Part shown: positions 1 to 64,000 of the stretch, one piece after another
Position numbering within the stretch: position 1 is the first letter of the stretch
How the letters are laid out: each line of letters opens with the position of its first letter
Assembly (NCBI RefSeq): GCF_029360725.1
Contig: NZ_JARKMY010000015.1
Span: 1 to 64,000, forward strand
Source of the DNA: Chryseolinea sp. H1M3-3
GTDB taxonomy: Bacteria; Bacteroidota; Bacteroidia; Cytophagales; Cyclobacteriaceae
DNA: 64,000 nt
Reading direction: 5' to 3'
Translations under genes and position numbers: made by a program
The notes under the pieces: generated by a model
What the model saw: only the letters and a program-made list of their open reading frames with translations
What the model was told of the DNA's origin: nothing
Databases searched by the model: none

Positions 1-45
1 AGACCTAATTTCGTTTTGATTAACTTCGTTTCTGTTCTCATTTTT

Positions 46-106
46 CTGACAGTTTAAAGGGTTCAACTTTTGATAGTTTGCACTTCTAAGTTAACCCAAC
101 TGTCAG
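46..106. repeat. imperfect inverted repeat next to the integrase remnant
   Basis: The left arm (46-67) starts CTGACAGTT and continues to GGGTTCAAC; the right arm (90-106) is its reverse complement apart from a four-base TAAA interruption and one extra base. The nine outer bases pair perfectly. The repeat lies just beyond the truncated 3' end of the integrase remnant. It could be a terminator-like hairpin or a leftover recombination or element-end sequence; the sequence alone does not decide. Confidence 0.4.
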
Positions 107-123
107 ATTAAGTCGAAACTACT

Positions 124-1200
124 TCAAATTAAGGAATTTGTTATAAACGTGTCCCGTCCGCTGTGAAACGAAACAACATCAAATTTATTAGGTAAATCCT
201 GTTCACTGCGTTCGCCGTTGAGATTGTAAGAATACTCTTTCACTATCGTATTAATTCCTGCTTGCTTAAGTAATTGAGTTAACGCACGGTTGGCACTTGG
301 ATTAGCCAACTTAATTTTAGAAATGTCATAGTTGATGGATTCTAAAATATTTCGTGCTTCTTTTAATAAAGGGATAAACAACGTCTTCGCATTTTTTTTA
401 TCTGTCTTTGTTGGCCTAATAACAATGTGATCATTTTGATTACTTCCTTTACTTAACCTCAAAACATCGGAAAATCTAAGGCCAGTAAAGCAAGCCAATA
501 AAAACAAATGCTTGACCTTATGCGCAGCTTTGGGACTAACATAAATTGTAGTTTTCGTTTCTGGGTCACCGTACCTTACTGGTTCGAATTTGTCAGTATT
601 GAATAACATCAATTGTTTAATTTCGTCAGGGTACAACGGTGATGGTTCAGAACTGTGTGTACCTGGAACTTTTTTGATTTTTTCGGTTTTGTAATCAGCC
701 CTTAAAAAGATGTTGTGTTTACGCTGGTCATCGAAATAGTGATTTAAGAAGGTACTAAAATCTTCAATTGTTTTTTTACAAGTGTTGGGGTCTAATTCAA
801 TTTCTTTCGCAAATTCTTTAAAATCTTCAGCCCACTCTTTGGTAATACTTTCAAAATATAACGTTGTGTTTCTTGATTTCTCATAACGCTCTAATCTTCC
901 TTTTACGGTAATAAAACCTTTAGCGGTATTTTTTAACACTGTTTCGTTTCCTCAACGCTATATATACTCGTTGAAGAAATCAATTAAGGTTTTCTTAGTT
1001 TTAACATTAAAGTGTTTTTCAAATTCTCGTATCTCGCTGGGTAGCTCGTTGGAATACGGTTTACCTGGGAAGTCGTTAAAATATATATTCACTTTATTCA
1101 ACAGGTCTTTCAACGATTTATTAATAGCTGAGTTTAACCTCGTGTTTTGCTTTGCTCCATTCTTGAGGTAAACACATTCAGAGCTTTCTTTCGTTATGTA
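124..1200 (-). pseudogene. decayed tyrosine recombinase (integrase)
   Basis: This is a Bacteroidota-type phage/transposon integrase broken in several places. The longest intact piece (124-939, GTG start) holds the core-binding segment and part of the catalytic domain: the first catalytic Arg in TGLRFSDVL (residue 155) and the HxxR box as HSGR (residues 259-262). It then stops nine residues later, so the second His/Trp and the nucleophilic Tyr are absent, and no other frame in 1-123 supplies them. Upstream the same frame continues as recognisable N-terminal sequence (YLKNGAKQNTRLN then LIDFFNEYI), but it is cut off by TAG at 958-960 and TGA at 952-954. A further in-frame TAG sits at 1201-1203, so the extreme N-terminus is also lost. 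It is very unlikely to encode an active recombinase. Confidence 0.85.
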
Positions 1201-1383
1201 CTATTTCGTTTATATCACCTACAGCGACCTGTAATAAATTTTTTACACGACATACACAATAACGATGGTTTATCGCGCCCCTTCCTTTAGCTTAATGATG
1301 CTTCTTGCATTTAGCGCGAAACGTAAGTGATGATCGATACCAAGAACAGGGCTTTGAATCCTCACTATTTTCGGCGCAGGCCT

Positions 1384-1406
1384 GAAGGATCTGCCCCTTC
1401 GAAAGA
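1384..1406. repeat. short interspersed repeat, copy 1
   Basis: This copy begins GAAGGATCTGCCC and ends CGAAAGA. It matches the copy at 1619-1641 at 21 of 23 positions, as direct repeats 235 bases apart. Its reverse complement (GGGCAGATCCTTC) looks like an intergenic repeat type common in Cytophagales genomes; that comparison is from memory. Confidence 0.5.
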
Positions 1407-1618
1407 GCACCACCCTTGGACAGCACGTTAACCTGCAACAGATCCTTCATTCCCGCTTGCCAGCACACCATCACCACTCAGGAAATCGGATCTAAAATAG
1501 GAGCTGCACTTCATCCATACCCCGGAAATTGGATCGAAGGGAATTGAATGTTTGAAAGAACCACAACCCTCAGCTACCGATGTCCTGAGCAAGGGCTGCG
1601 CCATGGCTCGCGCGGAGC

Positions 1619-1641
1619 GAAGGATCTGCCCGTTTGAAAGA
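1619..1641. repeat. short interspersed repeat, copy 2
   Basis: This is the second direct copy of the repeat at 1384-1406, differing at two positions (CCCGTTTG instead of CCCCTTCG). It lies 25 bases beyond the stop codon of the leftward heme lipoprotein gene, so it may fall in that gene's 3' untranslated region. Confidence 0.5.
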
Positions 1642-1665
1642 AGAAAGCACGGGATTATGCTCTGC

Positions 1666-3930
1666 TTATTTCTTCAATTGCTCCAGTTCTTTTAACGTCC
1701 AATATTTTTTTCTACCCACAGTCTGTTCGCGCACGTCATGAACATGGTCGTCTCTGATGGTGGATGCGTCATTTCCAAAGGCATAGCGAACGTAACTCAG
1801 TACAGACGCGACCCACTCATCGTCATTTGCTTCCATCGCAGGCATGATGTCGGAATAGCTTTTACCGTCGACAGGTCCAGATAAACCGTGAAGCACAATT
1901 CGGGTAAGCACATCTCTGTCACCCGCTACTCTTTTCGATCCCTCGAGCGGTGGCGCAAGCATTTTTTTCTCTTTATTAAGGATTCCTTTTCCATCGTTCC
2001 CATGACAAGTCGCGCAAAGTTGTTTGAAAATTGCTGCACCATTCAAAATCAACTCCCGGGCATATGGCGACTTGCCCGCGATTTTTGATTTTAACTTTTT
2101 GATGTCTTCAGGTTCATTGTCATTTCTTAAACTCGTTGACGCCAGGGCTTGGACCAAGACATTATCGGTATAATTGTTTTTAATTTCCTGCAAGAGCCTG
2201 ATCGTTTCTGGTGATTTTCCATATCGCAGCGATAAAACCAGTTGGATGCGGACATCTCCGCTGACATCATTCTTTAATGATTGTAACGCGCTTATAATTT
2301 CTGGATCCTGCTTCTTCAAAAACTCTTCGCTGGCCCATATAGCAGTTTTTCTCACCTGCGGGTCTTCGTCTTTAAAAGCTTGTAACAGTGTATTTTTTTT
2401 CAATGCATCCAAACCTTTCAGCGTCCACAAAGCGTGCAGCCTGGTAAGTGGCGTTGGCTCGTATTCATTGCGAGAAAATATTCTATCGATCCATGTGTAA
2501 TTATCAGTCGCCATTTTCTCTAATTCACCGACCGCTGATTTATCATTTCGAAGAATGATTAATTTCTGTGCCGTATTTCGCCACCACCCGTTGGGGTGAG
2601 ATAAATATTTCATCAATTGTTCCGTAGATTCATCCAGCATCTTCGGCCGTGGGCCGGGTTTCTCATCGTCATGAACTAAGCGGTAGATGCGTCCTCTCCC
2701 AAAATTCATATCCAGCTTCATCCTTTTTATTACGGGTCGCAAAAAACTTCCTTCGCGGGTCCAATTACTTTCCTGGATGATTCCTCTGTACATATCTACA
2801 ATATAGAGGCAACCATCCGGACCTGTCGCCATATTCACAGGACGAAAATTCATATCGGTTGAAGTCAGAAATTCATTTTGATTGTAAGCGTTCTTCAGAT
2901 AGATCTGACCATCCCGGTTAATAACCTTGGCACGCCTGATAAGTCTTCCTACCGGTTCACATATAAAGAGGTCCCCTTTTAATTCCGCAGGGAGACGATC
3001 TCCTTGAAAAATAACTTGACCACAGCTTGCCGTAAAGTGATTAAGTGTACTGTCAGGCCGGAGTCTTTCGTATCCTCCCTGAACATCAGGTGTTGCAATG
3101 ATTGGCCACACGGCATCAAAGTCATCCAGCAACTGGTCGCCCAATTCAAAAGAACCGTACGCAGGATTCTGTTGAAATCCTAACGCAGCAACTTCGCCGC
3201 CTGCACTGGAATAATACAACCTGCCAAAGTCGTCGTGGGTTAATCCCCACTGACCGATAGGTGCATCCAGCAATGTATCCACCTGAATTTTATTGTCCTC
3301 GAATCTAAAGCGGACCGGATTCCTGGAATTATAAATCCAGTTATCGATATTCCATAGCAGTCCGCTGGCCTGGTGTTCGAGGTTTCGATTGTCTGCTTTG
3401 TTATTATCATACAGGAGTTCTTTTTCATCGGCGATTCCATCACCATCGGTATCTTTATAACTCCAGATATCGTAGGTATATGTCTCATTCACCAAGAGGC
3501 GATCATCTAGCGGAAGAATCATGCGTGGTAAAACAAGGCTATCGATATAGACGGAATGCTTATCCATTTTTCCATCACCATCCGTATCTTCCAATAACAA
3601 TATTTTACCGATTGGCCGGGTCGTTCCCGACCCATCAACATCCTGCATGTATGTGCACATCTCGGCTACAAACATTCTTCCATTCCCATCCCACGCGATG
3701 GCGACCGGCTCATTCAAAATAGATTCATCAGCAACCAGTTGCATTTTGTATCCTTCTGGTAAATGAAACGATCGCAGACTTTCTTCTGGTGAGAGAAACG
3801 CCGGAGACGGATTCGGCTCAACGGGAAGCTTAACAGGTTCTTTTTCCGCTGATTTATTTTTGGAATTATTGCAGGCGGCCACCAATGCAACGAGAATAAT
3901 AAGAGCAATTGTTTTCCATGAAACAGTCAT
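1666..3930 (-). CDS. PVC-type heme-binding dehydrogenase-like lipoprotein with HEAT repeats and cytochrome c domain
   Basis: A 754-residue exported protein. Residues 1-20 form a lipoprotein signal ending VAAC (Cys20), so it is probably anchored in an outer or periplasmic membrane. The N-terminal half is a beta-propeller of the PVC-type dehydrogenase family (DGNGRMFVAEM, DTDGDGKMD and DTDGDGIAD calcium-like loops, PDGCLYIVDMYRG). About residues 430-620 are HEAT-like helices (FKDEDPQVRKTAIWA). The C-terminus is a c-type cytochrome with CATCH at 639-643 and a likely axial Met in DIMPAM near 697. Members of this family are usually predicted to oxidise sugars or alcohols and pass electrons to heme; the substrate is unknown. 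It stands alone, divergent from the kinase at 4319. Confidence 0.85.
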   Translation of the reverse strand: MTVSWKTIALIILVALVAACNNSKNKSAEKEPVKLPVEPNPSPAFLSPEESLRSFHLPEGYKMQLVADESILNEPVAIAWDGNGRMFVAEMCTYMQDVDGSGTTRPIGKILLLEDTDGDGKMDKHSVYIDSLVLPRMILPLDDRLLVNETYTYDIWSYKDTDGDGIADEKELLYDNNKADNRNLEHQASGLLWNIDNWIYNSRNPVRFRFEDNKIQVDTLLDAPIGQWGLTHDDFGRLYYSSAGGEVAALGFQQNPAYGSFELGDQLLDDFDAVWPIIATPDVQGGYERLRPDSTLNHFTASCGQVIFQGDRLPAELKGDLFICEPVGRLIRRAKVINRDGQIYLKNAYNQNEFLTSTDMNFRPVNMATGPDGCLYIVDMYRGIIQESNWTREGSFLRPVIKRMKLDMNFGRGRIYRLVHDDEKPGPRPKMLDESTEQLMKYLSHPNGWWRNTAQKLIILRNDKSAVGELEKMATDNYTWIDRIFSRNEYEPTPLTRLHALWTLKGLDALKKNTLLQAFKDEDPQVRKTAIWASEEFLKKQDPEIISALQSLKNDVSGDVRIQLVLSLRYGKSPETIRLLQEIKNNYTDNVLVQALASTSLRNDNEPEDIKKLKSKIAGKSPYARELILNGAAIFKQLCATCHGNDGKGILNKEKKMLAPPLEGSKRVAGDRDVLTRIVLHGLSGPVDGKSYSDIMPAMEANDDEWVASVLSYVRYAFGNDASTIRDDHVHDVREQTVGRKKYWTLKELEQLKK

Positions 3931-4318
3931 AGTAAAAAGGCGGTTTTCTTGCTTTGGTAAATTAAAGAAAGCGTATCAGGCTTTGGGATCATAACACGTC
4001 TGGCATTCCTCCATTTAAGCAATTTAAAAAAATTACACTCCATCATGCCTGACAACCAGAGTTGATTTATGATGTCCGTTCTGTGTTAAACAACCTCGAC
4101 GAATTAATTCCAGAGAAGCGCATCAGCTTAAGAAAGATTCAAAAGGTATTCTTTCAGTTTCAAACTGCCAAGTAACAATTTTTAAAAGGCGATAAAGGGA
4201 TCCGGAAATTCTTTATGGTGATGTGCTCGTTGCTTATACCCTATGCAAAATCAATATTAACCTGTTCAAATATTTTTCCTTCGTTTATAATAAATTGCAA
4301 AGGATTAAGGAGTGTGTA
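3931..4318. other. divergent intergenic region
   Basis: 388 bases separate the heme lipoprotein (leftward) from the histidine kinase (rightward), so promoters for both should lie here. No gene is seen. AAGGAG at 4307-4312, six bases before ATG 4319, is an unusually good ribosome binding site for a Bacteroidota gene and fixes the start of the kinase. Confidence 0.5.
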
Positions 4319-6265
4319 ATGCCTAAACTTATTTTTTGGTTGCTTATTGGCAGTATCGTTATTCATTCGCGGCCGGCACTCAGCCAGGCATCCAATAGCG
4401 CTGAATTAGTGTCTAAAATAAAGACCCTTCCCGACAACAAAGAAAAAGTCAATGCCTTCATCGACTATGCCGTTCATCTTGAGTCCGAAGATCTTGACAG
4501 CGCGCTATATTATTACAAAATCGCAGGTGACTTAAGCAAAAGACTGAATGATTATGAAAGCATGCATCGGTATGCCCGTAATTATACAGCAGCTTTAAAT
4601 ACCAAAGGCGATTTTGATACGTCCCTGGAAGTAAATCTTTGGTCGTTGGATTTGGCTGAAGAAAAAGGCGACTCGTTGAATGTTGCTAAATCACTGGTAA
4701 ATACGGCAAACGTTTACAACTTTAAAGGCTTATTCGAAGATGCCATTCAATATTATGTTAAGGCGGCCAAATATTTTGAAAAGCTTCATGAGGAAGATTT
4801 CTTAAACATTGTTTATCAAAACCTCGGTGTGGTGTTTGATGTTACCGGTCAGTTCGAACGGTCGCTTGATTACGCGAGCAAGTCAGTGCTGATGAGTCAA
4901 CGCGTTGGTGACAGTCTCACGCACGCCAATGTATTAATTAATATGGCGGGAACGTTGAGTTCCATGAATCTTTATGATTCCGCCATTCGCCTTGCCACGG
5001 ATGGGCTATTCATCGCGGAGAAAATTAAAGACCGGAGTGTCGGCTTAAACGCTCACCTTGCCCTGGCGAGCATTTTTAATAGCAAAAAAGAATATCAAAA
5101 AAGCAATGACTATTTCCAAAAGAGTCTTGCTGAAGCACAGAAACTGCATTATGATGAAAGTGTCTCCACGGCGCTACAAGGATTGGCCATGAACGGCCTC
5201 GCCTTGAAAAACTATAAAGAAGCCGACCGTTACATTATGCGAGCTTATGAAATCAGCAAACGTCACGGCGTCTTCGAAACACTAAATCAGCAATATCCGC
5301 TCATCGCCGACATCAAAAGCCATCTGGGTGATCATGCATCGGCATACAAATTCCTATTGGAGTACGTTGCGTTGAACGATTCATTAAACAGTGCCAGTTT
5401 AAAAAAGACCATGAACGAACTTGAGAGAAAATACCAAGTAGAAAAAAAGGAACGCGAGATGGCTGAGAAACAATTGGAGCTGGAAGAAAATCGGGCAAAT
5501 ATTCAGAAGAAAAATTTATGGCTCGCAGCATCTGTCGTTGGTATCGTGATGATTTTTTCATTGCTATTGTACGGTTATCGTTTGTATAAAAAGAAGCAGC
5601 AGTTCCACGAACAGTATATAAAGACATTACAAAAAGAACAGGAACTGGGGGAGCTGAAAGCTTCATTACAAGGACGAGAACAAGAACGGAGCCGTATCGC
5701 CGCGGAGATGCATGACGATTTAGGTACTGGCGTGACATCCATTTTGTTTCTGGCTGAAGGCCTTCGTCAATCCAATGAGCAATCTGCCGAGACAAAAAAA
5801 ATCGTAGATACCTCCCGCAACCTGATGGCACAGGTAAATGAAATCATCTGGAGTATGAATTCAGAATACGATACACTGGAAGATCTGGTAGCGTATATTC
5901 GAAACACCATGTCGGAGTTTTTGTCGACCGTAAATCTTGCCTATGAATTTCAAGTGCCAGAACAAATTCCTGCCGTTAAACTCAGTGGTATTGAACGAAG
6001 GAATATTTACCTGGTGGTAAAGGAAGTGATACACAACATTGTAAAGCACGCCCATGCCTCAAAAGTTGAGATATCATTTTCTTTTGATGACCGATTGAAA
6101 ATAATCATTCATGACAATGGTAAGGGCATCGATTTTTCTACACAACGTCGGTTTAGCAATGGATTGAAAAATATGGAGTCAAGGATGCACGCAGTGAATG
6201 GCAATTTCACCATTCGCAATGAAGGAGGTACATTAGCAGAACTTACGGCGCCGCTATCGGTATAA
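4319..6265 (+). CDS. TPR-containing sensor histidine kinase (HisKA_3 / NarX-DesK type)
   Basis: A 648-residue sensor kinase starting at ATG 4319 (MPKLIFWLL), after AAGGAG, rather than at an upstream in-frame start. It has a signal peptide (about 1-21, RPALSQA) and a periplasmic array of about six TPR units (residues 25-360). A coiled coil (RKYQVEKKEREMAEKQLELE) leads to one membrane helix (LWLAASVVGIVMIFSLLLYG). The cytoplasmic kinase has the phospho-acceptor His465 in AAEMHDDLG, the N box VIHNIVKHAHAS, DNGKGID, and the G2 box SNGLKNM. It is followed after 57 bases by its likely partner regulator. TPR kinases of this build are common in Bacteroidota; the signal is unknown. Confidence 0.9.
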   Translation: MPKLIFWLLIGSIVIHSRPALSQASNSAELVSKIKTLPDNKEKVNAFIDYAVHLESEDLDSALYYYKIAGDLSKRLNDYESMHRYARNYTAALNTKGDFDTSLEVNLWSLDLAEEKGDSLNVAKSLVNTANVYNFKGLFEDAIQYYVKAAKYFEKLHEEDFLNIVYQNLGVVFDVTGQFERSLDYASKSVLMSQRVGDSLTHANVLINMAGTLSSMNLYDSAIRLATDGLFIAEKIKDRSVGLNAHLALASIFNSKKEYQKSNDYFQKSLAEAQKLHYDESVSTALQGLAMNGLALKNYKEADRYIMRAYEISKRHGVFETLNQQYPLIADIKSHLGDHASAYKFLLEYVALNDSLNSASLKKTMNELERKYQVEKKEREMAEKQLELEENRANIQKKNLWLAASVVGIVMIFSLLLYGYRLYKKKQQFHEQYIKTLQKEQELGELKASLQGREQERSRIAAEMHDDLGTGVTSILFLAEGLRQSNEQSAETKKIVDTSRNLMAQVNEIIWSMNSEYDTLEDLVAYIRNTMSEFLSTVNLAYEFQVPEQIPAVKLSGIERRNIYLVVKEVIHNIVKHAHASKVEISFSFDDRLKIIIHDNGKGIDFSTQRRFSNGLKNMESRMHAVNGNFTIRNEGGTLAELTAPLSV

Positions 6266-6322
6266 CTTTGGTTATATAAGGCCCTGTAATCCTTTTTGTA
6301 TTTTTGTCGTTCCATAACTCGT

Positions 6323-6970
6323 ATGCAAAAACAAATAGCGGTTAGCATTGTAGAAGATCAGGAAGATATCCGTCAGGGTATGCAAAAGATTTTTAGTAAT
6401 ACGGACGGCTTTGTTTGTCGGTCGGTATTTGAAAATGCTGAAGATGCTGTATTGCAGCTGCCGTTAGATCAGCCGGATGTTGTGATCATGGACATCAATC
6501 TTCCAGGGATGACAGGCATTGAGGCTATACGACAGTTGAAATCCGCCGGATCTCCCATACAGTTTATGATGTTTACCATTTACGAAAACAGTGAACATGT
6601 ACTTAACGCCCTGGCTGCAGGCGCCAGCGGTTACTTGCTGAAGAACACACCGGCTGATAAAATACTGGAAGCAGTAAAAGAGCTGCATGAAGGAGGTTCG
6701 CCGATGAACAGTCACATTGCCAGAAAACTTGTTGTTAGTTTTCAAAAAGCACCTCCATCAAAGGAGGATGAAGCGTATAGTATTTCTGCACGCGAGAGAG
6801 AAATTCTTGAACTGTTATCCAAGGGACTTTTGTACAAAGAAATCAGTCACAAGTTGAATATCACGACGGGAACTGTTAAGCAGCACATCCATAAAATATA
6901 TGAAAAGCTGCATGTACAAAATCGCACAGAAGCTTTGTTAAAAGTTTTTGGAAGTGGGGGGAAGTCGTAG
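6323..6970 (+). CDS. NarL/FixJ-family response regulator
   Basis: A 215-residue two-component regulator. The receiver domain covers residues 1-120, with acidic residues in VEDQED, phospho-acceptor Asp57 in IMDINLPGMTG, and Lys in YLLKNTP. A C-terminal LuxR-type helix-turn-helix (about 150-212) reads ISAREREILELLSKG then LNITTGTVKQHI. ATG 6323 is preferred over an upstream TTG because it gives the normal receiver N-terminus. TATTTTTG at 6299-6306, just upstream, fits the Bacteroidota -7 element TAnnTTTG, but I find no well-spaced -33 element. It very likely receives phosphate from the kinase immediately upstream. Confidence 0.92.
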   Translation: MQKQIAVSIVEDQEDIRQGMQKIFSNTDGFVCRSVFENAEDAVLQLPLDQPDVVIMDINLPGMTGIEAIRQLKSAGSPIQFMMFTIYENSEHVLNALAAGASGYLLKNTPADKILEAVKELHEGGSPMNSHIARKLVVSFQKAPPSKEDEAYSISAREREILELLSKGLLYKEISHKLNITTGTVKQHIHKIYEKLHVQNRTEALLKVFGSGGKS

Positions 6971-7049
6971 CGGATGCGATTGGTGACGCGCTGTTTTTTG
7001 TACTCACGCAAGGGTCCAAGGCTCGCAAAGAAGGTGAAGCGTTTGGAGG

Positions 7050-7835
7050 TTATTTTGAATGACTATTTTTCCTGATGTATTCTGTTGCTTCTTTAAAAGG
7101 AGTTACCCAGATTTCTTTCTCGTGTTGTTTCAGATAAACTAAAAGTTCACGATGGGCTTGTAGAGAAACGTTCAGATTATGTTCGCCGCCGACACCATGA
7201 AAAAGAAAAACCAAGAGCGCATTTTCACTCATGGCTTTCTTTACTAAAGCTATCAATTGCTCGCCAGTTTCACCATTGATTCCATAGGATGGAACATTAT
7301 ATAAATCAACATTATTAAGCTGCACCATCTCACTCTTCACACCTCTGGCTGACACAAAATCGTTTTTTATCTGATCAATGTAGGACTCATCTCCTACTTT
7401 AGTATCACCACATGGATAGGCAAAAGTTCGTTTCTTCTTTCCATCCAGTGATTCAAGAAATGTATTGGTCATGCGAACTTCATCCAGTAAACGTTGCATC
7501 GTATATGTGCTGAGATCATAATCGGGTTTTACCCAGCTACGGCCGGGCATGTTGCCTGCACATGGATGAAACAAAGTATGATTGGCCAGTTCATGCCCGT
7601 TTCTTGCAGCGGTGGTCCAATCTTTAAGACGATTCCGACTCCCCGGAAAATATCCCGAAAGGTAAAATGTAGCGTCAAAATTCAGCGAGTCCAACAAGGG
7701 TATGGCGTTATCGAGATGAACATTCAAAGCATCGTCATAGGTAAGCACTACGGCACATTGTTTTCCATTCCAAGACTTTTTATTTTGAGCATAACAACAT
7801 GATGCAAGCAGCATCAGGACAATCGTCAATCGCAT
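7050..7835 (-). CDS. secreted polysaccharide deacetylase (NodB domain)
   Basis: A 261-residue protein starting at MRLTIVLMLLASCCYAQ, a clear signal peptide; the longer frame upstream of it is not needed. The NodB fold carries the metal-binding Asp pair in LTYDDAL (Asp34, Asp35) and the HxxxH motif as HTLFH (His86, His90). FAYPCGD is a further conserved strand, and the segment FLFHGVGG closes the active site. Such carbohydrate esterase family 4 enzymes remove N- or O-acetyl groups from polysaccharides. The middle residue of the usual TFDDG motif is Tyr, a frequent variant. It is monocistronic and not obviously tied to the SusCD locus beyond the terminator at 7975-8008. Confidence 0.88.
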   Translation of the reverse strand: MRLTIVLMLLASCCYAQNKKSWNGKQCAVVLTYDDALNVHLDNAIPLLDSLNFDATFYLSGYFPGSRNRLKDWTTAARNGHELANHTLFHPCAGNMPGRSWVKPDYDLSTYTMQRLLDEVRMTNTFLESLDGKKKRTFAYPCGDTKVGDESYIDQIKNDFVSARGVKSEMVQLNNVDLYNVPSYGINGETGEQLIALVKKAMSENALLVFLFHGVGGEHNLNVSLQAHRELLVYLKQHEKEIWVTPFKEATEYIRKNSHSK

Positions 7836-7974
7836 CGCAGAAAAGGTTAAGGAAGTAAATTTAGAAAAAGATAACTCACAACTGATGTGATCAAATAAGA
7901 TTATCACGTGGAGTTGCATTCATCTTAATCCAATTGAGATAATTTTGGTAAGCCCGCGGTAACGCTCGTGCCAA

Positions 7975-8008
7975 AATAAAAGCCGGTCATATCGGGCCGG
8001 CTTTTATT
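7975..8008 (-). terminator. intrinsic terminator of the susCD transcript
   Basis: A perfect 12-bp stem (AATAAAAGCCGG at 7975-7986 with CCGGCTTTTATT at 7997-8008) encloses a ten-base loop. On the minus strand the stem runs into a U-rich stretch. It lies 22 bases past the SusD stop codon, so it should end the leftward SusC/SusD transcript and separate it from the deacetylase gene. Confidence 0.85.
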
Positions 8009-8030
8009 TCTTAATAAATAAGTTTCCCAC

Positions 8031-9539
8031 CTAATAACCCGGGTTGGGTATGATGTTTGGATTTACGTTTGTTTCACTGTTAGGAATCGGGAAGTAAAGG
8101 TTTTTTTTCTCAAACCCCATGGCATTCGGACGATCTGAACTGAAGAAACCATCGTCAAGTGTAATCTTTTCTCCCAGCGCCCATCGCCTAAGATCAAACC
8201 AGCGTTGACCCTCTCCTGCTAATTCCAATAAGCGCTCGTCCATTATCCACTGACGAATTATTTCTCTGTCTGTTTCTGTACTTGGTCTGTCCGCAGGCAC
8301 CGTGCCGGCACCTCGCGCCCGTTCGCGAACCAAATTGATTTGTGCAATGGCATCAGCTGTGGATCCGCCAGATTCATTCAGTGCCTCGGCTTTTAGCAGT
8401 AGCACATCTGCATACCTCAAGATGCGGGGATTATTGACTGAACTTGATCCACCTTGATTCAACTCATCACGGGTAACATATTTTTTAAACGCACGGGTAT
8501 CAGGATCAAGGGAGAGCTCCTTGCGTGGATCCGTATCGTCGAAAAGGTCAGCCAATTTTTGTGTCGCCACAAAAGGAGATTTTCCAAACAAATTAAATTG
8601 GTCACTATAATATCCCCAAAATACAGACAGCGCGCCGACGGCATTATCGAAGTCATTGTTAAGCCAGATATTGTCATCGCCGAAAGCACGCGTCGCCTGA
8701 TACTCAAATAAAGACTCCTCATTATTTTCTGTATCGGCAGCGAAGTTATCATCAAAGGCTGGTACCAACGATGCACCACTAATGTTATCAAACGCTGTTA
8801 TCGCCGCCTGATAATCCGCGGGGGAATTTGTGATTGTACCTTTGAAGACCAGACATTTTCCAAGCAAACCATAAGCGCTGTTTTTTGTAACCCTTCCGCG
8901 TTGCGCCTCAGCCCAGGAGGTTGGAAGCAACGTTGCAGCTTCCGTAAGGTCCAGAATAGCCTGATCCAGCAGTTGCGTACCGGTAGAGCTAGGCGGTTTT
9001 GTATCATTCAGATTATCCACCCGCGCGGTAACCAGGGGCGCCGTTCCAAAGATATTCCACAGCAAATAGTAACCATAGGCACGTAGAAACAATGCTTCTC
9101 CGCGATGGTAATCCTTTAGCCCTGGGGTAACATAAACGCCATCTTCCACTTCAGCATTCTTGTCCATTACGACAATTGCGCGATTAATTAATTGATAAGC
9201 TGTTGAGAAAAAATCTGCCAGCCGTTGTGTGCCTGTCTGTATACCTGAAAAAGTTTCAAAAGCGTCTTGCCCATTGGTGGTGATATCGTCACCGGGAAGT
9301 AATGTAACCGGCTGCAAACAAGCATCGGCACTTCGGTTGTACCAATAGAAATCTGTGAGCTTCGCGTAAATACCGGTAACAGCACGTTCAAATTCAACCT
9401 CTTGTTTGAAGTACGAGTCCTCGGTTTGCGACTGTGGTGCAACATCAAGCCGGGACTCATCGCACGCATTGTATCCGATTAAGACCAGAAACATCGTTAA
9501 TGATATTAGTTTATTGTTAGATCTCATAGTTGTATCCAT
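8031..9539 (-). CDS. SusD/RagB-family nutrient-binding outer-membrane lipoprotein
   Basis: A 502-residue glycan-binding lipoprotein that caps the SusC-type channel at the cell surface. The N-terminus is a lipoprotein signal with Cys in IGYNACDES. Diagnostic SusD features follow: DSYFKQEVEFERAVTGIY (TPR-like start), GEALFLRAYGYYLLWNIFG, RVTKNSAYGLLGKCLVFKG, and the C-terminal RYADVLLLKAEALNESGG then DERLLELAGEGQRWFDLRRW. ATG 9539 and an in-frame ATG four codons later are both possible starts. It lies nine bases downstream of the SusC gene. The ligand is not evident, but the neighbouring sugar-catabolic genes suggest an oligosaccharide or glycoside. Confidence 0.95.
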   Translation of the reverse strand: MDTTMRSNNKLISLTMFLVLIGYNACDESRLDVAPQSQTEDSYFKQEVEFERAVTGIYAKLTDFYWYNRSADACLQPVTLLPGDDITTNGQDAFETFSGIQTGTQRLADFFSTAYQLINRAIVVMDKNAEVEDGVYVTPGLKDYHRGEALFLRAYGYYLLWNIFGTAPLVTARVDNLNDTKPPSSTGTQLLDQAILDLTEAATLLPTSWAEAQRGRVTKNSAYGLLGKCLVFKGTITNSPADYQAAITAFDNISGASLVPAFDDNFAADTENNEESLFEYQATRAFGDDNIWLNNDFDNAVGALSVFWGYYSDQFNLFGKSPFVATQKLADLFDDTDPRKELSLDPDTRAFKKYVTRDELNQGGSSSVNNPRILRYADVLLLKAEALNESGGSTADAIAQINLVRERARGAGTVPADRPSTETDREIIRQWIMDERLLELAGEGQRWFDLRRWALGEKITLDDGFFSSDRPNAMGFEKKNLYFPIPNSETNVNPNIIPNPGY

Positions 9540-9548
9540 TTGTCTTTT

Positions 9549-12500
9549 TTAGAAGGATGCATTCAGTCCAAACATCAACTGTTGTGTCGGCGGATTAAAA
9601 TCATTTTCAGGATCAATCCCTTTCCAGTTTGTAATGGTGAAAAGATTGGTTGCTGAAACATATACCCTGACCCGATCAATAGCTCCTGATTTCGGCAGCA
9701 TCGACGGTGGTAACGTATACCCTAGTTGTACATTCTTCAAGCGGATAAAGTTTGCATCCTCCACAAACCTGTCCGACGTTCGGTTATTGGCATTAGGATC
9801 GTTTCGCACAGCGCGTGGCATTGTAGTGGAAGGATTTTCAACTGTCCAGCGGCCGTTGGTGGTTGCCCATTGATTGGCACCATTGCTACCCATGTTTTCG
9901 CCCTGTGCCCTTGCCCCGTTATATTTTTGAACATCTCCTACGCCTTGGAAAAACAACGATATGTCTATGCCTTTATAGGCCAGACCCAGGTTGAAACCAT
10001 AATAAAATCCGGGAATTGTCTTACCAAGGTAAACGCGGTCGTTATCGTTTATAACGCTGTCGGGCACGGGGTTAAAGACCTGGCCAGGACCAGGCGATCC
10101 GTTGATATCAAGGAAACGAACATCACCGGGTTGTTGCTGATCTTCGCTGTTATTATCGCTATAAACGTCTTTCCAGTCATCCACTTCCTGTGCGGTCTGG
10201 AAAATTCTATCCGTCTTGAACCCCCACAAGTATCCGATCGGATATCCTTCTTGTACGCGTCCCAACGTGTTGTCATCTATTTCCGATGCTTCTTCTCCAA
10301 AGGGGGTTCCCTGATACAATTTGACGACACGATTTTTAACGGTAGTGAGATTTCCCGATACGTTAAATGACAAGTCACCGATGTTATTGTTATAACCCAA
10401 CTGGATCTCTACACCACTGTTCCGGACATTCCCTACATTCAGATCGGCCGGGTCACGAATACCGGCGTTGGGTGGAAGGTTCACTTGTTGAATAATTCCT
10501 TTTGTAAATCGGTTGTAGTATTCAGCAGTTAATGAAACGCGGGATCCAAAAAAAACAGCATCAAATCCAACGTTAGTAGTTCGCACCCGTTCCCAGGTCA
10601 GTTCGAAATTAGGGAAGTTAGGGAGTACCGCCCCAATGGTCTGAAGCCCGAAAGGATCGCCATTACCTGAGCCATAGGAATAGTCGGGGGTTGTACTGAT
10701 GGTGGACAAGTATGCAAATCCTTGGGTGGTTTCTTTGTTGCCTAGTTCGCCCCATCCTCCCCTTATTTTTAAATCATCAATGAACGTTGCTTCTAAATTC
10801 TGAAAGAATTGTTCGGAACTGATTCTCCACCCGGCAGCAAAGGAAGGAAATACTCCAACGCGGTAACCTGGCGCGAATACAGAAGATGCGTCGCGTCGTA
10901 CCGTTGCATCCAGATAGTATTTGTCTTTGAACTTATAGCTTACACGTGCCAGGTATCCCTGCAGTACTTGTGTTCTCCGGCCAGTAAACGAAGAAACGTA
11001 AGGAGGCCTGTTTTCAACGGAACGCAATGCAGGATCTATCGAATTTACCTGCGTGCTGGAGGCATCTGTATACGACCATGTTTGTCTTTGGTCCATGGCA
11101 CTTAACAACAGGTCCACATTATGGTCGCCAAAGGATTTATTGTAGTTGACTGTTAATTCTTTGATCAAATTAAAATTCCGACTCTGACGTTCACCATAAC
11201 TTCCCTTCGATGTACCATCGTTTCCGGTATATCGGTTGCTTGGCGTTTGAAAGAAGACGTAAGAATCATAATTGACCCAGGTCTTTCTCAGGTTGTTGTA
11301 ATAATCGCCGCTAACGGATCCTCTAACTTTGAGGCCAGGAATTGGCTCAACCTGTAGATAAACGTTCCCTAACGTTCTAAAGAATGTATAGTTTTGAAGA
11401 TTCAAATCCTGGACAGCAAATACGTTTCCTCGGGTTGCCTCCCCATACAAATACCTCGGATCACCATCAAAGTTATACAGCGGCCCCGAATTAAGGTTAG
11501 ACGGATCGAAGTCGTCATTTAGGACATAGTTGATAACCGTGGACGGCGCATAGCCAGATGGATGCGATGGATCATAAATAGGCTGCCATGGTGGAGCGGT
11601 GGCAACATAGGCAAGATCGTTATCTGTATTATCCAGCGCATTGTTGTGAGACAGTTTCAAATTGACTCCTACTTCCAGGAATTTTGAGATTTTGCTGGTT
11701 AAATTTGTAGCTAACGAATACCGCTCGAGGCTACTTTCAATCAATGCGCCTTCTGTTCTTCCATACCCGGCAGAAACATAATAGGTCGTTGCATCACTTC
11801 CTCCGCCTACACGGATGCTATAGTCTTCGACGACAGCATTTTTGTTAATAAGATTGTCTTGCCAATTATACGTCGGGCTATTTCCAAGATAAGCGGGATC
11901 GCTTTCAATAAATTCAGACGGCAAATTACCTGCCTCGCTTGGGTTATTGTTATACGCCTCTTGATACAGCCTCGTGTAATCCGTTGTGTTAAGCATATCA
12001 AATTGCTTGATCACATTTTGTACACCTCTTTGTGCGCTGAATTCAACTTTAGGGCTACCGGACTTACCTTTTTTTGTGGTGATCAGGATCACCCCGTTGG
12101 AAGCTCTAACACCATAAATAGCCGCAGCAGATGCATCCTTCAATACAGAAATTGATTCGATATCATTAGGATTAATCGACGACATGATGCTGATGGGGGA
12201 GCGAATATCCTGATCGCCGGGGAATGGACTGCTCGCACCGCCTTCCAGCACCGGAATGCCATCAATAACATATAGCGGTTCTGCAAATCCAAATGTAGCT
12301 ACACCTCTGATTCTCACATTAGGTCTCGCAAAAGGATCGCCACTTGGTGTTGTTACCAAGACGCCTGCCATGCGGCCTTGCATTGCAAGTTCTGGATTCA
12401 TGGCAGTGCTCCGTGTGATTTCTTCACTGCTAACACTCGAAATGGCACCAGTTACATCTTTTCGTTCACGCTCGCCATATCCTATCACAACAACCTCCGA

Positions 12501-12803
12501 CAATTGTTGCGTTGAAGACGCCATCGTTATATTGATGGACGTCTGCGTTCCGACGCTGATGTCTTGCGTCTCAAATCCGATAAAAGAAAATGTAAGCACA
12601 TCTTCATTACCTGCTGTAATGGAAAAACTTCCATCCGAACCCGTTGCCGTACCTACGGTCGTACCTTTGACCAGCACAGATACGCCAGGCAACGCTGAGC
12701 CATCACTAGCGTCTACTACCTTTCCGGTAATAGTTCTTTGTTGCGCACTGACATTCCCTATCAGCATCAGGCAACACCAACTAAAAAGTAAAATATGTTT
12801 CAT
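9549..12803 (-). CDS. SusC/RagA-family TonB-dependent outer-membrane transporter
   Basis: A 1084-residue outer-membrane importer. Residues 1-20 are a signal peptide (IGNVSAQ). They are followed by a carboxypeptidase-like beta-sandwich (TITGKVVDASDGSALPGVSV, about 22-105) and the plug domain (LSEVVVIGYGERERKDVTGA, then NPNDIESISVLKDASAAAIY). The 22-strand barrel ends with NLFTITNWKGIDPENDF and a terminal Phe. It pairs with the SusD lipoprotein downstream to import a ligand using TonB energy. No ECF sigma or anti-sigma pair adjoins it, so control probably comes from the DeoR regulator of the locus or an upstream promoter in 12804-12998. Confidence 0.95.
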   Translation of the reverse strand: MKHILLFSWCCLMLIGNVSAQQRTITGKVVDASDGSALPGVSVLVKGTTVGTATGSDGSFSITAGNEDVLTFSFIGFETQDISVGTQTSINITMASSTQQLSEVVVIGYGERERKDVTGAISSVSSEEITRSTAMNPELAMQGRMAGVLVTTPSGDPFARPNVRIRGVATFGFAEPLYVIDGIPVLEGGASSPFPGDQDIRSPISIMSSINPNDIESISVLKDASAAAIYGVRASNGVILITTKKGKSGSPKVEFSAQRGVQNVIKQFDMLNTTDYTRLYQEAYNNNPSEAGNLPSEFIESDPAYLGNSPTYNWQDNLINKNAVVEDYSIRVGGGSDATTYYVSAGYGRTEGALIESSLERYSLATNLTSKISKFLEVGVNLKLSHNNALDNTDNDLAYVATAPPWQPIYDPSHPSGYAPSTVINYVLNDDFDPSNLNSGPLYNFDGDPRYLYGEATRGNVFAVQDLNLQNYTFFRTLGNVYLQVEPIPGLKVRGSVSGDYYNNLRKTWVNYDSYVFFQTPSNRYTGNDGTSKGSYGERQSRNFNLIKELTVNYNKSFGDHNVDLLLSAMDQRQTWSYTDASSTQVNSIDPALRSVENRPPYVSSFTGRRTQVLQGYLARVSYKFKDKYYLDATVRRDASSVFAPGYRVGVFPSFAAGWRISSEQFFQNLEATFIDDLKIRGGWGELGNKETTQGFAYLSTISTTPDYSYGSGNGDPFGLQTIGAVLPNFPNFELTWERVRTTNVGFDAVFFGSRVSLTAEYYNRFTKGIIQQVNLPPNAGIRDPADLNVGNVRNSGVEIQLGYNNNIGDLSFNVSGNLTTVKNRVVKLYQGTPFGEEASEIDDNTLGRVQEGYPIGYLWGFKTDRIFQTAQEVDDWKDVYSDNNSEDQQQPGDVRFLDINGSPGPGQVFNPVPDSVINDNDRVYLGKTIPGFYYGFNLGLAYKGIDISLFFQGVGDVQKYNGARAQGENMGSNGANQWATTNGRWTVENPSTTMPRAVRNDPNANNRTSDRFVEDANFIRLKNVQLGYTLPPSMLPKSGAIDRVRVYVSATNLFTITNWKGIDPENDFNPPTQQLMFGLNASF

Positions 12804-12960
12804 ATCAAGCAGCTTTCTTTTTTTTCGTAAGACATTGTTATTTTTTTAATAAATGAATTGTCACCACCTCGAATTTCTCATAGTGCTTCGTTTTTTAGAT
12901 ACGTAAATTGATCTTCAAACGCATTGCGTTCGACGCTGAGGTCAAACCAATGCTCCCTTA

Positions 12961-12985
12961 AATGGTTCGTGGAAAATGAACCATT
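12961..12985 (-). terminator. possible hairpin after the symporter gene
   Basis: An 8-bp stem (AATGGTTC at 12961-12968 with GAACCATT at 12978-12985) lies 14 bases past the stop codon of the leftward symporter gene. There is no clear U-run after it, so it may only weaken read-through into susC or stabilise the upstream mRNA end. Confidence 0.35.
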
Positions 12986-12998
12986 GCCGATGACAAAA

Positions 12999-14600
12999 CT
13001 AGCCAGCCGTATTGCCTACCAGGCTGGCATATAGCAGAACGTATATAACAACCATCCCAATAGCCCAGAACGAAACCCGCTTGTACCAAGGGTATCCATT
13101 TGGAAAAAGGGACGACGGTAATTGCGTCATTGAAAATTTCCAGACAGCCTCGTCTCTCGCACCGGAGACTTCGGCATCTGATTTTGTAGCCACGCTTACC
13201 ACCCAGCAGAAAAAGGTGGTAAAAATTAATACCAGGGCCGCTACATGATATACATTCGTAGAAATGTTGGCGAGCCTCAGTACATACGGGAGTAACAACA
13301 TTGGAAACGAAAGGCACAACGTAACCCATGCAGCTTTTGCTGTTACCCCTTTCCATAAAATTCCCATTACGAAAATCACCGCCGCCGGAATTGCAATAAA
13401 TGCCCAGCATTCCTGGAAGTAGGAAAAAATGTAGTCGAACCTTGCAACGACAGGTGCCCACAATGCTCCTATCGTTAACGTCATAAGACTTCCCAACCTG
13501 CCAATAGCAATCAGTTTCTTCTGATCCGTTTCCGGAAAATGTTTCTGATAAATATCGAGTGTAAGTATCGTAGAGGATGCGTTTACCAACGCTTCGATGG
13601 CGGTAATCGTACCACCACACAACACGGCGAAAAATAGTCCTCGCGCGCCAGCGGGGACCAACGTATTGACCAGGTAAATATATGACTCATCCGGACGTTC
13701 CAGGTTTGGATTTAAAGCATATGCTATCATTCCAGGAAAAACATCGGCCACCGCTACAAACAGGCTAAGAAAACCTACCATCAAAACACCCATTTTCGCA
13801 TGCCACTCATTGCGCGCGCCCAATGAAGATTGGTTAATCGATTGATTCGTGCAAAAGAACCACACGTTGGTGGAAACCATCAACACAAACAAACCGGTTC
13901 CCGGAAGATCAGGATGCGACGAAGGCAATAGCAACTGTGATCGTTCGCCGCTTCCTATAATCTGCGCCCAGCCACCAGGTAGCGCGTACCATCCTAAAAT
14001 AAAAATCAAAACTCCGGACAGCAGCAATAAAACGGATTGTAAAACATTGGTCCATGCGACTGATTCCATACCACCGTAAATGGTAAAAACCCCGGCAATG
14101 ACAGCGAGCGACCATATTCCTACACCGATGTTGATACCAAAAATTGCGTGCAAAGCAAAGGCACCCGAATAAATGACGCCTGCCAGGTTTATAAAAATGT
14201 ATGTAAGCAAGGTGATGTAAGCAAACAGACGTTGTGTAGCCCGATCGTATCGCAGACCCAGGAACTGCGGCATGGTGACAATTTTTTTTCTGATGTAGAA
14301 TGGAACGAAAATGAATACCAGTAATAGGATCGCGAACCCGTTGAGCCACTCCCAGTTCGCTACTGCTAATCCATAACGATAAGAAAATCCTACAGAGCCA
14401 ATCAACTGCTGCGCACTGACTGTAGCTGCGATAAAAGAGAAACCGATGATGTACCAGGGCAATGCTTTATTGGTGATAAAGAATTCAGCCGCAGTTACTT
14501 TTTTCTTCCTCCCACCCCATAGGCCAATCAATATCATGGCCGAAATGTAAACGCCGAACACAACGAGATCGATGGATGAAAGTGATGTCATGCTTCCCAA
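12999..14600 (-). CDS. sodium:solute symporter (SSS/SGLT family)
   Basis: A 533-residue inner-membrane transporter with about 13-14 hydrophobic helices, the usual length for the family. It begins IDLVVFGVYISAMILIGLWGG. The SSS signature region includes GFSFIAATVSAQQLIGSVGFSYRYG and the TM5 segment FTIYGGMESVAWTNVLQS, both typical of SGLT-like sugar carriers. It overlaps the upstream kinase gene by 13 bases, so both are co-translated in one operon. By context it brings the monosaccharide released outside or in the periplasm into the cytoplasm for the kinase and aldolase. Confidence 0.92.
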   Translation of the reverse strand: MGSMTSLSSIDLVVFGVYISAMILIGLWGGRKKKVTAAEFFITNKALPWYIIGFSFIAATVSAQQLIGSVGFSYRYGLAVANWEWLNGFAILLLVFIFVPFYIRKKIVTMPQFLGLRYDRATQRLFAYITLLTYIFINLAGVIYSGAFALHAIFGINIGVGIWSLAVIAGVFTIYGGMESVAWTNVLQSVLLLLSGVLIFILGWYALPGGWAQIIGSGERSQLLLPSSHPDLPGTGLFVLMVSTNVWFFCTNQSINQSSLGARNEWHAKMGVLMVGFLSLFVAVADVFPGMIAYALNPNLERPDESYIYLVNTLVPAGARGLFFAVLCGGTITAIEALVNASSTILTLDIYQKHFPETDQKKLIAIGRLGSLMTLTIGALWAPVVARFDYIFSYFQECWAFIAIPAAVIFVMGILWKGVTAKAAWVTLCLSFPMLLLPYVLRLANISTNVYHVAALVLIFTTFFCWVVSVATKSDAEVSGARDEAVWKFSMTQLPSSLFPNGYPWYKRVSFWAIGMVVIYVLLYASLVGNTAG

Positions 14601-16102
14601 TATTTTTCCAGGTTGTGCGTGAGATTTACATACCGAGCATATACACCTTCGTAGACTTTGTGACGCTTCGGGTCTGGTATAAATGTCTGGCTCAGGTTAA
14701 CCATTTTATTGCAGGCAGCTTCGATGGAACAAAAGAACCCGCTGCCTGTTGCCGCCAATATTGCTGCACCAATTGCCGCTGTCTCTTGTCCTTGAACCGT
14801 TGTGATGGGAATATTGCTTACATCAGCTTTAATCTGATTCCATAATTTGCTTTTTGATCCACCTCCCAATGCTTTTATTTCTTTGACATGAATTCCAGAC
14901 GCTTTCAATAAATCAAGATTGCGTTTCATCATGCATGCAATTGCTTCCAGAATCGCTCTGATAAAATGACCTTTCGTGGTTGCTGCGGTGATCCCTGCTA
15001 TGACACCCCTGGCGTGTGAATTGAATTCGGGTGAACCAGAGCCCATCAGGTGTGGCAGCATGATCAAACCATCACATCCGGGCGGTATGTGTTCTGCTTG
15101 TTCAATAAGGCGATCATAAATTTCCGCATCGTCTTTTTTTTCATCCACTTCCTGTTGACAAAACTGATCCTTGAACCATTTCAATACAAAGCCCGCGGTT
15201 TGTCCGTATGGTAGGAGCAAATATTTCCCGGGTATAGCATGACATTGCATGGGTAGATTAATAACATAATTGGGAATCGGTTTATCCAGTGTCACAACCA
15301 TTGCCATAGAGGTACCCGTGGTTTCACTTACAGCCCCTCCCTGAAAATTACCCGCACCCAATGCGCCAGCAACGTGGTCGTAAGCGCCTGTTACGATACT
15401 GGTAGTGGACGGTAGTCCGGTTTCCTGAGCGACGGGTTGAAGAACGATACCTGCCACAGTACCGGATGGATATATATCAGGAAGTCTTTCTTCTGATATC
15501 TGCAGGTAAGTCAACATTTCCGGCCACCATTGTTTTTGCCTGATATCATAATATAGTGTCGAGGAAGCCAGGGTCTGTTCACCCACAAATTTTCCAGTGA
15601 ATTTGAAAATCAGGTAATCTTCAACCAGCAAAAATTTATGAACGCTTTGAAAAAGCAGCGGCTCATGCGTGCGAAGCCAGCTGATTCTGGTGGCGGGCCA
15701 CAAAGGCTGCACTTGCGGCTGACCAGTTCTGCGACAAATTTCTTCAGCACCAAATTTCGCTTCGATCGCAACGGCTTCACTGAGCGACCGATTGTCCAAC
15801 CATACAATTGCTTTCCGAAGCGGGCTCCCTTCGTGATCAACACAAATCAATGTTTCACCCTGACTAGAGAAAGACAACGCCCGGATATTTTTAGCTAATT
15901 CCCTATTTGATTTAGTGAGTTGCCGGATAACCGATATTGCTTTTTCCAAATAGAGATTGGCTTCAATTTCACAACGGTCCTGTTGCATCTCCAATGCATA
16001 TTCCTCCATAGCCATTGCAACAATTTCTCCATCATCGCCCATGAGAACAGCTTTAATTGAAGTTGTTCCTGCGTCTATACCGATGAAAAAGTTACTTGCC
16101 AT
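14588..16102 (-). CDS. FGGY-family carbohydrate kinase
   Basis: A 504-residue sugar kinase of full family length. It opens with the ATP-binding phosphate-1 loop IGIDAGTTSIKAVL, contains ALSFSSQGETL and WLDNRS in the sugar-binding N-lobe, and the central TGAYDHVAGALGAG. The C-lobe ATP-site motif is LGGGSKSKLWNQIKADV, then GAAILAATGSG. The family includes xylulo-, rhamnulo-, fuculo- and glucono-kinases and the AI-2 kinase LsrK; the sequence alone does not choose between them. It sits 47 bases after an LsrF/DhnA-type aldolase gene and overlaps the symporter gene, supporting a ketose phosphorylation step before aldol cleavage. Confidence 0.9.
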   Translation of the reverse strand: MASNFFIGIDAGTTSIKAVLMGDDGEIVAMAMEEYALEMQQDRCEIEANLYLEKAISVIRQLTKSNRELAKNIRALSFSSQGETLICVDHEGSPLRKAIVWLDNRSLSEAVAIEAKFGAEEICRRTGQPQVQPLWPATRISWLRTHEPLLFQSVHKFLLVEDYLIFKFTGKFVGEQTLASSTLYYDIRQKQWWPEMLTYLQISEERLPDIYPSGTVAGIVLQPVAQETGLPSTTSIVTGAYDHVAGALGAGNFQGGAVSETTGTSMAMVVTLDKPIPNYVINLPMQCHAIPGKYLLLPYGQTAGFVLKWFKDQFCQQEVDEKKDDAEIYDRLIEQAEHIPPGCDGLIMLPHLMGSGSPEFNSHARGVIAGITAATTKGHFIRAILEAIACMMKRNLDLLKASGIHVKEIKALGGGSKSKLWNQIKADVSNIPITTVQGQETAAIGAAILAATGSGFFCSIEAACNKMVNLSQTFIPDPKRHKVYEGVYARYVNLTHNLEKYWEA

Positions 16103-16149
16103 ATTGTGTTTTAACTGCTATCAATGCTCGCGGCAAATTGTTTTCTAAG

Positions 16150-16962
16150 TCATGATATCGCGTACTGTTTCAATGCTTGATCTACTGTTAGCCTCCCTTT
16201 CACTACCTCGCATAAAGCCGCCTGAAAATTGAAAGGGTCGCTAACCTGAATGGCGTTGCGTCCGAAAACTACACCGCGAGCACCGTCGTTAATTTCGTCT
16301 GCGGCAAGCTGCAGGGCCTCCCGTTGTGTCGGTTTTTTTGAAGCACCAAGCCCAAGCACAGGCACTGGCACACTGCCTGTTACTTTCTTAAAATCGTTCG
16401 TATAAAAAGTCTTGATGAGGTCCGCGCCAAGTTCACTGAGTATCCGGCAACTCGCATAAACCTTATTGTGCATTTCGTCAGGTGTTAAATCATCGGAATA
16501 AGTTGGAAAAAACTCACCTACCACCGGGATTCCCCATCGGGCTGCATCGTTGGCTAGTTTACAATACACTTCAACATTTTTCGCATCTTGTAATTCACTT
16601 CCCGTTTGAAGTGTTAATGAGATGAGAACAACTTCTGCACCTGCTGCAAAAGCGTCTTCCACCTGTGACGCTATTACAGTAGCCGCATCGTTATATTTCC
16701 AGTGGAAGCAATAAACAGTGCTCCAATTCAAACGAACAATAGGCATTGGCGCCCCTTTATAATTGAATGCATCTTGCACATGCCTGAGCATACCCGCACT
16801 TAATAGAACTCCATCAACGCATGGATTTATTTTTTGGACTGTCGTTTTTAAGTCTGTCATGCCCGCGATGGGTCCGTCGAACATGCCATGATCGATGGCG
16901 ACTATCACAGCGTTTTCACCTTTACTAAAGAGTTTATTAAGGCGGAGATCTTTTCCAGTCAT
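16150..16962 (-). CDS. DhnA/LsrF-type class I aldolase, copy 1
   Basis: A 270-residue class I (Schiff-base) aldolase related to DhnA-type fructose-bisphosphate aldolase and LsrF. It shows the AIDHG motif (Asp24-His25) and the likely Schiff-base Lys184 in GADLIKTFYT; GARGVVFGRNAIQ near the end forms the phosphate-binding loop. MTGKDLRLNKLF at 16962 is chosen as start because the nine extra upstream codons overlap the repeat-rich operator region and add no conserved sequence. It is the first gene of the leftward operon (aldolase, kinase, symporter, SusC, SusD). It probably cleaves the phosphorylated ketose made by the FGGY kinase. Confidence 0.85.
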   Translation of the reverse strand: MTGKDLRLNKLFSKGENAVIVAIDHGMFDGPIAGMTDLKTTVQKINPCVDGVLLSAGMLRHVQDAFNYKGAPMPIVRLNWSTVYCFHWKYNDAATVIASQVEDAFAAGAEVVLISLTLQTGSELQDAKNVEVYCKLANDAARWGIPVVGEFFPTYSDDLTPDEMHNKVYASCRILSELGADLIKTFYTNDFKKVTGSVPVPVLGLGASKKPTQREALQLAADEINDGARGVVFGRNAIQVSDPFNFQAALCEVVKGRLTVDQALKQYAIS

Positions 16963-16971
16963 AGAATTTTG

Positions 16972-17079
16972 TTGATCTTTAATGATCAAATTCGATCAGT
17001 AACAATCAAAATTATAAATATTATGATACAATGCATCAACTATTTGATTATTTTTGATCAAAAGATAATTAAACGATCA
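16972..17079. promoter_or_regulatory. probable operator array for the DeoR-type regulator
   Basis: The divergent region between the aldolase and the DeoR gene is packed with one short motif on both strands: TTGATC at 16972, GATCAAA at 16984, GATCA at 16994, AATCAAA at 17004, TTTGATT at 17043, the palindrome TTTGATCAAA at 17053-17062, and GATCA at 17075. The two clusters are mirror-arranged around an AT-rich centre (17011-17042). DeoR-family repressors commonly bind several short repeats, so this is a strong candidate operator controlling both arms. A single TTGATC is also present upstream of susC near 12908, which may be chance. Confidence 0.65.
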
Positions 17080-17843
17080 TGAAGTTCGAAGAGCGGAAGC
17101 GGTTTATCATGGATAAACTAAGTCAGACCCAGCAAGTTGAGGTGCTGGACATTATTGATGCATTTCAGGTATCAGCAATTACGGCACGTAGAGACTTGGA
17201 TCAATTGGAAAAAGAAGGTTTGCTAGTGCGGACACATGGAGGTGCCATCAAAGTAAAGGCTCCTGCTCAGCGCAAATTATTTTCGTACGATGAAAAAGCA
17301 ATGCTTCATAAAGAACGAAAGGAATACATTGGGGAACTGGCGTCAAAACTGATTCAGGAAAGTGACGTGATTTTTATTGACAGCGGCTCAACCTTATTCC
17401 ATTTGTGCGAGTACCTGAAAAAAATCCGTCACCTGACTGTCATTACAAATTCGCTGCCTGTGGCAAGTGAGTTGCTTGGATATCCTAACATCCGTATCAA
17501 TCTTATCGGCGGTGAAGTCGATCATGAGCGGAAAGCTGTCTATGGTATGGTTTCGGAGATAACTCTCGAGCATTATCATACCAATAAAGCCTTCATCGGG
17601 GCTGACGGTGTCTCCCTTCAAAAAGGATTAACAACATACGACGAAAAGGAAGCTGCCATATCGCGGAAGATCGCCGCATCTTCCGATGAAGTGTATCTGT
17701 TGTGCGACTCCTCTAAGATAGAACGAAATTCCTCTGTGAAATTTGCGCCGCTTTCCATACTCAAAGCGTTGATAACCGATTACGAATTACCAGCGGCTGT
17801 AAAATCCACCTATATCAAGAACCATATTTCGATTATTAATTAA
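17079..17843 (+). CDS. DeoR/GlpR-family transcriptional regulator of the sugar locus
   Basis: A 254-residue repressor of typical family length. The N-terminal winged helix-turn-helix (about 3-57) reads VEVLDIIDAFQVSAITARRD then LEKEGLLVRTHGGA. The C-terminal sensor domain (about 75-230) contains the DeoR-family motifs IFIDSGSTLFHLCEYL, VITNSLPVASEL, NLIGGEV, KAFIGADGVS and CDSSKIERNS, which bind a sugar phosphate. Its ATG overlaps the last operator half-site at 17075-17079. It is divergent from the aldolase operon and leads the aminotransferase operon 17 bases downstream, so it most likely controls both and itself. Confidence 0.92.
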   Translation: MKFEERKRFIMDKLSQTQQVEVLDIIDAFQVSAITARRDLDQLEKEGLLVRTHGGAIKVKAPAQRKLFSYDEKAMLHKERKEYIGELASKLIQESDVIFIDSGSTLFHLCEYLKKIRHLTVITNSLPVASELLGYPNIRINLIGGEVDHERKAVYGMVSEITLEHYHTNKAFIGADGVSLQKGLTTYDEKEAAISRKIAASSDEVYLLCDSSKIERNSSVKFAPLSILKALITDYELPAAVKSTYIKNHISIIN

Positions 17844-17860
17844 TCAAAAAACAACAGACC

Positions 17861-19252
17861 TTGATTACAGAAACCTTCATCCATACAAAAGACTGGTGGC
17901 GGGAAAGTGCACAAGGCATCCCGCGTCTCATCACCGCGCTGCCCGGCCCTGAATCAAAGCGCATGCACGAGAAGACCGAGCGCAACATGAAGGGTCTGAG
18001 TTCGCAGGTGAAACTATTTCCGGTATGTTTCAGCGAAGGGCATGGTATTACACTCACCGATGTTGACGGAAACCGCTACCTGGATTTCTCTTCTGGCATT
18101 TACGTCACTTCTCTTGGGCATTGTCATCCTAAAATTTCAGAAGCAATTGCTTATTGGGCAAAACGGCTAATGAATTGTCACGACTTTTCAACACCCGTAA
18201 AAGAAAAGTTAATGGAAAAAATGGTTGGTATACTTCCTAAAGGTTTGAACGCTATTCAACTTTATAGCGATGGAACAACTGCGGTGGAGGCCGGCTTGAG
18301 AGCAGCACGTGCAATCAAAAATAAACATGAGTTTCTTGCGTTCTATCGGGATTTTCACGGTAAGACTATGGGCGCAGTAAGTGCCGCACAAATGTATCGT
18401 AGCGATGTGCAAAGCTATGGCCCTACACGTGCCCCCGGATTTTATATGATTCCGAAACCTGATCCGTACCGGCCACTGTTCAAAAAAAGCAATGGTGAAA
18501 TCGATACTGACACCTACATCGATTTCTATACGGACTTCGTCCGTGAAGGTACCGTTGGGAATGTATGTTGTGTGATACTCGAGCCAGCTCAAGGTTGGGC
18601 TGGCTCTATTTTCCCACCCGACGACTTTGTCCCCAAGCTTAGGAAATGGTGCGACAAAAATGGCTTCTTATTATTCGCTGATGAAGTATTAGCAGGCATG
18701 GGCCGCACTGGCGAATGGATGACCATGTCGCACTGGAACACAACGCCAGATATTATCACTTTTGGAAAATCTTTTGGAAACGGATTTCCGGTAACGGCAA
18801 TGGTTGTGAAAGAAGAATATGGCGAGGCGCTGAACAAGATCTCTGCAAGCTCCTCGTATGGTGGAAACCCGATGGCGTGCGCAGCCGCCCTTGCCTCGAT
18901 TGAGGTGATAGAAACAGAAGATATACTAGAAAATGTAAGAACGGTGGGACACTACTTTATGAAGCGCATGCAAAAGATGGTTAGTGAGCATCCCATTGTA
19001 GGCGATGCAAAAGGTAAAGGATTTTTGCTCGGCATCGAACTTGTAAAAGATAAGGCGACAAAAGAACCATTCGACGAGGCTGGGAAACTGGTCTATCAAA
19101 AAGCATTCAGCAAAGGTCTGGCCTGGATTCCTGCCGGACACATCTTGCGAATGTCCCCTCCGTTAATCATGACTGAACATTTTGCGGCCATGGGAATGGA
19201 CATTATCGAGGAATCTATTTCGGAGGTTGAAAAAGAATTTGGATACCATTAA
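17861..19252 (+). CDS. class III pyridoxal-phosphate aminotransferase
   Basis: A 463-residue class III aminotransferase (the 4-aminobutyrate / glutamate-1-semialdehyde / taurine-pyruvate group). PLP-binding elements are visible: LYSDGTTAVEAGLRAAR, FHGKTMGAVSA, LEPAQGWAG, FADEVLAGMGRTG, and catalytic Lys303 in TFGKSFGNGFP. The TTG at 17861 is taken as start because the conserved family segment LPGPESKRMHEKTERN begins before the first ATG (17963). It is embedded between a DeoR regulator and a fucose-isomerase-like gene, so an amino group on a sugar or on a small product of aldol cleavage is the likely substrate. The amino acceptor is unknown. Confidence 0.85.
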   Translation: MITETFIHTKDWWRESAQGIPRLITALPGPESKRMHEKTERNMKGLSSQVKLFPVCFSEGHGITLTDVDGNRYLDFSSGIYVTSLGHCHPKISEAIAYWAKRLMNCHDFSTPVKEKLMEKMVGILPKGLNAIQLYSDGTTAVEAGLRAARAIKNKHEFLAFYRDFHGKTMGAVSAAQMYRSDVQSYGPTRAPGFYMIPKPDPYRPLFKKSNGEIDTDTYIDFYTDFVREGTVGNVCCVILEPAQGWAGSIFPPDDFVPKLRKWCDKNGFLLFADEVLAGMGRTGEWMTMSHWNTTPDIITFGKSFGNGFPVTAMVVKEEYGEALNKISASSSYGGNPMACAAALASIEVIETEDILENVRTVGHYFMKRMQKMVSEHPIVGDAKGKGFLLGIELVKDKATKEPFDEAGKLVYQKAFSKGLAWIPAGHILRMSPPLIMTEHFAAMGMDIIEESISEVEKEFGYH

Positions 19253-19263
19253 GTCAATTCGGA

Positions 19264-20667
19264 ATGAAGAATAACCAGTTGCCTAAGCTGAAAGCAGGAT
19301 ATGTTTCGTTTGGAACCATGTTCTATGAACCCGCGAATCTCATAAAAATCAGCGCAAATGCCGAGAAACAACTTGAGGCTGCCGGGATAGAACTTGTAAA
19401 AACGGCGCCGGTTTTCGGTGAAACAGTCGAGCCCGAACGTGCCATCGGGGAATTGAAAGCCAAGCCATGGGACTTTTTGATTATTAACATCATCAACTGG
19501 ATAGATACACGCGGGGTGTTTGCAGTGCTTCATGAATTTCGACATGAGCCAATGATACTATACAGCTTCGGCGGATTCACCGACGAACATGGAACTTTAA
19601 TTTCCCCCGCGGCAGGCGCCGGTTCCACTTCACTCCGGCTTCCTATGCAACTCATGAAACTGAAGTTTAAATATCTCTTTAATGCGCCCGATTCTCCTAT
19701 GAATATCGACGGCATAATTAAATTCGGAAAAGCAGCGCAAGTGATGAAAGCCTTACGGAAGGCACGATTAGGAATGGTTGGCTTTAATGATATGGGTCTT
19801 TATTCAACCGGGTATAATCCGACGCGTCTGAGAAATGATTTAGGTGTGGAAGTTGAAAGTGTAGATATGCTCCAGCTGCAAAAAAAAATGGTTAGCCTGG
19901 ACGACGGCGATGTCACATCTGCAATTCAGGAAATCACTAAAAATTGGGAGTACCCTCACGGCAAACCTAAAGGCGAAGTTATTGAAAAAGCCATTCGCAT
20001 GGGCCTTGCAACGATACGGATATGCGAGGAGAAGAATTTCAATGCTTTCTCCTATAAATGTGTTGAAGGGATTGATTCAGAAATGGGCCTTACGCACGCG
20101 ATACCCGCGTCCATTGTTAACTCGGCAGGATACCCCTATGTAGATGAAAATGATTTGGGAAATCTCACAGCCGAGTTAATGTTACGCTGGCTCAGTGGAA
20201 ATCAAACCATGTTTATTGAACATTATGAACATCATCCGGAGTGGATTTTATTGGGTGAGGATGGCTACTGTCCCTGGGATTTTATTGACGGTAACCCACA
20301 AATCAAACCTGTATCAACGGTGCTCCTGGACGGCCTGGTACAATGTTCGAATCTAAAAAAAGGACGCATGACGTTGGCCAGTCTGGCGGAAACTAATGAG
20401 GGTTATCAAATGCATATTATAACAGGTGAAGGACGGGAACGCCCTGAATGGGTTGAGATGGGCGTTCCGCTTCCTTCCTGGCCAAGCGTGAAGTTATTTA
20501 CTGATGTTCCTGTGCAACGGATTCTAAACAATGTTCAATCTCAACACCTTGCCATGACCTATGGAAGTTATGTTGAGGAGTTGAAGAACTTGTGTTACCT
20601 GTTGGATATTAAAGTAATGGACGATTCCGAAGTAGTTGCAACGACATCGCTGCCGCAAAAAGGTTAA
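19264..20667 (+). CDS. L-fucose/L-arabinose isomerase superfamily protein
   Basis: A 467-residue protein of the FucI/AraA fold. Family traits are the N-terminal Rossmann-like start (KLKAGYVSFGTMFYEP) and the central segment YKCVEGIDSEMG. The helix ENDLGNLTAELMLRWLSG matches the metal-site region of fucose isomerases, and the C-terminal QHLAMTYGSY supplies the conserved His. It starts 11 bases after the aminotransferase gene. The family contains real aldose-ketose isomerases and diverged paralogs of unknown activity, so I call the fold and not the substrate. With the FGGY kinase and aldolases it completes an isomerase-kinase-aldolase set. Confidence 0.8.
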   Translation: MKNNQLPKLKAGYVSFGTMFYEPANLIKISANAEKQLEAAGIELVKTAPVFGETVEPERAIGELKAKPWDFLIINIINWIDTRGVFAVLHEFRHEPMILYSFGGFTDEHGTLISPAAGAGSTSLRLPMQLMKLKFKYLFNAPDSPMNIDGIIKFGKAAQVMKALRKARLGMVGFNDMGLYSTGYNPTRLRNDLGVEVESVDMLQLQKKMVSLDDGDVTSAIQEITKNWEYPHGKPKGEVIEKAIRMGLATIRICEEKNFNAFSYKCVEGIDSEMGLTHAIPASIVNSAGYPYVDENDLGNLTAELMLRWLSGNQTMFIEHYEHHPEWILLGEDGYCPWDFIDGNPQIKPVSTVLLDGLVQCSNLKKGRMTLASLAETNEGYQMHIITGEGRERPEWVEMGVPLPSWPSVKLFTDVPVQRILNNVQSQHLAMTYGSYVEELKNLCYLLDIKVMDDSEVVATTSLPQKG

Positions 20668-20726
20668 TGCGTTCGTGATAAAAAAAGTTGTCGAAGTTTA
20701 AGATTTTCAAGAACCGGTTTTTTACA

Positions 20727-21551
20727 ATGAAGCAATTCAGACTTAATCGACTTTTCAATCCCATTTCAGGCAAATGTTTTGATGTCGCAATTGACCATGG
20801 CTTCTTTGGCGAAAGCTCCTTTCTTCAAGGTATTGAAAACATTGAAGAGGCGATCGATATTGTAGTGGCGGCAAACCCCGACGCTATTCAACTCACGGTC
20901 GGGCAGGCCCACTATCTCCAATCAATAAAAGGGAAGCAAAAACCCTCCTTGGTGCTTCGTACGGACACTGCAAATGTTTACGGAAGCAAATTATTTCCGA
21001 CGTCGTACAGTCTGGTTATCGGCCATGCTGTTGAACAAGCCGTAAGGCTGGATGCGGCATGCATTTGTGTGAACTTGTTTCGAATTCCCGGAGCGCCTGA
21101 AGTAACAGAGTCATGTATCAGGAATATTCTTGCCCTCTTGCCAGAAAGTGAGCGGTATGGAATGCCGCTAATGGTTGAACCGCTGGTTTTCAAATCCAAT
21201 GAAGTAGCCGGTGGCTATACCGTTGACGGAGACTTATCCAAAATAATTCCGCTGGTGAGACAGGCTGTCGAGCTCGGTGCTGATATTATAAAAGCCGATC
21301 CGACGGATAACACCGAAGAATATTATAAGGTCGTCGAGATTGCCGGAAAAATTCCCGTGCTAGTCAGAGGGGGTGGGCGTGCCACGGATGAACAAATATT
21401 GCTACGTACACAACGCCTGATGGCTCAAGGTATTGCCGGGATAGTTTACGGTAGAAACATCATCCAGCATCCGAGTCCAGCGGCGATTACGAGAAAACTA
21501 ATGGAGATCGTCCATTTTAATGATCAGCTTACGAAAATTAATACACGATGA
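20727..21551 (+). CDS. DhnA/LsrF-type class I aldolase, copy 2
   Basis: A 274-residue paralog of the aldolase at 16150-16962, on the other arm of the same locus. It shares the LNRLF start, the AIDHG motif (Asp23-His24), Lys189 in ELGADIIKADPTDN as probable Schiff-base residue, and GIAGIVYGRNIIQHP as phosphate loop. ATG 20727 gives the family N-terminus; an earlier TTG at 20688 only adds unrelated residues. Its stop overlaps the start of the next gene (ATGA). Divergence between the copies, for example KADPTDN against KTFYTND after the Lys, suggests different substrates or sequential cleavages rather than redundancy. Confidence 0.83.
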   Translation: MKQFRLNRLFNPISGKCFDVAIDHGFFGESSFLQGIENIEEAIDIVVAANPDAIQLTVGQAHYLQSIKGKQKPSLVLRTDTANVYGSKLFPTSYSLVIGHAVEQAVRLDAACICVNLFRIPGAPEVTESCIRNILALLPESERYGMPLMVEPLVFKSNEVAGGYTVDGDLSKIIPLVRQAVELGADIIKADPTDNTEEYYKVVEIAGKIPVLVRGGGRATDEQILLRTQRLMAQGIAGIVYGRNIIQHPSPAAITRKLMEIVHFNDQLTKINTR

Positions 21552-23212
21552 AACGAATATTCTTAATGTTGGTATTGTGCAGTGCAGTGTACACGGTTTC
21601 CTCGCAGGACAAGAAACTTTCACTTGACTCATTAGGTGCTTACAAAATCATTAAAGATAAGTCCGGGAAGATTCTTCCGTGGTTTAAGCCTGAAGTACCT
21701 GGCGCTGCATACGCACATGTGTGTAAGCTCGCAAGCGAATTTATTAAGACGGGCACCCCGATTGAACCACGTACAGGTCTACCGTTGTACCTTGTTACAT
21801 GTTGTTTTGAAGGTCCTCACTTAAAGGGGCAGCAAGCTTTTGATGCTGGAAAAACCGGCGAAGACTGGATGCATAATCCCGCCATGACCTACGCAGGCAT
21901 GGTTCATAGCCTGGTAATGGGCTATCGTGTTTTCTCTGGGGATGAATCGTACGTTAAAATTGTGAAAGATATGCTCGACTATCAGTTGAAGCATGGCACC
22001 ACTGAGAAAGGCTGGATATGGCCTCAGGTTCCCTACGCAAGCAGCAATCCGTTCAACAAGGAATATTATGGCGCGACGCGTTGGGAGAACGATGGCATGC
22101 GTGGGGATGGACTTCATGGCATAGAGCCCGATAAAGTAGGTGAACTTGGATATGCCTATTTGCTTTTTTATGAAGTTACAATGGACACGACATACCTAAA
22201 TGCAGCAATACATTGTGCTGACGCATTGGCAACAAATATTCGCGACATTGAAAAAATAGATGCTGGTGAACCTATCACCGATAAATCACCGTGGCCCTTC
22301 CGGATCAATGCAAGGAATGGAAAAATCATTGATGAGTTCTGCTCAAATGTAGTTGAACCTGCTAAGTTGTTTGAGGAATTACTTCGCATCCGCCCTACCA
22401 TTGCAGTTACGAACGAACAAGTCAAGTCATGGACGAGGGCGAGGGATATGGCCTGGCACTGGCTGTATTCTAAAGGCGGCCCCATGAAAACTTATATCTG
22501 GAACGCCTACTTCGAAGATGTTCCCAGTGATCCCCGGCAAGCCAACAGAAATCAGGTTACGCCAATGGAAACAGCGCGCCACATCTTGCGCAATCCCCAT
22601 CTTGATGCCGACATTGACAGGACAATTCCTGCGCTGCTCCATTGGGTAGAATCAGCATTTGGAACGGAAGGTATGGATGCCATTAAAGAACAAACCTGGT
22701 GTTATGAACCGATGGGAAGTCATACGGCAAGGTTTGCAAGTATTTGCGCGCTCTGGTACGAACGCACTGGTGATGTAAGGTTCAAAGAAAAGGCATATCG
22801 GTATTTTAACAATGCAACCTACAGCACAGATCAGAACGGCGTTGTGCGTGTAGGTCCCACGTGGCCAAGCAGTTGGTTTAGCGACGGATACAGCGATTAC
22901 ATCCGCCATTTCTTAGACGGTTATGCAGCCGTGCCGGAATGGGTGCCGTTAGATCAGGATCACGTTCTTCGTTCTTCATCTGCCATCCAAAAAATTAGCT
23001 ATTCCAACAGTTCGATACAAATGAAAACGCATGACAACAAAGGTCACCTAACCGTCCGGATGAATGCTAAACCAAAGTCGATCTCCATCGGAAATAATAA
23101 GCTGGTCGAGAAAAAAACGTCCGACAATGCGTGGTCATGGACCGCTATGGAAAAAGGCGGACTATTGAAAATCAATTATTCAAATGGAAACGAGATCACG
23201 GTCTCAAAATGA
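21548..23212 (+). CDS. secreted protein, probable (alpha/alpha)-toroid carbohydrate-active enzyme
   Basis: A 554-residue exported protein with signal peptide (MKRIFLMLVLCSAVYTVSSQ). The body is rich in aromatic and helical segments of the kind found in (alpha/alpha)6 toroid enzymes such as glycoside hydrolases and N-acylglucosamine epimerases: WMHNPAMTYAGMVHSLVMGY, RWENDGMRGDGLHGIEPDKV, and a late WCYEPMGSHTARFASICALW. A small beta-rich tail (about 480-554) follows. I do not recognise a named family from motifs alone, and I cannot point to catalytic residues. It is translationally coupled to the second aldolase gene and precedes the dimethylformamidase-like lipoprotein, so it probably acts on the imported glycoside in the periplasm. 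Confidence 0.6.
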   Translation: MKRIFLMLVLCSAVYTVSSQDKKLSLDSLGAYKIIKDKSGKILPWFKPEVPGAAYAHVCKLASEFIKTGTPIEPRTGLPLYLVTCCFEGPHLKGQQAFDAGKTGEDWMHNPAMTYAGMVHSLVMGYRVFSGDESYVKIVKDMLDYQLKHGTTEKGWIWPQVPYASSNPFNKEYYGATRWENDGMRGDGLHGIEPDKVGELGYAYLLFYEVTMDTTYLNAAIHCADALATNIRDIEKIDAGEPITDKSPWPFRINARNGKIIDEFCSNVVEPAKLFEELLRIRPTIAVTNEQVKSWTRARDMAWHWLYSKGGPMKTYIWNAYFEDVPSDPRQANRNQVTPMETARHILRNPHLDADIDRTIPALLHWVESAFGTEGMDAIKEQTWCYEPMGSHTARFASICALWYERTGDVRFKEKAYRYFNNATYSTDQNGVVRVGPTWPSSWFSDGYSDYIRHFLDGYAAVPEWVPLDQDHVLRSSSAIQKISYSNSSIQMKTHDNKGHLTVRMNAKPKSISIGNNKLVEKKTSDNAWSWTAMEKGGLLKINYSNGNEITVSK

Positions 23213-23269
23213 GTTGAATGATATCGTCCTTGATACATAACAATCGATATTCATTTAACTAATGATAAA

Positions 23270-24799
23270 ATGAAAACCTCTCTGCTCCTCTTCATTTTAA
23301 TAAGCGTGCTATTCTTTCAATGCAAAACCAATGATCAAAAAGCTGTGCCTACGCCAACAGAAAATAGGATTGTTCGGGAAAACAAACTTGAAGGTACAAC
23401 TTCATGGCTGATCAACGTGCCTGAAAAACATTGCGACTATCCTGACCATCAATATTGCAGGCGCCCTGAAGTGGAAGCGTTTTGTTCAAAGGCAAGCTAC
23501 CAGACGGGTGATACGCTGCATATTTTTGTCAGTACCAATCCGGCAGCTTCTTACAACATTGAAATATATAGAATGGGCTATTACGGCGGCAACGGCGGAC
23601 GATTAATGAAATCGTCGGAGACCCTGCAGGGCAAACCACAAGTCGTTCCAACGGCCGGGAAAAATAATCTTGTGGAATGCAAATGGGATACTGCCTATTC
23701 CATGGCTATTCCAAAAGAATGGGTCAGTGGTGTTTACCTCGGAAAACTTACAACACAAAATAATGATCAATCTTACGTCATCTTCATATTAAAAGACCAA
23801 CGTGACGCTGACGTTATATTTCAATGTTCTGATATGACATGGCAAGCGTACAATCGATATCCCTACTGGCACTCCATGTATGACGAAGGGCAAAAGGCTT
23901 GGGTTAACACCAATGGCGCACGCATAAGTTTTGATAGGCCATATTCGTTGTATATAAACGCCCTGCCTATGGATTTCGCCCCGTTATCAAATGGATCGGG
24001 GGAATTTCTGTTGTGGGAATTTCCGCTTGCGTTCTGGCTGGAGAAAGAAGGTTACGACGTAACTTATATTTCAAACACCGATACGCATGCAGATCCCAAC
24101 GGGCTCCTGAGAGGAAAAGCATTTCTATCGGTGGGCCATGATGAATATTGGACACCCACGATGGTTAAGAATGTTAGCCACGCACGTGATGAAGGCGTCA
24201 ATTTGCTTTTTCTATGCGGAAATTCGGTGGATGGATCAGTTTACCTGGACAAATCCTGGGACGGTCGTCCCAACAGAATAACGGGTCGCCTACCCGAAAG
24301 AGAACTTCCCGATGAGGAGGAACTAATGGGTTCATCATCTTACGGTGTCGGGTATGGTGACATTGTTTGGAAAAGCACGCATCACTGGATGTTTCAGGGA
24401 ACAAACCTTAAAGATGGTGATGTTACTAAGGAATTGGTAGGTTGGGAATATCATGGCTATCCGTTAAAAAAGGATACAAGTCTTGTAGTATTGGGTACTT
24501 GTGATATACAGCCAAACAAATTCGCCAACGATAATCCGCCTGCACACGCCGTCACGATTTACACCGCCGCTAAGGGTAATTTTGTTTTCAATGCAGGTAC
24601 ATGCTTTTGGAATTTACCACTGTCCACACCTCCAGGTTTCCAGACCCCTGTTAACAACCAAGGCGATCTCGGAAAAAAAGTTGTAAATTATGTGAAAGAC
24701 GATCCGAAGATTCAAAGAATCACCAAGAATTTATTAGACAGAGCAATTGGTGGGGCATCTACAAGCAACAGCCGACGAGGCGATACGACGGGCGATTGA
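23270..24799 (+). CDS. lipoprotein with N,N-dimethylformamidase beta-subunit-like domain
   Basis: A 509-residue lipoprotein (LISVLFFQC, Cys18). After a short linker it matches the domain first named from the large subunit of N,N-dimethylformamidase: TGDTLHIFVSTNP, YNIEIYRMGYYGGNGGRLM, ISFDRPYSLY, LAFWLEKEGYDVTYISNTDT, and FLSVGHDEYWTP with NLLFLCGNS. Proteins with this domain are widespread, and few have a tested activity. An amidase or deformylase role on an N-acyl sugar would fit the aminotransferase in the operon, but that is inference. It is the last gene of the rightward arm and ends seven bases from the convergent gene at 24807. Confidence 0.72.
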   Translation: MKTSLLLFILISVLFFQCKTNDQKAVPTPTENRIVRENKLEGTTSWLINVPEKHCDYPDHQYCRRPEVEAFCSKASYQTGDTLHIFVSTNPAASYNIEIYRMGYYGGNGGRLMKSSETLQGKPQVVPTAGKNNLVECKWDTAYSMAIPKEWVSGVYLGKLTTQNNDQSYVIFILKDQRDADVIFQCSDMTWQAYNRYPYWHSMYDEGQKAWVNTNGARISFDRPYSLYINALPMDFAPLSNGSGEFLLWEFPLAFWLEKEGYDVTYISNTDTHADPNGLLRGKAFLSVGHDEYWTPTMVKNVSHARDEGVNLLFLCGNSVDGSVYLDKSWDGRPNRITGRLPERELPDEEELMGSSSYGVGYGDIVWKSTHHWMFQGTNLKDGDVTKELVGWEYHGYPLKKDTSLVVLGTCDIQPNKFANDNPPAHAVTIYTAAKGNFVFNAGTCFWNLPLSTPPGFQTPVNNQGDLGKKVVNYVKDDPKIQRITKNLLDRAIGGASTSNSRRGDTTGD

Positions 24800-24806
24800 T
24801 GAAAAA

Positions 24807-25727
24807 CTATTCTATTCCTAATCGTTCTTTTAATTCTACCGGCCACTTTATCGTGACGTATCCTTTTTCAGCTTTTTCTTTTGGAAACAAATCGAATTTG
24901 CCATCGTGATACCAATAAAAGTTCATGGTGATGTTGCCGGGGTCTTCTGCATAGAACTTTTTCGTTACGTCAGAGAGTGCACCAATTACATCCAGTACCT
25001 CATCGTTTTCAATGGGATGTACAAATGCGGAACCTTTTGTGGGAATAGCGACGATACTCCCATGGGTGCCAATACTGAATCCAGCATTTTTTTCCAGTTC
25101 AACGATGTAGCTTGCAGAAAAATCGCCGCTAAAAAATGTAAACATGTTGTATTGATTTTGAAACAACTCTTCGTTTACTTCGATGGTCTCTACTGACACA
25201 TTGCTTAACGCGATCTCAAATAATTCTTCCTCCGACTTATTCCAATCTTTAATGTTCTCACGCTTGATAAAATGAAATTGCTCGCTAAAATCAAGAATCA
25301 GAAACGTATACGTCTCGGGCAGATCCATCCGATGTACATAATCGCTAATCTTGATCTTTGGAAAGGTGTCTGATGATTTTAAATACACTTTCAGAAATTG
25401 CGCCGCATATTCAAAATCACTGTATAGGTATTCCTTAGCAAAAGGTATCACCTGATTTTTGTCAAGATGTTCATTGACGAGGCGATCCCAATCGGCCTTG
25501 TCGTTTTTTGCCAGGACACGAACCAGGTTATCCAAGTAATAATGTCTTGGCTGGTTGCCAAGATCTACGACAATTTCGCCTTCGTTAATTTCCAATATTT
25601 TCTGACCCGCATTATCAAGATACTTTTTATACAATTCAACAATGAAGTTGTATCCTTTTTGGTCAACCAGTCCAGCGTAGCTTGACGGCAATGGTAATAA
25701 CTTTGCTTTTTTGAATAGGTTAAACAT
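24807..25727 (-). CDS. conserved hypothetical cytoplasmic protein
   Basis: A 306-residue protein that I do not recognise with certainty. It has no signal peptide or membrane helix and is rich in acidic and aromatic residues. The segments FLILDFSEQFHFIKRENIKDWNKS and AFVHPIENDEVLDVIGALSD give the general look of the DUF1444 group, but I cannot confirm that. The C-terminal part (MNFYWYHDGKFDLFPKEKAE) is probably a beta-sheet ending. It is monocistronic and convergent with the sugar locus. No function is proposed. Confidence 0.6.
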   Translation of the reverse strand: MFNLFKKAKLLPLPSSYAGLVDQKGYNFIVELYKKYLDNAGQKILEINEGEIVVDLGNQPRHYYLDNLVRVLAKNDKADWDRLVNEHLDKNQVIPFAKEYLYSDFEYAAQFLKVYLKSSDTFPKIKISDYVHRMDLPETYTFLILDFSEQFHFIKRENIKDWNKSEEELFEIALSNVSVETIEVNEELFQNQYNMFTFFSGDFSASYIVELEKNAGFSIGTHGSIVAIPTKGSAFVHPIENDEVLDVIGALSDVTKKFYAEDPGNITMNFYWYHDGKFDLFPKEKAEKGYVTIKWPVELKERLGIE

Positions 25728-26284
25728 TTTTAGTTTAATGCAAGGTCAAGTAAAATGAAAGTAACAAGGATGACGGAGGAGATACACGCAGACGCAACAT
25801 TTCCACCGTTCGCTCAAGTCCGGAGACAGCCTTTTGTAATTTGAAAGATACCTCCACTAAAAATTCCACAAGTAAACCAATCCGGTCATTTAATACGGAA
25901 GTCAGATTGATCCTGATTTGGTCAAAATACTCAGACGCAGAGATCGCAATAATTAGATCTCCTCAAGGCGTTCGACCAAGGCTATGAGGCTAAGCAGTTG
26001 GAATACGGCCAAACGATTGGAATTTAAGCGAATCAATTAGCAACCTCAATAATGTTCGGTTACGAGAGTCGATTTGGAAGTCGGTAGGCGCGTGAAGTAA
26101 TTTTTGTTGTGCAATTGCAATTTCAGGAAAAATAGAGGTATCAGTTCTAGATTTTTTTACGGAAAAAACCACCCTAAAAAGCTAGAGCAAGGGCGCACGG
26201 TGCACAATCGAATTGGAACGTTTTGTTTCAATGACCTTTTGAAACCGTTATCCCCATAAAAGATATGAGGATAACGATCAAATG
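25728..26284. other. 557-base intergenic region, possible decayed coding sequence
   Basis: No confident gene. On the minus strand 25735-25962 there is a stop-free run of 75 codons without a good start codon. It contains a coiled-coil-like stretch (LVEFLVEVSFKLQKAV then GLERTVEMLRLRV), which could be the end of a degraded gene. A 60-codon frame at 25990-26172 (minus) has no recognisable features. A terminator-like hairpin for the next gene lies at 26246-26276. Confidence 0.35.
26246..26276 (-). terminator. hairpin after the serine hydrolase gene
   Basis: CGTTATCCCCAT (26246-26257) pairs with ATGAGGATAACG (26265-26276), with one C-A mismatch and a seven-base loop. It sits nine bases beyond the stop codon of the leftward gene at 26285. 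The minus-strand sequence after the stem (GTTTCAAAAGG) is not a long U-run, so termination may be partial. Confidence 0.6.
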
Positions 26285-27583
26285 CTATTTTAATGAGACC
26301 GCTTTGGAATCCTGAGGACTATACGGTCCATATATCGCATCGCGGAATTTTTTATGAAGTTTGCCATCAAATGGTAATACCTGAACAAATAAGACCGCCG
26401 TTAGCTCATTCACCGGATCTACCCAAAATAAAGTACTTGCTGCACCATCCCAGAAGAACTCTCCTACGACGCCATTGTTTTCAGACGCAGTGGCGGGAGG
26501 ATGGAGACGTACAGCGAAGTCTATTCCAAATCCGACCTGGCCTTTGCTTGGCAGCCACATGCGTTCTTTAACACTGTCCGCCAAGTGATTCGTTGCCATC
26601 AATTTAACAGTTTCTGGTTTTAAAATCGTAGCATTGTCGAAGGTGCCTTCATTCACAAGCATGCGTGCAAAACGCATATAGTCATCTACGGTTGATGTTA
26701 AACCAAATCCACCCGGCTTCAACGGCCAATCTTTTGAATTAAACGCATTGGCATCTTCATCGGGTATTCGTGATAATTTCCCATCATCACCTTTTCTGTA
26801 CAATGCCGCAAATCTGGCTTTGTCGCTTTCCGGCACAACGTATCGTGTATTGGACATTTTAAGCGGATCAAAGATTGTTTCTTTAATGTATTGGTCGAAT
26901 GGTTTGCCAGACAAACGTTCCACTAAAAATGCCTGTACATCTACGGATGGGCCATACGCCCATTGCTCGCCTGGGTGAAACGCCAACGGGAGACTCGCCA
27001 GTTTTTTCGCCATTTCTGCCAGGGTATTTTCTTTGTTCATTGGGTCAGCCGCTTTTAACAAGGGTCCAAGGCCTGGCATTTCAGGGTTAGTTGCAAACCC
27101 AGCAGTGTGACGGGTAATATCGCGGATGGTAATTGGACGTTTCGCAGGCTCCAATATTAGCTTTCCGGAAGCATCAATTCCTTTAAACACTTTCATGTTA
27201 GCAAACTCAGGAGCATACTTTGCAAGCGAATCATCTAATTGGAAGGCCCCTTTTTCATACAGGGTCATCAATGCAACGCCCGTCACAGGTTTGGTCATCG
27301 AAAAAATTCTCGTCAGGGTGTTTCGGTCCATCGGAATATTTGATTCCCTGTCAGCATGACCAAAAGCGTTGAAATATACCTCCTTGTTTTTTTCAACAAT
27401 TAAAGCAGATACACCGGCAATTTTTCCTGAATCGACCAAGCTTTTCAGCGTTGCATCAATACGGGTTTTGGCCGAGTCGTTAACAACATAGGAAACACTT
27501 TCAGTACTCTCGACTGTCTTTGAAGGCTGGCATGCACCCACAAAAATAAGTGCACCGAGTAAAACATAAATGATTTTGTTCAT
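26285..27583 (-). CDS. serine hydrolase of the class C beta-lactamase family (lipoprotein)
   Basis: A 432-residue lipoprotein (GALIFVGAC, Cys18) with the penicillin-binding-protein-like transpeptidase fold. The SxxK nucleophile motif is SMTK (Ser95, Lys98) and the Tyr motif is likely WAYGPS. Other family segments are DSGKIAGVSALIVEKNKEVYF and RDITRHTAGF. Such proteins are usually esterases, D-amino-acid amidases or peptidases rather than antibiotic-hydrolysing enzymes; nothing here argues for resistance. It is monocistronic, with a hairpin right after it. Confidence 0.87.
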   Translation of the reverse strand: MNKIIYVLLGALIFVGACQPSKTVESTESVSYVVNDSAKTRIDATLKSLVDSGKIAGVSALIVEKNKEVYFNAFGHADRESNIPMDRNTLTRIFSMTKPVTGVALMTLYEKGAFQLDDSLAKYAPEFANMKVFKGIDASGKLILEPAKRPITIRDITRHTAGFATNPEMPGLGPLLKAADPMNKENTLAEMAKKLASLPLAFHPGEQWAYGPSVDVQAFLVERLSGKPFDQYIKETIFDPLKMSNTRYVVPESDKARFAALYRKGDDGKLSRIPDEDANAFNSKDWPLKPGGFGLTSTVDDYMRFARMLVNEGTFDNATILKPETVKLMATNHLADSVKERMWLPSKGQVGFGIDFAVRLHPPATASENNGVVGEFFWDGAASTLFWVDPVNELTAVLFVQVLPFDGKLHKKFRDAIYGPYSPQDSKAVSLK

Positions 27584-27795
27584 TGAATTTATTATAGGTT
27601 AATTGGTTTTGCTCGAACTCAGGGTGTGAATGCTAAGTCTCTTTTAAGTTAACAGGTTTATTAGCGAACTGAAAGAGGTTAAATTCTGGCAAATACAAAA
27701 GTCTATTATGAGAACAGGTAGGAAAGGCTTATGACCGGAGCGTAATATCAATTCGCATGTTTTTTCTTAATCAACTGATTTCTCCCTTGCACTGT

Positions 27796-28653
27796 TCACA
27801 TTGCCAAGCTGCCATCAGGCTGCTTGGACTTAATCACGTCGATCGCTTTAAAAATAACAATGATCTCCAACAGCACCGCCGGAACTTGAATTATCAATCC
27901 AATGAAAGATAAAATAATGGTAAGGAAAAAGCACGCTGCTACAATTTCAAAGATTCCCGCTAACTCTGCGACCCTTCCCAGAGATTTGTCAAGTCGTCTC
28001 AACGCAACTCCATAAATGATACCAATGCCACCCAGCGAGACCGAAGCCGCCAAAACGATAAGCTCGCCTTCCAGGGAGTCGTAAAACGTGGAAACGATAT
28101 CATATCCTATGATTAAAACATAAGCACCTATCAGAATCACCGTTATTATTTTCAACAAATAATTCTCAAATATTCCGGCAATGATAATTATGCCCCTTTG
28201 GAAGAATAAGAAAGAAATGATTATGAATGTTTTTAACACAACATACACCGTATCACTGAGTATCATTTCTTTTTCCACTAGCCTTAAATATTCAACAGGC
28301 CCTTCCAAGAATCCCAGAATAAAATAGATCACGCCAAACACCCATGCGATGTTTAACTGTCTAAGTAAAAAATCGGAAGATTTATTTAAATCCACATCAA
28401 TCAATATCAAATCCCGCAGCCAGTTCGAACCGGATTTGGCCGATGTATTATCGTCAAAGGAAATTTGATCCAGGTCATAGTCCAGCGCGGTGAGTATTGT
28501 TTTTACAGTATAACTCCTTGGCACCACCTCCCCGGCTTCAATCCTTTGGATGGTCCGCACGCTTATGTTGCATTTTTCAACAAGGTCTTCCTGGGTCAGA
28601 CCTTTTGCCTTTCGTAATTCGGTAATTTTTCGTCCTAACGCTGGCTGTTTCAT
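27796..28653 (-). CDS. XRE-type helix-turn-helix regulator fused to a membrane domain
   Basis: A 285-residue protein starting MKQPALGRKITELRKAKG at 28653 (an upstream TTG is ignored). Residues 5-62 are a clear Cro/C1-type helix-turn-helix (LTQEDLVEKCNISVRTIQRIE). After a linker there are about six hydrophobic helices, including VFGVIYFILGFL, ITVILIGAYVLIIGYDIV and LTIILSFIGLIIQVPAVLLE. Bacteroidota encode many such HTH-membrane fusions; they may sense membrane or envelope state and bind DNA at the membrane. The target is unknown and no partner gene adjoins it. Confidence 0.82.
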   Translation of the reverse strand: MKQPALGRKITELRKAKGLTQEDLVEKCNISVRTIQRIEAGEVVPRSYTVKTILTALDYDLDQISFDDNTSAKSGSNWLRDLILIDVDLNKSSDFLLRQLNIAWVFGVIYFILGFLEGPVEYLRLVEKEMILSDTVYVVLKTFIIISFLFFQRGIIIIAGIFENYLLKIITVILIGAYVLIIGYDIVSTFYDSLEGELIVLAASVSLGGIGIIYGVALRRLDKSLGRVAELAGIFEIVAACFFLTIILSFIGLIIQVPAVLLEIIVIFKAIDVIKSKQPDGSLAM

Positions 28654-28960
28654 GGTGTTGGATTTATTGTGACCTGCCGACTTCAATAGTAAGTTCGTTC
28701 AGAGAATTGCTTAAGACAATTTTACTTTGAAGTGATGAACTGTTCAAAAAATCAGTGGGAACTTCACCCGACATTTACCCGCCATTGCATATAATTTTCT
28801 GTACCAATCACATAATCAGCTACTTACTGAATCGAGATTTCTAATTCGTTGATGAAGCTCAGTTCCATGAAATTTTAAGAATTACAAAAACTTAAAGCGT
28901 GAATGCTTCAAATTTGTAAAATGCAGCTGCCTGTTTCCAGACGAACCCAAGCCCCATTAT
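28654..28960. other. 307-base intergenic region
   Basis: No gene or clear hairpin seen. The region must hold the promoter of the XRE-membrane regulator (leftward from 28653) and the 3' end of the SRPBCC gene's transcript is on its other side only if that gene is read leftward away from it, which it is. The DNA is AT-rich with no recognisable repeat. Confidence 0.4.
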
Positions 28961-29383
28961 TTATTCAACCAGCTTCTTAAGGCCGTCGATTACCACCGCC
29001 CAGTTCTCAGCAGAATGTTTAGCCTTCCCTTCGTCATAGTTTGACTGAGTAATAGAGAGTTTAGTCCCGCCCTCTACCTGCGTAACCTCATATTTAACAA
29101 AGAGATAATTCTCAGGCTGGTCCGGTAGCCCAGCCCAATTGCTCAGGTAACTGAAGCTAAGTGTATCGTTGGGAATATATTCTAAAACTACTCCTTTGTC
29201 TTGATATTTTTTGCCTTCATACTCCCCTTCCCAAATGATGGGACTGCCTACTTTCCAGTCGGTTATCTGACTTGAGCCGAAGAAATATTCGCGAACCATC
29301 TCCGGGTTGACTAAGGCTTCCCAGACCTTATTAACCGGGGCTTTGATAAATGTTTGATACGTAGATTTGAAATTTGTCTGCAT
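28961..29383 (-). CDS. SRPBCC / AHSA1-domain protein
   Basis: A 140-residue protein of the START-like superfamily. MQTNFKSTYQTFIKAPVNKV at 29383 gives the normal domain start; the longer frame upstream is not conserved-looking. Diagnostic segments are VWEALVNPEMVREYFFGS, the WKVGSPIIWEG strand, and the C-terminal helix NWAVVIDGLKKLVE. Such proteins bind hydrophobic ligands or act as Hsp90-activator homologs; in bacteria the role is usually unknown. It lies 137 bases downstream of the RibD-like reductase gene on the same strand. Confidence 0.85.
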   Translation of the reverse strand: MQTNFKSTYQTFIKAPVNKVWEALVNPEMVREYFFGSSQITDWKVGSPIIWEGEYEGKKYQDKGVVLEYIPNDTLSFSYLSNWAGLPDQPENYLFVKYEVTQVEGGTKLSITQSNYDEGKAKHSAENWAVVIDGLKKLVE

Positions 29384-29520
29384 AGAATTTATTTGAAGCG
29401 ATTTTAAATAGCGAGCAGCGAATCTTTCGAGCGCATGATTGATTCCTGAATTTATCATGTTACCATATCCGTTCGCAGGAAGCAACGCTATGAAAGTAAA
29501 TGCTAGTTTATAATGTTTTT

Positions 29521-30120
29521 CTAATTGGGCTTTCGTTCGTAATGCAGCACCACAATTCCGCTATCAAAAGATTTGGCTGTGACCAAATTCATATGCTGCC
29601 TGTCATTGAAAATCGGAAGGCCTTTTCCTAATGCGACAGGGTTTATAATCAAATGAAGCTCATCAACAAGTTGTGCGTTAATCAATGAAGATACCAAAGT
29701 CGCTCCCCCATATACAAGCATGTTTTTACCTTTTTGGCCCTTAAGTTTAAGCACTTCTTCTACAACGTCACCGCTTGCTAGGTCGGTATTCTGCCACCCG
29801 CCAGGTATTGGTTTTGATTTTTTCAGGGTTTTAGAAAAGACGACCCTCGGTGTATCCGAAATATGTTTTGCAAATGAATATCTCGGGTCGTCGGGATTTT
29901 GTGATACGTGTGCCCAATGCGCAATAAATCCTTCTTCTGCCATTTGCCTGCTTATCAAAAAACAATCAGCGGATTTTGTTAGATCGGTATGATAAGTCCG
30001 CAATGCTTGATCCCATTTCCATTCGGGCCCCCAATTCCAAATCATCCAATCTGTTTTTCCGTCTGTTTCTGCAATATATCCATCGATCGATATCTGCACC
30101 TCCAACACTAGTTTTCTCAT
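29521..30120 (-). CDS. dihydrofolate reductase / RibD C-terminal family protein
   Basis: A 199-residue protein starting MRKLVLEVQISIDGYIAETD at 30120. It has the RibD-C / DHFR-like fold: SIDGYIAETDGKTDWM at the N-terminus, LVYGGATLVSSLINAQLVDE as the NADPH-binding Gly loop, and LHLIINPVALGKGLPIF. These stand-alone proteins are probably NADPH-dependent reductases of unknown substrate and are not the riboflavin enzyme itself. It sits in a leftward cluster of small accessory enzymes with the VOC and SRPBCC proteins. Confidence 0.87.
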   Translation of the reverse strand: MRKLVLEVQISIDGYIAETDGKTDWMIWNWGPEWKWDQALRTYHTDLTKSADCFLISRQMAEEGFIAHWAHVSQNPDDPRYSFAKHISDTPRVVFSKTLKKSKPIPGGWQNTDLASGDVVEEVLKLKGQKGKNMLVYGGATLVSSLINAQLVDELHLIINPVALGKGLPIFNDRQHMNLVTAKSFDSGIVVLHYERKPN

Positions 30121-30363
30121 TGCCAGTCTTTTCCTTCCGTCAAAGCTAGCAACATATAGGCTGCGAGGCCGGTGTAAATACGACATTGCAGAGGCTATTT
30201 GCGACACCTATGTATCCTATTATCAGAAAGTAATGGAATATCTAAAAGCCTATACGCTGTCTTACGCATTCTCTGATTTGATTAACCTCTTATTTTTAGA
30301 CAATTCAATTTTTATCAGGCGCGGACCGATGCGAAGGATTCCTCCTTGCTCTCATCGCCCAAA

Positions 30364-30729
30364 TCAAGAGAATTCCCCAAAATGCCAGAGGACTCCCGCT
30401 GGGTCATGCAAAAAACACTCCTTGCCCCAATGGAGTTTTCGAACTGGAACCAGTCTTACTCCTTCATATTTATTTGCGAGGTCCAGAGCCCGAAGTTCAT
30501 TCCAGAACCGATCAACATCCTCCACCTCTAAAAAAATCATCGAATTATCAATCCAGTCTTTAACGTAAGCATCTTGGAGATAAAAGCCCAATCCTTTGGT
30601 TTTGAAATACGACATGTTCGGAGCCAAAACACTTTCTTCAAAACCTAAATCGCGGTAGAAATTTCTGGACAACTCAAAGTTTTTAGCTCCAATGAAGGGT
30701 CGAATCGATTTTGCTTTATGTTCCATCAT
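30364..30729 (-). CDS. VOC (glyoxalase/bleomycin-resistance fold) family protein
   Basis: A 121- or 120-residue protein; adjacent ATGs at 30729 and 30726 are both possible starts. It contains the paired beta-alpha-beta units of the vicinal oxygen chelate fold: RPFIGAKNFELSRNFYRDLG, SMIFLEVEDVDRFWNEL, and the closing HDPAGVLWHFGEF. The fold holds metal-dependent dioxygenases, isomerases and drug-binding proteins, so the activity is not predictable. It lies 243 bases upstream of the RibD-like gene, same strand. Confidence 0.83.
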   Translation of the reverse strand: MMEHKAKSIRPFIGAKNFELSRNFYRDLGFEESVLAPNMSYFKTKGLGFYLQDAYVKDWIDNSMIFLEVEDVDRFWNELRALDLANKYEGVRLVPVRKLHWGKECFLHDPAGVLWHFGEFS

Positions 30730-30832
30730 TTGATTTTTGTCACGAATGATTGAAGAATTGAAATTGGTCAAAATCAAGTATGTACCTTGTAAAATTTCCC
30801 ATGTGGATTTACACTAATCGTCCAGATAGGTA

Positions 30833-30967
30833 TCACTCCATTTCACAAAAATATTTACGAACACGACTTTTCCATTGTAAATAATATGCATTTAGAATAC
30901 TATTTCTGAATAACCACCATAGAAAGACGATACCCAGTGCAATTTGAAACGGTATTATATATTCCAT
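30833..30967 (-). CDS. possible 44-residue membrane peptide
   Basis: A short frame from ATG 30967 with one hydrophobic helix (IIPFQIALGIVFLWWLF) followed by a basic tail (WKSRVRKYFC). A purine stretch (GAGGTTAAAG) lies upstream, though at a long distance. It fills most of an otherwise empty 444-base interval (30730-31173). The helix-plus-positive-tail pattern is that of many real bacterial micropeptides, but with 45 codons chance cannot be excluded. Confidence 0.4.
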   Translation of the reverse strand: MEYIIPFQIALGIVFLWWLFRNSILNAYYLQWKSRVRKYFCEME

Positions 30968-31173
30968 AAACACTATTTTTCACTTTAACCTCATGTCATT
31001 ATCCAATACAAATTTATCGAGTGTTTGCATAGCAGCGCACGTTAACAACCTACGAAAAATTCTGATGCAATGAAAATGCTAGCGCAGAAGGGCAAAAATC
31101 CGCCGATCATAAAACACAGACAACTACAAGTGTGGTCATCACCACTTGTGAATTCTTCATCGATTTACTAATG

Positions 31174-31839
31174 TCACTTCTCTGCGATCGCTTTTGACTG
31201 TGGAAAAAAGACGCTTAATGGTGTATTACCTATGGTTATGATATCACTTACATCGCCTAAAACTTCATCAACCAACCCAAATGCTTTTGCTTCCATTGCA
31301 TTTAAGTACCGATCCCTTAAGAAATATTCTTCAATCTCCTGCCACGTATGGCCTGAGTGCTTTCCCATCAAATGAAAGAGTTGTGCTTGTAAGCGTTCTT
31401 GCTCGCGTGTAGCAATGCGAACATCTTCCGTATAACCCTGTGCACCGCCGCCGGTTGGATGCATGTGTATCGTTGCATGAGGTAAGGCATAACGTTTTCC
31501 TTTCTGCCCCGACGTTAGCAACGCTGTGCCCATACTCGCAGACACACCAACAGCCACGGTAGAGACTGGTGCCTGAATCATTTGCATCGCGTCATAAATA
31601 GCAAGACCTGCATAGACACTTCCGCCCGGGCTATTGATATACAAATTGATAGGCTGTTTCTGGTCAAGGCTATTCAGGTATAGCAGCTGTGCGACGATGA
31701 CATTCGCAACTTGATCGTCGATCTTAGTGCCCAAAAATACAATTCGTTCTTTTAACAATAGGCTGTAGATATCATAAGCGCGCTCGCCATGGCCACTGCT
31801 GTCAATAACCATGGGAATGATACTCGATTGAAACATCAT
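31174..31839 (-). CDS. ClpP-family protease subunit with altered catalytic triad
   Basis: A 221-residue ClpP homolog with the family core: ERAYDIYSLLLKERIVFLG, YINSPGGSVYAGLAIYD, Ser102 in GVSASMGTALL, and His127 in IHMHPTGG. Aligned by eye without gaps to E. coli ClpP, the third triad residue (Asp in IERDTERDRF) is Tyr172 here (IEEYFLRDRY). Proteolysis may therefore be weakened, altered or dependent on a canonical partner subunit encoded elsewhere. It is the last gene of a tight operon, three bases after an 89-codon gene that itself overlaps a sigma-factor gene. That context suggests a role in sigma-factor control rather than housekeeping proteolysis. Confidence 0.9.
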   Translation of the reverse strand: MMFQSSIIPMVIDSSGHGERAYDIYSLLLKERIVFLGTKIDDQVANVIVAQLLYLNSLDQKQPINLYINSPGGSVYAGLAIYDAMQMIQAPVSTVAVGVSASMGTALLTSGQKGKRYALPHATIHMHPTGGGAQGYTEDVRIATREQERLQAQLFHLMGKHSGHTWQEIEEYFLRDRYLNAMEAKAFGLVDEVLGDVSDIITIGNTPLSVFFPQSKAIAEK

Positions 31840-31842
31840 AGT

Positions 31843-32112
31843 TTATTTTTTAGAAAATAATTCAAAGGTGGTTTTCTGGAATGTTTGATACGATGGATCT
31901 GTAAACAACGTTTGGTGTACACGGGAAACTTCCGACTTTATTTTTCTACGGCCAGAGACACGAATAATTGAATAAAGTTTACGCTGCATTTCTACATGGA
32001 CATTGAGCAACGGATCAATTAAGAGTTTTGCTTCAAAAAGCAATCTGGAAGAAGTGGGTAATTTTCCGAAAATATATTTTTCAATTTGGCTAATGTCATT
32101 TGAAGTCTTCAT
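31843..32112 (-). CDS. small protein between sigma factor and ClpP, possible anti-sigma
   Basis: An 89-residue soluble protein with no recognised family. It starts with a segment (DISQIEKYIFGKLPTSSRLLFEAKLLIDP) that resembles the N-terminal helices of Bacteroidota anti-sigma proteins, in which a short helix bundle grips sigma region 4 or 2. It then has a basic middle (VSGRRKIKSEVSRV). It lacks a membrane helix or zinc motif. Its gene overlaps the sigma-factor gene by 17 bases and ends three bases before clpP, so the three are co-translated. A soluble anti-sigma or adaptor delivered to ClpP is an attractive but untested reading. Confidence 0.7.
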   Translation of the reverse strand: MKTSNDISQIEKYIFGKLPTSSRLLFEAKLLIDPLLNVHVEMQRKLYSIIRVSGRRKIKSEVSRVHQTLFTDPSYQTFQKTTFELFSKK

Positions 32113-32647
32113 ATCCCATTGATTTAGCTTTTACCATATTTCTCATTCTTTCGATGCATTTGAATTTTTGTACAGAGGCAGAATGGACTGACGAAAACCC
32201 AAACACTGATTTAATCTCTTTTAAAGAGAGGTTATCATAATAGATAGCCTGTAGTAATTCAACGCATTTTCTGCCCGTCAATTCCAGCAGGCTGGCAAGT
32301 CGGTTGAAGGATGTATCAAAGTAATCGGCTGGAATAGTTATCTCACTTTCCGTTGCCTCCAGTCCAACTTTTTTTTGGTCATCATTAAATTTCCGAATCC
32401 ACAAGTGTTTTGCGATTCCGACCAAATAATATTCGGACGACACGGTAATTTCCAATTTCTCAAGGACTGTTTTTTCGTACAAGATCACAAGGGAATCCTG
32501 GAAGATGTCTCTTGCATCTTCAAAAGATCCTCCCCTGTTGGCCACAAATCTGGCCACCTTAGGGAATGCATCTTCATACAGTTGGGTAAACCACCGTAGG
32601 CGGTCCTCCGAAATTGTAATATTGGATTGTGTTTCTGTGACTTCCAT
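32096..32647 (-). CDS. sigma-70 family (ECF-like) RNA polymerase sigma factor
   Basis: A 183-residue sigma factor starting MEVTETQSNI at 32647 (an earlier ATG at 32668 is possible). Region 2 is visible as LYEDAFPKVARFVANRGGS, FEDARDIFQDSLVILYE, and LVGIAKHLWIRKF. Region 4 reads LTGRKCVELLQAIYYDNLSL then KEIKSVFGFSSVHSASVQKF, an HTH somewhat diverged from standard SigW-type factors. It starts a three-gene operon with a small protein and a ClpP homolog. The target promoters are unknown. Confidence 0.85.
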   Translation of the reverse strand: MEVTETQSNITISEDRLRWFTQLYEDAFPKVARFVANRGGSFEDARDIFQDSLVILYEKTVLEKLEITVSSEYYLVGIAKHLWIRKFNDDQKKVGLEATESEITIPADYFDTSFNRLASLLELTGRKCVELLQAIYYDNLSLKEIKSVFGFSSVHSASVQKFKCIERMRNMVKAKSMGYEDFK

Positions 32648-32773
32648 AGTCTTTATTGGTAAGTGCATTTGTTGCTACAAATATCACCTTGTTTTATGAA
32701 ATATTTTTGGCGCCGACTGAACGCGTGAAGGTATGCGTTCAAGGAAAGTGATTAGTCGTCTACCGGCGGATAC

Positions 32774-33574
32774 TCAGGTGTGTGAGGCTTTTTTACTGTT
32801 CTCAGGTTTTTTTAATTGCAAATCGCCTAGCGATTGGTGAGTATTATTAACGCTAGTTAACGGCAGTCTTTCAACAATCTGGCTACGAATCCTTTTCTTT
32901 CTACGGCGGTCAACCACAACATAAATAATCAGCAAAATCAGGGATGCTGCCGTAATCCAAACGAGCGCCCATTCAATTTTTTCATTCTTACCAAAGATAG
33001 CCAGCAGAATAATGAGTGGTGTTATGCCAATCAACGTCGCTACAATGTATTTTCTATAACCCATCTTTAACAAACCTGCCATAAAGCTCAATGCATCATT
33101 CGAGAAAGAACATAAACGCGTAATCATGATTGCGCCAACACCGTAATCCTGAATGTATTCTGCAATCTTGCGCTGGTTTTGAATGCTCACAAACCTGCCC
33201 AGTGTTACCCTGCTTAGTTTTTGTCCGATGAAGTACCCCAACGATGAAGCTGCAAACACACCCGCAAAAGAAATCACGGCGCCCCATACGGGACCATAGC
33301 TAACAATGGCGATCATCATTAATAAAACATTGGGAATCACAAACAAAAACATTTGCAACATCATGCCCAGAATAATTATGACCGGCCCAAATATGCCAAA
33401 CGTGGAGACCCACCGTTGAATGCGAGCGTCATCCTCACCAGTAAGCACATCTGCGGCGGTATTGATCTCTTGCTTAAACTCTGGAATGAAAAAATAACTG
33501 GCAGCAAATGCAACCGCCAAGGAAAGATAAATGATAAAAGGTGTTTGCCTAAAAAATCCTTTTCCTCGTGCCAT
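32774..33574 (-). CDS. TVP38/TMEM64 (VTT-domain) membrane protein
   Basis: A 266-residue inner-membrane protein with about five helices. The VTT/SNARE-associated core is GPVIIILGMMLQMFLFVIPN, GPVWGAVISFAGVFAASSLG, YFIGQKLSRVTLGRF and RLCSFSNDALSFMAGLLKMG. The family is related to DedA flippase/scramblase proteins implicated in lipid-carrier or phospholipid movement. A basic soluble tail ends the protein (RRRKKRIRSQIVERL and a Lys-rich terminus). It lies 15 bases after the DUF4406-like gene on the same strand, so the two may be co-transcribed. Confidence 0.88.
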   Translation of the reverse strand: MARGKGFFRQTPFIIYLSLAVAFAASYFFIPEFKQEINTAADVLTGEDDARIQRWVSTFGIFGPVIIILGMMLQMFLFVIPNVLLMMIAIVSYGPVWGAVISFAGVFAASSLGYFIGQKLSRVTLGRFVSIQNQRKIAEYIQDYGVGAIMITRLCSFSNDALSFMAGLLKMGYRKYIVATLIGITPLIILLAIFGKNEKIEWALVWITAASLILLIIYVVVDRRRKKRIRSQIVERLPLTSVNNTHQSLGDLQLKKPENSKKASHT

Positions 33575-33589
33575 GACGGTTTGTTTGTA

Positions 33590-33961
33590 CTATATAGCAC
33601 TAACCACCGGAATGTCTTCTTTGTTTAAAAAAACGATTTTACCTTTTTCTCTTGCAACTTTAACCATTTCATCGGCACCCGCTGAACTACCGCCAATCCG
33701 TAAGACAGCATCAACATGATTGATAAGTTGGATAGCAACAGGATGAAAAATTGAATTAAAAATATCATCCCCAATTTGCTTTGAACCGGCTTCTTCAATT
33801 AACGGCAAGGCAAACCACTCTCCCATTACAGGTAAATGACCCTTCCGGAAAAGCTCCAGCGACACCGTTGTCATATGTTTAACATTTGCCTGAATCAATT
33901 CGGCGTTATCATTTGTACCGGATCGGTAAGGTCCGGCGACGAGGATCATGAGTGATGACAT
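33590..33961 (-). CDS. DUF4406 / nucleoside deoxyribosyltransferase-like protein
   Basis: A 123-residue protein with a flavodoxin-like nucleotide-handling fold: N-terminal MILVAGPYRSG, the helix ANVKHMTTVSLELFRKGHLP, an acidic Glu in VMGEWFALPLIEEAG, and the Rossmann-type end DAVLRIGGSSAGADEMVKVA. It resembles DUF4406 and the nucleoside 2-deoxyribosyltransferase superfamily. Whether it acts on nucleosides is not known. It is directly upstream of the TVP38 gene. Confidence 0.72.
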   Translation of the reverse strand: MSSLMILVAGPYRSGTNDNAELIQANVKHMTTVSLELFRKGHLPVMGEWFALPLIEEAGSKQIGDDIFNSIFHPVAIQLINHVDAVLRIGGSSAGADEMVKVAREKGKIVFLNKEDIPVVSAI

Positions 33962-34042
33962 AGGTTATTATTGTTACGATTTATGATGAAATTAGGCATA
34001 AGCGTGCTGATCTCGATTGTCTACTGACGTAAGACTTCTGAC

Positions 34043-34642
34043 CTACTCGTTGTAATCAGCTTTCAAAAGTCCGTGAAGCATCACATACTGTAACAAAATA
34101 ACAGTCTTGGCATCCCTAATCTCACCGTTTTTCATCATGCTAATCGCTTTTTTGAGCGGAAGTTCAAGCACTTCAATATTTTCATGTTCATGTTCTGCGC
34201 CCCCGCCTTCATTTACTTTCTGCTCCTCCGAGTATTCGGCCACAAAAAAATATAATATTTCGGTTACTGATCCTGGCGACATGTACAATTCGAATACTCT
34301 TTTGACGTCATTAATCTTGTAGCCAGTCTCTTCTTCCGTTTCCCGGCGAATACATTCTTCAGGATTTTCTTTATCAAGCAGTCCGGCACAAGCTTCCACT
34401 AACATACCGGTGGGGTTGCCGTTGATAAACGTCGGTAACCGGAATTGCCGTGTAAGGATTACCGTTTCCTTTACTTTGTTGTATAGCAAAATGGTCGCAC
34501 CATTCCCTCTGTCATATGCCTCACGAACTTGTTCCTGCCACGAACCATCGTGAAGCTGGTACTTAAAAGTGAATTTCTTTAGAACATACCAATTGTCAGA
34601 AAGCACTTCACTGCTAATGATCTTTACCCTTTCATTTTCCAT
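34043..34642 (-). CDS. nudK: NUDIX hydrolase, probable GDP-mannose/ADP-ribose pyrophosphatase
   Basis: A 199-residue NUDIX enzyme. The box reads AGLLDKENPEECIRRETEEE TG with the spacing typical of NudK (AGLLD, then a NEDPE-like loop, then R-E-x-x-E-E-T-G). Other NudK-like traits are the N-terminal DGSWQEQVREAYDRGNGATI and the substrate strand LYMSPGSVTEILYFFVAEY. The enzyme would hydrolyse nucleotide sugars such as GDP-mannose, or ADP-ribose, to nucleoside monophosphate and sugar phosphate. It is monocistronic, with a Crp/Fnr regulator 57 bases upstream. Confidence 0.85.
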   Translation of the reverse strand: MENERVKIISSEVLSDNWYVLKKFTFKYQLHDGSWQEQVREAYDRGNGATILLYNKVKETVILTRQFRLPTFINGNPTGMLVEACAGLLDKENPEECIRRETEEETGYKINDVKRVFELYMSPGSVTEILYFFVAEYSEEQKVNEGGGAEHEHENIEVLELPLKKAISMMKNGEIRDAKTVILLQYVMLHGLLKADYNE

Positions 34643-34699
34643 TACCGTGTATTCAAACGTAAAGCAATAAATTACCTGAGAAAAAAAACTTAATGTACA

Positions 34700-35290
34700 T
34701 TAAGAAAAACCTTTTTTATGAATACGCTTTCGCATGGCGCTTAAAAATTCAGGGCTAACACCAATGTATGAAGCGATTTGCTTCTGTGTTACGCGTTGAA
34801 TCAATTGTGGATATTTCTTAACGAAATTTAAATAACGTTCTTCTGCAGGCAATGACAAATTCTGAATGATACGAAGTTGTTCACGGATGTAAGCGTTTTG
34901 CATGAGGATTCTGAAGAAACGCTCGAACACAGGAATGTCAATTAATAGCTGATCGAAATTACTTTTGCTGAGCTGGAGCACAACACTGTTTTCCATAGCG
35001 CTGATATATTGCATTGCCGGCTTCTGCATGGTAAAGCTGTACATATCCGTAATCCACCAATCGTCAATCGCCAACATAATTATATTTTCATTACTATTGG
35101 TGTCGAGGTAAAATGCCTTCAAGGCCCCGGAATGAATAAAATTAATATCGCGTGCTACTTGCCCTTCCTTCAATAAAAATTCCTTGCGCGAAAATTCCTT
35201 AAGCTTTAATAGAGACGTGAAGTGAGAAATTTCTTCATCCGTCAAATGAATGTGTTTTGAAATATTTTCAAGTATCAGCTTTGAATCCAT
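34700..35290 (-). CDS. Crp/Fnr-family transcriptional regulator
   Basis: A 196-residue regulator of the short Bacteroidota Crp/Fnr type. Residues 15-110 form the cyclic-nucleotide-binding-like beta-roll (FLLKEGQVARDINFIHSGAL, with loop residues NENIIMLAIDDWW). A dimer helix (FERFFRILMQNAYIREQLRI) leads to a C-terminal helix-turn-helix (RVTQKQIASYIGVSPEFLSA). No Fe-S cysteine cluster is present, so it is not an FNR oxygen sensor. The likely ligand is unknown and no target is evident next to it. Confidence 0.88.
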   Translation of the reverse strand: MDSKLILENISKHIHLTDEEISHFTSLLKLKEFSRKEFLLKEGQVARDINFIHSGALKAFYLDTNSNENIIMLAIDDWWITDMYSFTMQKPAMQYISAMENSVVLQLSKSNFDQLLIDIPVFERFFRILMQNAYIREQLRIIQNLSLPAEERYLNFVKKYPQLIQRVTQKQIASYIGVSPEFLSAMRKRIHKKGFS

Positions 35291-35349
35291 GGATTTTTCA
35301 TCATTCGTATTTTGATGTTATGAGTAGCGCGCCATTCTCAATCCCAACA

Positions 35350-35376
35350 TAAACACCTAAACACTTAAACACCTAG
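35350..35376. repeat. octamer-type tandem repeat (minus-strand GTGTTTAG units)
   Basis: Three tandem units of the form TAAACACC/TAAACACT in the short gap before the esterase gene. Read on the minus strand they are AGGTGTTTAAGTGTTTAGG. The same unit recurs at 48347-48397 on the plus strand, so this is a dispersed microsatellite-like family and not a chance run. Confidence 0.6.
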
Positions 35377-35380
35377 AACA

Positions 35381-36199
35381 CTAGTGATTGATTTCCAAAA
35401 ACTTCTTTGCCATACGTTCGCCCATGATTCTTTGTCCTTCTGAATTAAAATGAATCTTGTCGTCTTTCGATTTTAGATCTTGCGTATTGATAACAAATGC
35501 ATTTTTATCTGCCACTGCATATTTATGAATCTCCTTATTTATTAAGGCCCAATTGGTCTGATTTTCAGAGTACGACCCAAGCTCACCGATTAAAATGGGA
35601 ACCACAGGATTGCCCACATAATTTCTAAATGTGGCAAACAGCTGTTTCAACCTTTCACCATAATCCGCGATAAGCGAACTTTGCGTGTCACTTTCACCCT
35701 GGTGCCATAAAATTCCTTTTATTGTACCGTACTTCTTGATGATGTCAACACGATTTTTAAAGTTGCTTAATAACTTAACATTTCGGTGAAGAGAGTCACC
35801 AAGCCATTGCTGCGAAGAACTACCGCCAACGGCTACAGGTAATAGTAAAACTGTAATTGATTCATCGATATTTTTCACCAACTGATTGGCAAATGCATAT
35901 CCACAATCCAGCCCTGTTAAATTGGGCTCGTAAAAATGCAACGGTTCTTTTGCCATGATAATTTTATTATTGCTATCGATGGTAAGAATCCGACTGTTAG
36001 GAATTGTGTCTTGCGGTTCCACTACTCCCCGACCGGCCATATTTGATTGGCCCGCCATAATAAAAATCCAAACATTTTTTTTCTTGGGAAGCTTCTTTGG
36101 AATCTCAACTTGACGGGGAAAATAGCGTGTCCTATCATCCTGACCTGATACCGTTAGGCACAACAATATTAAACTCACTGATACTAAAATACTATGCAT
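35381..36199 (-). CDS. sialate O-acetylesterase (SGNH) family carbohydrate esterase
   Basis: A 272-residue secreted esterase with signal peptide (MHSILVSVSLILLCLTVSGQ, start 36199). Upstream codons in the same frame look non-coding. SGNH blocks are clear: GQSNMAGRG with the nucleophilic Ser, the Asn/Gly region PVAVGGSSSQQWLG, ILWHQGESDT, and the terminal DKIHFNSEGQ with the Asp-His pair. The family removes acetyl groups from sialic acids or plant xylans. It has no matching hydrolase next to it, so the substrate is open. Confidence 0.87.
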   Translation of the reverse strand: MHSILVSVSLILLCLTVSGQDDRTRYFPRQVEIPKKLPKKKNVWIFIMAGQSNMAGRGVVEPQDTIPNSRILTIDSNNKIIMAKEPLHFYEPNLTGLDCGYAFANQLVKNIDESITVLLLPVAVGGSSSQQWLGDSLHRNVKLLSNFKNRVDIIKKYGTIKGILWHQGESDTQSSLIADYGERLKQLFATFRNYVGNPVVPILIGELGSYSENQTNWALINKEIHKYAVADKNAFVINTQDLKSKDDKIHFNSEGQRIMGERMAKKFLEINH

Positions 36200-36453
36200 G
36201 GTCGGACACCGTTTTTTTGCTTTTCGAGGTGTGAAAGATAGATATTGGGCCCAACAAGTATTCATTAAAATGTTAAAAAACGTCCAAAAACTTACCTGGC
36301 GGCTATTAAAAGAATTTGATGACGCCCAAAGTCTTGCGAATTCGTGATTTTTGTTCTTGATTATGGCTTTCAAAAAATGAAGAATTGTATAAATTCTTTT
36401 TGGCTTTGTCTATAGTTGTGCAACATATCGAATCCTAACTTTTTATTATAGAA

Positions 36454-37851
36454 ATGGAGACTCCATATGAAGTGATCTATAAAAAGATTTGGGATCTATC
36501 GCCAAACTTTCACATTCCGGATTCCTACCACAACCTGAACCTGTTAACCCAGGAGTTAATCCACATATACGATTCACAGGGAAGAATCGGGCAAGATCCT
36601 TTTGCCTCGACACGTGAGCGAGAGCTTAGCCAACCTTTTCATAAAATTAATGCGCTGTTAAAGGGTAGTGTTTGTCTCGTTACTGGCGGACTTGGTTGCG
36701 TAGGTTCAAACCTTGTTAATGAATTGGTAAAGTTTGACGTTGCTAGGATCATAGTTTTGGATAAGAACGACAACACACCTTATCACATTGAATCCGACCA
36801 TTCGGTTACTGTTGTTCATGGCGATATCCGCGATGCAGAAACTGTGCATGATACTTTCACTGCATACAAACCTGACTTTGTCTTTCATACCGCCGCACAA
36901 CGCGACCCTGGGTATGCAGAATCGCATATAGCGGAAACTGTCACAACCAACGTAATTGGTACACTCAACATCGTAAAAGCTTGCGAATATACGGGCTCCG
37001 TCCGGCAATGTGTGTTTTCGTCAACGGGAAAAGCAAGCCGTTATTTCACGGAGGAAGTATACGCCGGGACTAAAAAAATGTGCGAGTACGTTCTTGACCT
37101 GTATGCGCGGGAAGGGCGTGTTAAATATAGCATGGTAAGATTTACACACATGCTCGATAACAGCTTGATGAATGAAGAACTTAAACGAGCTAGTGAATGC
37201 GATAAATATGTCAGAGTTCATAGCCCAGGGAAGTATGTGACCGCTCAAAATAAAAAGGAAGCTGCTAGTCTACTGTTGAACGCATTACTATACGCTTCAC
37301 CCGATCAATGCAATTTTTTACTGGTAAAAAATCTTGAATGGCCGGTTGAAAGCCTGGAGGTAGCGTTGTATTATATAAAAAAATCATGCAGGAATATTCC
37401 GGTTGTCTTCATCGGTAATCCATTGGGATACACTGAAAAATTTTTTAGGGGACAGATGGATTGGTCTGATCCAAGCGAACTCAACCTGCTTATCAATGTC
37501 TACGAAAATAAATCGCGTACGGTTAACAGTGAGGGCGACATTGTTATATCTCACATCTGCCCGAGTTCAAAGGTTGTGATCGAAAAAGCACTTTGCCGAA
37601 TCGAACGCGCATCAGGTGAAAAAGAATCAAAAGAGATGCTTGTCCAGGGTTTGAAAGAAATGGTAAGAGATGCGTTAACGAAGGTCAATAAAAAAGACAC
37701 TGTTGACATCCTTAATTGGGGACTACAACAAAAATACCTTGATATTGAAAAAGCAAAAGTTTCTGATTATGGCGCCATCATTCCAATGCTATTTGAATCG
37801 CTTGAGGGTACAGTATATTATAACCAGGTGGAGAAGTTAAAAGGAAGCTAA
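36454..37851 (+). CDS. NAD-dependent epimerase/dehydratase (SDR, CapD-like) heading the JAMM-Ubl operon
   Basis: A 465-residue extended short-chain dehydrogenase. After an N-terminal extension of about 65 residues the Rossmann motif is VTGGLGCVGSNLV. Then come LDKNDNTP, GDIRDAET, the active-site Ser in VFSSTGKAS, and the YxxxK pair in VYAGTKKM. It most resembles nucleotide-sugar 4,6-dehydratases or epimerases of the CapD/FlaA1 group. A C-terminal helical segment of about 110 residues is not recognised. The next gene starts 26 bases later. An SDR in front of a JAMM/Ubl/E1 set is unusual and may define the substrate that the set modifies. Confidence 0.85.
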   Translation: METPYEVIYKKIWDLSPNFHIPDSYHNLNLLTQELIHIYDSQGRIGQDPFASTRERELSQPFHKINALLKGSVCLVTGGLGCVGSNLVNELVKFDVARIIVLDKNDNTPYHIESDHSVTVVHGDIRDAETVHDTFTAYKPDFVFHTAAQRDPGYAESHIAETVTTNVIGTLNIVKACEYTGSVRQCVFSSTGKASRYFTEEVYAGTKKMCEYVLDLYAREGRVKYSMVRFTHMLDNSLMNEELKRASECDKYVRVHSPGKYVTAQNKKEAASLLLNALLYASPDQCNFLLVKNLEWPVESLEVALYYIKKSCRNIPVVFIGNPLGYTEKFFRGQMDWSDPSELNLLINVYENKSRTVNSEGDIVISHICPSSKVVIEKALCRIERASGEKESKEMLVQGLKEMVRDALTKVNKKDTVDILNWGLQQKYLDIEKAKVSDYGAIIPMLFESLEGTVYYNQVEKLKGS

Positions 37852-37877
37852 TCGGATACCTTTTTGAAGGATGAAAC

Positions 37878-38360
37878 ATGAGTCAAAATAAATTGATATT
37901 ATTTCTCGATCGTGCCATAATTGAACAACTTGAAAGTGCTGCGGCGTATAACACCGACGAAGTTTGTGGCTTCTTGCTTGGCCATGAAGATAAATTTGTG
38001 CGAACGATCACAAGAATAATACCTGTAGACAACATTGCCGCTGATAAAAAAGATGCTTTCCAAATAGCTTCAAAAGATTATTTAAAGGCCGAACGTTTTG
38101 CAGATGTAAACAATCTCCAATTATTGGGAGTTTATCATTCACACCCCAACTGTCCGGCTATCCCTTCTGAGCAAGACCGGCTGGCCGCCCAGCCATATTT
38201 TTCGTATTTGATTCTTTCTGTCACCGATAAGAAGGTAACTTCAATTCGCTCGTGGAGCCTGAACGACTCCTTCCAATTCGATGAAGATTTTTTAATGAGT
38301 ACTAACAATATCAATCAACATATTAATGGCTACCGTAATTATCCCAACACCGCTGCGTAA
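37878..38360 (+). CDS. JAMM/MPN+ metallopeptidase (M67 family)
   Basis: A 160-residue stand-alone JAMM peptidase. The catalytic Glu is Glu28 in DEVCGFLLG, and the zinc motif reads GVYHSHPNCPAIPSEQD with His87, His89, Ser97 and Asp100 in the required spacing. Bacterial homologs (Mec+, QbsD type) trim or release ubiquitin-like sulfur carriers. The gene overlaps the Ubl gene by 35 bases, strongly suggesting coupled synthesis. The next gene encodes a Ubl with four residues after Gly-Gly, which is exactly the kind of tail such a peptidase would remove. Confidence 0.92.
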   Translation: MSQNKLILFLDRAIIEQLESAAAYNTDEVCGFLLGHEDKFVRTITRIIPVDNIAADKKDAFQIASKDYLKAERFADVNNLQLLGVYHSHPNCPAIPSEQDRLAAQPYFSYLILSVTDKKVTSIRSWSLNDSFQFDEDFLMSTNNINQHINGYRNYPNTAA

Positions 38361-38610
38361 ATTCACAAACAACAATTCCAAACTTGCTATCCAGGCTTCA
38401 TCAATTTCAGAAATGATCCATCACCTGACAAATGATTTTCCCGAGTTGAAAAAACATTTACTGGATGCAAACGGTAAAGTCCCCTCGTTCATTAATATCT
38501 TTGTAGACGATGACGACATACGGAACTTACAGCAGGAGCAAACCGTAATTAAAGAGAACAGCACTGTCAGCATTGTTCCTGCGATTGCCGGCGGTGCTTA
38601 TAGGATTTGA
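38326..38610 (+). CDS. MoaD/ThiS/CysO-like ubiquitin-fold sulfur carrier with masked C-terminus
   Basis: A 94-residue beta-grasp protein starting MATVIIPTPLRKFTNNN, ending AIAGGAYRI. The Gly89-Gly90 pair that would be adenylated by the E1 is followed by Ala-Tyr-Arg-Ile. In mature MoaD, ThiS and CysO the di-glycine is terminal, so this protein must be cut before use; QbsE-type carriers are the known precedent. The gene overlaps the JAMM gene and ends ten bases before the E1 gene. It probably carries sulfur as a thiocarboxylate for cofactor, amino acid or natural-product assembly. Confidence 0.9.
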   Translation: MATVIIPTPLRKFTNNNSKLAIQASSISEMIHHLTNDFPELKKHLLDANGKVPSFINIFVDDDDIRNLQQEQTVIKENSTVSIVPAIAGGAYRI

Positions 38611-38620
38611 CTTTATTAGT

Positions 38621-39781
38621 ATGAACCACGAAAATATTCAATTTTCAAAAGAGGAGCTTGCCCGGTATAACCGTCATATCATTATTAAGGAATTCGGACT
38701 CGATGCTCAGAAAAAATTAAAAGCTGCCAAAGTACTCGTTATTGGTTCAGGTGGCTTGGGAAGCCCGGTATTGCTGTATCTTGCAGCGGCTGGCGTCGGT
38801 ACCATTGGTATTGTTGACTTTGATGTAGTAGATGACAGCAACCTGCAACGGCAAGTTTTGTTCGGTGTCCACGACGTTGGGAAATCAAAAGCTGAAGCAG
38901 CCCGGCAACGTCTTCAATCCTTGAATCCATTTATTAACATTGAGGTACACAACGTACAATTCACATCCAAAAATGCATTGGAGCTCATTAAAAAGTATGA
39001 TGTCGTAGCTGATGGAACGGATAACTTCCCAACACGATATCTGGTTAACGACGCCTGTGTGTTGTTGAACAAGCCCAACGTCTACGCTTCCATTTTTCAA
39101 TTTGAAGGACAGGTTTCAGTTTTTAATTATCGAAACAGCAAAGGTGAATTGGGACCGAACTATCGTGATTTATATGCTACTCCTCCCCCTCCGGGGCTTG
39201 TACCCAGCTGTGCAGAAGGCGGCGTGCTGGGTGTTCTTCCCGGAATCATTGGAAGCTTACAGGCCCTTGAAGTGATCAAAGTAATCACAGGGGTCGGCGA
39301 AATTTTGAGCGGTCGGTTTTATATTTTTGATGCACTAAATTTCGAATCAAGAACATTCAACCTGAAACGGAATCCCAACAATCCATTAAACGGTGTGAAT
39401 CCTACCATAAAAGAACTTATCGACTACGAAGAATTTTGCAGCGTAAAAACAGTAGAAAGGGCTATAAAAGAAATATCGGTCAAAGAACTTTATGATTGGC
39501 AAGTGCGGGGGGAAGATTTCCAATTGATTGATGTGCGCGAGCCTCACGAATATGACATTGTTAACCTTGGCGCAGAACTTATTCCGCTGGGTGTTGTGTC
39601 AAAGCATGCGGAGAAAATTGATAGAACGAAAAAAGTTGTTATTCACTGCAAGACCGGCGGCAGAAGCGCCAAAGCTATTCGGGAACTGGAAGATAAATTT
39701 GGATTCACCAATCTATACAATCTTAAGGCGGGTATTTTTGGATGGATTGACGAGGTAGATCCGGAATTAACGAAGTATTAA
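38621..39781 (+). CDS. ThiF/MoeB-type E1-like adenylyltransferase with C-terminal rhodanese domain
   Basis: A 386-residue fusion starting at ATG 38621. The E1 part has the ATP loop GSGGLGSP (42-49), DFDVVDDSNLQRQVLF, and DGTDNFPTRYLVND; Cys197 lies in VPSCAEGGVLG. The first zinc CxxC of E. coli MoeB is replaced by NYRD (180-183), a variant I recall from other Bacteroidota. Residues 285-386 are a rhodanese with Cys343 in loop CKTGGR, as in human MOCS3. It would adenylate the exposed Gly-Gly of the Ubl and transfer sulfur from its persulfide. It is the last gene of the operon. Confidence 0.92.
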   Translation: MNHENIQFSKEELARYNRHIIIKEFGLDAQKKLKAAKVLVIGSGGLGSPVLLYLAAAGVGTIGIVDFDVVDDSNLQRQVLFGVHDVGKSKAEAARQRLQSLNPFINIEVHNVQFTSKNALELIKKYDVVADGTDNFPTRYLVNDACVLLNKPNVYASIFQFEGQVSVFNYRNSKGELGPNYRDLYATPPPPGLVPSCAEGGVLGVLPGIIGSLQALEVIKVITGVGEILSGRFYIFDALNFESRTFNLKRNPNNPLNGVNPTIKELIDYEEFCSVKTVERAIKEISVKELYDWQVRGEDFQLIDVREPHEYDIVNLGAELIPLGVVSKHAEKIDRTKKVVIHCKTGGRSAKAIRELEDKFGFTNLYNLKAGIFGWIDEVDPELTKY

Positions 39782-39849
39782 TTGCGCTGTTGATAATTAA
39801 AAAAACGGAACACAACGATCGTTATTAATCTTATTACTGACTACAGCGT

Positions 39850-40704
39850 TTAATTTGATTTCATAAATTCAATAATCTCCTTATAGTGGGGATTTCGTGA
39901 ATTGAAAAATTGGGTGATCATTGGAACATGCTTCTTACCCTTGAGTATCTTAAAGTTTGGCTCAGGAACAAATTCTTTTAAGGCGAGAATAAATTTTTCG
40001 TTGCTATCGATGATGGAAGAACGTGTCTCTTCTCCCACATAAATTAGCATCGGAGGCATGCCTGCATGTAAATGATACAGCGGGGATGCTGCCTTCCAGG
40101 CATCAGGATCTGTCGTGAAAGTTTTAAAATAAGTATGATCCGGAGGAAGTTTTTCCTCTTGAAGATACCCATACATGTTCAGTCCGGCGGCGTCAATGAG
40201 GATGGCTCCCTTTATGGCATTAGGATATCCCAGGGAATCCATGTATTCCTTCCTCACGGCTACAAGAGCAGCGAGGTGACCTCCGGCTGAATGACCAGAT
40301 ACAAATATCTTCTCCGGGTTCCCGCCATATTTTTCGATGTTTTGCTTTATCCAACGAACGGCTTTTGACACAGCAGTGGCCATGCCGTTGTAAGTCACCT
40401 GCGGGCTTAATGGATAATCAATAATGACGACCACGACATCTTTCCTTGCCATTCGCCTTCCAAGAAAATTGTAAAGCGACTTCTTTCCGGAATTCCAGTT
40501 GCCACCATGTATAAACATAAAAACGCTTTTAAGGCTTGTGCTTTTCCTTGGGGCAAAGACGTTCAGTTTATTTTTTTTTGGGGATAACCCCGGATCGCGA
40601 TAGACTATGTTTTGAGATTTTCTTACGCTTTTGAACGCACAACCAGATGACGCTAACAATAAAAGGCAAATGAAAACTAAAGATGTGCCTGATTGGAACT
40701 TCAT
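39850..40704 (-). CDS. alpha/beta hydrolase (esterase/lipase, BD-FAE-like) lipoprotein
   Basis: A 284-residue lipoprotein (LLLASSGC, Cys22). The esterase motifs are the oxyanion-hole segment FIHGGNWNSGKKS, the nucleophile elbow GHSAGGHLAAL, and a C-terminal His in KGKKHVPM; the acid is probably in IYVGEETRS. It resembles kynurenine formamidase-like and bifunctional feruloyl/acetyl-xylan esterases. The outer-membrane or periplasmic location suggests action on carbohydrate esters. It is convergent with the E1 gene and unrelated to it by function. Confidence 0.86.
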   Translation of the reverse strand: MKFQSGTSLVFICLLLLASSGCAFKSVRKSQNIVYRDPGLSPKKNKLNVFAPRKSTSLKSVFMFIHGGNWNSGKKSLYNFLGRRMARKDVVVVIIDYPLSPQVTYNGMATAVSKAVRWIKQNIEKYGGNPEKIFVSGHSAGGHLAALVAVRKEYMDSLGYPNAIKGAILIDAAGLNMYGYLQEEKLPPDHTYFKTFTTDPDAWKAASPLYHLHAGMPPMLIYVGEETRSSIIDSNEKFILALKEFVPEPNFKILKGKKHVPMITQFFNSRNPHYKEIIEFMKSN

Positions 40705-40728
40705 TTAAATGGTATTTATTCACAACAT

Positions 40729-40764
40729 AAGTTCTGAAATGAGTTTACTCCCATTTCAGAACTT
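40729..40764 (-). terminator. long perfect hairpin between WG-repeat and esterase genes
   Basis: A perfect 13-bp stem (AAGTTCTGAAATG at 40729-40741 with CATTTCAGAACTT at 40752-40764) has a ten-base loop. It lies 66 bases past the stop of the leftward WG gene and 25 bases upstream of the next leftward gene. It is most simply a terminator, although the following U-run is short (TTATGTTGTG). Confidence 0.6.
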
Positions 40765-40830
40765 AAACGTGATCTCCACAAGGTGAGATTTTTTGCTGTA
40801 CGATACCAGTCAAAAGTTACCTATCACAGG

Positions 40831-41880
40831 TTATTTCACCATCTCCATATCCATTATTCTGTCGTAGGATGGCTCGATCACCATCTTACCACTTTTGTCA
40901 ATCATTCCCCACTTGTCTCCTTTCTTTACCGCAGCGTAACCATTCTTAAAAGCGCGTGAGCCGTCAAACTGGGGTTGGATTACCCATTCACCCTGTGCAT
41001 TGTAAAATCCAACTTTTCCTCCTTTACGTCCTTCGGCCAGTCCTTCTGAAAAATCACTCCAAAGATCCGTATCCTTAACATTGATGAATTCGCCGCTTTT
41101 ATTTACATATCCCCATGTGTCGCCCTTTTTAACCCGGGCTAAACCGGTTGAAGGATCAAATTCTTTGGCAGCAGTGAACTGAGGTTGTATCACCCATTCA
41201 CCGTTCTTGTCAATGAATCCTACCTGGTTGTCAGCGGACTTTGCCCACGCTAAACCACCGACAAAATAACCTGTACTTTCGAATTTCGCCTTGATTGCGA
41301 TTTTACCGTTGCCGTTTATATATCCGAACGTTTTATCGGCAGCGCGATAGGGCGCCAGGTCTTCAGTGAATTCCTTAACATCAATGACGGAACTTTCAAC
41401 AGGCGACTCTTCACCTTTGGTATTGAGAACAATAAAGTTTTTATTCAATGTTGCAACGGCATGGCCACTGTTAAATCCTGTGACGTGATCGTACTTTGCA
41501 GGAATCGCTAGTTTACCTTGACTGTTCAGATAACCCCATTTTTCTCCTTGACGAATCGGAATCATTCCATCGTTAAAACCTTCCAGGTCAAAACCAAACC
41601 GGTCAATTAATTTAAAATCCTTAACTTCTGTTTCCAGTTTTTCGCCCTTTGTGTTGATGAAGTAATACTGGCGGCTTTTTGTATCATAGATTGGTGCCAA
41701 CCCATCTTTTGAGAATTTATGGCACTTCTCGAATTGTGGCGCGATTACTTGTTCGCCCTTTTCATTAATGTAGCCCCATTTTTTACTGTCGACAGGTTTG
41801 ACCTGTGTTAAATAAGTTTGCGAAAATGCAGAAGTACAAAAGAACACTAATGCATAGCCTAATAAAATTCTCTTTTTCAT
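40831..41880 (-). CDS. secreted WG-repeat protein
   Basis: A 349-residue exported protein (start MKKRILLGYALVFF at 41880, signal ending TSAFSQ). It consists almost entirely of about nine WG beta-repeats of the form WGYINEKGEQVIAPQFEK, such as WGYLNSQGKLAIPAKYD, VGFIDKNGEWVIQPQF, VGFYNAQGEWVIQPQF and WGMIDKSGKMVIEPSYD. The repeats alternate canonical and degenerate copies (YYFINTKGEK, FIVLNTKGEE). WG proteins are common in Bacteroidota, and their role, probably binding or surface-related, is not established. It is monocistronic. Confidence 0.9.
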   Translation of the reverse strand: MKKRILLGYALVFFCTSAFSQTYLTQVKPVDSKKWGYINEKGEQVIAPQFEKCHKFSKDGLAPIYDTKSRQYYFINTKGEKLETEVKDFKLIDRFGFDLEGFNDGMIPIRQGEKWGYLNSQGKLAIPAKYDHVTGFNSGHAVATLNKNFIVLNTKGEESPVESSVIDVKEFTEDLAPYRAADKTFGYINGNGKIAIKAKFESTGYFVGGLAWAKSADNQVGFIDKNGEWVIQPQFTAAKEFDPSTGLARVKKGDTWGYVNKSGEFINVKDTDLWSDFSEGLAEGRKGGKVGFYNAQGEWVIQPQFDGSRAFKNGYAAVKKGDKWGMIDKSGKMVIEPSYDRIMDMEMVK

Positions 41881-42082
41881 GTTTATCAAAATGTTGAAGT
41901 GTTAAGGTTTGAAGTGTTGATGTTGGTTTAAATATGATTCGGTTGATGGATAATTTCAGCAGTTTTTTTGATTTGATTTGTTAGAGGTAAGTCCTGAATT
42001 CTAATTTATTTTTTGTTTTGGTAAGAACCTTTTGTTCATACGTTGTTTAAGTTGGTGAATAAAAGTTAAAAAAAATCAACGA

Positions 42083-42202
42083 ATGAATAATTTATTAAGA
42101 GGGCTGATTGCCGGATACGGCGCAAAAAAATTAGGCGGTGGCTGTTTTGGAACCATTATCGTCTTTATCATTATTTGGGTTGCACTGGGTCAGTGTCAAT
42201 AA
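42083..42202 (+). CDS. 39-residue glycine-rich membrane peptide
   Basis: A short gene too small for routine calling. It encodes MNNLLRGLIAGYGAKKLGGG, then CFGTIIVFIIIWVALGQCQ: a basic glycine-rich head and one strong membrane helix. An A-rich leader (AAAAAAAATCAACG) precedes the ATG. I believe similar YGAKKLGGGC peptides occur in other Bacteroidota, which supports reality. Fifty-six bases after its stop begins a strong compound hairpin with a T-run, giving the unit its own terminator. The function is unknown. Confidence 0.65.
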   Translation: MNNLLRGLIAGYGAKKLGGGCFGTIIVFIIIWVALGQCQ

Positions 42203-42258
42203 TTCTATAATTTATTTCCCGCTCTTTCCGAACATTCAAGACGGTCGGAAGGATTAAT

Positions 42259-42317
42259 GGCCCAGGTTTGTAAATCATCGTGCAATTTTGCTTGATTCTG
42301 GGCCTTTAGCTTTTTTT
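42259..42317 (+). terminator. compound hairpin with T-tract after the micropeptide gene
   Basis: GGCCCAG (42259-42265) pairs with CTGGGCC (42298-42304). Inside the 32-base loop AATC pairs with GATT, and GCAA pairs with TTGC, making a long segmented stem. A TTTAGC spacer and a run of seven T follow. This is the form of an intrinsic terminator for the rightward micropeptide, or of a small structured RNA. Confidence 0.65.
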
Positions 42318-42741
42318 AATGAATGCTAACGACAATTCAATCCAAGGGTTGAGGCGTTTTTATAATTTATTGTTCTTTCGCTACAAGGCCAATTCCGTAC
42401 CAGTGAACATGGTAAGCACGGCCCTGCAGACGCTGTGATTGCCCCGAGCCCATCTCCCATCTCTTACAGGCTACTTTTTTATTAACTGCCATATGTAATT
42501 TTTTGTGATCATAGTTTAATATGACGTGAAAAAATCCCGCGGCTTCCCAAGACAACGCGCGAGCAACCTTTATTGCCTTGACAGGGTCCCTCCTTCCATT
42601 TTGAAGTTATGATTAATAATAGCCAAGGTGGCCCAAAACTTACACCGGATTTCCAAAGCCCATGAATACGTCCGGGAGTCAGTGTAACCAACGATTCAGA
42701 ATATGGATGGATTTCCTTTATCTTAGTAATAAAAACACGCA
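42318..42741 (-). other. intergenic region with possible decayed coding sequence
   Basis: No confident gene. On the minus strand two overlapping frames (42367-42555 and 42509-42742) carry protein-like but unrecognised sequence. The first continues in frame upstream of its nominal TTG start (KAIKVARALSWEAAGFFHVI) until a stop near 42620, and lacks any good start codon. This could be a frameshifted remnant. The promoter of the solute-binding protein at 42742 should also lie here. Confidence 0.3.
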
Positions 42742-43584
42742 ATGCTTTTTTTGAAATTCTTCCTCTTCATTGCACTCACGCTTTCTGCTCACCTCACATT
42801 TTCTCAGAAATTTCAGGGCGATAGCTGGGCCGATATCAAAAACTCCGGGTCAGGTGTAATGACTATCATCTATAGTGAGCAGTTTGGCCTGATCCACAAA
42901 GACAAAGATGGCAAAATGAAAGGGGTTTGTGTCGATATCCTCACAGACTTTACAAAATATCTCAAAGAGAAGTATGGGAAAACGCTAACCATAAAGTACG
43001 CTGCGGAAATTCCCGTATTCTCTGAATTTTTGTTAACAGCACAAAATACCCCGAGCATTCTCGGGGTAACCAACACTACTATTACTGACGAGAGAAAAAA
43101 GACATTGAAGTTTTCACCTCCATATATGTCTAACCGGCAAGTAATGCTCACCAGTAATAAAGCACCTTCTATCACAAGCTTAAAGGAACTTCCAACAAAA
43201 TTTTCCGGGTTTACGGCTCAAGTCATTGCAGGTAGTACGCATGTGCAGTATGTTGAAAAAATAAAGACCGATTATATGCCAGCGCTGACAATCGCACAAG
43301 AAGTAAGCGGGCCGGCGATCATCAAGAATCTCATGAACAACCCAAAGCTATTTACAATCATTGACTTCACTGAATTCGTCGATGTTGTTTACAAGAAACT
43401 TCCAATTAAGCGGCAAATGGTAGACGTTGGTGTTGTCGAAGAATTAGGATTTATCATGTCCAAACAAACCGACTGGGATGTTCCTCTAAAAGAATTCCTA
43501 ACCCCGGAGTATCGAAGCAGCGTCGGCTATCGAAAAATTATTTCAGAAAACCTGGGCGCGACCTTTATGAGCCTCGTTAAATAA
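42742..43584 (+). CDS. orphan periplasmic solute-binding protein (SBP family 3-like)
   Basis: A 280-residue exported protein (signal MLFLKFFLFIALTLSAHLTF). It shows the periplasmic binding fold of amino-acid-type SBP family 3: DKDGKMKGVCVDILTDFTKY, the lobe-2 region TDERKKTLKFSPPYMSNRQV, and ELPTKFSGFTAQVIAGSTHV. No ABC permease or ATPase gene is nearby. Such orphans may feed a distant transporter or act as sensors or lytic-transglycosylase relatives. The gene is convergent with the lipocalin-like gene, five bases apart. Confidence 0.82.
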   Translation: MLFLKFFLFIALTLSAHLTFSQKFQGDSWADIKNSGSGVMTIIYSEQFGLIHKDKDGKMKGVCVDILTDFTKYLKEKYGKTLTIKYAAEIPVFSEFLLTAQNTPSILGVTNTTITDERKKTLKFSPPYMSNRQVMLTSNKAPSITSLKELPTKFSGFTAQVIAGSTHVQYVEKIKTDYMPALTIAQEVSGPAIIKNLMNNPKLFTIIDFTEFVDVVYKKLPIKRQMVDVGVVEELGFIMSKQTDWDVPLKEFLTPEYRSSVGYRKIISENLGATFMSLVK

Positions 43585-43589
43585 GGTCG

Positions 43590-44096
43590 TTAATCTGCTT
43601 TAATCAAAACGCGTTTCCATGTTTTGTTATCTCCGATGATTAACGTATCGCCCTTTAAAATAAACGGCCGCTGCTGATCTGTACCCACAAACCAAGGCAT
43701 CGTGCCACCTTTTACTTCATGGGTCACAACCGAGTTCTTAAAGTCAACGGCATAGGTGCCAAAATATCCAAAAGAATATTTCCATAGAAATTCGTCCAAT
43801 GTGATGGGTCTAGTTTTTGACTCTTCTTCCGTAATCACCATTGGTGTCTCGGATGACATGTTGATATTGAAAATCTTGCTTTTGGTATAGGTAACAAATC
43901 CTTTGGGATAATTACCAAAAGGATATATCCAATTACCCAAAGAGTCTTTGTTGGCAAACTCAATAAGTTGCCAGGTGCCAATTAATGGATTTCCGTTATT
44001 CTTATTAACTTTTTTCCGGGAACTGTTTTGGCCGTATGTAAAACAGGAACTGAGTATTAAAGCAAAGGCAAAAAGAGAATGTAATAGGAACTGCAT
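43590..44096 (-). CDS. secreted lipocalin-like domain protein
   Basis: A 168-residue exported protein (signal MQFLLHSLFAFALILSSCFT, then YGQ; a lipobox reading ending LSSC is also possible). The core is a beta-barrel of the lipocalin-like type (NPLIGTWQLIEF, FGNYPKGFVTYTKSKIFNIN, TPMVITEEES, YFGTYAVDF, GDTLIIGDNKTWKRVL). Members bind small hydrophobic molecules; the ligand here is unknown. It is downstream of, and on the same strand as, a small lipoprotein gene. Confidence 0.78.
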   Translation of the reverse strand: MQFLLHSLFAFALILSSCFTYGQNSSRKKVNKNNGNPLIGTWQLIEFANKDSLGNWIYPFGNYPKGFVTYTKSKIFNINMSSETPMVITEEESKTRPITLDEFLWKYSFGYFGTYAVDFKNSVVTHEVKGGTMPWFVGTDQQRPFILKGDTLIIGDNKTWKRVLIKAD

Positions 44097-44161
44097 GATA
44101 TAGTAAAGTCTTTTCTAAATGTCGCACAACAGATGCTGGAAACAAATATCGCTGATAAAAC

Positions 44162-44539
44162 CTACTTGTGAATTGCCTCAATAGAAAACTGTCCTTTATC
44201 GAAATCGGTTATTTCAATCCTGTAGATCAGTAAACCTTCTTCATAGCGGTCTTCGCCAAAGAAGTCAATAGGTTGGAAGGTGAACACTTTAGATCTTATA
44301 GTAAAACTAATATTGGCGTAGGAATATGCGAAATCGTATTCCGCATCCGGAGAAATATGCCACGGCTCAAGTTTGGAATAGATATGAATACCCCCTGATG
44401 TATTTACGGATATATTTTCAAGTGTATGAGATGTCGCATTTTGTATTCGCACTTTTAGTACGCCTGGCTCAACACTGGGATCACCATTGTCGCAGGCATG
44501 CAGTATGATCAGCAACGGAATAATGGCTAACTTTTTCAT
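44162..44539 (-). CDS. small lipoprotein of unknown function
   Basis: A 125-residue lipoprotein (LLIILHAC, Cys16). The mature part is a single beta-rich domain (GVLKVRIQNATSHTLENISV, FAYSYANISFTIRSKVFTF, YRIEITDFDKGQFSIEAI) without recognised motifs. It resembles the many short Bacteroidota surface lipoproteins. It is followed on the same strand by the lipocalin-like gene after 65 bases. No function is proposed. Confidence 0.7.
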   Translation of the reverse strand: MKKLAIIPLLIILHACDNGDPSVEPGVLKVRIQNATSHTLENISVNTSGGIHIYSKLEPWHISPDAEYDFAYSYANISFTIRSKVFTFQPIDFFGEDRYEEGLLIYRIEITDFDKGQFSIEAIHK

Positions 44540-44689
44540 GAGTGTTCTTGATTTTTATGCATTAGACACCAACCATTGTTATCTGGTTGGACCTTATCCT
44601 AAAACACAACAAAAAAAGTTTGTCGATTCAGCAAATTCAGATAATTCCTTTGCTGATGCCTGCATCTAAAGTATTGATGCGTCCCAGGA

Positions 44690-45457
44690 TTACAGTCTTT
44701 GTATTGTCAATCCACCATCGGCAGTAATTATCTGCCCCGTTGCATAAGGAATTTCGCCAAGAGCAAGTGTGGCCACAATCTTTCCTATGTCAGCAGGTGT
44801 ACCCCAACGTTTCTGCAGGGTTAATCCTTCTTGAATGAGTTTATCATATTTCTCCTTAACACCACTCGTCATATCGGTTTCTATAATCCCAGGTCTTACT
44901 TCGTAAACCGGAATATCCACCGCTGCTAACCGGGTTGCAAACAATTTTGTCATCATGCTCAGCGCTGCTTTTGACATGCAATATTCTGCTCTGTTTATCG
45001 ACGCGACTTCCGCAGACATTGATGTAATGGTAATGATACAGGGACGTGATTCTTTCGGTTTGTTTGTTTGCGTTAGCATGTGTTGTGCTACCTGCTGCGT
45101 AAGAAAAAAAGTGCCTTTCAAATTAATATCCATTAAACGATCATAACTTTCTTCGTCGAGGTCAAGAATATCTTTTCTGGTTTTTGGTGCGACGCCTGCA
45201 TTATTCACTAAAAGGTCGATAGTTTTAAAATGAAACAATGCTTTTTCAATCATGGCCTTGTGATCATTTAAGTCGCCAATGTTTCCCTGGCAATAAATGA
45301 CTTCGGCATACTGTCGTAAATGATTCAGTTGATCCTGAACTTCCTCTTCCTCCCGAACGCCATTAATAGCAAGGTTATACCCATGCTTCCCCAGCGCTTC
45401 TGCAATTCCCAGGCCGATGCCTCTGCTACCTCCGGTAATTAATGCGGACTTGCTCAT
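44690..45457 (-). CDS. short-chain dehydrogenase/reductase (3-ketoacyl-ACP reductase type)
   Basis: A 255-residue classical SDR. The cofactor loop is ALITGGSRGIGLGIAEALG, the NNAG motif is VNNAGVAP, the catalytic Ser lies in ITITSMSAE, and YxxxK is YCMSKA. The C-terminus TGQIITADGGLTIQRL is standard for FabG-like enzymes. Context argues against fatty-acid synthesis: the start codon is one base from the stop of an old-yellow-enzyme-family gene, and a GH88-like hydrolase gene lies further upstream. It likely reduces or oxidises a sugar or sugar acid. Confidence 0.88.
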   Translation of the reverse strand: MSKSALITGGSRGIGLGIAEALGKHGYNLAINGVREEEEVQDQLNHLRQYAEVIYCQGNIGDLNDHKAMIEKALFHFKTIDLLVNNAGVAPKTRKDILDLDEESYDRLMDINLKGTFFLTQQVAQHMLTQTNKPKESRPCIITITSMSAEVASINRAEYCMSKAALSMMTKLFATRLAAVDIPVYEVRPGIIETDMTSGVKEKYDKLIQEGLTLQKRWGTPADIGKIVATLALGEIPYATGQIITADGGLTIQRL

Positions 45458-45458
45458 A

Positions 45459-46904
45459 TTATTCTTTTTTGATCTCCTTCAATCGAATGGCTTCCGGCAA
45501 CGCTTTATAAAAAGGATCCAAGGGAAAACATCCTGAAATCATACCATTCCTGGGTGCCGTAGTGCAATCAGAAAACGTACGACAGACCTTGTCTCGTTTA
45601 AGATGTTGGTTAGCTAAGATATCTTCAGGCAACTCTGGATATGAAAGAACCATTCTTCCCAGTCCAATAAAATCGGCCATATTATTATTCAATACATGTT
45701 GTCCTACATGCGGAAGCCATTCTTGCAGATAAGAATAGGCAGAGCCCACAATTGCGAGTCCGGGAAAATCTTTCTTTATCTGTGCCGTTACCTGCAACTG
45801 CCTGGCTACACCTGCGAGTGGATCCTCAGGGGGTTGGTACCCATCGGACGGCGGAAAAAGCGCAGGTCTTTGTATATGGGGATTATAGTACGGACTGCCT
45901 GCCGTAATACAAACCAGTTCAATATTCAGCGACTCCAACAACTTTAAAAACTTATACGTCTCGGTTAGATCTTGACCAGTACCGGTGACACTACCGCCAA
46001 AGGCATAGGGATAATCGCCCTGAAAAGTAGCAGGAATACCTACATACTCCTCATTTGGAACAAATGGTATCCAGTCGAATGCACTAAAACGAACACCAAT
46101 TTCTAAGCCTGGCGCTTCTGACCGGATACCCGCAACTATAGACGTGAGAAACCTTGTACGGTTTTCAAAACTTCCGCCATACTTGCCTTCTCGCGTCCGG
46201 GCACTTAAAAATTCATGACCGAGATATCCATGACAATGTTTGAGATCCACGAAATGATAGCCGGCTTTTTTTGTAAGCACAGCAGCTTTTACAAAGTCTT
46301 CGACAAGCCTGTCGATGTCATCGTCTGTCATGTGTGGATAATCGTCAGGCAAGCCGAATTTCTTATTTAGTATCGGGTGGTGATATAAAATCTGCGGTTC
46401 CATTTTTTTCTGGTCATTAGGCTTGCAAAACCGACCGCTGTGGGTCAACTGCAATCCAATGACGAGGTCGTCTGTTTTTCCAAATTTCTCCTGATGCTGT
46501 GTAATTAAATCATCGTACAACCTCTTGTATTCATCCAATCTTGAAGCATCCATCAAAAGCTGATTAGGATTTGCTCTGCCATTGTGCCTCACTGCAACAG
46601 CTTCACAACCCCACAATAATTTTGCACCACTGATCGCAAAATTTTTCCAGCGACGCTTAGTATACTCCGAAGGTCTTCCATCGGTGGTGCCATCCCACCC
46701 TTCCATAGGTAAAATGCAAAAACGGTTGCCAATATTTCGTCCAGACTTCAAAAGAAAAGAGTTCTTATAAGGTGTTTGATCTGGCGGAAGCAATGTTTCG
46801 TCGAATGATAAGTTTACATCGATGCTTTTAAGATACTCACGAAAATCCGGAGCTGTTTTAAGCTGGGCAATGCGTTTGAATTTCGGTTTGTGTTTAGTGC
46901 TCAT
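45459..46904 (-). CDS. NADH:flavin oxidoreductase / old yellow enzyme family protein
   Basis: A 481-residue flavoprotein starting [19 protein letters not shown] at 46904. The TIM-barrel landmarks are [16 protein letters not shown] near the FMN phosphate, [43 protein letters not shown], and the FMN strand [15 protein letters not shown]. The conserved active-site His appears in [13 protein letters not shown]. The substrate is unknown. The SDR gene follows after one base, and a GH88-like gene precedes it, suggesting a route for an oxidised or unsaturated sugar. Confidence 0.87.
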
Positions 46905-46970
46905 CTGGAAAAGGTACCATACCAAGGTACACACTGTCTTAAACATGCGTGTACCCGGTACGTAAAATGT

Positions 46971-48338
46971 TTATTTATAAAAAACGTAGTACAATTCATT
47001 CTTAATTTGACGTGACAGGTATAGCATTAGTTCACGCGCGTGGTAATCGCCCCACATACTCGATTCATTGCACGGAACTTTATAACCTTTGGGAATATTA
47101 TCCCAGCCATTGGGTCGATGATAAACGGAATGCAAAATCAATCCTTCATGATCCTTTGAATGCGATAAATACTGATCTGATAGCAAGGCTTTTGCAACTG
47201 TTAATCCTGCTTGTGTATATTGTGATGCTGCGCTTTCGTCCTTTGCCTTCAAATAATTACCAAGACGCAATAAGCCTTGTGCAGCGATGGCAGCCGCAGA
47301 ACTGTCGACGGGTTCATAATCATTGTAAGGATTGGATGCCCTAGTTAAGTAATCACCTAACCTTAATAGCCCTGGAGCACCTGTATCCCAGTATGGTATC
47401 CCGTCGGTCGCAGATTGTTCAATAAAGTAGTCGGCCGTTGCCCGGGCTGCCTTCAATAATTTTTTCATCAGGTCATTTTTGTCAATCACCAACTTGAACG
47501 CCTCAGCTTCCATTCCTTCGAAGTATTCTAACGATTCTGCGAACCCACAAATCGCCCAGGCCAGTCCGCGGGTCCATGTTGTAAATCCGCTATACCCTTG
47601 CTGCGAATTAGGACACCTATAGTTTCCATCGTTGACGTTAAAAATACACTCGTGCGCTGTGCGGCCGCGAACGTCGTATGCATCTCTTCCTTCGCCGTAA
47701 AATACTGAATAGGTACTGGTAGCCAATAAGTGCTGAACTGCCCTTTCAAGCAAATTTATCTTTTTATCGTTTTCCCCCTGCAACACATGTCCTAACGCAT
47801 GGCTTGCAAGCAGTATCCGACAAGAACGTACAGTATCCACAAATAAAGATTGTGGTCCATTGAATGAATAGATAAATCCACCGTCCTTAATGGAAGTCCA
47901 ACGCATGGCCTGGACGGCACCACTCACTTTCAAGGCGAGCTCATAAAAATTTCTTTCGTGCTCGTCGTGATCGATCTTGCCTTCCTTCATTAACCTCAGC
48001 AGATTTCCATACGTACTAATGTTGTTGAATCCATGATCATGCACACCTTCGTGTGTGAGATGCGGAGCCATTCGTTTTACCGTGTTTTTCCGTCCGATCT
48101 CCAAGAATTGTTTGTCGCCTGTAGCATCAAATTGAAGAAGTGAAGATCCATATTGAAATCCCTGAGTCCATTCAGTCCAGCCCCGTGTTGAATATTTTCC
48201 ATCGACTGTAAATACTGGTGCACCTCGGTTCGCATCAAAATTTCTTTCAATCGCCAATATCTTCTCCCCGGATAATTCCCAAAACCGGCTGATGGTGGAT
48301 GAGAGCTGACTAAGTTTTAATTGTGAATCAATCTTCAT
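46971..48338 (-). CDS. GH88-like unsaturated glucuronyl hydrolase family protein
   Basis: A 455-residue protein without a signal peptide. The (alpha/alpha)6 fold of GH88 (unsaturated uronyl hydrolases) is shown by STRGWTEWTQGFQYGSSLLQ, HDHGFNNISTYGNLLRL, FVDTVRSCRILLASHALG with a candidate catalytic Asp, and GFTTWTRGLAWAICGFAESL. The C-terminus includes DTGAPGLLRLGDYLTRASNP and PVDSSAAAIAAQGLLRLGNY. GH88 enzymes hydrate the unsaturated uronic acid left by polysaccharide lyases. It is the start of the hydrolase, old-yellow-enzyme, SDR series on the minus strand. Confidence 0.82.
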   Translation of the reverse strand: MKIDSQLKLSQLSSTISRFWELSGEKILAIERNFDANRGAPVFTVDGKYSTRGWTEWTQGFQYGSSLLQFDATGDKQFLEIGRKNTVKRMAPHLTHEGVHDHGFNNISTYGNLLRLMKEGKIDHDEHERNFYELALKVSGAVQAMRWTSIKDGGFIYSFNGPQSLFVDTVRSCRILLASHALGHVLQGENDKKINLLERAVQHLLATSTYSVFYGEGRDAYDVRGRTAHECIFNVNDGNYRCPNSQQGYSGFTTWTRGLAWAICGFAESLEYFEGMEAEAFKLVIDKNDLMKKLLKAARATADYFIEQSATDGIPYWDTGAPGLLRLGDYLTRASNPYNDYEPVDSSAAAIAAQGLLRLGNYLKAKDESAASQYTQAGLTVAKALLSDQYLSHSKDHEGLILHSVYHRPNGWDNIPKGYKVPCNESSMWGDYHARELMLYLSRQIKNELYYVFYK

Positions 48339-48346
48339 CGATAGAA

Positions 48347-48397
48347 GTTAAGTGTTTAGGTAGTTAAGTGTTTAGGTGTTTAGGTGTTTAGGTGTTT
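48347..48397. repeat. GTGTTTAG tandem repeat in a gene-free gap
   Basis: About six tandem octamer-like units (TTAAGTGTTTAGG, then repeated TTTAGGTG) span 48347-48397. The 323-base gap (48339-48661) also has a looser run of GTGTTG units at 48487-48520 and no gene. The octamer also occurs inverted at 35350-35376, and a related GAAGTGTT pattern lies near 41893-41925. Confidence 0.7.
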
Positions 48398-48661
48398 CTG
48401 CCCCCTTTCAGGTTCACTCAAGTTTTAAACGTGGCAAGATAATATAATGATGAATAGAGGCAAACCTGGGCTGTCGGACGAAGGAGTGTTGGGGTGTTGA
48501 GGTTCGAAGTGTTGGAGTTCGGCTCGATCCCAAGGTTACCAACGATAAGACTGTTGAAGCGGCGAGGGTAACGGGTTTAGTAGGGTACGTAAGATTTTAT
48601 CTGCGCAGCTGAGGTCTGCTAGTCTTAAATCTTAGTGGGCTGCGGTTTACAAAAAAATGTT

Positions 48662-49237
48662 TTAGCTCCACGCTTTTTGACCTGGTTTCAAAGGAACACA
48701 GGCTTCATAATGCCCTGGAACTGCCACGTGGTTTAATGCTTTTGTGGCGCCGATTTCGGACGTAAAATATCCGAGCAGGGTGAGTTGCTTCATCATTGAA
48801 TAATAGTGATTTTCAGGATCGTCGGTCTTTTTACTGTCTTTATACTTTGAAGCTTCAGCATCTACGGTCAGCAGCAATTCATGTTTTTCTTCCGGCTTCA
48901 GTTTTACAAAGCTCTTGTCATATTTTGATTCGCTCGCTTTGTCCAGCGTAGCAATACCATCCATGAAAATTTTCTGGTCTGCTGGACTATAACAATCCTT
49001 CAGCATAATATCCATGAACTCACCAACTTTAGCCTCTTTAGCTCCTGGTGACGAAGGTGTTGTTGGCAGGATGGTTTCACCTACTTCGTTCATAAAAGAA
49101 ATTTGATCATTCGTAAGCAAGCCTGTGGATGATGGCCCTTCAGGTTTACTACTGCACCCAGTGAGAAATGCCTGTGCCCCAATGACCGTACCGCCAACTA
49201 AAAAACCAACAGCCGATATAGCTTCTCTTCTGTTCAT
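48662..49237 (-). CDS. gluconate 2-dehydrogenase subunit 3 family protein
   Basis: A 191-residue small subunit of the kind that accompanies GMC-type dehydrogenases. The N-terminus carries a twin-arginine-like signal (NRREAISAVGFLVGGTVIG) with a lipobox-like FLTGC (Cys28). The body has the family segments NEVGETILPTTPSSPGAKEA and LLTVDAEASKYKD. It follows the GMC gene by nine bases on the same strand, so the two form one enzyme. Tat export of the small subunit could carry the large flavin subunit along. Confidence 0.88.
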   Translation of the reverse strand: MNRREAISAVGFLVGGTVIGAQAFLTGCSSKPEGPSSTGLLTNDQISFMNEVGETILPTTPSSPGAKEAKVGEFMDIMLKDCYSPADQKIFMDGIATLDKASESKYDKSFVKLKPEEKHELLLTVDAEASKYKDSKKTDDPENHYYSMMKQLTLLGYFTSEIGATKALNHVAVPGHYEACVPLKPGQKAWS

Positions 49238-49246
49238 ATCTTTTGC

Positions 49247-50977
49247 TTAAATATTTTGCTTATTCAATTCGTTGATGGCACTATCAACCGCCCTAGCTGT
49301 TAAAGCCATATATGTAAGCGAAGGATTCTGGCACGCCGTAGAGGTCATGCACGCACCGTCGGAAACAAAAACATTTTTTACGGCATGCATCTGATTAATG
49401 CCATTTAACATAGACGTTTTAGGATCCTTGCCCATCCTGGCAGTTCCCATTTCGTGAATAGCGAGTCCAAGTGGCTGGTTAGAATCGGTTTGTTTTATAT
49501 TCTTAAATCCAGCAGCTTCAAGCATCTCAGAAGCAGTTTGCAGAATATCCTTCACCATATTTTCTTCGTTCTGCTTGTTTTCGCTGTCAATCTCAAGCAA
49601 CGGCATACCCCACTGATCCTTTTTGTCTTTGCTTAAACGAACATGGTTTTCAAAGTAAGGAAGGTGTTCGCCCATGCCCGTAACGCCCATCGTCCAGGGT
49701 CCGACCTCAGTAAGTTTTTCCTTAAAGGCAGCACCGAGGGGTTCGTCGTTCTCCCCTACATTTCCTCTTCTTCTGGAAGCACCACCGGAAAATGAGTATC
49801 CTCGCAGAAAATTGTCTTGTTTATCTTTCCCGAGGTTTCTGAACCGAGGGAGATACCAACCGCCAGGTTTACGACCATAGTAATACATATCTTCAAATCC
49901 TTCGTATTCCCCGTATGCTCTAGCCCGATAGTTATGGTCCATGAGGTAATGACCTAACACGCCGCTATCATTCCCTAATCCATTTGGAAATCGGGATGAA
50001 GTTGAGTTCAATAAAATCAAGGTTGTATTGAGGGTACCGGCATTAACAAAAATCACTTTCGCATAAAATTCCATCTCTTCTTTCGTGTTGGAATCAATAA
50101 CGCGAACTCCGGTTGCACGCCCTTTTTGTTCGTCATAAATAATAGAATGAACAACCGAGAATGGCCTTAACGTCATGTTGCCTGTAGCAGTCGCTGCTGG
50201 GAGGGTGGCAGAATTAGAACTAAAATATCCGCCAAACGGACATCCCCGGTGACAAAGACTTCGGTATTGACAAGGCCCTCGTCCATTGTGTTTTTGTGTA
50301 AGGTTGGTGGTCCGAGATATTACGACATTACGGCCGGGAAAAGTTTTGTTTACGGTTTCCTGAAAATGTTTCTCCACGCAATTCAATTCCATGGGAGGCA
50401 AAAATTCACCATCCGGGATCTGATAAAGTCCGTCACGGTTTCCGCTTACACCAATAAATTTCTCGACATACGAATACCATGGGGCAAGATCTTTATAACG
50501 AATTGGCCAATCTACTCCATGACCATCTTGGGCGTTAGATTCAAAATCAAATTCACTCCAGCGCTGAGTCATCCGGGCCCATAACAAAGACTTACCTCCT
50601 ACCTGATATCCTTTGATCCAATCAAAAGGTTTTACCTGCACATAGGGATGTTCATTATCCTTTACAAAAAAATGTTCAGTTGCTTCTCCAAATGCATAAC
50701 ACTTGCTTACGATGGGATTTTCTTGTTCTATTTTCAAAGGCAATCTTCCACGGTGCGGCAGCTCCCATGATTCTTTTGTAGCCGTTGGATAATCTTTAAT
50801 GTGTTCTACATTTCGGCCGCGTTCCAACACAAGTGTCTTCAAACCTTTTTCACAAAATTCTTTCGCGGCCCATCCGCCGCTCATCCCTGAACCAATAACA
50901 ATAGCATCGAAGCTATTTGCTTTGCTAGCATCTCCGACGATGTTTGGAGCATTTGCTGAATCAATCGAATCTTTCAT
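49247..50977 (-). CDS. GMC-family FAD-dependent oxidoreductase
   Basis: A 576-residue GMC oxidoreductase starting MKDSIDSANAPNIVG at 50977; the 63 codons upstream in frame look non-coding. The FAD motif is AIVIGSGMSGGWAAKEFCEK with LVLERGRNVEHI. The GMC body includes WARMTQRWSEFDFE and CQYRSLCHRGCPFGGYFSSN. The C-terminal active site shows HEMGTARMG, then VSDGACMTSTACQNPSLTYM with the usual Asn. It resembles sugar dehydrogenases that make 3-keto-glycosides or gluconate derivatives. It has no signal of its own and pairs with the Tat-signal small subunit downstream. Confidence 0.9.
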   Translation of the reverse strand: MKDSIDSANAPNIVGDASKANSFDAIVIGSGMSGGWAAKEFCEKGLKTLVLERGRNVEHIKDYPTATKESWELPHRGRLPLKIEQENPIVSKCYAFGEATEHFFVKDNEHPYVQVKPFDWIKGYQVGGKSLLWARMTQRWSEFDFESNAQDGHGVDWPIRYKDLAPWYSYVEKFIGVSGNRDGLYQIPDGEFLPPMELNCVEKHFQETVNKTFPGRNVVISRTTNLTQKHNGRGPCQYRSLCHRGCPFGGYFSSNSATLPAATATGNMTLRPFSVVHSIIYDEQKGRATGVRVIDSNTKEEMEFYAKVIFVNAGTLNTTLILLNSTSSRFPNGLGNDSGVLGHYLMDHNYRARAYGEYEGFEDMYYYGRKPGGWYLPRFRNLGKDKQDNFLRGYSFSGGASRRRGNVGENDEPLGAAFKEKLTEVGPWTMGVTGMGEHLPYFENHVRLSKDKKDQWGMPLLEIDSENKQNEENMVKDILQTASEMLEAAGFKNIKQTDSNQPLGLAIHEMGTARMGKDPKTSMLNGINQMHAVKNVFVSDGACMTSTACQNPSLTYMALTARAVDSAINELNKQNI

Positions 50978-51223
50978 TTCGTTGTTGTTGCATCGTAAAT
51001 GTAAGGGATCCTTCGAAAAGTTATTTAGCCTCCTATGGAAAAGAAAAGTCAAAAAATGTCGTAAACCTACACCTGGTTTTCGAAATGATTTTGGCCGGCA
51101 ATCCGTCGCTTTAAATAAAGAACTATTGAATTTTACGGGTAATATAGAAAAGAAAGAAGTTCGCAAGTTTTACATTGCGAACCTCTTTGCGTTTGATCTT
51201 AAAGTAGAATCTTGAATTCAATT

Positions 51224-52510
51224 TTAAACGAAGAAAGGAACGCCTGGCGTGGCATACTTCTTCATTCCTTCTTCGTTGATCTCAACACCAATGCCCGGTT
51301 TTTCTGAAACTGTTATGAAACTATTTTCAACCATAGGCCCATCGTATTTCACAATTTCCTTAAACATAGGATTGGTGTGAAAATAAATTTGCCATTCCAA
51401 TATCATAAAGTTAGGAACAGAAGCGCAAACATGAGCCGCCGCCATGGCTCCCAGGAAAGAAGCAACCATATGAGGTGCAAAAGGTACATAATATAAGTTG
51501 GAAAGATTAGCGATACGCTGACCTTCACCGATACCGCCGGCTTTCTGCAAGTCCGGCATTATGATATCCACGGCACCGATCTCCAACATTCTTCTAAAAC
51601 CATGTGCGAGATAATGATTTTCGCCGGCGCAGATAGGCGTACTGGTAGACTCGGTGATCAATTTATAGGCTTCAACATTCTCCGCCGGAATCGGTTCTTC
51701 CAACCACATTAAATTCAAATGCTCTAATCGCTTGGCAACTTGCTGGGCCGTTGGAAAATCATAACGTCCATGCATATCACAACAAATATCGATGTTAGGA
51801 CCAACAGCTTCGCGTGCAGCTGTTACCTGATCAACCATGCGCTGCAATTCCCCGGGACTAGCCGTCCAGTTGTAGCGGTCATATTTTGCCGGATCATTAA
51901 ACTGATCCAAGTCGAATTTGATAGCATTGAATCCCAGTTTCTTTGCTTCAAGGGCGCTGTCAGCAAAGTCTTTCGGTGTTGGTAAATTATTTTGATAGAG
52001 TGCCGTATCACAATATACCCGGACTTTATCGCGGAACTTTCCGCCAAGTAATTGATAGACCGGGAGGTTGAGGGCCTTCCCTGCCAGATCCCACAAAGCA
52101 GTTTCGACCGCTGTTAAGACAGAAACAAACATACCCGATTGAGCACCTTCAAAAAATCCTGAACGTCTGATGTCTTCAAATAATCTGTGAACATTCAATG
52201 GACTTTTACCTTTTATTCTTGCTTCAAACATTTTAACAAGATGATAGGTGCCGGGCACAGCATCTACGCCTTCACCGGATCCCCAGATATCTTGATTGGT
52301 ATAAACTTTAACGAACAAGCTATGACCATTGCGAATGTAGCCACACTTGATCTCAGTGATCTTAAGATCGGCTGGTTTCGATAACATCTTCGGCGACTTT
52401 TCAAGCGCATTTTCCAGGCCGTTTCCATAGGTAGCAGCGAGTGGAGCAAAAAGTCCCGCGGCAAGCGCACCTTTCTTTATGAAGGATCGTCGTGAATTTG
52501 AGTTAATCAT
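51224..52510 (-). CDS. exported enolase-superfamily (mandelate racemase/muconate lactonizing) sugar-acid dehydratase
   Basis: A 428-residue enolase-superfamily enzyme with a Tat-type signal (SRRSFIKKGALAAGLFA). Metal ligands are Asp245 (DICCDMHG), Glu271 (MWLEEP) and Glu297 (CAGENH). The likely general bases are Lys198 (AIKFDLDQF), His247 and His347 (FAPHMVAS). This pattern matches acid-sugar dehydratases such as galactonate or gluconate dehydratase more than true racemases. An RraA-like exported gene lies 57 bases upstream on the same strand. Together they suggest sugar-acid breakdown outside the cytoplasm. Confidence 0.86.
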   Translation of the reverse strand: MINSNSRRSFIKKGALAAGLFAPLAATYGNGLENALEKSPKMLSKPADLKITEIKCGYIRNGHSLFVKVYTNQDIWGSGEGVDAVPGTYHLVKMFEARIKGKSPLNVHRLFEDIRRSGFFEGAQSGMFVSVLTAVETALWDLAGKALNLPVYQLLGGKFRDKVRVYCDTALYQNNLPTPKDFADSALEAKKLGFNAIKFDLDQFNDPAKYDRYNWTASPGELQRMVDQVTAAREAVGPNIDICCDMHGRYDFPTAQQVAKRLEHLNLMWLEEPIPAENVEAYKLITESTSTPICAGENHYLAHGFRRMLEIGAVDIIMPDLQKAGGIGEGQRIANLSNLYYVPFAPHMVASFLGAMAAAHVCASVPNFMILEWQIYFHTNPMFKEIVKYDGPMVENSFITVSEKPGIGVEINEEGMKKYATPGVPFFV

Positions 52511-52567
52511 TGGAATTGGGAGGATTAGAATTAAGAATGTTTATGGGTTTATAAATGTCCGACATGA

Positions 52568-53518
52568 TTACCACGTGCGGGATTTTAACATCTCCTGAAT
52601 TTGTTCTTTAGGTACAGGAAGGTCATTGATGTGTTCGTTTAACCAAGCGGAGAAATCCTTCTCAATCTCCGGCGACCAACGTGAATCTATTTGACCCGGC
52701 GTATATTTTTGTTCGCGTAGCCGTTGGTGTCCGAACATGTCTCTCAAGCGGACTATTTCCGAAGTTTTTACAACCTTTTCGGCAAGGTGCGCAGGAACGA
52801 AAATTACCCCACCATCTCTCCCTAAAACCACATCCCCGGGCATCACCGTAGCCTTACCAATTCGCGTTGGTTTATTAATGCCGATGAGCGTCGTATTCAA
52901 CGCTCCATCTGGATTATTCAAATGATGTGAAGGATGATAAGATCTGAAAAAAGAAGTGAACGAACCGATTTCTTTTAGTCCGTTTACATCGCGAAGCGCT
53001 CCATCATAAACGACACCGTTACCGGTTTTCGTGTAGATGGAATTTCCCAGGTTATCTCCTATTGTAGGCCCATCCTCGTGCGCACCAAATTGGTCGACGA
53101 CATACACATCGCGTTTCACAAGCATATCAATCGTCCACGAGTTCTGAGATTTTACACGCTTATCTTTTGTATGACCTTTCTCGTCTATAACGCGATGAAT
53201 ATCGGGACGGCCGGGAACAAAAATAGCGGTTACTGCCCGTCCAACGAGTACACTATCAGGATTGATCGTCATCCATCCCTCATCATACTGATGCTTATAG
53301 TTTTCATTGCGGAGAACGGCCCAGGCTTCTTCCAGTGTGACGAGTTTCATGCGATCCAATATGGAATCCGGTACTTTTGGCCGGCCATCAGGAAAACGTT
53401 CTCCCTTCCATTCAGGAGTTAAAAAGAGAAGTTCCTCTTTCGTGATTTGTTGTGCAGTTGCACCCGTGCAACATGCCAGTAACATTACAAGTACGAGTAG
53501 TCGGTTTAGCTTTAACAT
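52568..53518 (-). CDS. exported RraA-like (HMG aldolase superfamily) protein
   Basis: A 316-residue protein with signal peptide (MLVLVMLLACCTGATAQ-like N-terminus, residues 1-23). Residues 60-260 carry the RraA/HMG-aldolase fold: GRAVTAIFVPGRPD, YVVDQFGAHEDGPTIGDNL, GVVYDGALRDVNGLKEI, and VMPGDVVLGRDGGVIFVPAH. The fold includes 4-hydroxy-4-methyl-2-oxoglutarate aldolase and the RNase E inhibitor RraA; most annotations are by similarity only. Export and about 100 extra residues are unusual. It leads a two-gene unit with the enolase-superfamily enzyme and may cleave or decarboxylate its keto-acid product. Confidence 0.82.
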   Translation of the reverse strand: MLKLNRLLVLVMLLACCTGATAQQITKEELLFLTPEWKGERFPDGRPKVPDSILDRMKLVTLEEAWAVLRNENYKHQYDEGWMTINPDSVLVGRAVTAIFVPGRPDIHRVIDEKGHTKDKRVKSQNSWTIDMLVKRDVYVVDQFGAHEDGPTIGDNLGNSIYTKTGNGVVYDGALRDVNGLKEIGSFTSFFRSYHPSHHLNNPDGALNTTLIGINKPTRIGKATVMPGDVVLGRDGGVIFVPAHLAEKVVKTSEIVRLRDMFGHQRLREQKYTPGQIDSRWSPEIEKDFSAWLNEHINDLPVPKEQIQEMLKSRTW

Positions 53519-53681
53519 AGCTTGATGGTAAAGAATTTAATTGGGTTATAAATTTTTCAACAAACAAGATATAGAAAATGAAAACGCCAGGAACACCGCG
53601 GGAAAAACCTTTTTTGAATGGCGTGAATCTTCCTTCTTCGGTTGTTGCATTTGCAAAGAGAGGGAAGGTCCTGATTTCTCA

Positions 53682-54311
53682 TCAAATTTCGTCCATTTCT
53701 TTCAAGACTATTTCCAGTTGTTTCAGTGGCTGTTTAAAACGTTTCCTATTGTCAACAATGGTTGCGGTGATGAAAAGCGTGAGGTATACTACAAAGAAAA
53801 TAACAACTACAGCCAATTGCTTTTCAATAGCGGGAATGATCCTGAGATTTGAAAGTAGCATCACCATGATAAAACACGTGAGTGGTATTCCAATAAAGTC
53901 GAACTTCTTCTTGAAACGAAAAAAGGCTGACAATTGCTGATAGTGAATTTTCAGGTTTGATTTAATATCGGATACAGCACCTTGAACTGGAGCTATGGCG
54001 CGCAAATTCTTTCCTCCTATTCTTTTCATAAAAACAATTGTATAGGGTATGTACATGACTATCCCCGCCAAGGCGTAGGCCATAATATGCCAGTTCCCCC
54101 AATGACGCACCACAAGGTGCGTCATTACTGCATAAATAATCATGTGCCACACGCCAATCGCGACAATGTATTCAAATATAATTTTGTTTTCCTTTTTAAT
54201 GCGTGTCCTGATAGCATCGATAAAATCCGATTTACTAACCATCGCGGTGTTGGCTTGATGCGTACTGCATCCCTGTAGCCATACTTTTTTTATATCCTCA
54301 ATTTGTGCCAT
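53682..54311 (-). CDS. membrane protein downstream of ECF sigma factor, possible anti-sigma
   Basis: A 209-residue protein. Residues 1-45 are soluble and helical (MAQIEDIKKVWLQGCSTHQA), followed by four hydrophobic helices arranged as two pairs: IFEYIVAIGVWHMIIYAVMT, WHIMAYALAGIVMYIPYTIV, FIGIPLTCFIMVMLLSNL and LAVVVIFFVVYLTLFITAT. No FecR or zinc anti-sigma motif is seen. It lies 12 bases downstream of an ECF sigma gene, and such pairs in Bacteroidota usually encode a membrane-bound regulator of the sigma factor. I give that as a likely role only. Confidence 0.72.
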   Translation of the reverse strand: MAQIEDIKKVWLQGCSTHQANTAMVSKSDFIDAIRTRIKKENKIIFEYIVAIGVWHMIIYAVMTHLVVRHWGNWHIMAYALAGIVMYIPYTIVFMKRIGGKNLRAIAPVQGAVSDIKSNLKIHYQQLSAFFRFKKKFDFIGIPLTCFIMVMLLSNLRIIPAIEKQLAVVVIFFVVYLTLFITATIVDNRKRFKQPLKQLEIVLKEMDEI

Positions 54312-54323
54312 AGTTCTAAATTT

Positions 54324-54830
54324 TTATTTCATTTTATCTTTCAACCGCTCTTCCAGTTTCTTTTTAATTCTGACCAGCTTAACGCTTACGTTATTTCTAC
54401 TGATGCCAACGATGGAAGCTATTTGATCGTAGCTGCATTCGTCTAAAAATAATAACACAATTGCTTTATCGACCGGCGACAGTCCATTAATGGCCGTGTA
54501 TAACAATGTCATTTGTTCGTCAAGAATTTGCTGCTCATTGGAAGATGGTACTTCAAGTATTTTTCCTGTCAAGGATTCTTTCTTAAACGACCTTTTCTGT
54601 TTTCTATATCCAGCGATTGCCGTATTCAGCGCCACCCGATACATCCATGTAGAAAATTTTGAATCTCCATTGAAACTTGGATACGATTTCCACAATTGAT
54701 ACAAGATATCCTGAAAAAGATCGTCTCGTTCATCGGGATCCAAATAGTAGCTGTTGCAGATACGATGAACGATTCCGATGTTTGCATTTACATCCTCCAA
54801 AAATTTATCTTCAAAAGCAGCTTTGTTCAT
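54324..54830 (-). CDS. ECF-type RNA polymerase sigma factor
   Basis: A 168-residue sigma factor of normal ECF length. Region 2 reads DPDERDDLFQDILYQLWKSY and FSTWMYRVALNTAIAGYRKQ; region 4 reads LSPVDKAIVLLFLDECSYDQ then IASIVGISRNNVSVKLVRIK. The linker is basic (KQKRSFKKESL). It is followed after 12 bases by a membrane protein gene on the same strand. The pair probably responds to an envelope signal; the regulon is unknown. Its leader region 54831-54960 holds no obvious consensus promoter. Confidence 0.92.
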   Translation of the reverse strand: MNKAAFEDKFLEDVNANIGIVHRICNSYYLDPDERDDLFQDILYQLWKSYPSFNGDSKFSTWMYRVALNTAIAGYRKQKRSFKKESLTGKILEVPSSNEQQILDEQMTLLYTAINGLSPVDKAIVLLFLDECSYDQIASIVGISRNNVSVKLVRIKKKLEERLKDKMK

Positions 54831-54960
54831 CTTCCCATAAATTCATAGCAACTACGGTATTAGTAGCAGTGCTTGATAAAAAACTACACCGTTGCATTAA
54901 AATAAATAGAGGAACCTTCCCTTGGAAAAACTTGGCACGTAACGTTAACACACTAACATT

Positions 54961-55344
54961 CTAATGCGCCTGCAGCGAATTGAGAATATTCTTAAGGGAG
55001 GCTTCCAAATCTTCGAAGGTGGATTTGGAGAGAAAGTAATAGACACCTAATCGGTTAAATTGATCAATTTCCTTTTTGTTGATGGCGTTCGAAATGATAA
55101 TAATGGGAATTTTTTTGAGATCCTTATTCCGCTTAATTGCTATGACACATTCGATCCCGTCTAGCTTCGGCATATAGAGGTCTATAAAAATAGCATCCGG
55201 TCTGTTCGCCTGGTTAAACAACTTATCCAGCGCTTCCACACCATCCGTTGCGGTAGTGCAACTGATCGCCGGGTCGATCCTTTTTAACGCGCGTGTAAAA
55301 AAGACCACATCCACTGGATCATCATCGGCATAAAAGATCTCCAT
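54961..55344 (-). CDS. stand-alone receiver-domain protein (CheY-like)
   Basis: A 127-residue receiver domain without an output module. The acidic pair is ADDDP (Asp7-Asp9), the phospho-acceptor Asp lies in IFIDLYMPKLDG, the Thr/Ser site is IIISNAINKKE, and the Lys is in FLSKST. This short DDDP-type receiver is common in Bacteroidota, often as a phosphate shuttle for hybrid kinases. No kinase gene is adjacent. It is divergent from a second receiver gene across a 527-base gap. Confidence 0.87.
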   Translation of the reverse strand: MEIFYADDDPVDVVFFTRALKRIDPAISCTTATDGVEALDKLFNQANRPDAIFIDLYMPKLDGIECVIAIKRNKDLKKIPIIIISNAINKKEIDQFNRLGVYYFLSKSTFEDLEASLKNILNSLQAH

Positions 55345-55871
55345 ATTTCTCGGTGATTACTATATCATCATAAAAATAGCTTTAAATGATCAATAAGTTA
55401 TAACCTTTTCAAGAACATTCACCTGTTCTATTAATCAAAAATTACGCCTTCAAGAGATATATAGGGTAATCAATAGAAGTCGAACGCTTCAATGCAAACC
55501 AGCTTGGAAATATCTTTAGTCTATCCCGAGGGTTGTTCTTCCTTTCACAGCATCCTTTATCCATGTAGACTTCATGAGGATTTTTTTTAGATTATGATCT
55601 AGGCGCCTGGATCTTGCGAAACAGCATGATATCCACTCCCTTTTCGTGCTTACAAAACGCTGGAAAATCAAACTGCGCAGCATTCAAAAACTTGCTCCCC
55701 ATCAGGGTATACCCCTACTTATGTCAGGGATATCATTGAGAAAATTAACCATCAAACTTCACTGCAAGAAGCATCTCATTTCAATTAGAATACTGGTGTA
55801 AGGGATTCAAGCAATTTGCTATTTAACCTTTGCCTGGCTCAAGTACATTTAAACATTAATAGAACTCGGTA
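55345..55871. other. 527-base divergent intergenic region
   Basis: No gene, tRNA or clear repeat seen. It separates two divergent receiver-domain genes and should hold the promoter of the polysaccharide operon starting at 55872. The length is notable for this compact stretch and leaves room for complex regulation or a small RNA, but I find no strong stem or T-run to support one. Confidence 0.4.
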
Positions 55872-56234
55872 ATGAAGATTCTGGTATGTGACGATGACGA
55901 AACAATGATGGGTATGATCCGCTTCAAACTCTCACGTGAAAACCTGGGCGAGGTCACTACTGCGTCGAATGGAAAGGAGGCGAAAGCAATCTTACAAGTT
56001 GAAACATTTGACCTGGTGATAACAGACATCCACATGCCATTTCATTCAGGCCTTGAAATCATTAATTTTATTCGGAATGATTTAAAGAAAGAAACTCCAA
56101 TCATTGTATTGTCAGCTGAAGGTTTAGAAAACACCGTGCTTCAGGCTTTTGAAATCGGTGCAAATGATTTCATTTCCAAACCCTTTAGTCCAGCTGAACT
56201 TGCCGTCAGAGTTAAACGAATTCTGAAGAAATAA
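55872..56234 (+). CDS. receiver-domain protein heading an exopolysaccharide operon
   Basis: A 120-residue single receiver domain: VCDDDETMMG acidic site, phospho-acceptor Asp52 or so in LVITDIHMPFHSG, Ser in IIVLSAEG, and Lys in DFISKPFSP. No DNA-binding or enzymatic output follows, so it works by protein contact. It lies seven bases upstream of a membrane HEAT-repeat gene and starts a five-gene co-directional run ending at 62495. A post-translational switch for the polysaccharide synthase is the natural reading. Confidence 0.88.
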   Translation: MKILVCDDDETMMGMIRFKLSRENLGEVTTASNGKEAKAILQVETFDLVITDIHMPFHSGLEIINFIRNDLKKETPIIVLSAEGLENTVLQAFEIGANDFISKPFSPAELAVRVKRILKK

Positions 56235-56241
56235 CGTCGTT

Positions 56242-57357
56242 ATGTTGTGGTTAGAAAAGTTGATCAATGGGGAAATTCTAACAAGTAAGGAACTGACCAT
56301 TATCACGATTGCCCTCGTGTTTTTTTCGGCAGGATTTGCATTTATTGTGACACTCTTCTTAAGCAGGATAATCAAGTCACACCTTCAGGGCCAAAAGAAA
56401 AAAATCAAAAGTAAGTTTCAGAAAATGTTGAATGCGTTGGTAATCAACGAGACGTTCTCGACTACCGAAGTTCCGGATTCAGCTTTCGAATTTCGAATGG
56501 GAGAAATAAGGAGCATGCTTGGTTCATCAAACTTTGCGCGACAGGTATTGATTGATCAAATACTGGAGCTAAAAAAAAATCTGTCCGGCAGTGCCGTACA
56601 CGTGCTCACTGCAACCTATTTCGCACTGAAGCTCGAAAAACAAAGTTTAAGAAAACTTAGGCGTCCAGCCTGGAGAAAGAAAGCCCTTGGCATACGAGAA
56701 TTAAGTGAAATGAATTACAAGCCGGCCATTCCAGCGATTTCTAAATTTATTAATTCATCCAATCAAATGCTTCGCGAAGAGAGTGTTATGGCCCTGGTGA
56801 GACTAAATACGGAACAGTCTTTAAAATTTCTCGACATTTATTCCGGGGTCATTACCCCTTGGATGCAAATCAACATCCACCATTATCTCCAGAAATCCGA
56901 TTTAAGAAAACTTCCTCAGTTCAGCCGTTGGTTTTCAAGCAATAATGTCAGCGTTGTATTATTTAGTATCAACATGGCGAAACATTTCCGGCAATCATCC
57001 GCGATAGCTCCGCTCCTCCTCCTCTGTCATCATCCCGAAAAAAAAATCGCAGAAGAAGCGATCGATGCCCTGGGTGAACTAGAAGCTTTTGAGCACAGGG
57101 AAAACGTTGTGAAACTAGCGCCAAAATATTGGGAGGATGCTGGGATCTCCGTCAAAGTGCTGCAATGCCTGGCCAAGATAGGCGACCCATATCAGGATAC
57201 ACACATTCTTCTTGAATTCCTTAACCACAAAAGCTATGACGTTAGGTTTGAAGCCGTTAAAACGCTAAAGAAGTTGGGAGTTTCAACCCAGCAGCTATCT
57301 GCATTCCCAACCGTGAAAGGAATTGTCGATCATACCACTGAACCTTTGTTGCAGTAA
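56242..57357 (+). CDS. membrane-anchored HEAT-repeat protein
   Basis: A 371-residue protein. One N-terminal helix (TIITIALVFFSAGFAFIVTLFL) anchors a cytoplasmic alpha-solenoid. HEAT-type repeats are visible at KKALGIRELSEMNYKPAI, LREESVMALVRLN, KIAEEAIDALGELEA, and HKSYDVRFEAVKTLKKLG. It sits between a receiver gene (seven bases) and a GT2 gene (one base), so tight coupling is certain. A likely role is a scaffold joining the receiver to the glycosyltransferase at the inner membrane. Confidence 0.85.
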   Translation: MLWLEKLINGEILTSKELTIITIALVFFSAGFAFIVTLFLSRIIKSHLQGQKKKIKSKFQKMLNALVINETFSTTEVPDSAFEFRMGEIRSMLGSSNFARQVLIDQILELKKNLSGSAVHVLTATYFALKLEKQSLRKLRRPAWRKKALGIRELSEMNYKPAIPAISKFINSSNQMLREESVMALVRLNTEQSLKFLDIYSGVITPWMQINIHHYLQKSDLRKLPQFSRWFSSNNVSVVLFSINMAKHFRQSSAIAPLLLLCHHPEKKIAEEAIDALGELEAFEHRENVVKLAPKYWEDAGISVKVLQCLAKIGDPYQDTHILLEFLNHKSYDVRFEAVKTLKKLGVSTQQLSAFPTVKGIVDHTTEPLLQ

Positions 57358-57358
57358 A

Positions 57359-58798
57359 ATGGAAGTTATTGGCGAAATATTCTATTATATTATAAATACA
57401 CTGGTATTCACTTACGCAGTCGCCATTGCTGTTTCCTATCTATTGCTGGCCTTCATTTCTATGCGAGAGATGAAGATGTACATGCATAAGAATTACTTTA
57501 TTGACTACAAGTACATCTTATCCTCTCCGTTTGCACCAAGTATATCTCTCATCGCGCCGGCTTATAATGAAGGGTTGACTATCATTGACAATATTAAATC
57601 ACTGATGTCGATCATGTACAATAATTTTGAGGTCATTATTATCAATGATGGCAGCAAAGATGATACGCTGGCCAAAATGATTGATGCCTTTGATCTTGTC
57701 AAAGTTGACTTCGACCTTCAATATACATTAGCAACCAAGCCCGTCAAGGGGATTTACAAATCCAGAAATCGTGCATTTAAAAAATTATTAGTAGTAGATA
57801 AAGAAAATGGTGGTAAAGCAGATGCGCTGAATGTAGGCTTGAACATTTCCAAGCGAGAGTTGGTCGCTTGCATTGATGTTGATTGTATTATTGAGCCAGA
57901 TGCTCTGCTAAAAATGGTTAAACCTTTTTTGGAAGATTCTTCGGAAGTAATTGCCTCAGGCGGTGTAGTTCGGATAGCGAACTCATGCATTATTGAAGAC
58001 GGCCGTTTAATTGAAGTGAGACTGCCCGAAAAACTAATCGCCCGGATTCAAGTGCTTGAATACATACGGGCGTTTCTACTGGGCCGGATGGCGTGGAGCA
58101 AACTTAATGGGCTATTGCTCATTTCTGGGGCTTTCGGCCTTTTCAAAAGGAACATCGCCATTGAAGCCGGAGGATACAATCACAAAACTGTTGGCGAAGA
58201 TATGGAACTGGTCGTCCGCATGCGCGCTTACCTTGCCGAACAAAACCGAAGATGCCGGGTAGTGTATATACCCGATCCGTTGTGCTGGACGGAGGCACCA
58301 TCCAATTTTCAAATACTTGGCCGGCAACGCAACAGATGGGCAAGAGGAACATTTGAGACCTTAAAACTTCATAAGCGGCTTTTCTTTAATAAGAAATATG
58401 GTATCATGGGTCTGCTTAGTTACCCATATTGGTTTTTCTTTGAATGGCTGGCACCTTTTGTAGAATTCTTTGGCCTGCTGTTTTTCTTCATGCTGGTATT
58501 GATGGGCATGGTCAACTGGACATTTTTCTTCTGCTTACTGATTGTGGTTTATACGTTTGCGTTTTTTATCTCAATGTTTTCGCTGTTATCGGAGGAAATG
58601 TCTTTTTATAAATACACGCATAAAAGGGATATCATAAAAATGATACTCACCGCTTTAGTAGAGCCAGTGTGGTTTCATCCACGAGTGGTATGGTGGTCAC
58701 TGAAAGGAAATTTTGATCTCATCAAAGGCAAAAAAGCGTGGGGCGAAATGACGCGTCAGGGTTTTGTGCAGTATAAAACTAAAAAAGCCACATTGTGA
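57359..58798 (+). CDS. family 2 glycosyltransferase, PgaC/IcaA-like polysaccharide synthase
   Basis: A 479-residue processive GT2 starting MEVIGEIFYYIINTLV at 57359. After one N-terminal helix the catalytic domain shows PAYNEGLTIIDNI, IINDGSKDDT, GGKADALNVGLN, the DxD-like DVDCIIEPDAL, the base region GEDMELVVRM, and QRNRWARGT (the QxxRW motif of processive synthases). Three or more C-terminal helices form the export channel (LLFFFMLVLMGMVNW, FAFFISMFSLL). It resembles poly-N-acetylglucosamine synthases. The stop overlaps the start of the next gene (TGATG). Confidence 0.92.
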   Translation: MEVIGEIFYYIINTLVFTYAVAIAVSYLLLAFISMREMKMYMHKNYFIDYKYILSSPFAPSISLIAPAYNEGLTIIDNIKSLMSIMYNNFEVIIINDGSKDDTLAKMIDAFDLVKVDFDLQYTLATKPVKGIYKSRNRAFKKLLVVDKENGGKADALNVGLNISKRELVACIDVDCIIEPDALLKMVKPFLEDSSEVIASGGVVRIANSCIIEDGRLIEVRLPEKLIARIQVLEYIRAFLLGRMAWSKLNGLLLISGAFGLFKRNIAIEAGGYNHKTVGEDMELVVRMRAYLAEQNRRCRVVYIPDPLCWTEAPSNFQILGRQRNRWARGTFETLKLHKRLFFNKKYGIMGLLSYPYWFFFEWLAPFVEFFGLLFFFMLVLMGMVNWTFFFCLLIVVYTFAFFISMFSLLSEEMSFYKYTHKRDIIKMILTALVEPVWFHPRVVWWSLKGNFDLIKGKKAWGEMTRQGFVQYKTKKATL

Positions 58799-61224
58799 TG
58801 AAAGAGCGACTAATATCCGCCATTAGAGGTTTTGCAATCGTCATTACTATTTTTTTAGTGGTAATCTTGTTGCTGCGCTTTTATGAGTGGCACGCAATAG
58901 CTGAAAGGATTGAATTTAGCTACGAGCTTTTTCGGGGTGTGCTGTACGATATTTCGTCAGCTCTTTTCTTTGGCGCTATTGTTTTTGTGCCCGTTATCCT
59001 CGTTTTCCTGTGGCACGCACAGCTTGGCTACGGATTATTGGTAGCACTTTGCAGCCTGTATATCATAGTTTCTTTCGGGTTAACCCAATATTTTTCTATT
59101 ACGCTGATTCCCTTGGGCGCCGATTTTTTCGGGTACACTTGGAACGATGTGACCACGACGGTACGCGCCTCGGACGGCCTAGACGCCGTTCCCATTATAC
59201 TGCTCCTGCTGCTGATTGCATTTTTTATCGTACTTTCCTATTTATTGAAAAAAGTCAAGTGGCTTGATAAGCTTCCCTTCGCATTCACACTCACAATTGT
59301 TCTGGCCATGTTGCTACTTGGGCTTTTGCGCCAACGTCCGTCAAGTAATGATTTCGAAAGCGAACTTGAGTACTATTCGTACTTAAATAAAACAGACTTC
59401 TTTATCGGCAGAACTTTTGATCATTTTTACGGATTCCTATCAGAAGATTTTTCATCCGCTGGCTATCCTTTTCTTCACACGATGAAGAAGGACAACTCCC
59501 TGGAGGGTTATTTCAACCTAAAGGATTCACTACCTAATTTTGTGTTCATCCTGGTTGAAGGTCTCGGAAGGGATTTTACATGTGCGGATGCGTTGTACGG
59601 AGGTTTTACTCCTTTTCTGGATTCATTAAGTCAACAAAGTTTGTATTGGAAGAATTCACTAAGCAATGCAGGGCGAACGTTTGGCGTGCTACCCAGTGTT
59701 TTCGGTTCGCTTCCCTATGGAAAAAATGGTTTTATGAGCTATGGTGCGAAAATGCCTGCACACAATACACTGTTAAGTTTATTGAAGCCATCCGGATACA
59801 CTTCGAATTTCTTTTATGGGGGCAACGCTAATTTCGACAACCAGGATATTTTTCTCGAAGCGCAGGGTGTTAACTACATCCTCGATGAAACCAAGTTTCC
59901 ATCATCATATAGGAAGATGGCTGCGAACAGCGAAGGATTTTCCTGGGGTTATCCTGATCGCGCAATTTTTGATAGGTCACTGGAACTTATTGCCAAAAAC
60001 AATCAATCGCCTCGCATTGATATTTATCTCACACTTTCTACACATGAGCCTTTTCGAGTTCCGGAAGATTCGTATAAAGCGCTCTTCGACGCGAAGCTAC
60101 ACTCAATAGATTCAGGCAAACGAAAAAAATACATCGACTACCGAGGTGTTTTTGAATGTTTACTTTACACAGACAACGCACTAAAAGAATATTTTCTCCG
60201 CGCTGCAGGCCTTCCTGATTACAACAATACAATCTTCATCATTACAGGAGATCACCGCCTTGTGCCGGTACCTGCTGACAACAAACTCTCCCGGTTCCAT
60301 GTGCCTTTAATTATTTATTCGCCATTGCTTAAAAAGGCTGAGATCTTTTCAAATATCACCACCCACGCGGACATAACTCCAGCCATACTAAATCTTCTCG
60401 GCGGCAAGTACCAGATTAAACTACCCGACAGCGTATCGTTTATTTCTTCCTCGCAGCTGGGGAATAAAAATTTTTCAAGCTCGTTAGATCTAGGGTTGAT
60501 CAGAAATAAAAACGAAACCATGGATTACATCGAAGGTAAATTCATGCTTTCTGAAAACAGGCTATACGAAATTACACCCACCCTCGACCTTGAGCCTTTT
60601 CATGACGAGAAGAAACTTCGTCAATTGTCCGAAAAATTAAAGACGTTTAACCAAAAATCTTTGCTTGCCTGTGAACGTAATCAGCTCATCAAAGAAACGA
60701 GTGAGCGTCGTCCTTCCAATGTATTTAGGTTCACCAAAGACGAAAAAGATTTCTTTAAAGCCATCCAGGTTGAGAAGTCAGATGTAGATCGGTTGTTTGT
60801 TCAAGCGCGCGATTTGGCGTTCGAGAAGAAGTACGCCGAAAGTCGTGCATTGACGCGTTACATCTTAAATAATAGTCCGAATTATCATGATGCCAGAATA
60901 CTGCTAGCCCGCACTTTTGCATGGGACGGCAATTATGACACAGCCAGATATTTCCTAAAGCAAGTCTTGGAACGATCTCCAAATTATGAAGACGCGTTAA
61001 TGGCCACGATTGACGTCGCCTATTGGAGTGGCAGTCATGAAGAAGCCTATGCTATTTCTCTCGCCCTCACTGATTCAGCCGTTAGCGCCGATTTGAGGGC
61101 CAGAGAAGCCAGAAGCTTTTTTCTGGTTGGAAAGAAAAAAGAAGCCAAGGAAATGCTGCAACACATTCTGCAAACAAATCCTGACCACCAACTAAGTCGC
61201 GATTTACTAACTCAACTGCCGTGA
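58798..61224 (+). CDS. LtaS-like sulfatase-fold phosphotransferase with C-terminal TPR domain
   Basis: An 808-residue inner-membrane enzyme. About five N-terminal helices (residues 10-190) precede an extracytoplasmic alkaline-phosphatase/sulfatase domain like lipoteichoic-acid synthase. It has VFILVEGLGRD with the metal-binding Glu, nucleophile Thr294 in NAGRTFGVLPS, GYPDRAIFDRSLELI, and TGDHRLVP. From about 650 a TPR tail follows (YHDARILLARTFAWDGNYDT). The TPR tail is shared with the next gene's product, which repeats ARILLARTFAWDG as VRILLGRTYAWDG. It probably decorates the polymer with phosphoglycerol or phosphoethanolamine. The TPR fusion is unusual. Confidence 0.88.
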   Translation: MKERLISAIRGFAIVITIFLVVILLLRFYEWHAIAERIEFSYELFRGVLYDISSALFFGAIVFVPVILVFLWHAQLGYGLLVALCSLYIIVSFGLTQYFSITLIPLGADFFGYTWNDVTTTVRASDGLDAVPIILLLLLIAFFIVLSYLLKKVKWLDKLPFAFTLTIVLAMLLLGLLRQRPSSNDFESELEYYSYLNKTDFFIGRTFDHFYGFLSEDFSSAGYPFLHTMKKDNSLEGYFNLKDSLPNFVFILVEGLGRDFTCADALYGGFTPFLDSLSQQSLYWKNSLSNAGRTFGVLPSVFGSLPYGKNGFMSYGAKMPAHNTLLSLLKPSGYTSNFFYGGNANFDNQDIFLEAQGVNYILDETKFPSSYRKMAANSEGFSWGYPDRAIFDRSLELIAKNNQSPRIDIYLTLSTHEPFRVPEDSYKALFDAKLHSIDSGKRKKYIDYRGVFECLLYTDNALKEYFLRAAGLPDYNNTIFIITGDHRLVPVPADNKLSRFHVPLIIYSPLLKKAEIFSNITTHADITPAILNLLGGKYQIKLPDSVSFISSSQLGNKNFSSSLDLGLIRNKNETMDYIEGKFMLSENRLYEITPTLDLEPFHDEKKLRQLSEKLKTFNQKSLLACERNQLIKETSERRPSNVFRFTKDEKDFFKAIQVEKSDVDRLFVQARDLAFEKKYAESRALTRYILNNSPNYHDARILLARTFAWDGNYDTARYFLKQVLERSPNYEDALMATIDVAYWSGSHEEAYAISLALTDSAVSADLRAREARSFFLVGKKKEAKEMLQHILQTNPDHQLSRDLLTQLP

Positions 61225-62495
61225 TGAAATCCATTGCCTTTGTTTGTTTTTTTATTTATTACATGATGCAGCCGTTGTACGTTCATGCGCAGGACCACTG
61301 GAAATCAAAATCAGTGGATGAAATCTTAACGCTTGCCCGCGATGAGGCATTGCATGGCAACAGGGAGAATGCAAGGAACATGTTGCGGTATATTCTTGAA
61401 AAAAACCCTGATTATCATGATGTCCGAATATTACTTGGTAGAACGTATGCATGGGATGGTAAAAGAGCGGAAGCCCGTAAAGAACTTCAAGTGGTTTTAT
61501 CGAAGAAGGATCATCACGAAGATGCATTGAGTGCTTTGATTGATGTGGAGATGTGGGATGATCAGTATGCTCAGGCCCTGGCCCTTGTGGATTTGGCGCT
61601 GACGAGTTATCCGAACAGCGAAGAATTTCTTTTTAAACGGGCACGCATTCTAAACAATATGAAAAAAGATAACGACGCCATTATCGCTCTTAATCAATTG
61701 TTGGTTGTATATCCATCACATGAAAAAGGACTAGCGCTACTTAAAGTTATAAAAACAGAGCAGTTGAAATACACAGCGGGTATTTCATATAACATTGATG
61801 CATTCAGCAGAACGTTTGATCCGGCTCACTACGTATCGGCACAGTTGGGAAGGTCGAACAACTGGGGTTCGTCAATTCTCAGGTTAAATTATGCTAGTCG
61901 CTTCGAAACAAATGGCTTTCAAACCGAAGTGGATCTCTATCCTAAAATTGCTAAGGGCGTCTACGTTTATCTAAACTACGGATTTTCTTCCACGGGTCTT
62001 TTTCCTGAGCATCGTGGGGGCGCAGAGATTTTTAGTAAGCTTCCAAAAAGTTTAGAGGTATCCGGTGGAGCCAGATATCTCTACTTTGATACCAATACCA
62101 AAATCACTATTTACACTGGCTCTATTGGTTGGTATTTTAAAAGCTATTGGTTGTCCGTTAGGCCCTACATCACACCTGACAAAGTAACGGGTACTTCGGT
62201 TTCAACCACAGTCTCCATACGAAAGTATTTTGCCACTGCCGATCATTACATCGGCTTGAGTTTAGGAGCTGGATTTTCTCCCGATGAAAGGCGTTTCCAG
62301 AGTGGCGCTGGTTTGAGTGACGACGGAATCTATACATTAAAATCCCAACGAATGGGTCTAAGTTGGAACAAACCATTTCCGCATAATTTTATTTTTACAG
62401 CATCGACTGATTTTCAAAGACAGGAATTAATTTTTGATGAAGGAAATTATGTACTGATATATAGTATAGGCATGGGGTTGAAGAAACGGTTTTAA
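61224..62495 (+). CDS. TPR plus YaiO-type outer-membrane beta-barrel protein
   Basis: A 423-residue exported protein (signal MKSIAFVCFFIYYMMQPLYV, then HAQ). Residues 30-180 are TPR repeats (YHDVRILLGRTYAWDGKRAE, HHEDALSALIDVEMWDDQYA). Residues 185-423 form a YaiO-type barrel (YTAGISYNIDAFSRTFDPAH, YVYLNYGFSSTGLFPEHRGG, SIGWYFKSYWLSVRPYITPD) ending in Phe. The TPR-barrel layout is that of PgaA-like polysaccharide exporters. It starts at TGATG overlap with the transferase gene and closes the operon. It is the likely outer-membrane gate. Confidence 0.88.
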   Translation: MKSIAFVCFFIYYMMQPLYVHAQDHWKSKSVDEILTLARDEALHGNRENARNMLRYILEKNPDYHDVRILLGRTYAWDGKRAEARKELQVVLSKKDHHEDALSALIDVEMWDDQYAQALALVDLALTSYPNSEEFLFKRARILNNMKKDNDAIIALNQLLVVYPSHEKGLALLKVIKTEQLKYTAGISYNIDAFSRTFDPAHYVSAQLGRSNNWGSSILRLNYASRFETNGFQTEVDLYPKIAKGVYVYLNYGFSSTGLFPEHRGGAEIFSKLPKSLEVSGGARYLYFDTNTKITIYTGSIGWYFKSYWLSVRPYITPDKVTGTSVSTTVSIRKYFATADHYIGLSLGAGFSPDERRFQSGAGLSDDGIYTLKSQRMGLSWNKPFPHNFIFTASTDFQRQELIFDEGNYVLIYSIGMGLKKRF

Positions 62496-62515
62496 AACTC
62501 TGTCAACAATCATAT

Positions 62516-63652
62516 TTACATCGTCTTCAAAAATATTCCGATAAAGGCGGCAATAAAGATAATTATTGGTTCCTGTACCTTCTTGTATTTCAATAGTATT
62601 GCAGTCACGGCCACAGCAATTAATATTGTGGGAATATCGCTTAATGTTCTTTTCGCTAAAACAAGAACTGCTCCTGCTATGGCACCTATTGCCGCTGCGG
62701 TCACACCATCCACAAAAGCTTTTATCGCAGGATGTTTGCCATACTTTTTGAAATATGGCGCCGGTATAACAGTAAATAAATAACAAGGAAGGAAGGTAGC
62801 GAGCGCTGCCACACAAGCGCCGGGTACACCAGCCACCAGGTAACCAATAAATCCTACCGTAATAACAACAGGCCCTGGAGTGATCATAGCAACTGCTACT
62901 GCATCGAGAAACTGTTGTTCATTCAACCATTGATATTCCTTTACAACCCCACCATACAGAAAGGGAACGATAGCAAGGCCGCTTCCGAAAACAAAAGCGC
63001 CGGCCTTCACAAAGAACCAAGCAATCTCCCAAAGTTTGGATTCAGTCACAACCGGTTGAACCTGCACCAGAATAGCAGGTAAGATTCCATTTGCCCCTGA
63101 TGCCAGCCATTTCGGCGGGGCTTTAGCAAACCATACCACCACGCCAGCCAGCAATATAAGCCACAAATTTTCCTCCTCCATAATAAAAGTTGGAGCCGCT
63201 AGCGCGATGAATATTATCCATAGTAATTTATCATTGCCAATACTTTTCCTGGTTAGCCTGTAACTTCCAACGGCAATAATCCCGACCACTGCTGCGCCGA
63301 CACCATAAAATATAGCCTGCATCCATGGAAGTCCTCCGTAAGAAACATAGGCATACCCGATGAGTAATACCATGATGAAGGATGGCAACACAAAAGCAAG
63401 TCCTGCAAGAGTAGCCCCAAGAATCCTGTAGTGAACATAGCCAATATAGATAGCAAGCTGAGCCGCCAATGGTCCAGGCGCCAATTGCGCCAACGCAAGT
63501 CCTTCCTTATAGTCATCTTCACTAATCCACTTCTTATGATCAACCAGATCACGATGCATATAACCCACGAGCGCTACGGGCCCGCCAAATCCCCATGTGC
63601 CAATCTTCAAAAAATAAATTATTAAATCCTTTAAGGAGTAAGATGATATCAT
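62516..63652 (-). CDS. chrA: chromate transporter ChrA
   Basis: A 378-residue inner-membrane protein starting MISSYSLKDLIIYFLKIG at 63652; in-frame ATGs up to 63700 would overlap chrB. It has two CHR domains, each opening with the conserved Gly-Pro motif: WGFGGPVALVGYMHRDLVDH with LAPGPLAAQLAIYIG in the first half, and VFGSGLAIVPFLYGGVVKEY with AMITPGPVVITVGFIGYLVA in the second. It exports chromate and possibly sulfate-like anions. It lies seven bases after the chrB end. Confidence 0.9.
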   Translation of the reverse strand: MISSYSLKDLIIYFLKIGTWGFGGPVALVGYMHRDLVDHKKWISEDDYKEGLALAQLAPGPLAAQLAIYIGYVHYRILGATLAGLAFVLPSFIMVLLIGYAYVSYGGLPWMQAIFYGVGAAVVGIIAVGSYRLTRKSIGNDKLLWIIFIALAAPTFIMEEENLWLILLAGVVVWFAKAPPKWLASGANGILPAILVQVQPVVTESKLWEIAWFFVKAGAFVFGSGLAIVPFLYGGVVKEYQWLNEQQFLDAVAVAMITPGPVVITVGFIGYLVAGVPGACVAALATFLPCYLFTVIPAPYFKKYGKHPAIKAFVDGVTAAAIGAIAGAVLVLAKRTLSDIPTILIAVAVTAILLKYKKVQEPIIIFIAAFIGIFLKTM

Positions 63653-63659
63653 GTCGTAT

Positions 63660-64000
63660 TCAGATTTTTGGCGACCAAAAGTGTTTTTCATCGTGAACAT
63701 ATTTCGCCCAGCTATAAAGCGCGTCGTATATTTTCATTCCGACCGCAAGTTGGTCATGATCATTCGTATAATTGAAGGATAGCCCCGCCGATATTGCCCA
63801 TAGACCCGCCGCCTCAGGCGCTAGGTTAAAATTATCAGTATCAGCTCCCCGAACAATCAATGCAATCTGACGAACGGCAGGATCTAGCAGTTTATGTTTC
63901 TTGATAATATAATCAAACGTACAAAAATCACCTTCATGGGAATACTCAGCACCAGGTATATCGTAAGGGATGGCGTCAAATTCTTGGGCCTTACTGAAAA
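63660..64000 (-). CDS. chrB: ChrB C-terminal domain, partial (runs off the window)
   Basis: The last 113 codons of a chromate-resistance ChrB protein; the 5' part is beyond base 64000. Visible sequence includes AIPYDIPGAEYSHEGDFCTF, DYIIKKHKLLDPAVRQIALI, VRGADTDNFNLAPEAAGLWA and HDQLAVGMKIYDALYSW, all typical of the chrome-resistance domain. The frame is open to the window edge. ChrB is a chromate-sensing or handling partner of ChrA, and here the two are in one leftward operon. Confidence 0.88.
   Translation of the reverse strand, partial: FSKAQEFDAIPYDIPGAEYSHEGDFCTFDYIIKKHKLLDPAVRQIALIVRGADTDNFNLAPEAAGLWAISAGLSFNYTNDHDQLAVGMKIYDALYSWAKYVHDEKHFWSPKI

Follow-up and report, generated by a model that had tools for sequence, protein, structure and literature searches.

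A CysO-type sulfur-carrier operon with a nucleotide-sugar SDR as its head gene in Chryseolinea sp. H1M3-3

The window, i.e., the whole stretch of 64,000 nucleotides of Chryseolinea sp. H1M3-3 that was analyzed (contig NZ_JARKMY010000015.1), contains four tightly packed, co-directional genes on the plus strand between positions 36454 and 39781, encoding an SDR, a JAMM peptidase, a ubiquitin-like protein (Ubl) and an E1-rhodanese fusion. The SDR and JAMM genes are separated by 26 bp, the JAMM and Ubl genes overlap by 35 bp, and 10 bp lie between the Ubl and E1 genes. The following features were identified:

36454..37851, + strand: SDR of the extended nucleotide-sugar type, 465 aa (PF02719, 98 bits), with a fold closest to PglF
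36685..36705, + strand: Rossmann motif GGLGCVG, SDR residues 78-84 (G78, G79, G81 and G84 in 18/18 alignment rows)
37024..37032, + strand: SDR active-site triplet Thr191-Gly192-Lys193 (TGK; TDK in PglF), each residue in 18/18 rows, from the PglF/WlaL alignment
37060..37074, + strand: SDR YxxxK, Tyr203 to Lys207 (18/18 rows)
37878..38360, + strand: JAMM/MPN+ metallopeptidase, 160 aa (PF14464, 72.8 bits)
38136..38177, + strand: JAMM motif HSHPNCPAIPSEQD (His87, His89, Ser97, Asp100)
38326..38610, + strand: CysO-like ubiquitin-like sulfur carrier (Ubl), 94 aa, ending in PAIAGG-AYRI (PF02597, 41.8 bits)
38596..38607, + strand: four-residue tail AYRI after Gly-Gly
38621..39781, + strand: E1-like adenylyltransferase with a C-terminal rhodanese, 386 aa, MoeZ/UBA4 type (PF00899, 269.8 bits; PF00581, 43.7 bits)
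38666-39382, + strand: ThiF domain of the E1, within 38621..39781
about 39479-39751, + strand: rhodanese domain of the E1, within 38621..39781

The gene set described in the earlier note is thus real: all four genes are present, packed on one strand, and all Pfam matches, including both E1 domains, score above the curated cut-offs. Compared with the nearest relative (L039), the SDR gene has 93, 57 and 266 differences at codon positions 1, 2 and 3, the Ubl gene 13, 8 and 49, and the E1 gene 48, 21 and 229; in the JAMM gene (56, 37 and 95) the third-position excess is less clear. For the E1, the TTG start at 38573 in the mechanical ORF list was rejected from relatives and the ATG at 38621 was taken.

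The gene-order search that the earlier note had proposed yielded the SDR-JAMM-Ubl-E1 order at all 20 SDR loci found, with the JAMM gene missing once. Because the same order recurs at 20 loci, the operon is more than chance, and chance adjacency of the SDR was dropped. These loci come from a pattern scan and two genome draws, so further SDR loci may exist; SDR orthologues occur in 8 of 148 family genomes, the window's own genome counted in. The claim that the operon lacks a cysteine synthase was borne out, as a scan of the flanks fetched for 19 SDR loci, and of the window itself, revealed none.

A different head gene prevails in the wider relatives. CysM accompanies JAMM, Ubl and E1 at 47 of 61 non-SDR loci, none of which carries the SDR. 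It is upstream and co-directional in 44 of the 47 and not upstream in L112, L119 and L126; the three CysM genes tested have cysM or cysKM as best NCBIfam names (280-292 bits, below the cut-offs of those models). The 14 loci counted as lacking CysM include two cut by contig ends (L198 and L203) and L108, in whose flank scan CysM nevertheless appears. The regions of L098 and L101 contain no CysM. The phylum draw gave 46 non-SDR genomes with a Ubl at E < 1e-22, of which 45 regions entered the comparison, the 46th genome (G468) being seen only as L086 (CysM-JAMM-Ubl-E1). From the family draw, 16 of 18 non-SDR genomes with a Ubl at E < 1e-30 were fetched (G046 and G090 were left out); the reading was limited to first copies of the Ubl, with matches at E 1e-8 to 1e-16 set aside as weaker. 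Seven weaker Ubl loci (L133-L139), in which no JAMM, CysM or E1 was found, were excluded from the counts.

In the E1 tree, a single 100/100 clade holds every E1 from the 20 SDR loci together with two from cysteine-synthase loci. The eight SDR genomes of the family draw have one such Ubl each, apart from G138 with two, neither of them with CysM; hence, no CysM-type module stands beside the SDR set in these eight genomes. Judged from sequence, the module is of the CysO type with an exchanged acceptor enzyme, because CysM is present in 47/61 wider relatives and the SDR-locus E1s fall in one clade; it differs from ordinary cysteine synthesis without being an unrelated system. The earlier note had held that a cysteine synthase without the SDR in most relatives would mean ordinary CysO-type biosynthesis; this arrangement is indeed found at those 47 loci, but the 20 SDR-locus E1s stand together in the tree.

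The JAMM protein has 2kks, 2kcq and JAMM1 (5lda) as nearest solved sequences, and its motif, of the form HxH-x7-S-x2-D, is complete as stated earlier, here in 19/19 JAMMs at SDR loci. The top solved sequences for the Ubl are 4n6e_B, which we take to be the sulfur carrier of the BexX complex, and 3dwg_C, presumably CysO. Its PAIAGG end is conserved in 15/15, whereas the tails vary between relatives (APSTKA, KPVSKL, KI, NLI, NYKGE, LYKDR). At 19 of the 20 SDR loci, the carrier has to be cleaved behind its Gly-Gly (eight tails and 11 Ubl::E1 fusions), which supports the proposal that the Ubl would be processed before adenylation; the Ubl of L041 stops exactly at Gly-Gly, yet a JAMM is kept in its operon. 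A fused MoaX likewise requires cleavage at Gly-Gly, according to an excerpt of PMC4326299. A model of the fused Ubl::E1 was given little weight because of its poor pTM of 0.57; the segments flanking the junction (residues 85-99 and 101-115) are below pLDDT 50. The masked carrier, on the other hand, is no hallmark of the SDR operon, and this part of the earlier interpretation was dropped, since tails and fusions are frequent at the 47 cysteine-synthase loci (29 tailed, 10 fused, six ending at Gly-Gly and two not read).

The SDR has extra segments at both ends, of about 65 residues at the N-terminus and about 90 at the C-terminus. Its predicted model (pLDDT 88.8) matches the PglF dehydratase with a TM of 0.82 by target length, and GxxGxxG, YxxxK and the extended SDR fold of 4,6-dehydratases (PglF/PseB/CapD) are all present. 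Among solved structures, the PglF/CapD-type UDP-GlcNAc 4,6-dehydratases are closest in both fold and sequence. These enzymes have a catalytic Asp where window-type SDRs have Gly (18/18) in addition to the extra terminal segments; the 4,6-dehydratase acid/base pair [ST]D[KE] (motifs of nucleotide-sugar SDRs in Table 1 of PMC8987622) is absent, with TGK in 18/18 rows. Gly192 in place of the usual Asp acid possibly means that there is no C6 elimination. Assignments as UDP-sulfoquinovose synthase, GalE or PseB equivalog were rejected, their scores being far below the cut-offs.

A second operon, RfbF-SDRb-RmlC-DRL, goes with the SDR set, and the loci examined stand in a polysaccharide gene setting. 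Sugar genes lie in the fetched flanks of 9/20 SDR loci. The two operons are joined into a single eight-gene run at L041 (gaps of +35, -4, -4, +15, -14, -44 and +24), while in the window's genome (L191) and in G015 (L192) the sugar operon is located elsewhere; it is also present in 6/6 further searchable SDR genomes, the RfbF and SDRb search having left out the genome of L049. Of the 19 SDR genomes tested (the genome of L045 being left out), 17 have DRL; G114 and G031 are without a close DRL, which the second SDR genome of the respective genus does carry. Within genera g1 and g18, SDR and DRL are either both present or both absent.

DRL of the close type (E < 1e-200) occurs in 6/8 SDR-positive vs 1/140 SDR-negative family genomes (Fisher 1.5e-8). 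This score is partly circular, since three of the six SDR loci behind the DRL profile belong to genomes that are themselves among the 6/8. The same type in a second family gives 3/3 vs 5/198 (Fisher 4.2e-5), and all DRL at E <= 1e-60 give 6/8 vs 18/140 family genomes (2.3e-4); all these Fisher values take genomes as independent, uncorrected for kinship. A distant DRL occurs in 17 SDR-negative genomes of the family, from which ten loci (L227-L236) were read. Six SDR-negative genomes (G016 and five of the second family) have the sugar operon but no SDR set, so the operon does not need it. SDRb was considered as the missing 4,6-dehydratase and set aside, since its SSCSxYG ... YAxSK looks epimerase-like by eye. 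The partner operon favors the modified sugar that the earlier note had suggested as product. That note's interpretation is partly supported: it holds for the need for processing and the lack of a cysteine synthase, a sugar product is favored, and masking as a hallmark falls.

Sulfur-carrier modules serve thiamine, molybdenum cofactor, cysteine, methionine, tRNA and a few natural products, and in the parent CysO system the carrier thiocarboxylate adds to the aminoacrylate on CysM. We consider the chances evenly balanced that a CysO-type sulfur relay here serves a nucleotide sugar instead of cysteine and yields a thiosugar destined for a surface polysaccharide; the transfer of sulfur to the sugar is the part that we infer. 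By analogy with the respective families, JAMM would cut after Gly-Gly and free the Ubl C-terminus, removing the tail here and releasing the Ubl from its E1 fusion in relatives. The E1 half would then adenylate this C-terminus and the rhodanese half would provide sulfur to form Ubl-COSH. The SDR with bound NAD+ may oxidize an NDP-sugar, probably a CDP-sugar from RfbF-SDRb-RmlC-DRL, to an electrophile. A 4-keto-5,6-ene would be the simplest one, but this 5,6-ene step could be wrong if Gly192 means no C6 elimination. The thiocarboxylate might add to this electrophile, at a carbon that is equally hypothetical, as sulfite is proposed to do in UDP-sulfoquinovose synthase. Hydrolysis, perhaps by JAMM, would free the Ubl and leave a thiosugar nucleotide for the surface polysaccharide.

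The E1 may also serve MoaD in the window's genome, even mainly so. It is the only PF00899 match in that genome, and a different contig (C12) carries a ThiS/MoaD-family gene next to MoaE and MoaA, with no E1 match there; a MoaE partnering the carrier was not found at the SDR locus, MoaE being on C12. MoeZR sulfurates both MoaD and CysO, as described in an excerpt of PMC3227635. A general-use relay for cysteine or molybdenum cofactor, with the E1 activating MoaD like mycobacterial MoeZR and the SDR as a co-transcribed polysaccharide passenger, is nonetheless unlikely: another full-length E1 is present in 6/8 SDR genomes, and a passenger would not be expected in the CysM slot, at all 20 loci and together with a sugar operon.

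The SDR could instead be an ordinary epimerase or dehydratase of the sugar pathway, with Ubl-COSH feeding another enzyme (e.g., DRL or SDRb) or a non-sugar acceptor. RmlC-type enzymes as a rule act on 4-ketosugars, and the sugar operon encodes one while an unsystematic look recognized no 4,6-dehydratase in it; moreover, in G138, whose SDR operon lacks JAMM, a second JAMM-Ubl pair without SDR adjoins RmlC and DRL. We find this explanation quite unlikely, as the SDR heads the Ubl operon at 20/20 loci and the six SDR-negative genomes have the sugar operon without the SDR cassette (the Ubl check covers G016 only, which has a CysM-type module elsewhere).

Very unlikely, finally, is a SAMP- or Urm1-like protein modifier, in which the Ubl would be attached to other proteins (the SDR or enzymes of polysaccharide synthesis being possible targets) and removed by JAMM. 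The best NCBIfam matches point that way (SAMP1 for the Ubl, 45.3 bits against a cut-off of 60; desampylase for JAMM, 66.9 against 130), as does UBA4 as top solved sequence for the E1, but the two top solved Ubls named above and the cysteine synthase of the sister operons speak against it, and the E2-like proteins that the earlier note reported absent were not found by Pfam in the four genes and four neighbors scanned. Anti-phage or E2-type conjugation was dropped, as the PADLOC matches are generic E1/JAB matches (the E1-E2 matches of the E1, in the 25 of 33 listed, fall within residues 5-164, the adenylation part) without an E2 in the proteins scanned.

In a few bacteria, a sugar-modifying enzyme occupies the place of the cysteine maker in a sulfur-delivery gene set, which suggests sulfur in an unusual surface-coat sugar. 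Possible, though rather doubtful, is the broader claim of a new class of C-S bond formation, in which the Ubl thiocarboxylate attacks a keto/ene nucleotide sugar made by an SDR in the CysM slot and, with RfbF-SDRb-RmlC-DRL, leads to an undescribed surface-polysaccharide thiosugar in Cytophagales and Sphingobacteriales, CysM and SDR being interchangeable electrophile-makers on one module. Since one operon backbone has two alternative head enzymes in one bacterial family, the idea that the head enzyme picks the acceptor is directly testable. Cecembia rubra, Cyclobacterium, Arcticibacter and Pedobacter offer strains for seeking a sulfur-containing polysaccharide sugar, and the natural Ubl::E1 fusions would let JAMM cleavage after Gly-Gly show on a gel.

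Several known systems share parts of this organization. QbsE/QbsD and HcyS/HcyD, of the quinolobactin/PDTC and homocysteine systems, have tails and JAMM processing and resemble the window operon in their Ubl and JAMM. The PDTC/quinolobactin core also has an E1-rhodanese, but includes a carboxylate-AMP ligase (section 12 of PMC1779556), for which the window operon has no gene. UDP-sulfoquinovose synthase (SQD1, Agl3) is an NAD+-bound extended SDR with a proposed 4-keto-5,6-ene and a sulfur nucleophile (excerpt of PMC4388408), and it shares with the window SDR the lack of the usual acid/base pair (excerpt of PMC8987622). It has [ST]MG and uses sulfite, whereas the window SDR has TGK, would use a thiocarboxylate and matches the family model NF041015 weakly (29.7 bits vs a cut-off of 575).

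To our knowledge, carrier-based sulfur delivery to a sugar is known only from BexX, whose 2-thiosugar synthesis for BE-7585A was reportedly described by Sasaki and colleagues in 2014. In both cases a carrier thiocarboxylate donates sulfur to a sugar (proposed for the window), and the top PDB match of the window Ubl is the BexX-complex entry 4n6e_B. BexX is a thiazole synthase homologue that acts on glucose 6-phosphate with carriers borrowed from primary metabolism (excerpt of PMC4784017), whereas the window operon is headed by an extended SDR with a link to CDP-sugar genes, includes the relay and shows no ThiG family among the Pfam matches of its four genes.

No SDR-headed JAMM-Ubl-E1 operon was described among the literature matches listed (titles and abstract starts, with few subscription journals). 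Among the closest known systems is CysO-CysM-Mec+-MoeZ cysteine biosynthesis with its bacterial operons (Iyer et al., 2006; row 4c of Table 1 in PMC1779556), which has the JAMM, the CysO-like Ubl with its C-terminal Gly-Gly and the E1-rhodanese in the same order; tailed Ubls and Ubl::E1 fusions occur in either type. A PLP cysteine synthase, CysM, is at its head, where 20/20 SDR loci have a nucleotide-sugar SDR instead, and this head gene is the new element relative to the CysO-type parts.

The unit comprises four genes, each of which exceeded the curated cut-off of its own family in the Pfam scan:

36454-37851, + strand: nucleotide-sugar-type SDR, head gene of the unit
37878-38360, + strand: JAMM metallopeptidase, second gene
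38326-38610, + strand: CysO-like ubiquitin-like carrier (Ubl), third gene, with the C-terminus PAIAGG-AYRI
38621-39781, + strand: E1-rhodanese, fourth gene

The genome containing the window measures 6.9 Mb, and a Chryseolinea MAG (L039) is the closest named relative found. Four scanned neighbours (SASA esterase, NUDIX, cNMP-binding regulator and BD-FAE hydrolase) are not obviously linked to the unit. Elsewhere in the window, an ORF of 554 aa (21548-23212) has no Pfam match at E <= 1e-5.

The JAMM, Ubl and E1 genes form a CysO-type module. The Ubl profile has matches in 51 of 395 phylum genomes (E <= 1e-3) and in 43 of 148 family genomes (E <= 1e-8). Around strong Ubl matches we read 61 non-SDR loci: 47 contain a gene for a cysteine synthase (CysM), located upstream and co-directional in 44, while the stretch read shows no CysM in the other 14 and the SDR is found in none of the 61. 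Within the window's family, CysM is present in 14 of 16 such loci and the remaining two are cut by contig ends. The three CysM genes checked have cysM or cysKM as best NCBIfam names, with 280-292 bits, under the cut-offs of those models. The CysM-JAMM-Ubl-E1 arrangement corresponds to operon type 4c of Iyer, Burroughs and Aravind, 2006 (PMC1779556), in whose main text the word ‘sugar’ is absent. One clade of the E1 tree (support 100/100) unites all 20 SDR-type E1s with two CysM-type E1s from another family; within it, the SDR type may or may not have arisen only once. The eight SDR genomes of the family draw have one CysO-like Ubl each, with the exception of G138, which has two, neither with CysM. 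The CysM or SDR head, the shared E1 clade and the lack of an additional CysM-type Ubl together argue that one acceptor enzyme replaced another at the head. Tails and fusions of the Ubl are common to both types: the 47 CysM loci comprise 29 tailed, 10 fused and six Gly-Gly-terminating carriers (two not read). We also observed three loci (L112, L119, L126) with a Ubl::E1 fusion gene opposite separate JAMM and CysM genes, and six (L101, L111, L114, L120, L122, L123) that show no more than the fusion locally, each with PF14464 matches at other places in its genome.

The SDR constitutes a distinct and rare family. Full-length orthologues were found in 8 of 148 same-family genomes (the window's own included); the seven others share 45-76% identity and the next match falls to E 5.7e-21. 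In a class draw of 395 genomes, the SDR (E <= 1e-40) is present in the window's own genome only. A pattern scan of 84,980 species, one genome each, returned 18 loci from Chryseolinea, Cyclobacterium, Cecembia, Algoriphagus, Lunatimonas, Pleomorphovibrio, other Cyclobacteriaceae, Pedobacter and Arcticibacter. Together with the window and genome G114 these make up 20 SDR loci, two of which (L052 and L055) run into a contig end. The order SDR, Ubl, E1 is kept in all 20, and in 19 a JAMM gene lies between SDR and Ubl, always with a complete JAMM motif (19/19).

Nine of these loci encode a separate Ubl, eight of them tailed (2 to 6 residues beyond Gly-Gly), L041 being the sole one that terminates at Gly-Gly. 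The other 11 have the Ubl fused onto the E1 N-terminus, with PAIAGG at the junction in all nine aligned fusions. Adenylation of a tailed or fused carrier first requires cleavage behind Gly-Gly. Such a cut was shown to be necessary in MoaX, a fusion of MoaD and MoaE, the protease not being identified there (PMC4326299). In the SDR cassette, the JAMM is the obvious candidate. The one SDR operon without JAMM (L051) belongs to G138, which has a second JAMM-Ubl pair away from it (L193, contig C84, 8995-9702), adjoining RmlC-DRL and SDRb-RfbF genes; the stretch read there contains no SDR and no E1. Since a JAMM is retained beside a Ubl ending at Gly-Gly in L041 and six CysM loci, it may have a further job besides tail removal.

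The E1 of the unit is the single PF00899 match in the window's genome, and another contig (L087, contig C12, 6445-8468) encodes MoaA, a ThiS/MoaD-family protein and MoaE. This E1 may thus also serve MoaD, one E1 for two carriers, by analogy to MoeZR, which serves MoaD and CysO alike (PMC3227635). Apart from the window's genome, the family draw includes seven with an SDR: six of these have another full-length E1, and G015, like the window's genome, has none.

Sugar genes occur in the fetched flanks of nine of the 20 SDR loci. In L056, the scan identified RfbF as a glucose-1-phosphate cytidylyltransferase (434.9 bits, cut-off 300.25), RmlC (176.5 bits, cut-off 155.75) and DRL (PF21135), along with SDRb, the operon's own SDR. 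The DXR-II-like oxidoreductase families DLO1 and DLO2, one of which may include DRL, are described as uncharacterised (PMC3847144). In L041, eight genes form one co-directional run (gaps +35, -4, -4, +15, -14, -44, +24). The flanks of L049 contain DRL and RmlC only, those of L033 SDRb and RmlC only. The four-gene sugar operon lies on contig C16 of the window's genome (L191) and likewise in G015 (L192), and all six further searchable SDR genomes without adjacency have it elsewhere. Of 19 tested SDR genomes (that of L045 left out), 17 have DRL, missing in G114 and G031 (L054), and 16 the full RfbF-SDRb-RmlC-DRL operon. Both loci scanned with Pfam show the operon surrounded by polysaccharide genes. 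In the window's genome these encode a sugar-1-phosphate transferase (PF02397), WecG/TagA and further glycosyltransferases; in Arcticibacter they encode a Wzz-type protein and an export protein. Two irregularities were observed. The DRL of Cyclobacterium qasimii (L046, 7941-9235) reads as two ORFs, which may reflect a disrupted gene or faulty assembly. In G114, where no DRL was found in the genome, transposase-like ORFs (by eye) lie between RmlC and SDR (L033, 10566-13125; 5877-8436 on its reverse strand), at the place that DRL has in the related G053 operon.

In the family draw, the close DRL type (E < 1e-200) is present in 6/8 SDR-positive versus 1/140 SDR-negative genomes (Fisher 1.5e-8, kinship ignored) and any DRL at E <= 1e-60 in 6/8 versus 18/140 (2.3e-4, kinship ignored). 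The DRL profile was built on six SDR loci, and genomes counted in those 6/8 contributed three of these. For the family of a Pedobacter genome the counts are 3/3 versus 5/198 (4.2e-5, kinship ignored). Within genera the pairing is mixed: g1 (two genomes with both, two with neither) and g18 (two and one) fit it, while g53 and g31 each have one genome with SDR and DRL and one with SDR only. A more distant DRL occurs in 17 SDR-negative genomes of the family; the ten loci read among them contain no SDRb of the sugar-operon type. The link from SDR to sugar operon is one-sided, as G016 (with a CysM-type module elsewhere in its genome) and five genomes from the family of that Pedobacter genome have the operon without the cassette (L194, L245-L249); this fits a tailoring step added onto a pre-existing sugar pathway. 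L246 has an extra ORF within the operon, and in L248 and L249 a gene resembling a C-methyltransferase (by eye) is nearby.

Most simply, the unit can be read as a sulfur relay shifted from serine to a sugar; a less probable alternative is conjugation of the Ubl to proteins. For the shifted relay, we consider the chances even that a sugar is the acceptor and the SDR the acceptor enzyme, and hold the precise chemistry to be less probable. CysM yields aminoacrylate, onto which the carrier thiocarboxylate (Ubl-COSH) adds; a dehydratase-type SDR could form a 4-keto-5,6-ene of similar reactivity.

The AlphaFold2 model of the SDR (pLDDT 88.8, pTM 0.88; residues 327-342 mostly < 50) has the 4,6-dehydratase PglF as closest solved fold (5bjw_A, E 1.3e-17; TM 0.82 by target length, 0.61 by query length), which is also nearest by sequence profile. 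The Rossmann-motif glycines, Thr191, Lys193, Tyr203 and Lys207 are invariant in 18/18 SDRs. An acidic residue after strand 2, a sign of NAD+ use, is Asp103 in 17 and Glu in one, which suggests NAD+ as cofactor. Despite the likeness to PglF, the position of its catalytic Asp is Gly192 in 18/18. The fingerprint table of PMC8987622 lists [ST]DK or [ST]DE for 4,6-dehydratases, [ST]SE for the GDP-mannose type and TCE for TunA, with no entry for the SDR's TGK. UDP-sulfoquinovose synthase, which likewise lacks the usual acid/base pair, has [ST]MG in the same table. A sulfur-adding role is thereby plausible for the SDR, but with the acid lost it may equally perform no elimination. BexX illustrates that sugars can be sulfurated by carriers of the Ubl kind (PMC4784017), and the SDR system would resemble it in using the carrier as sulfur donor for the sugar transfer proposed here.
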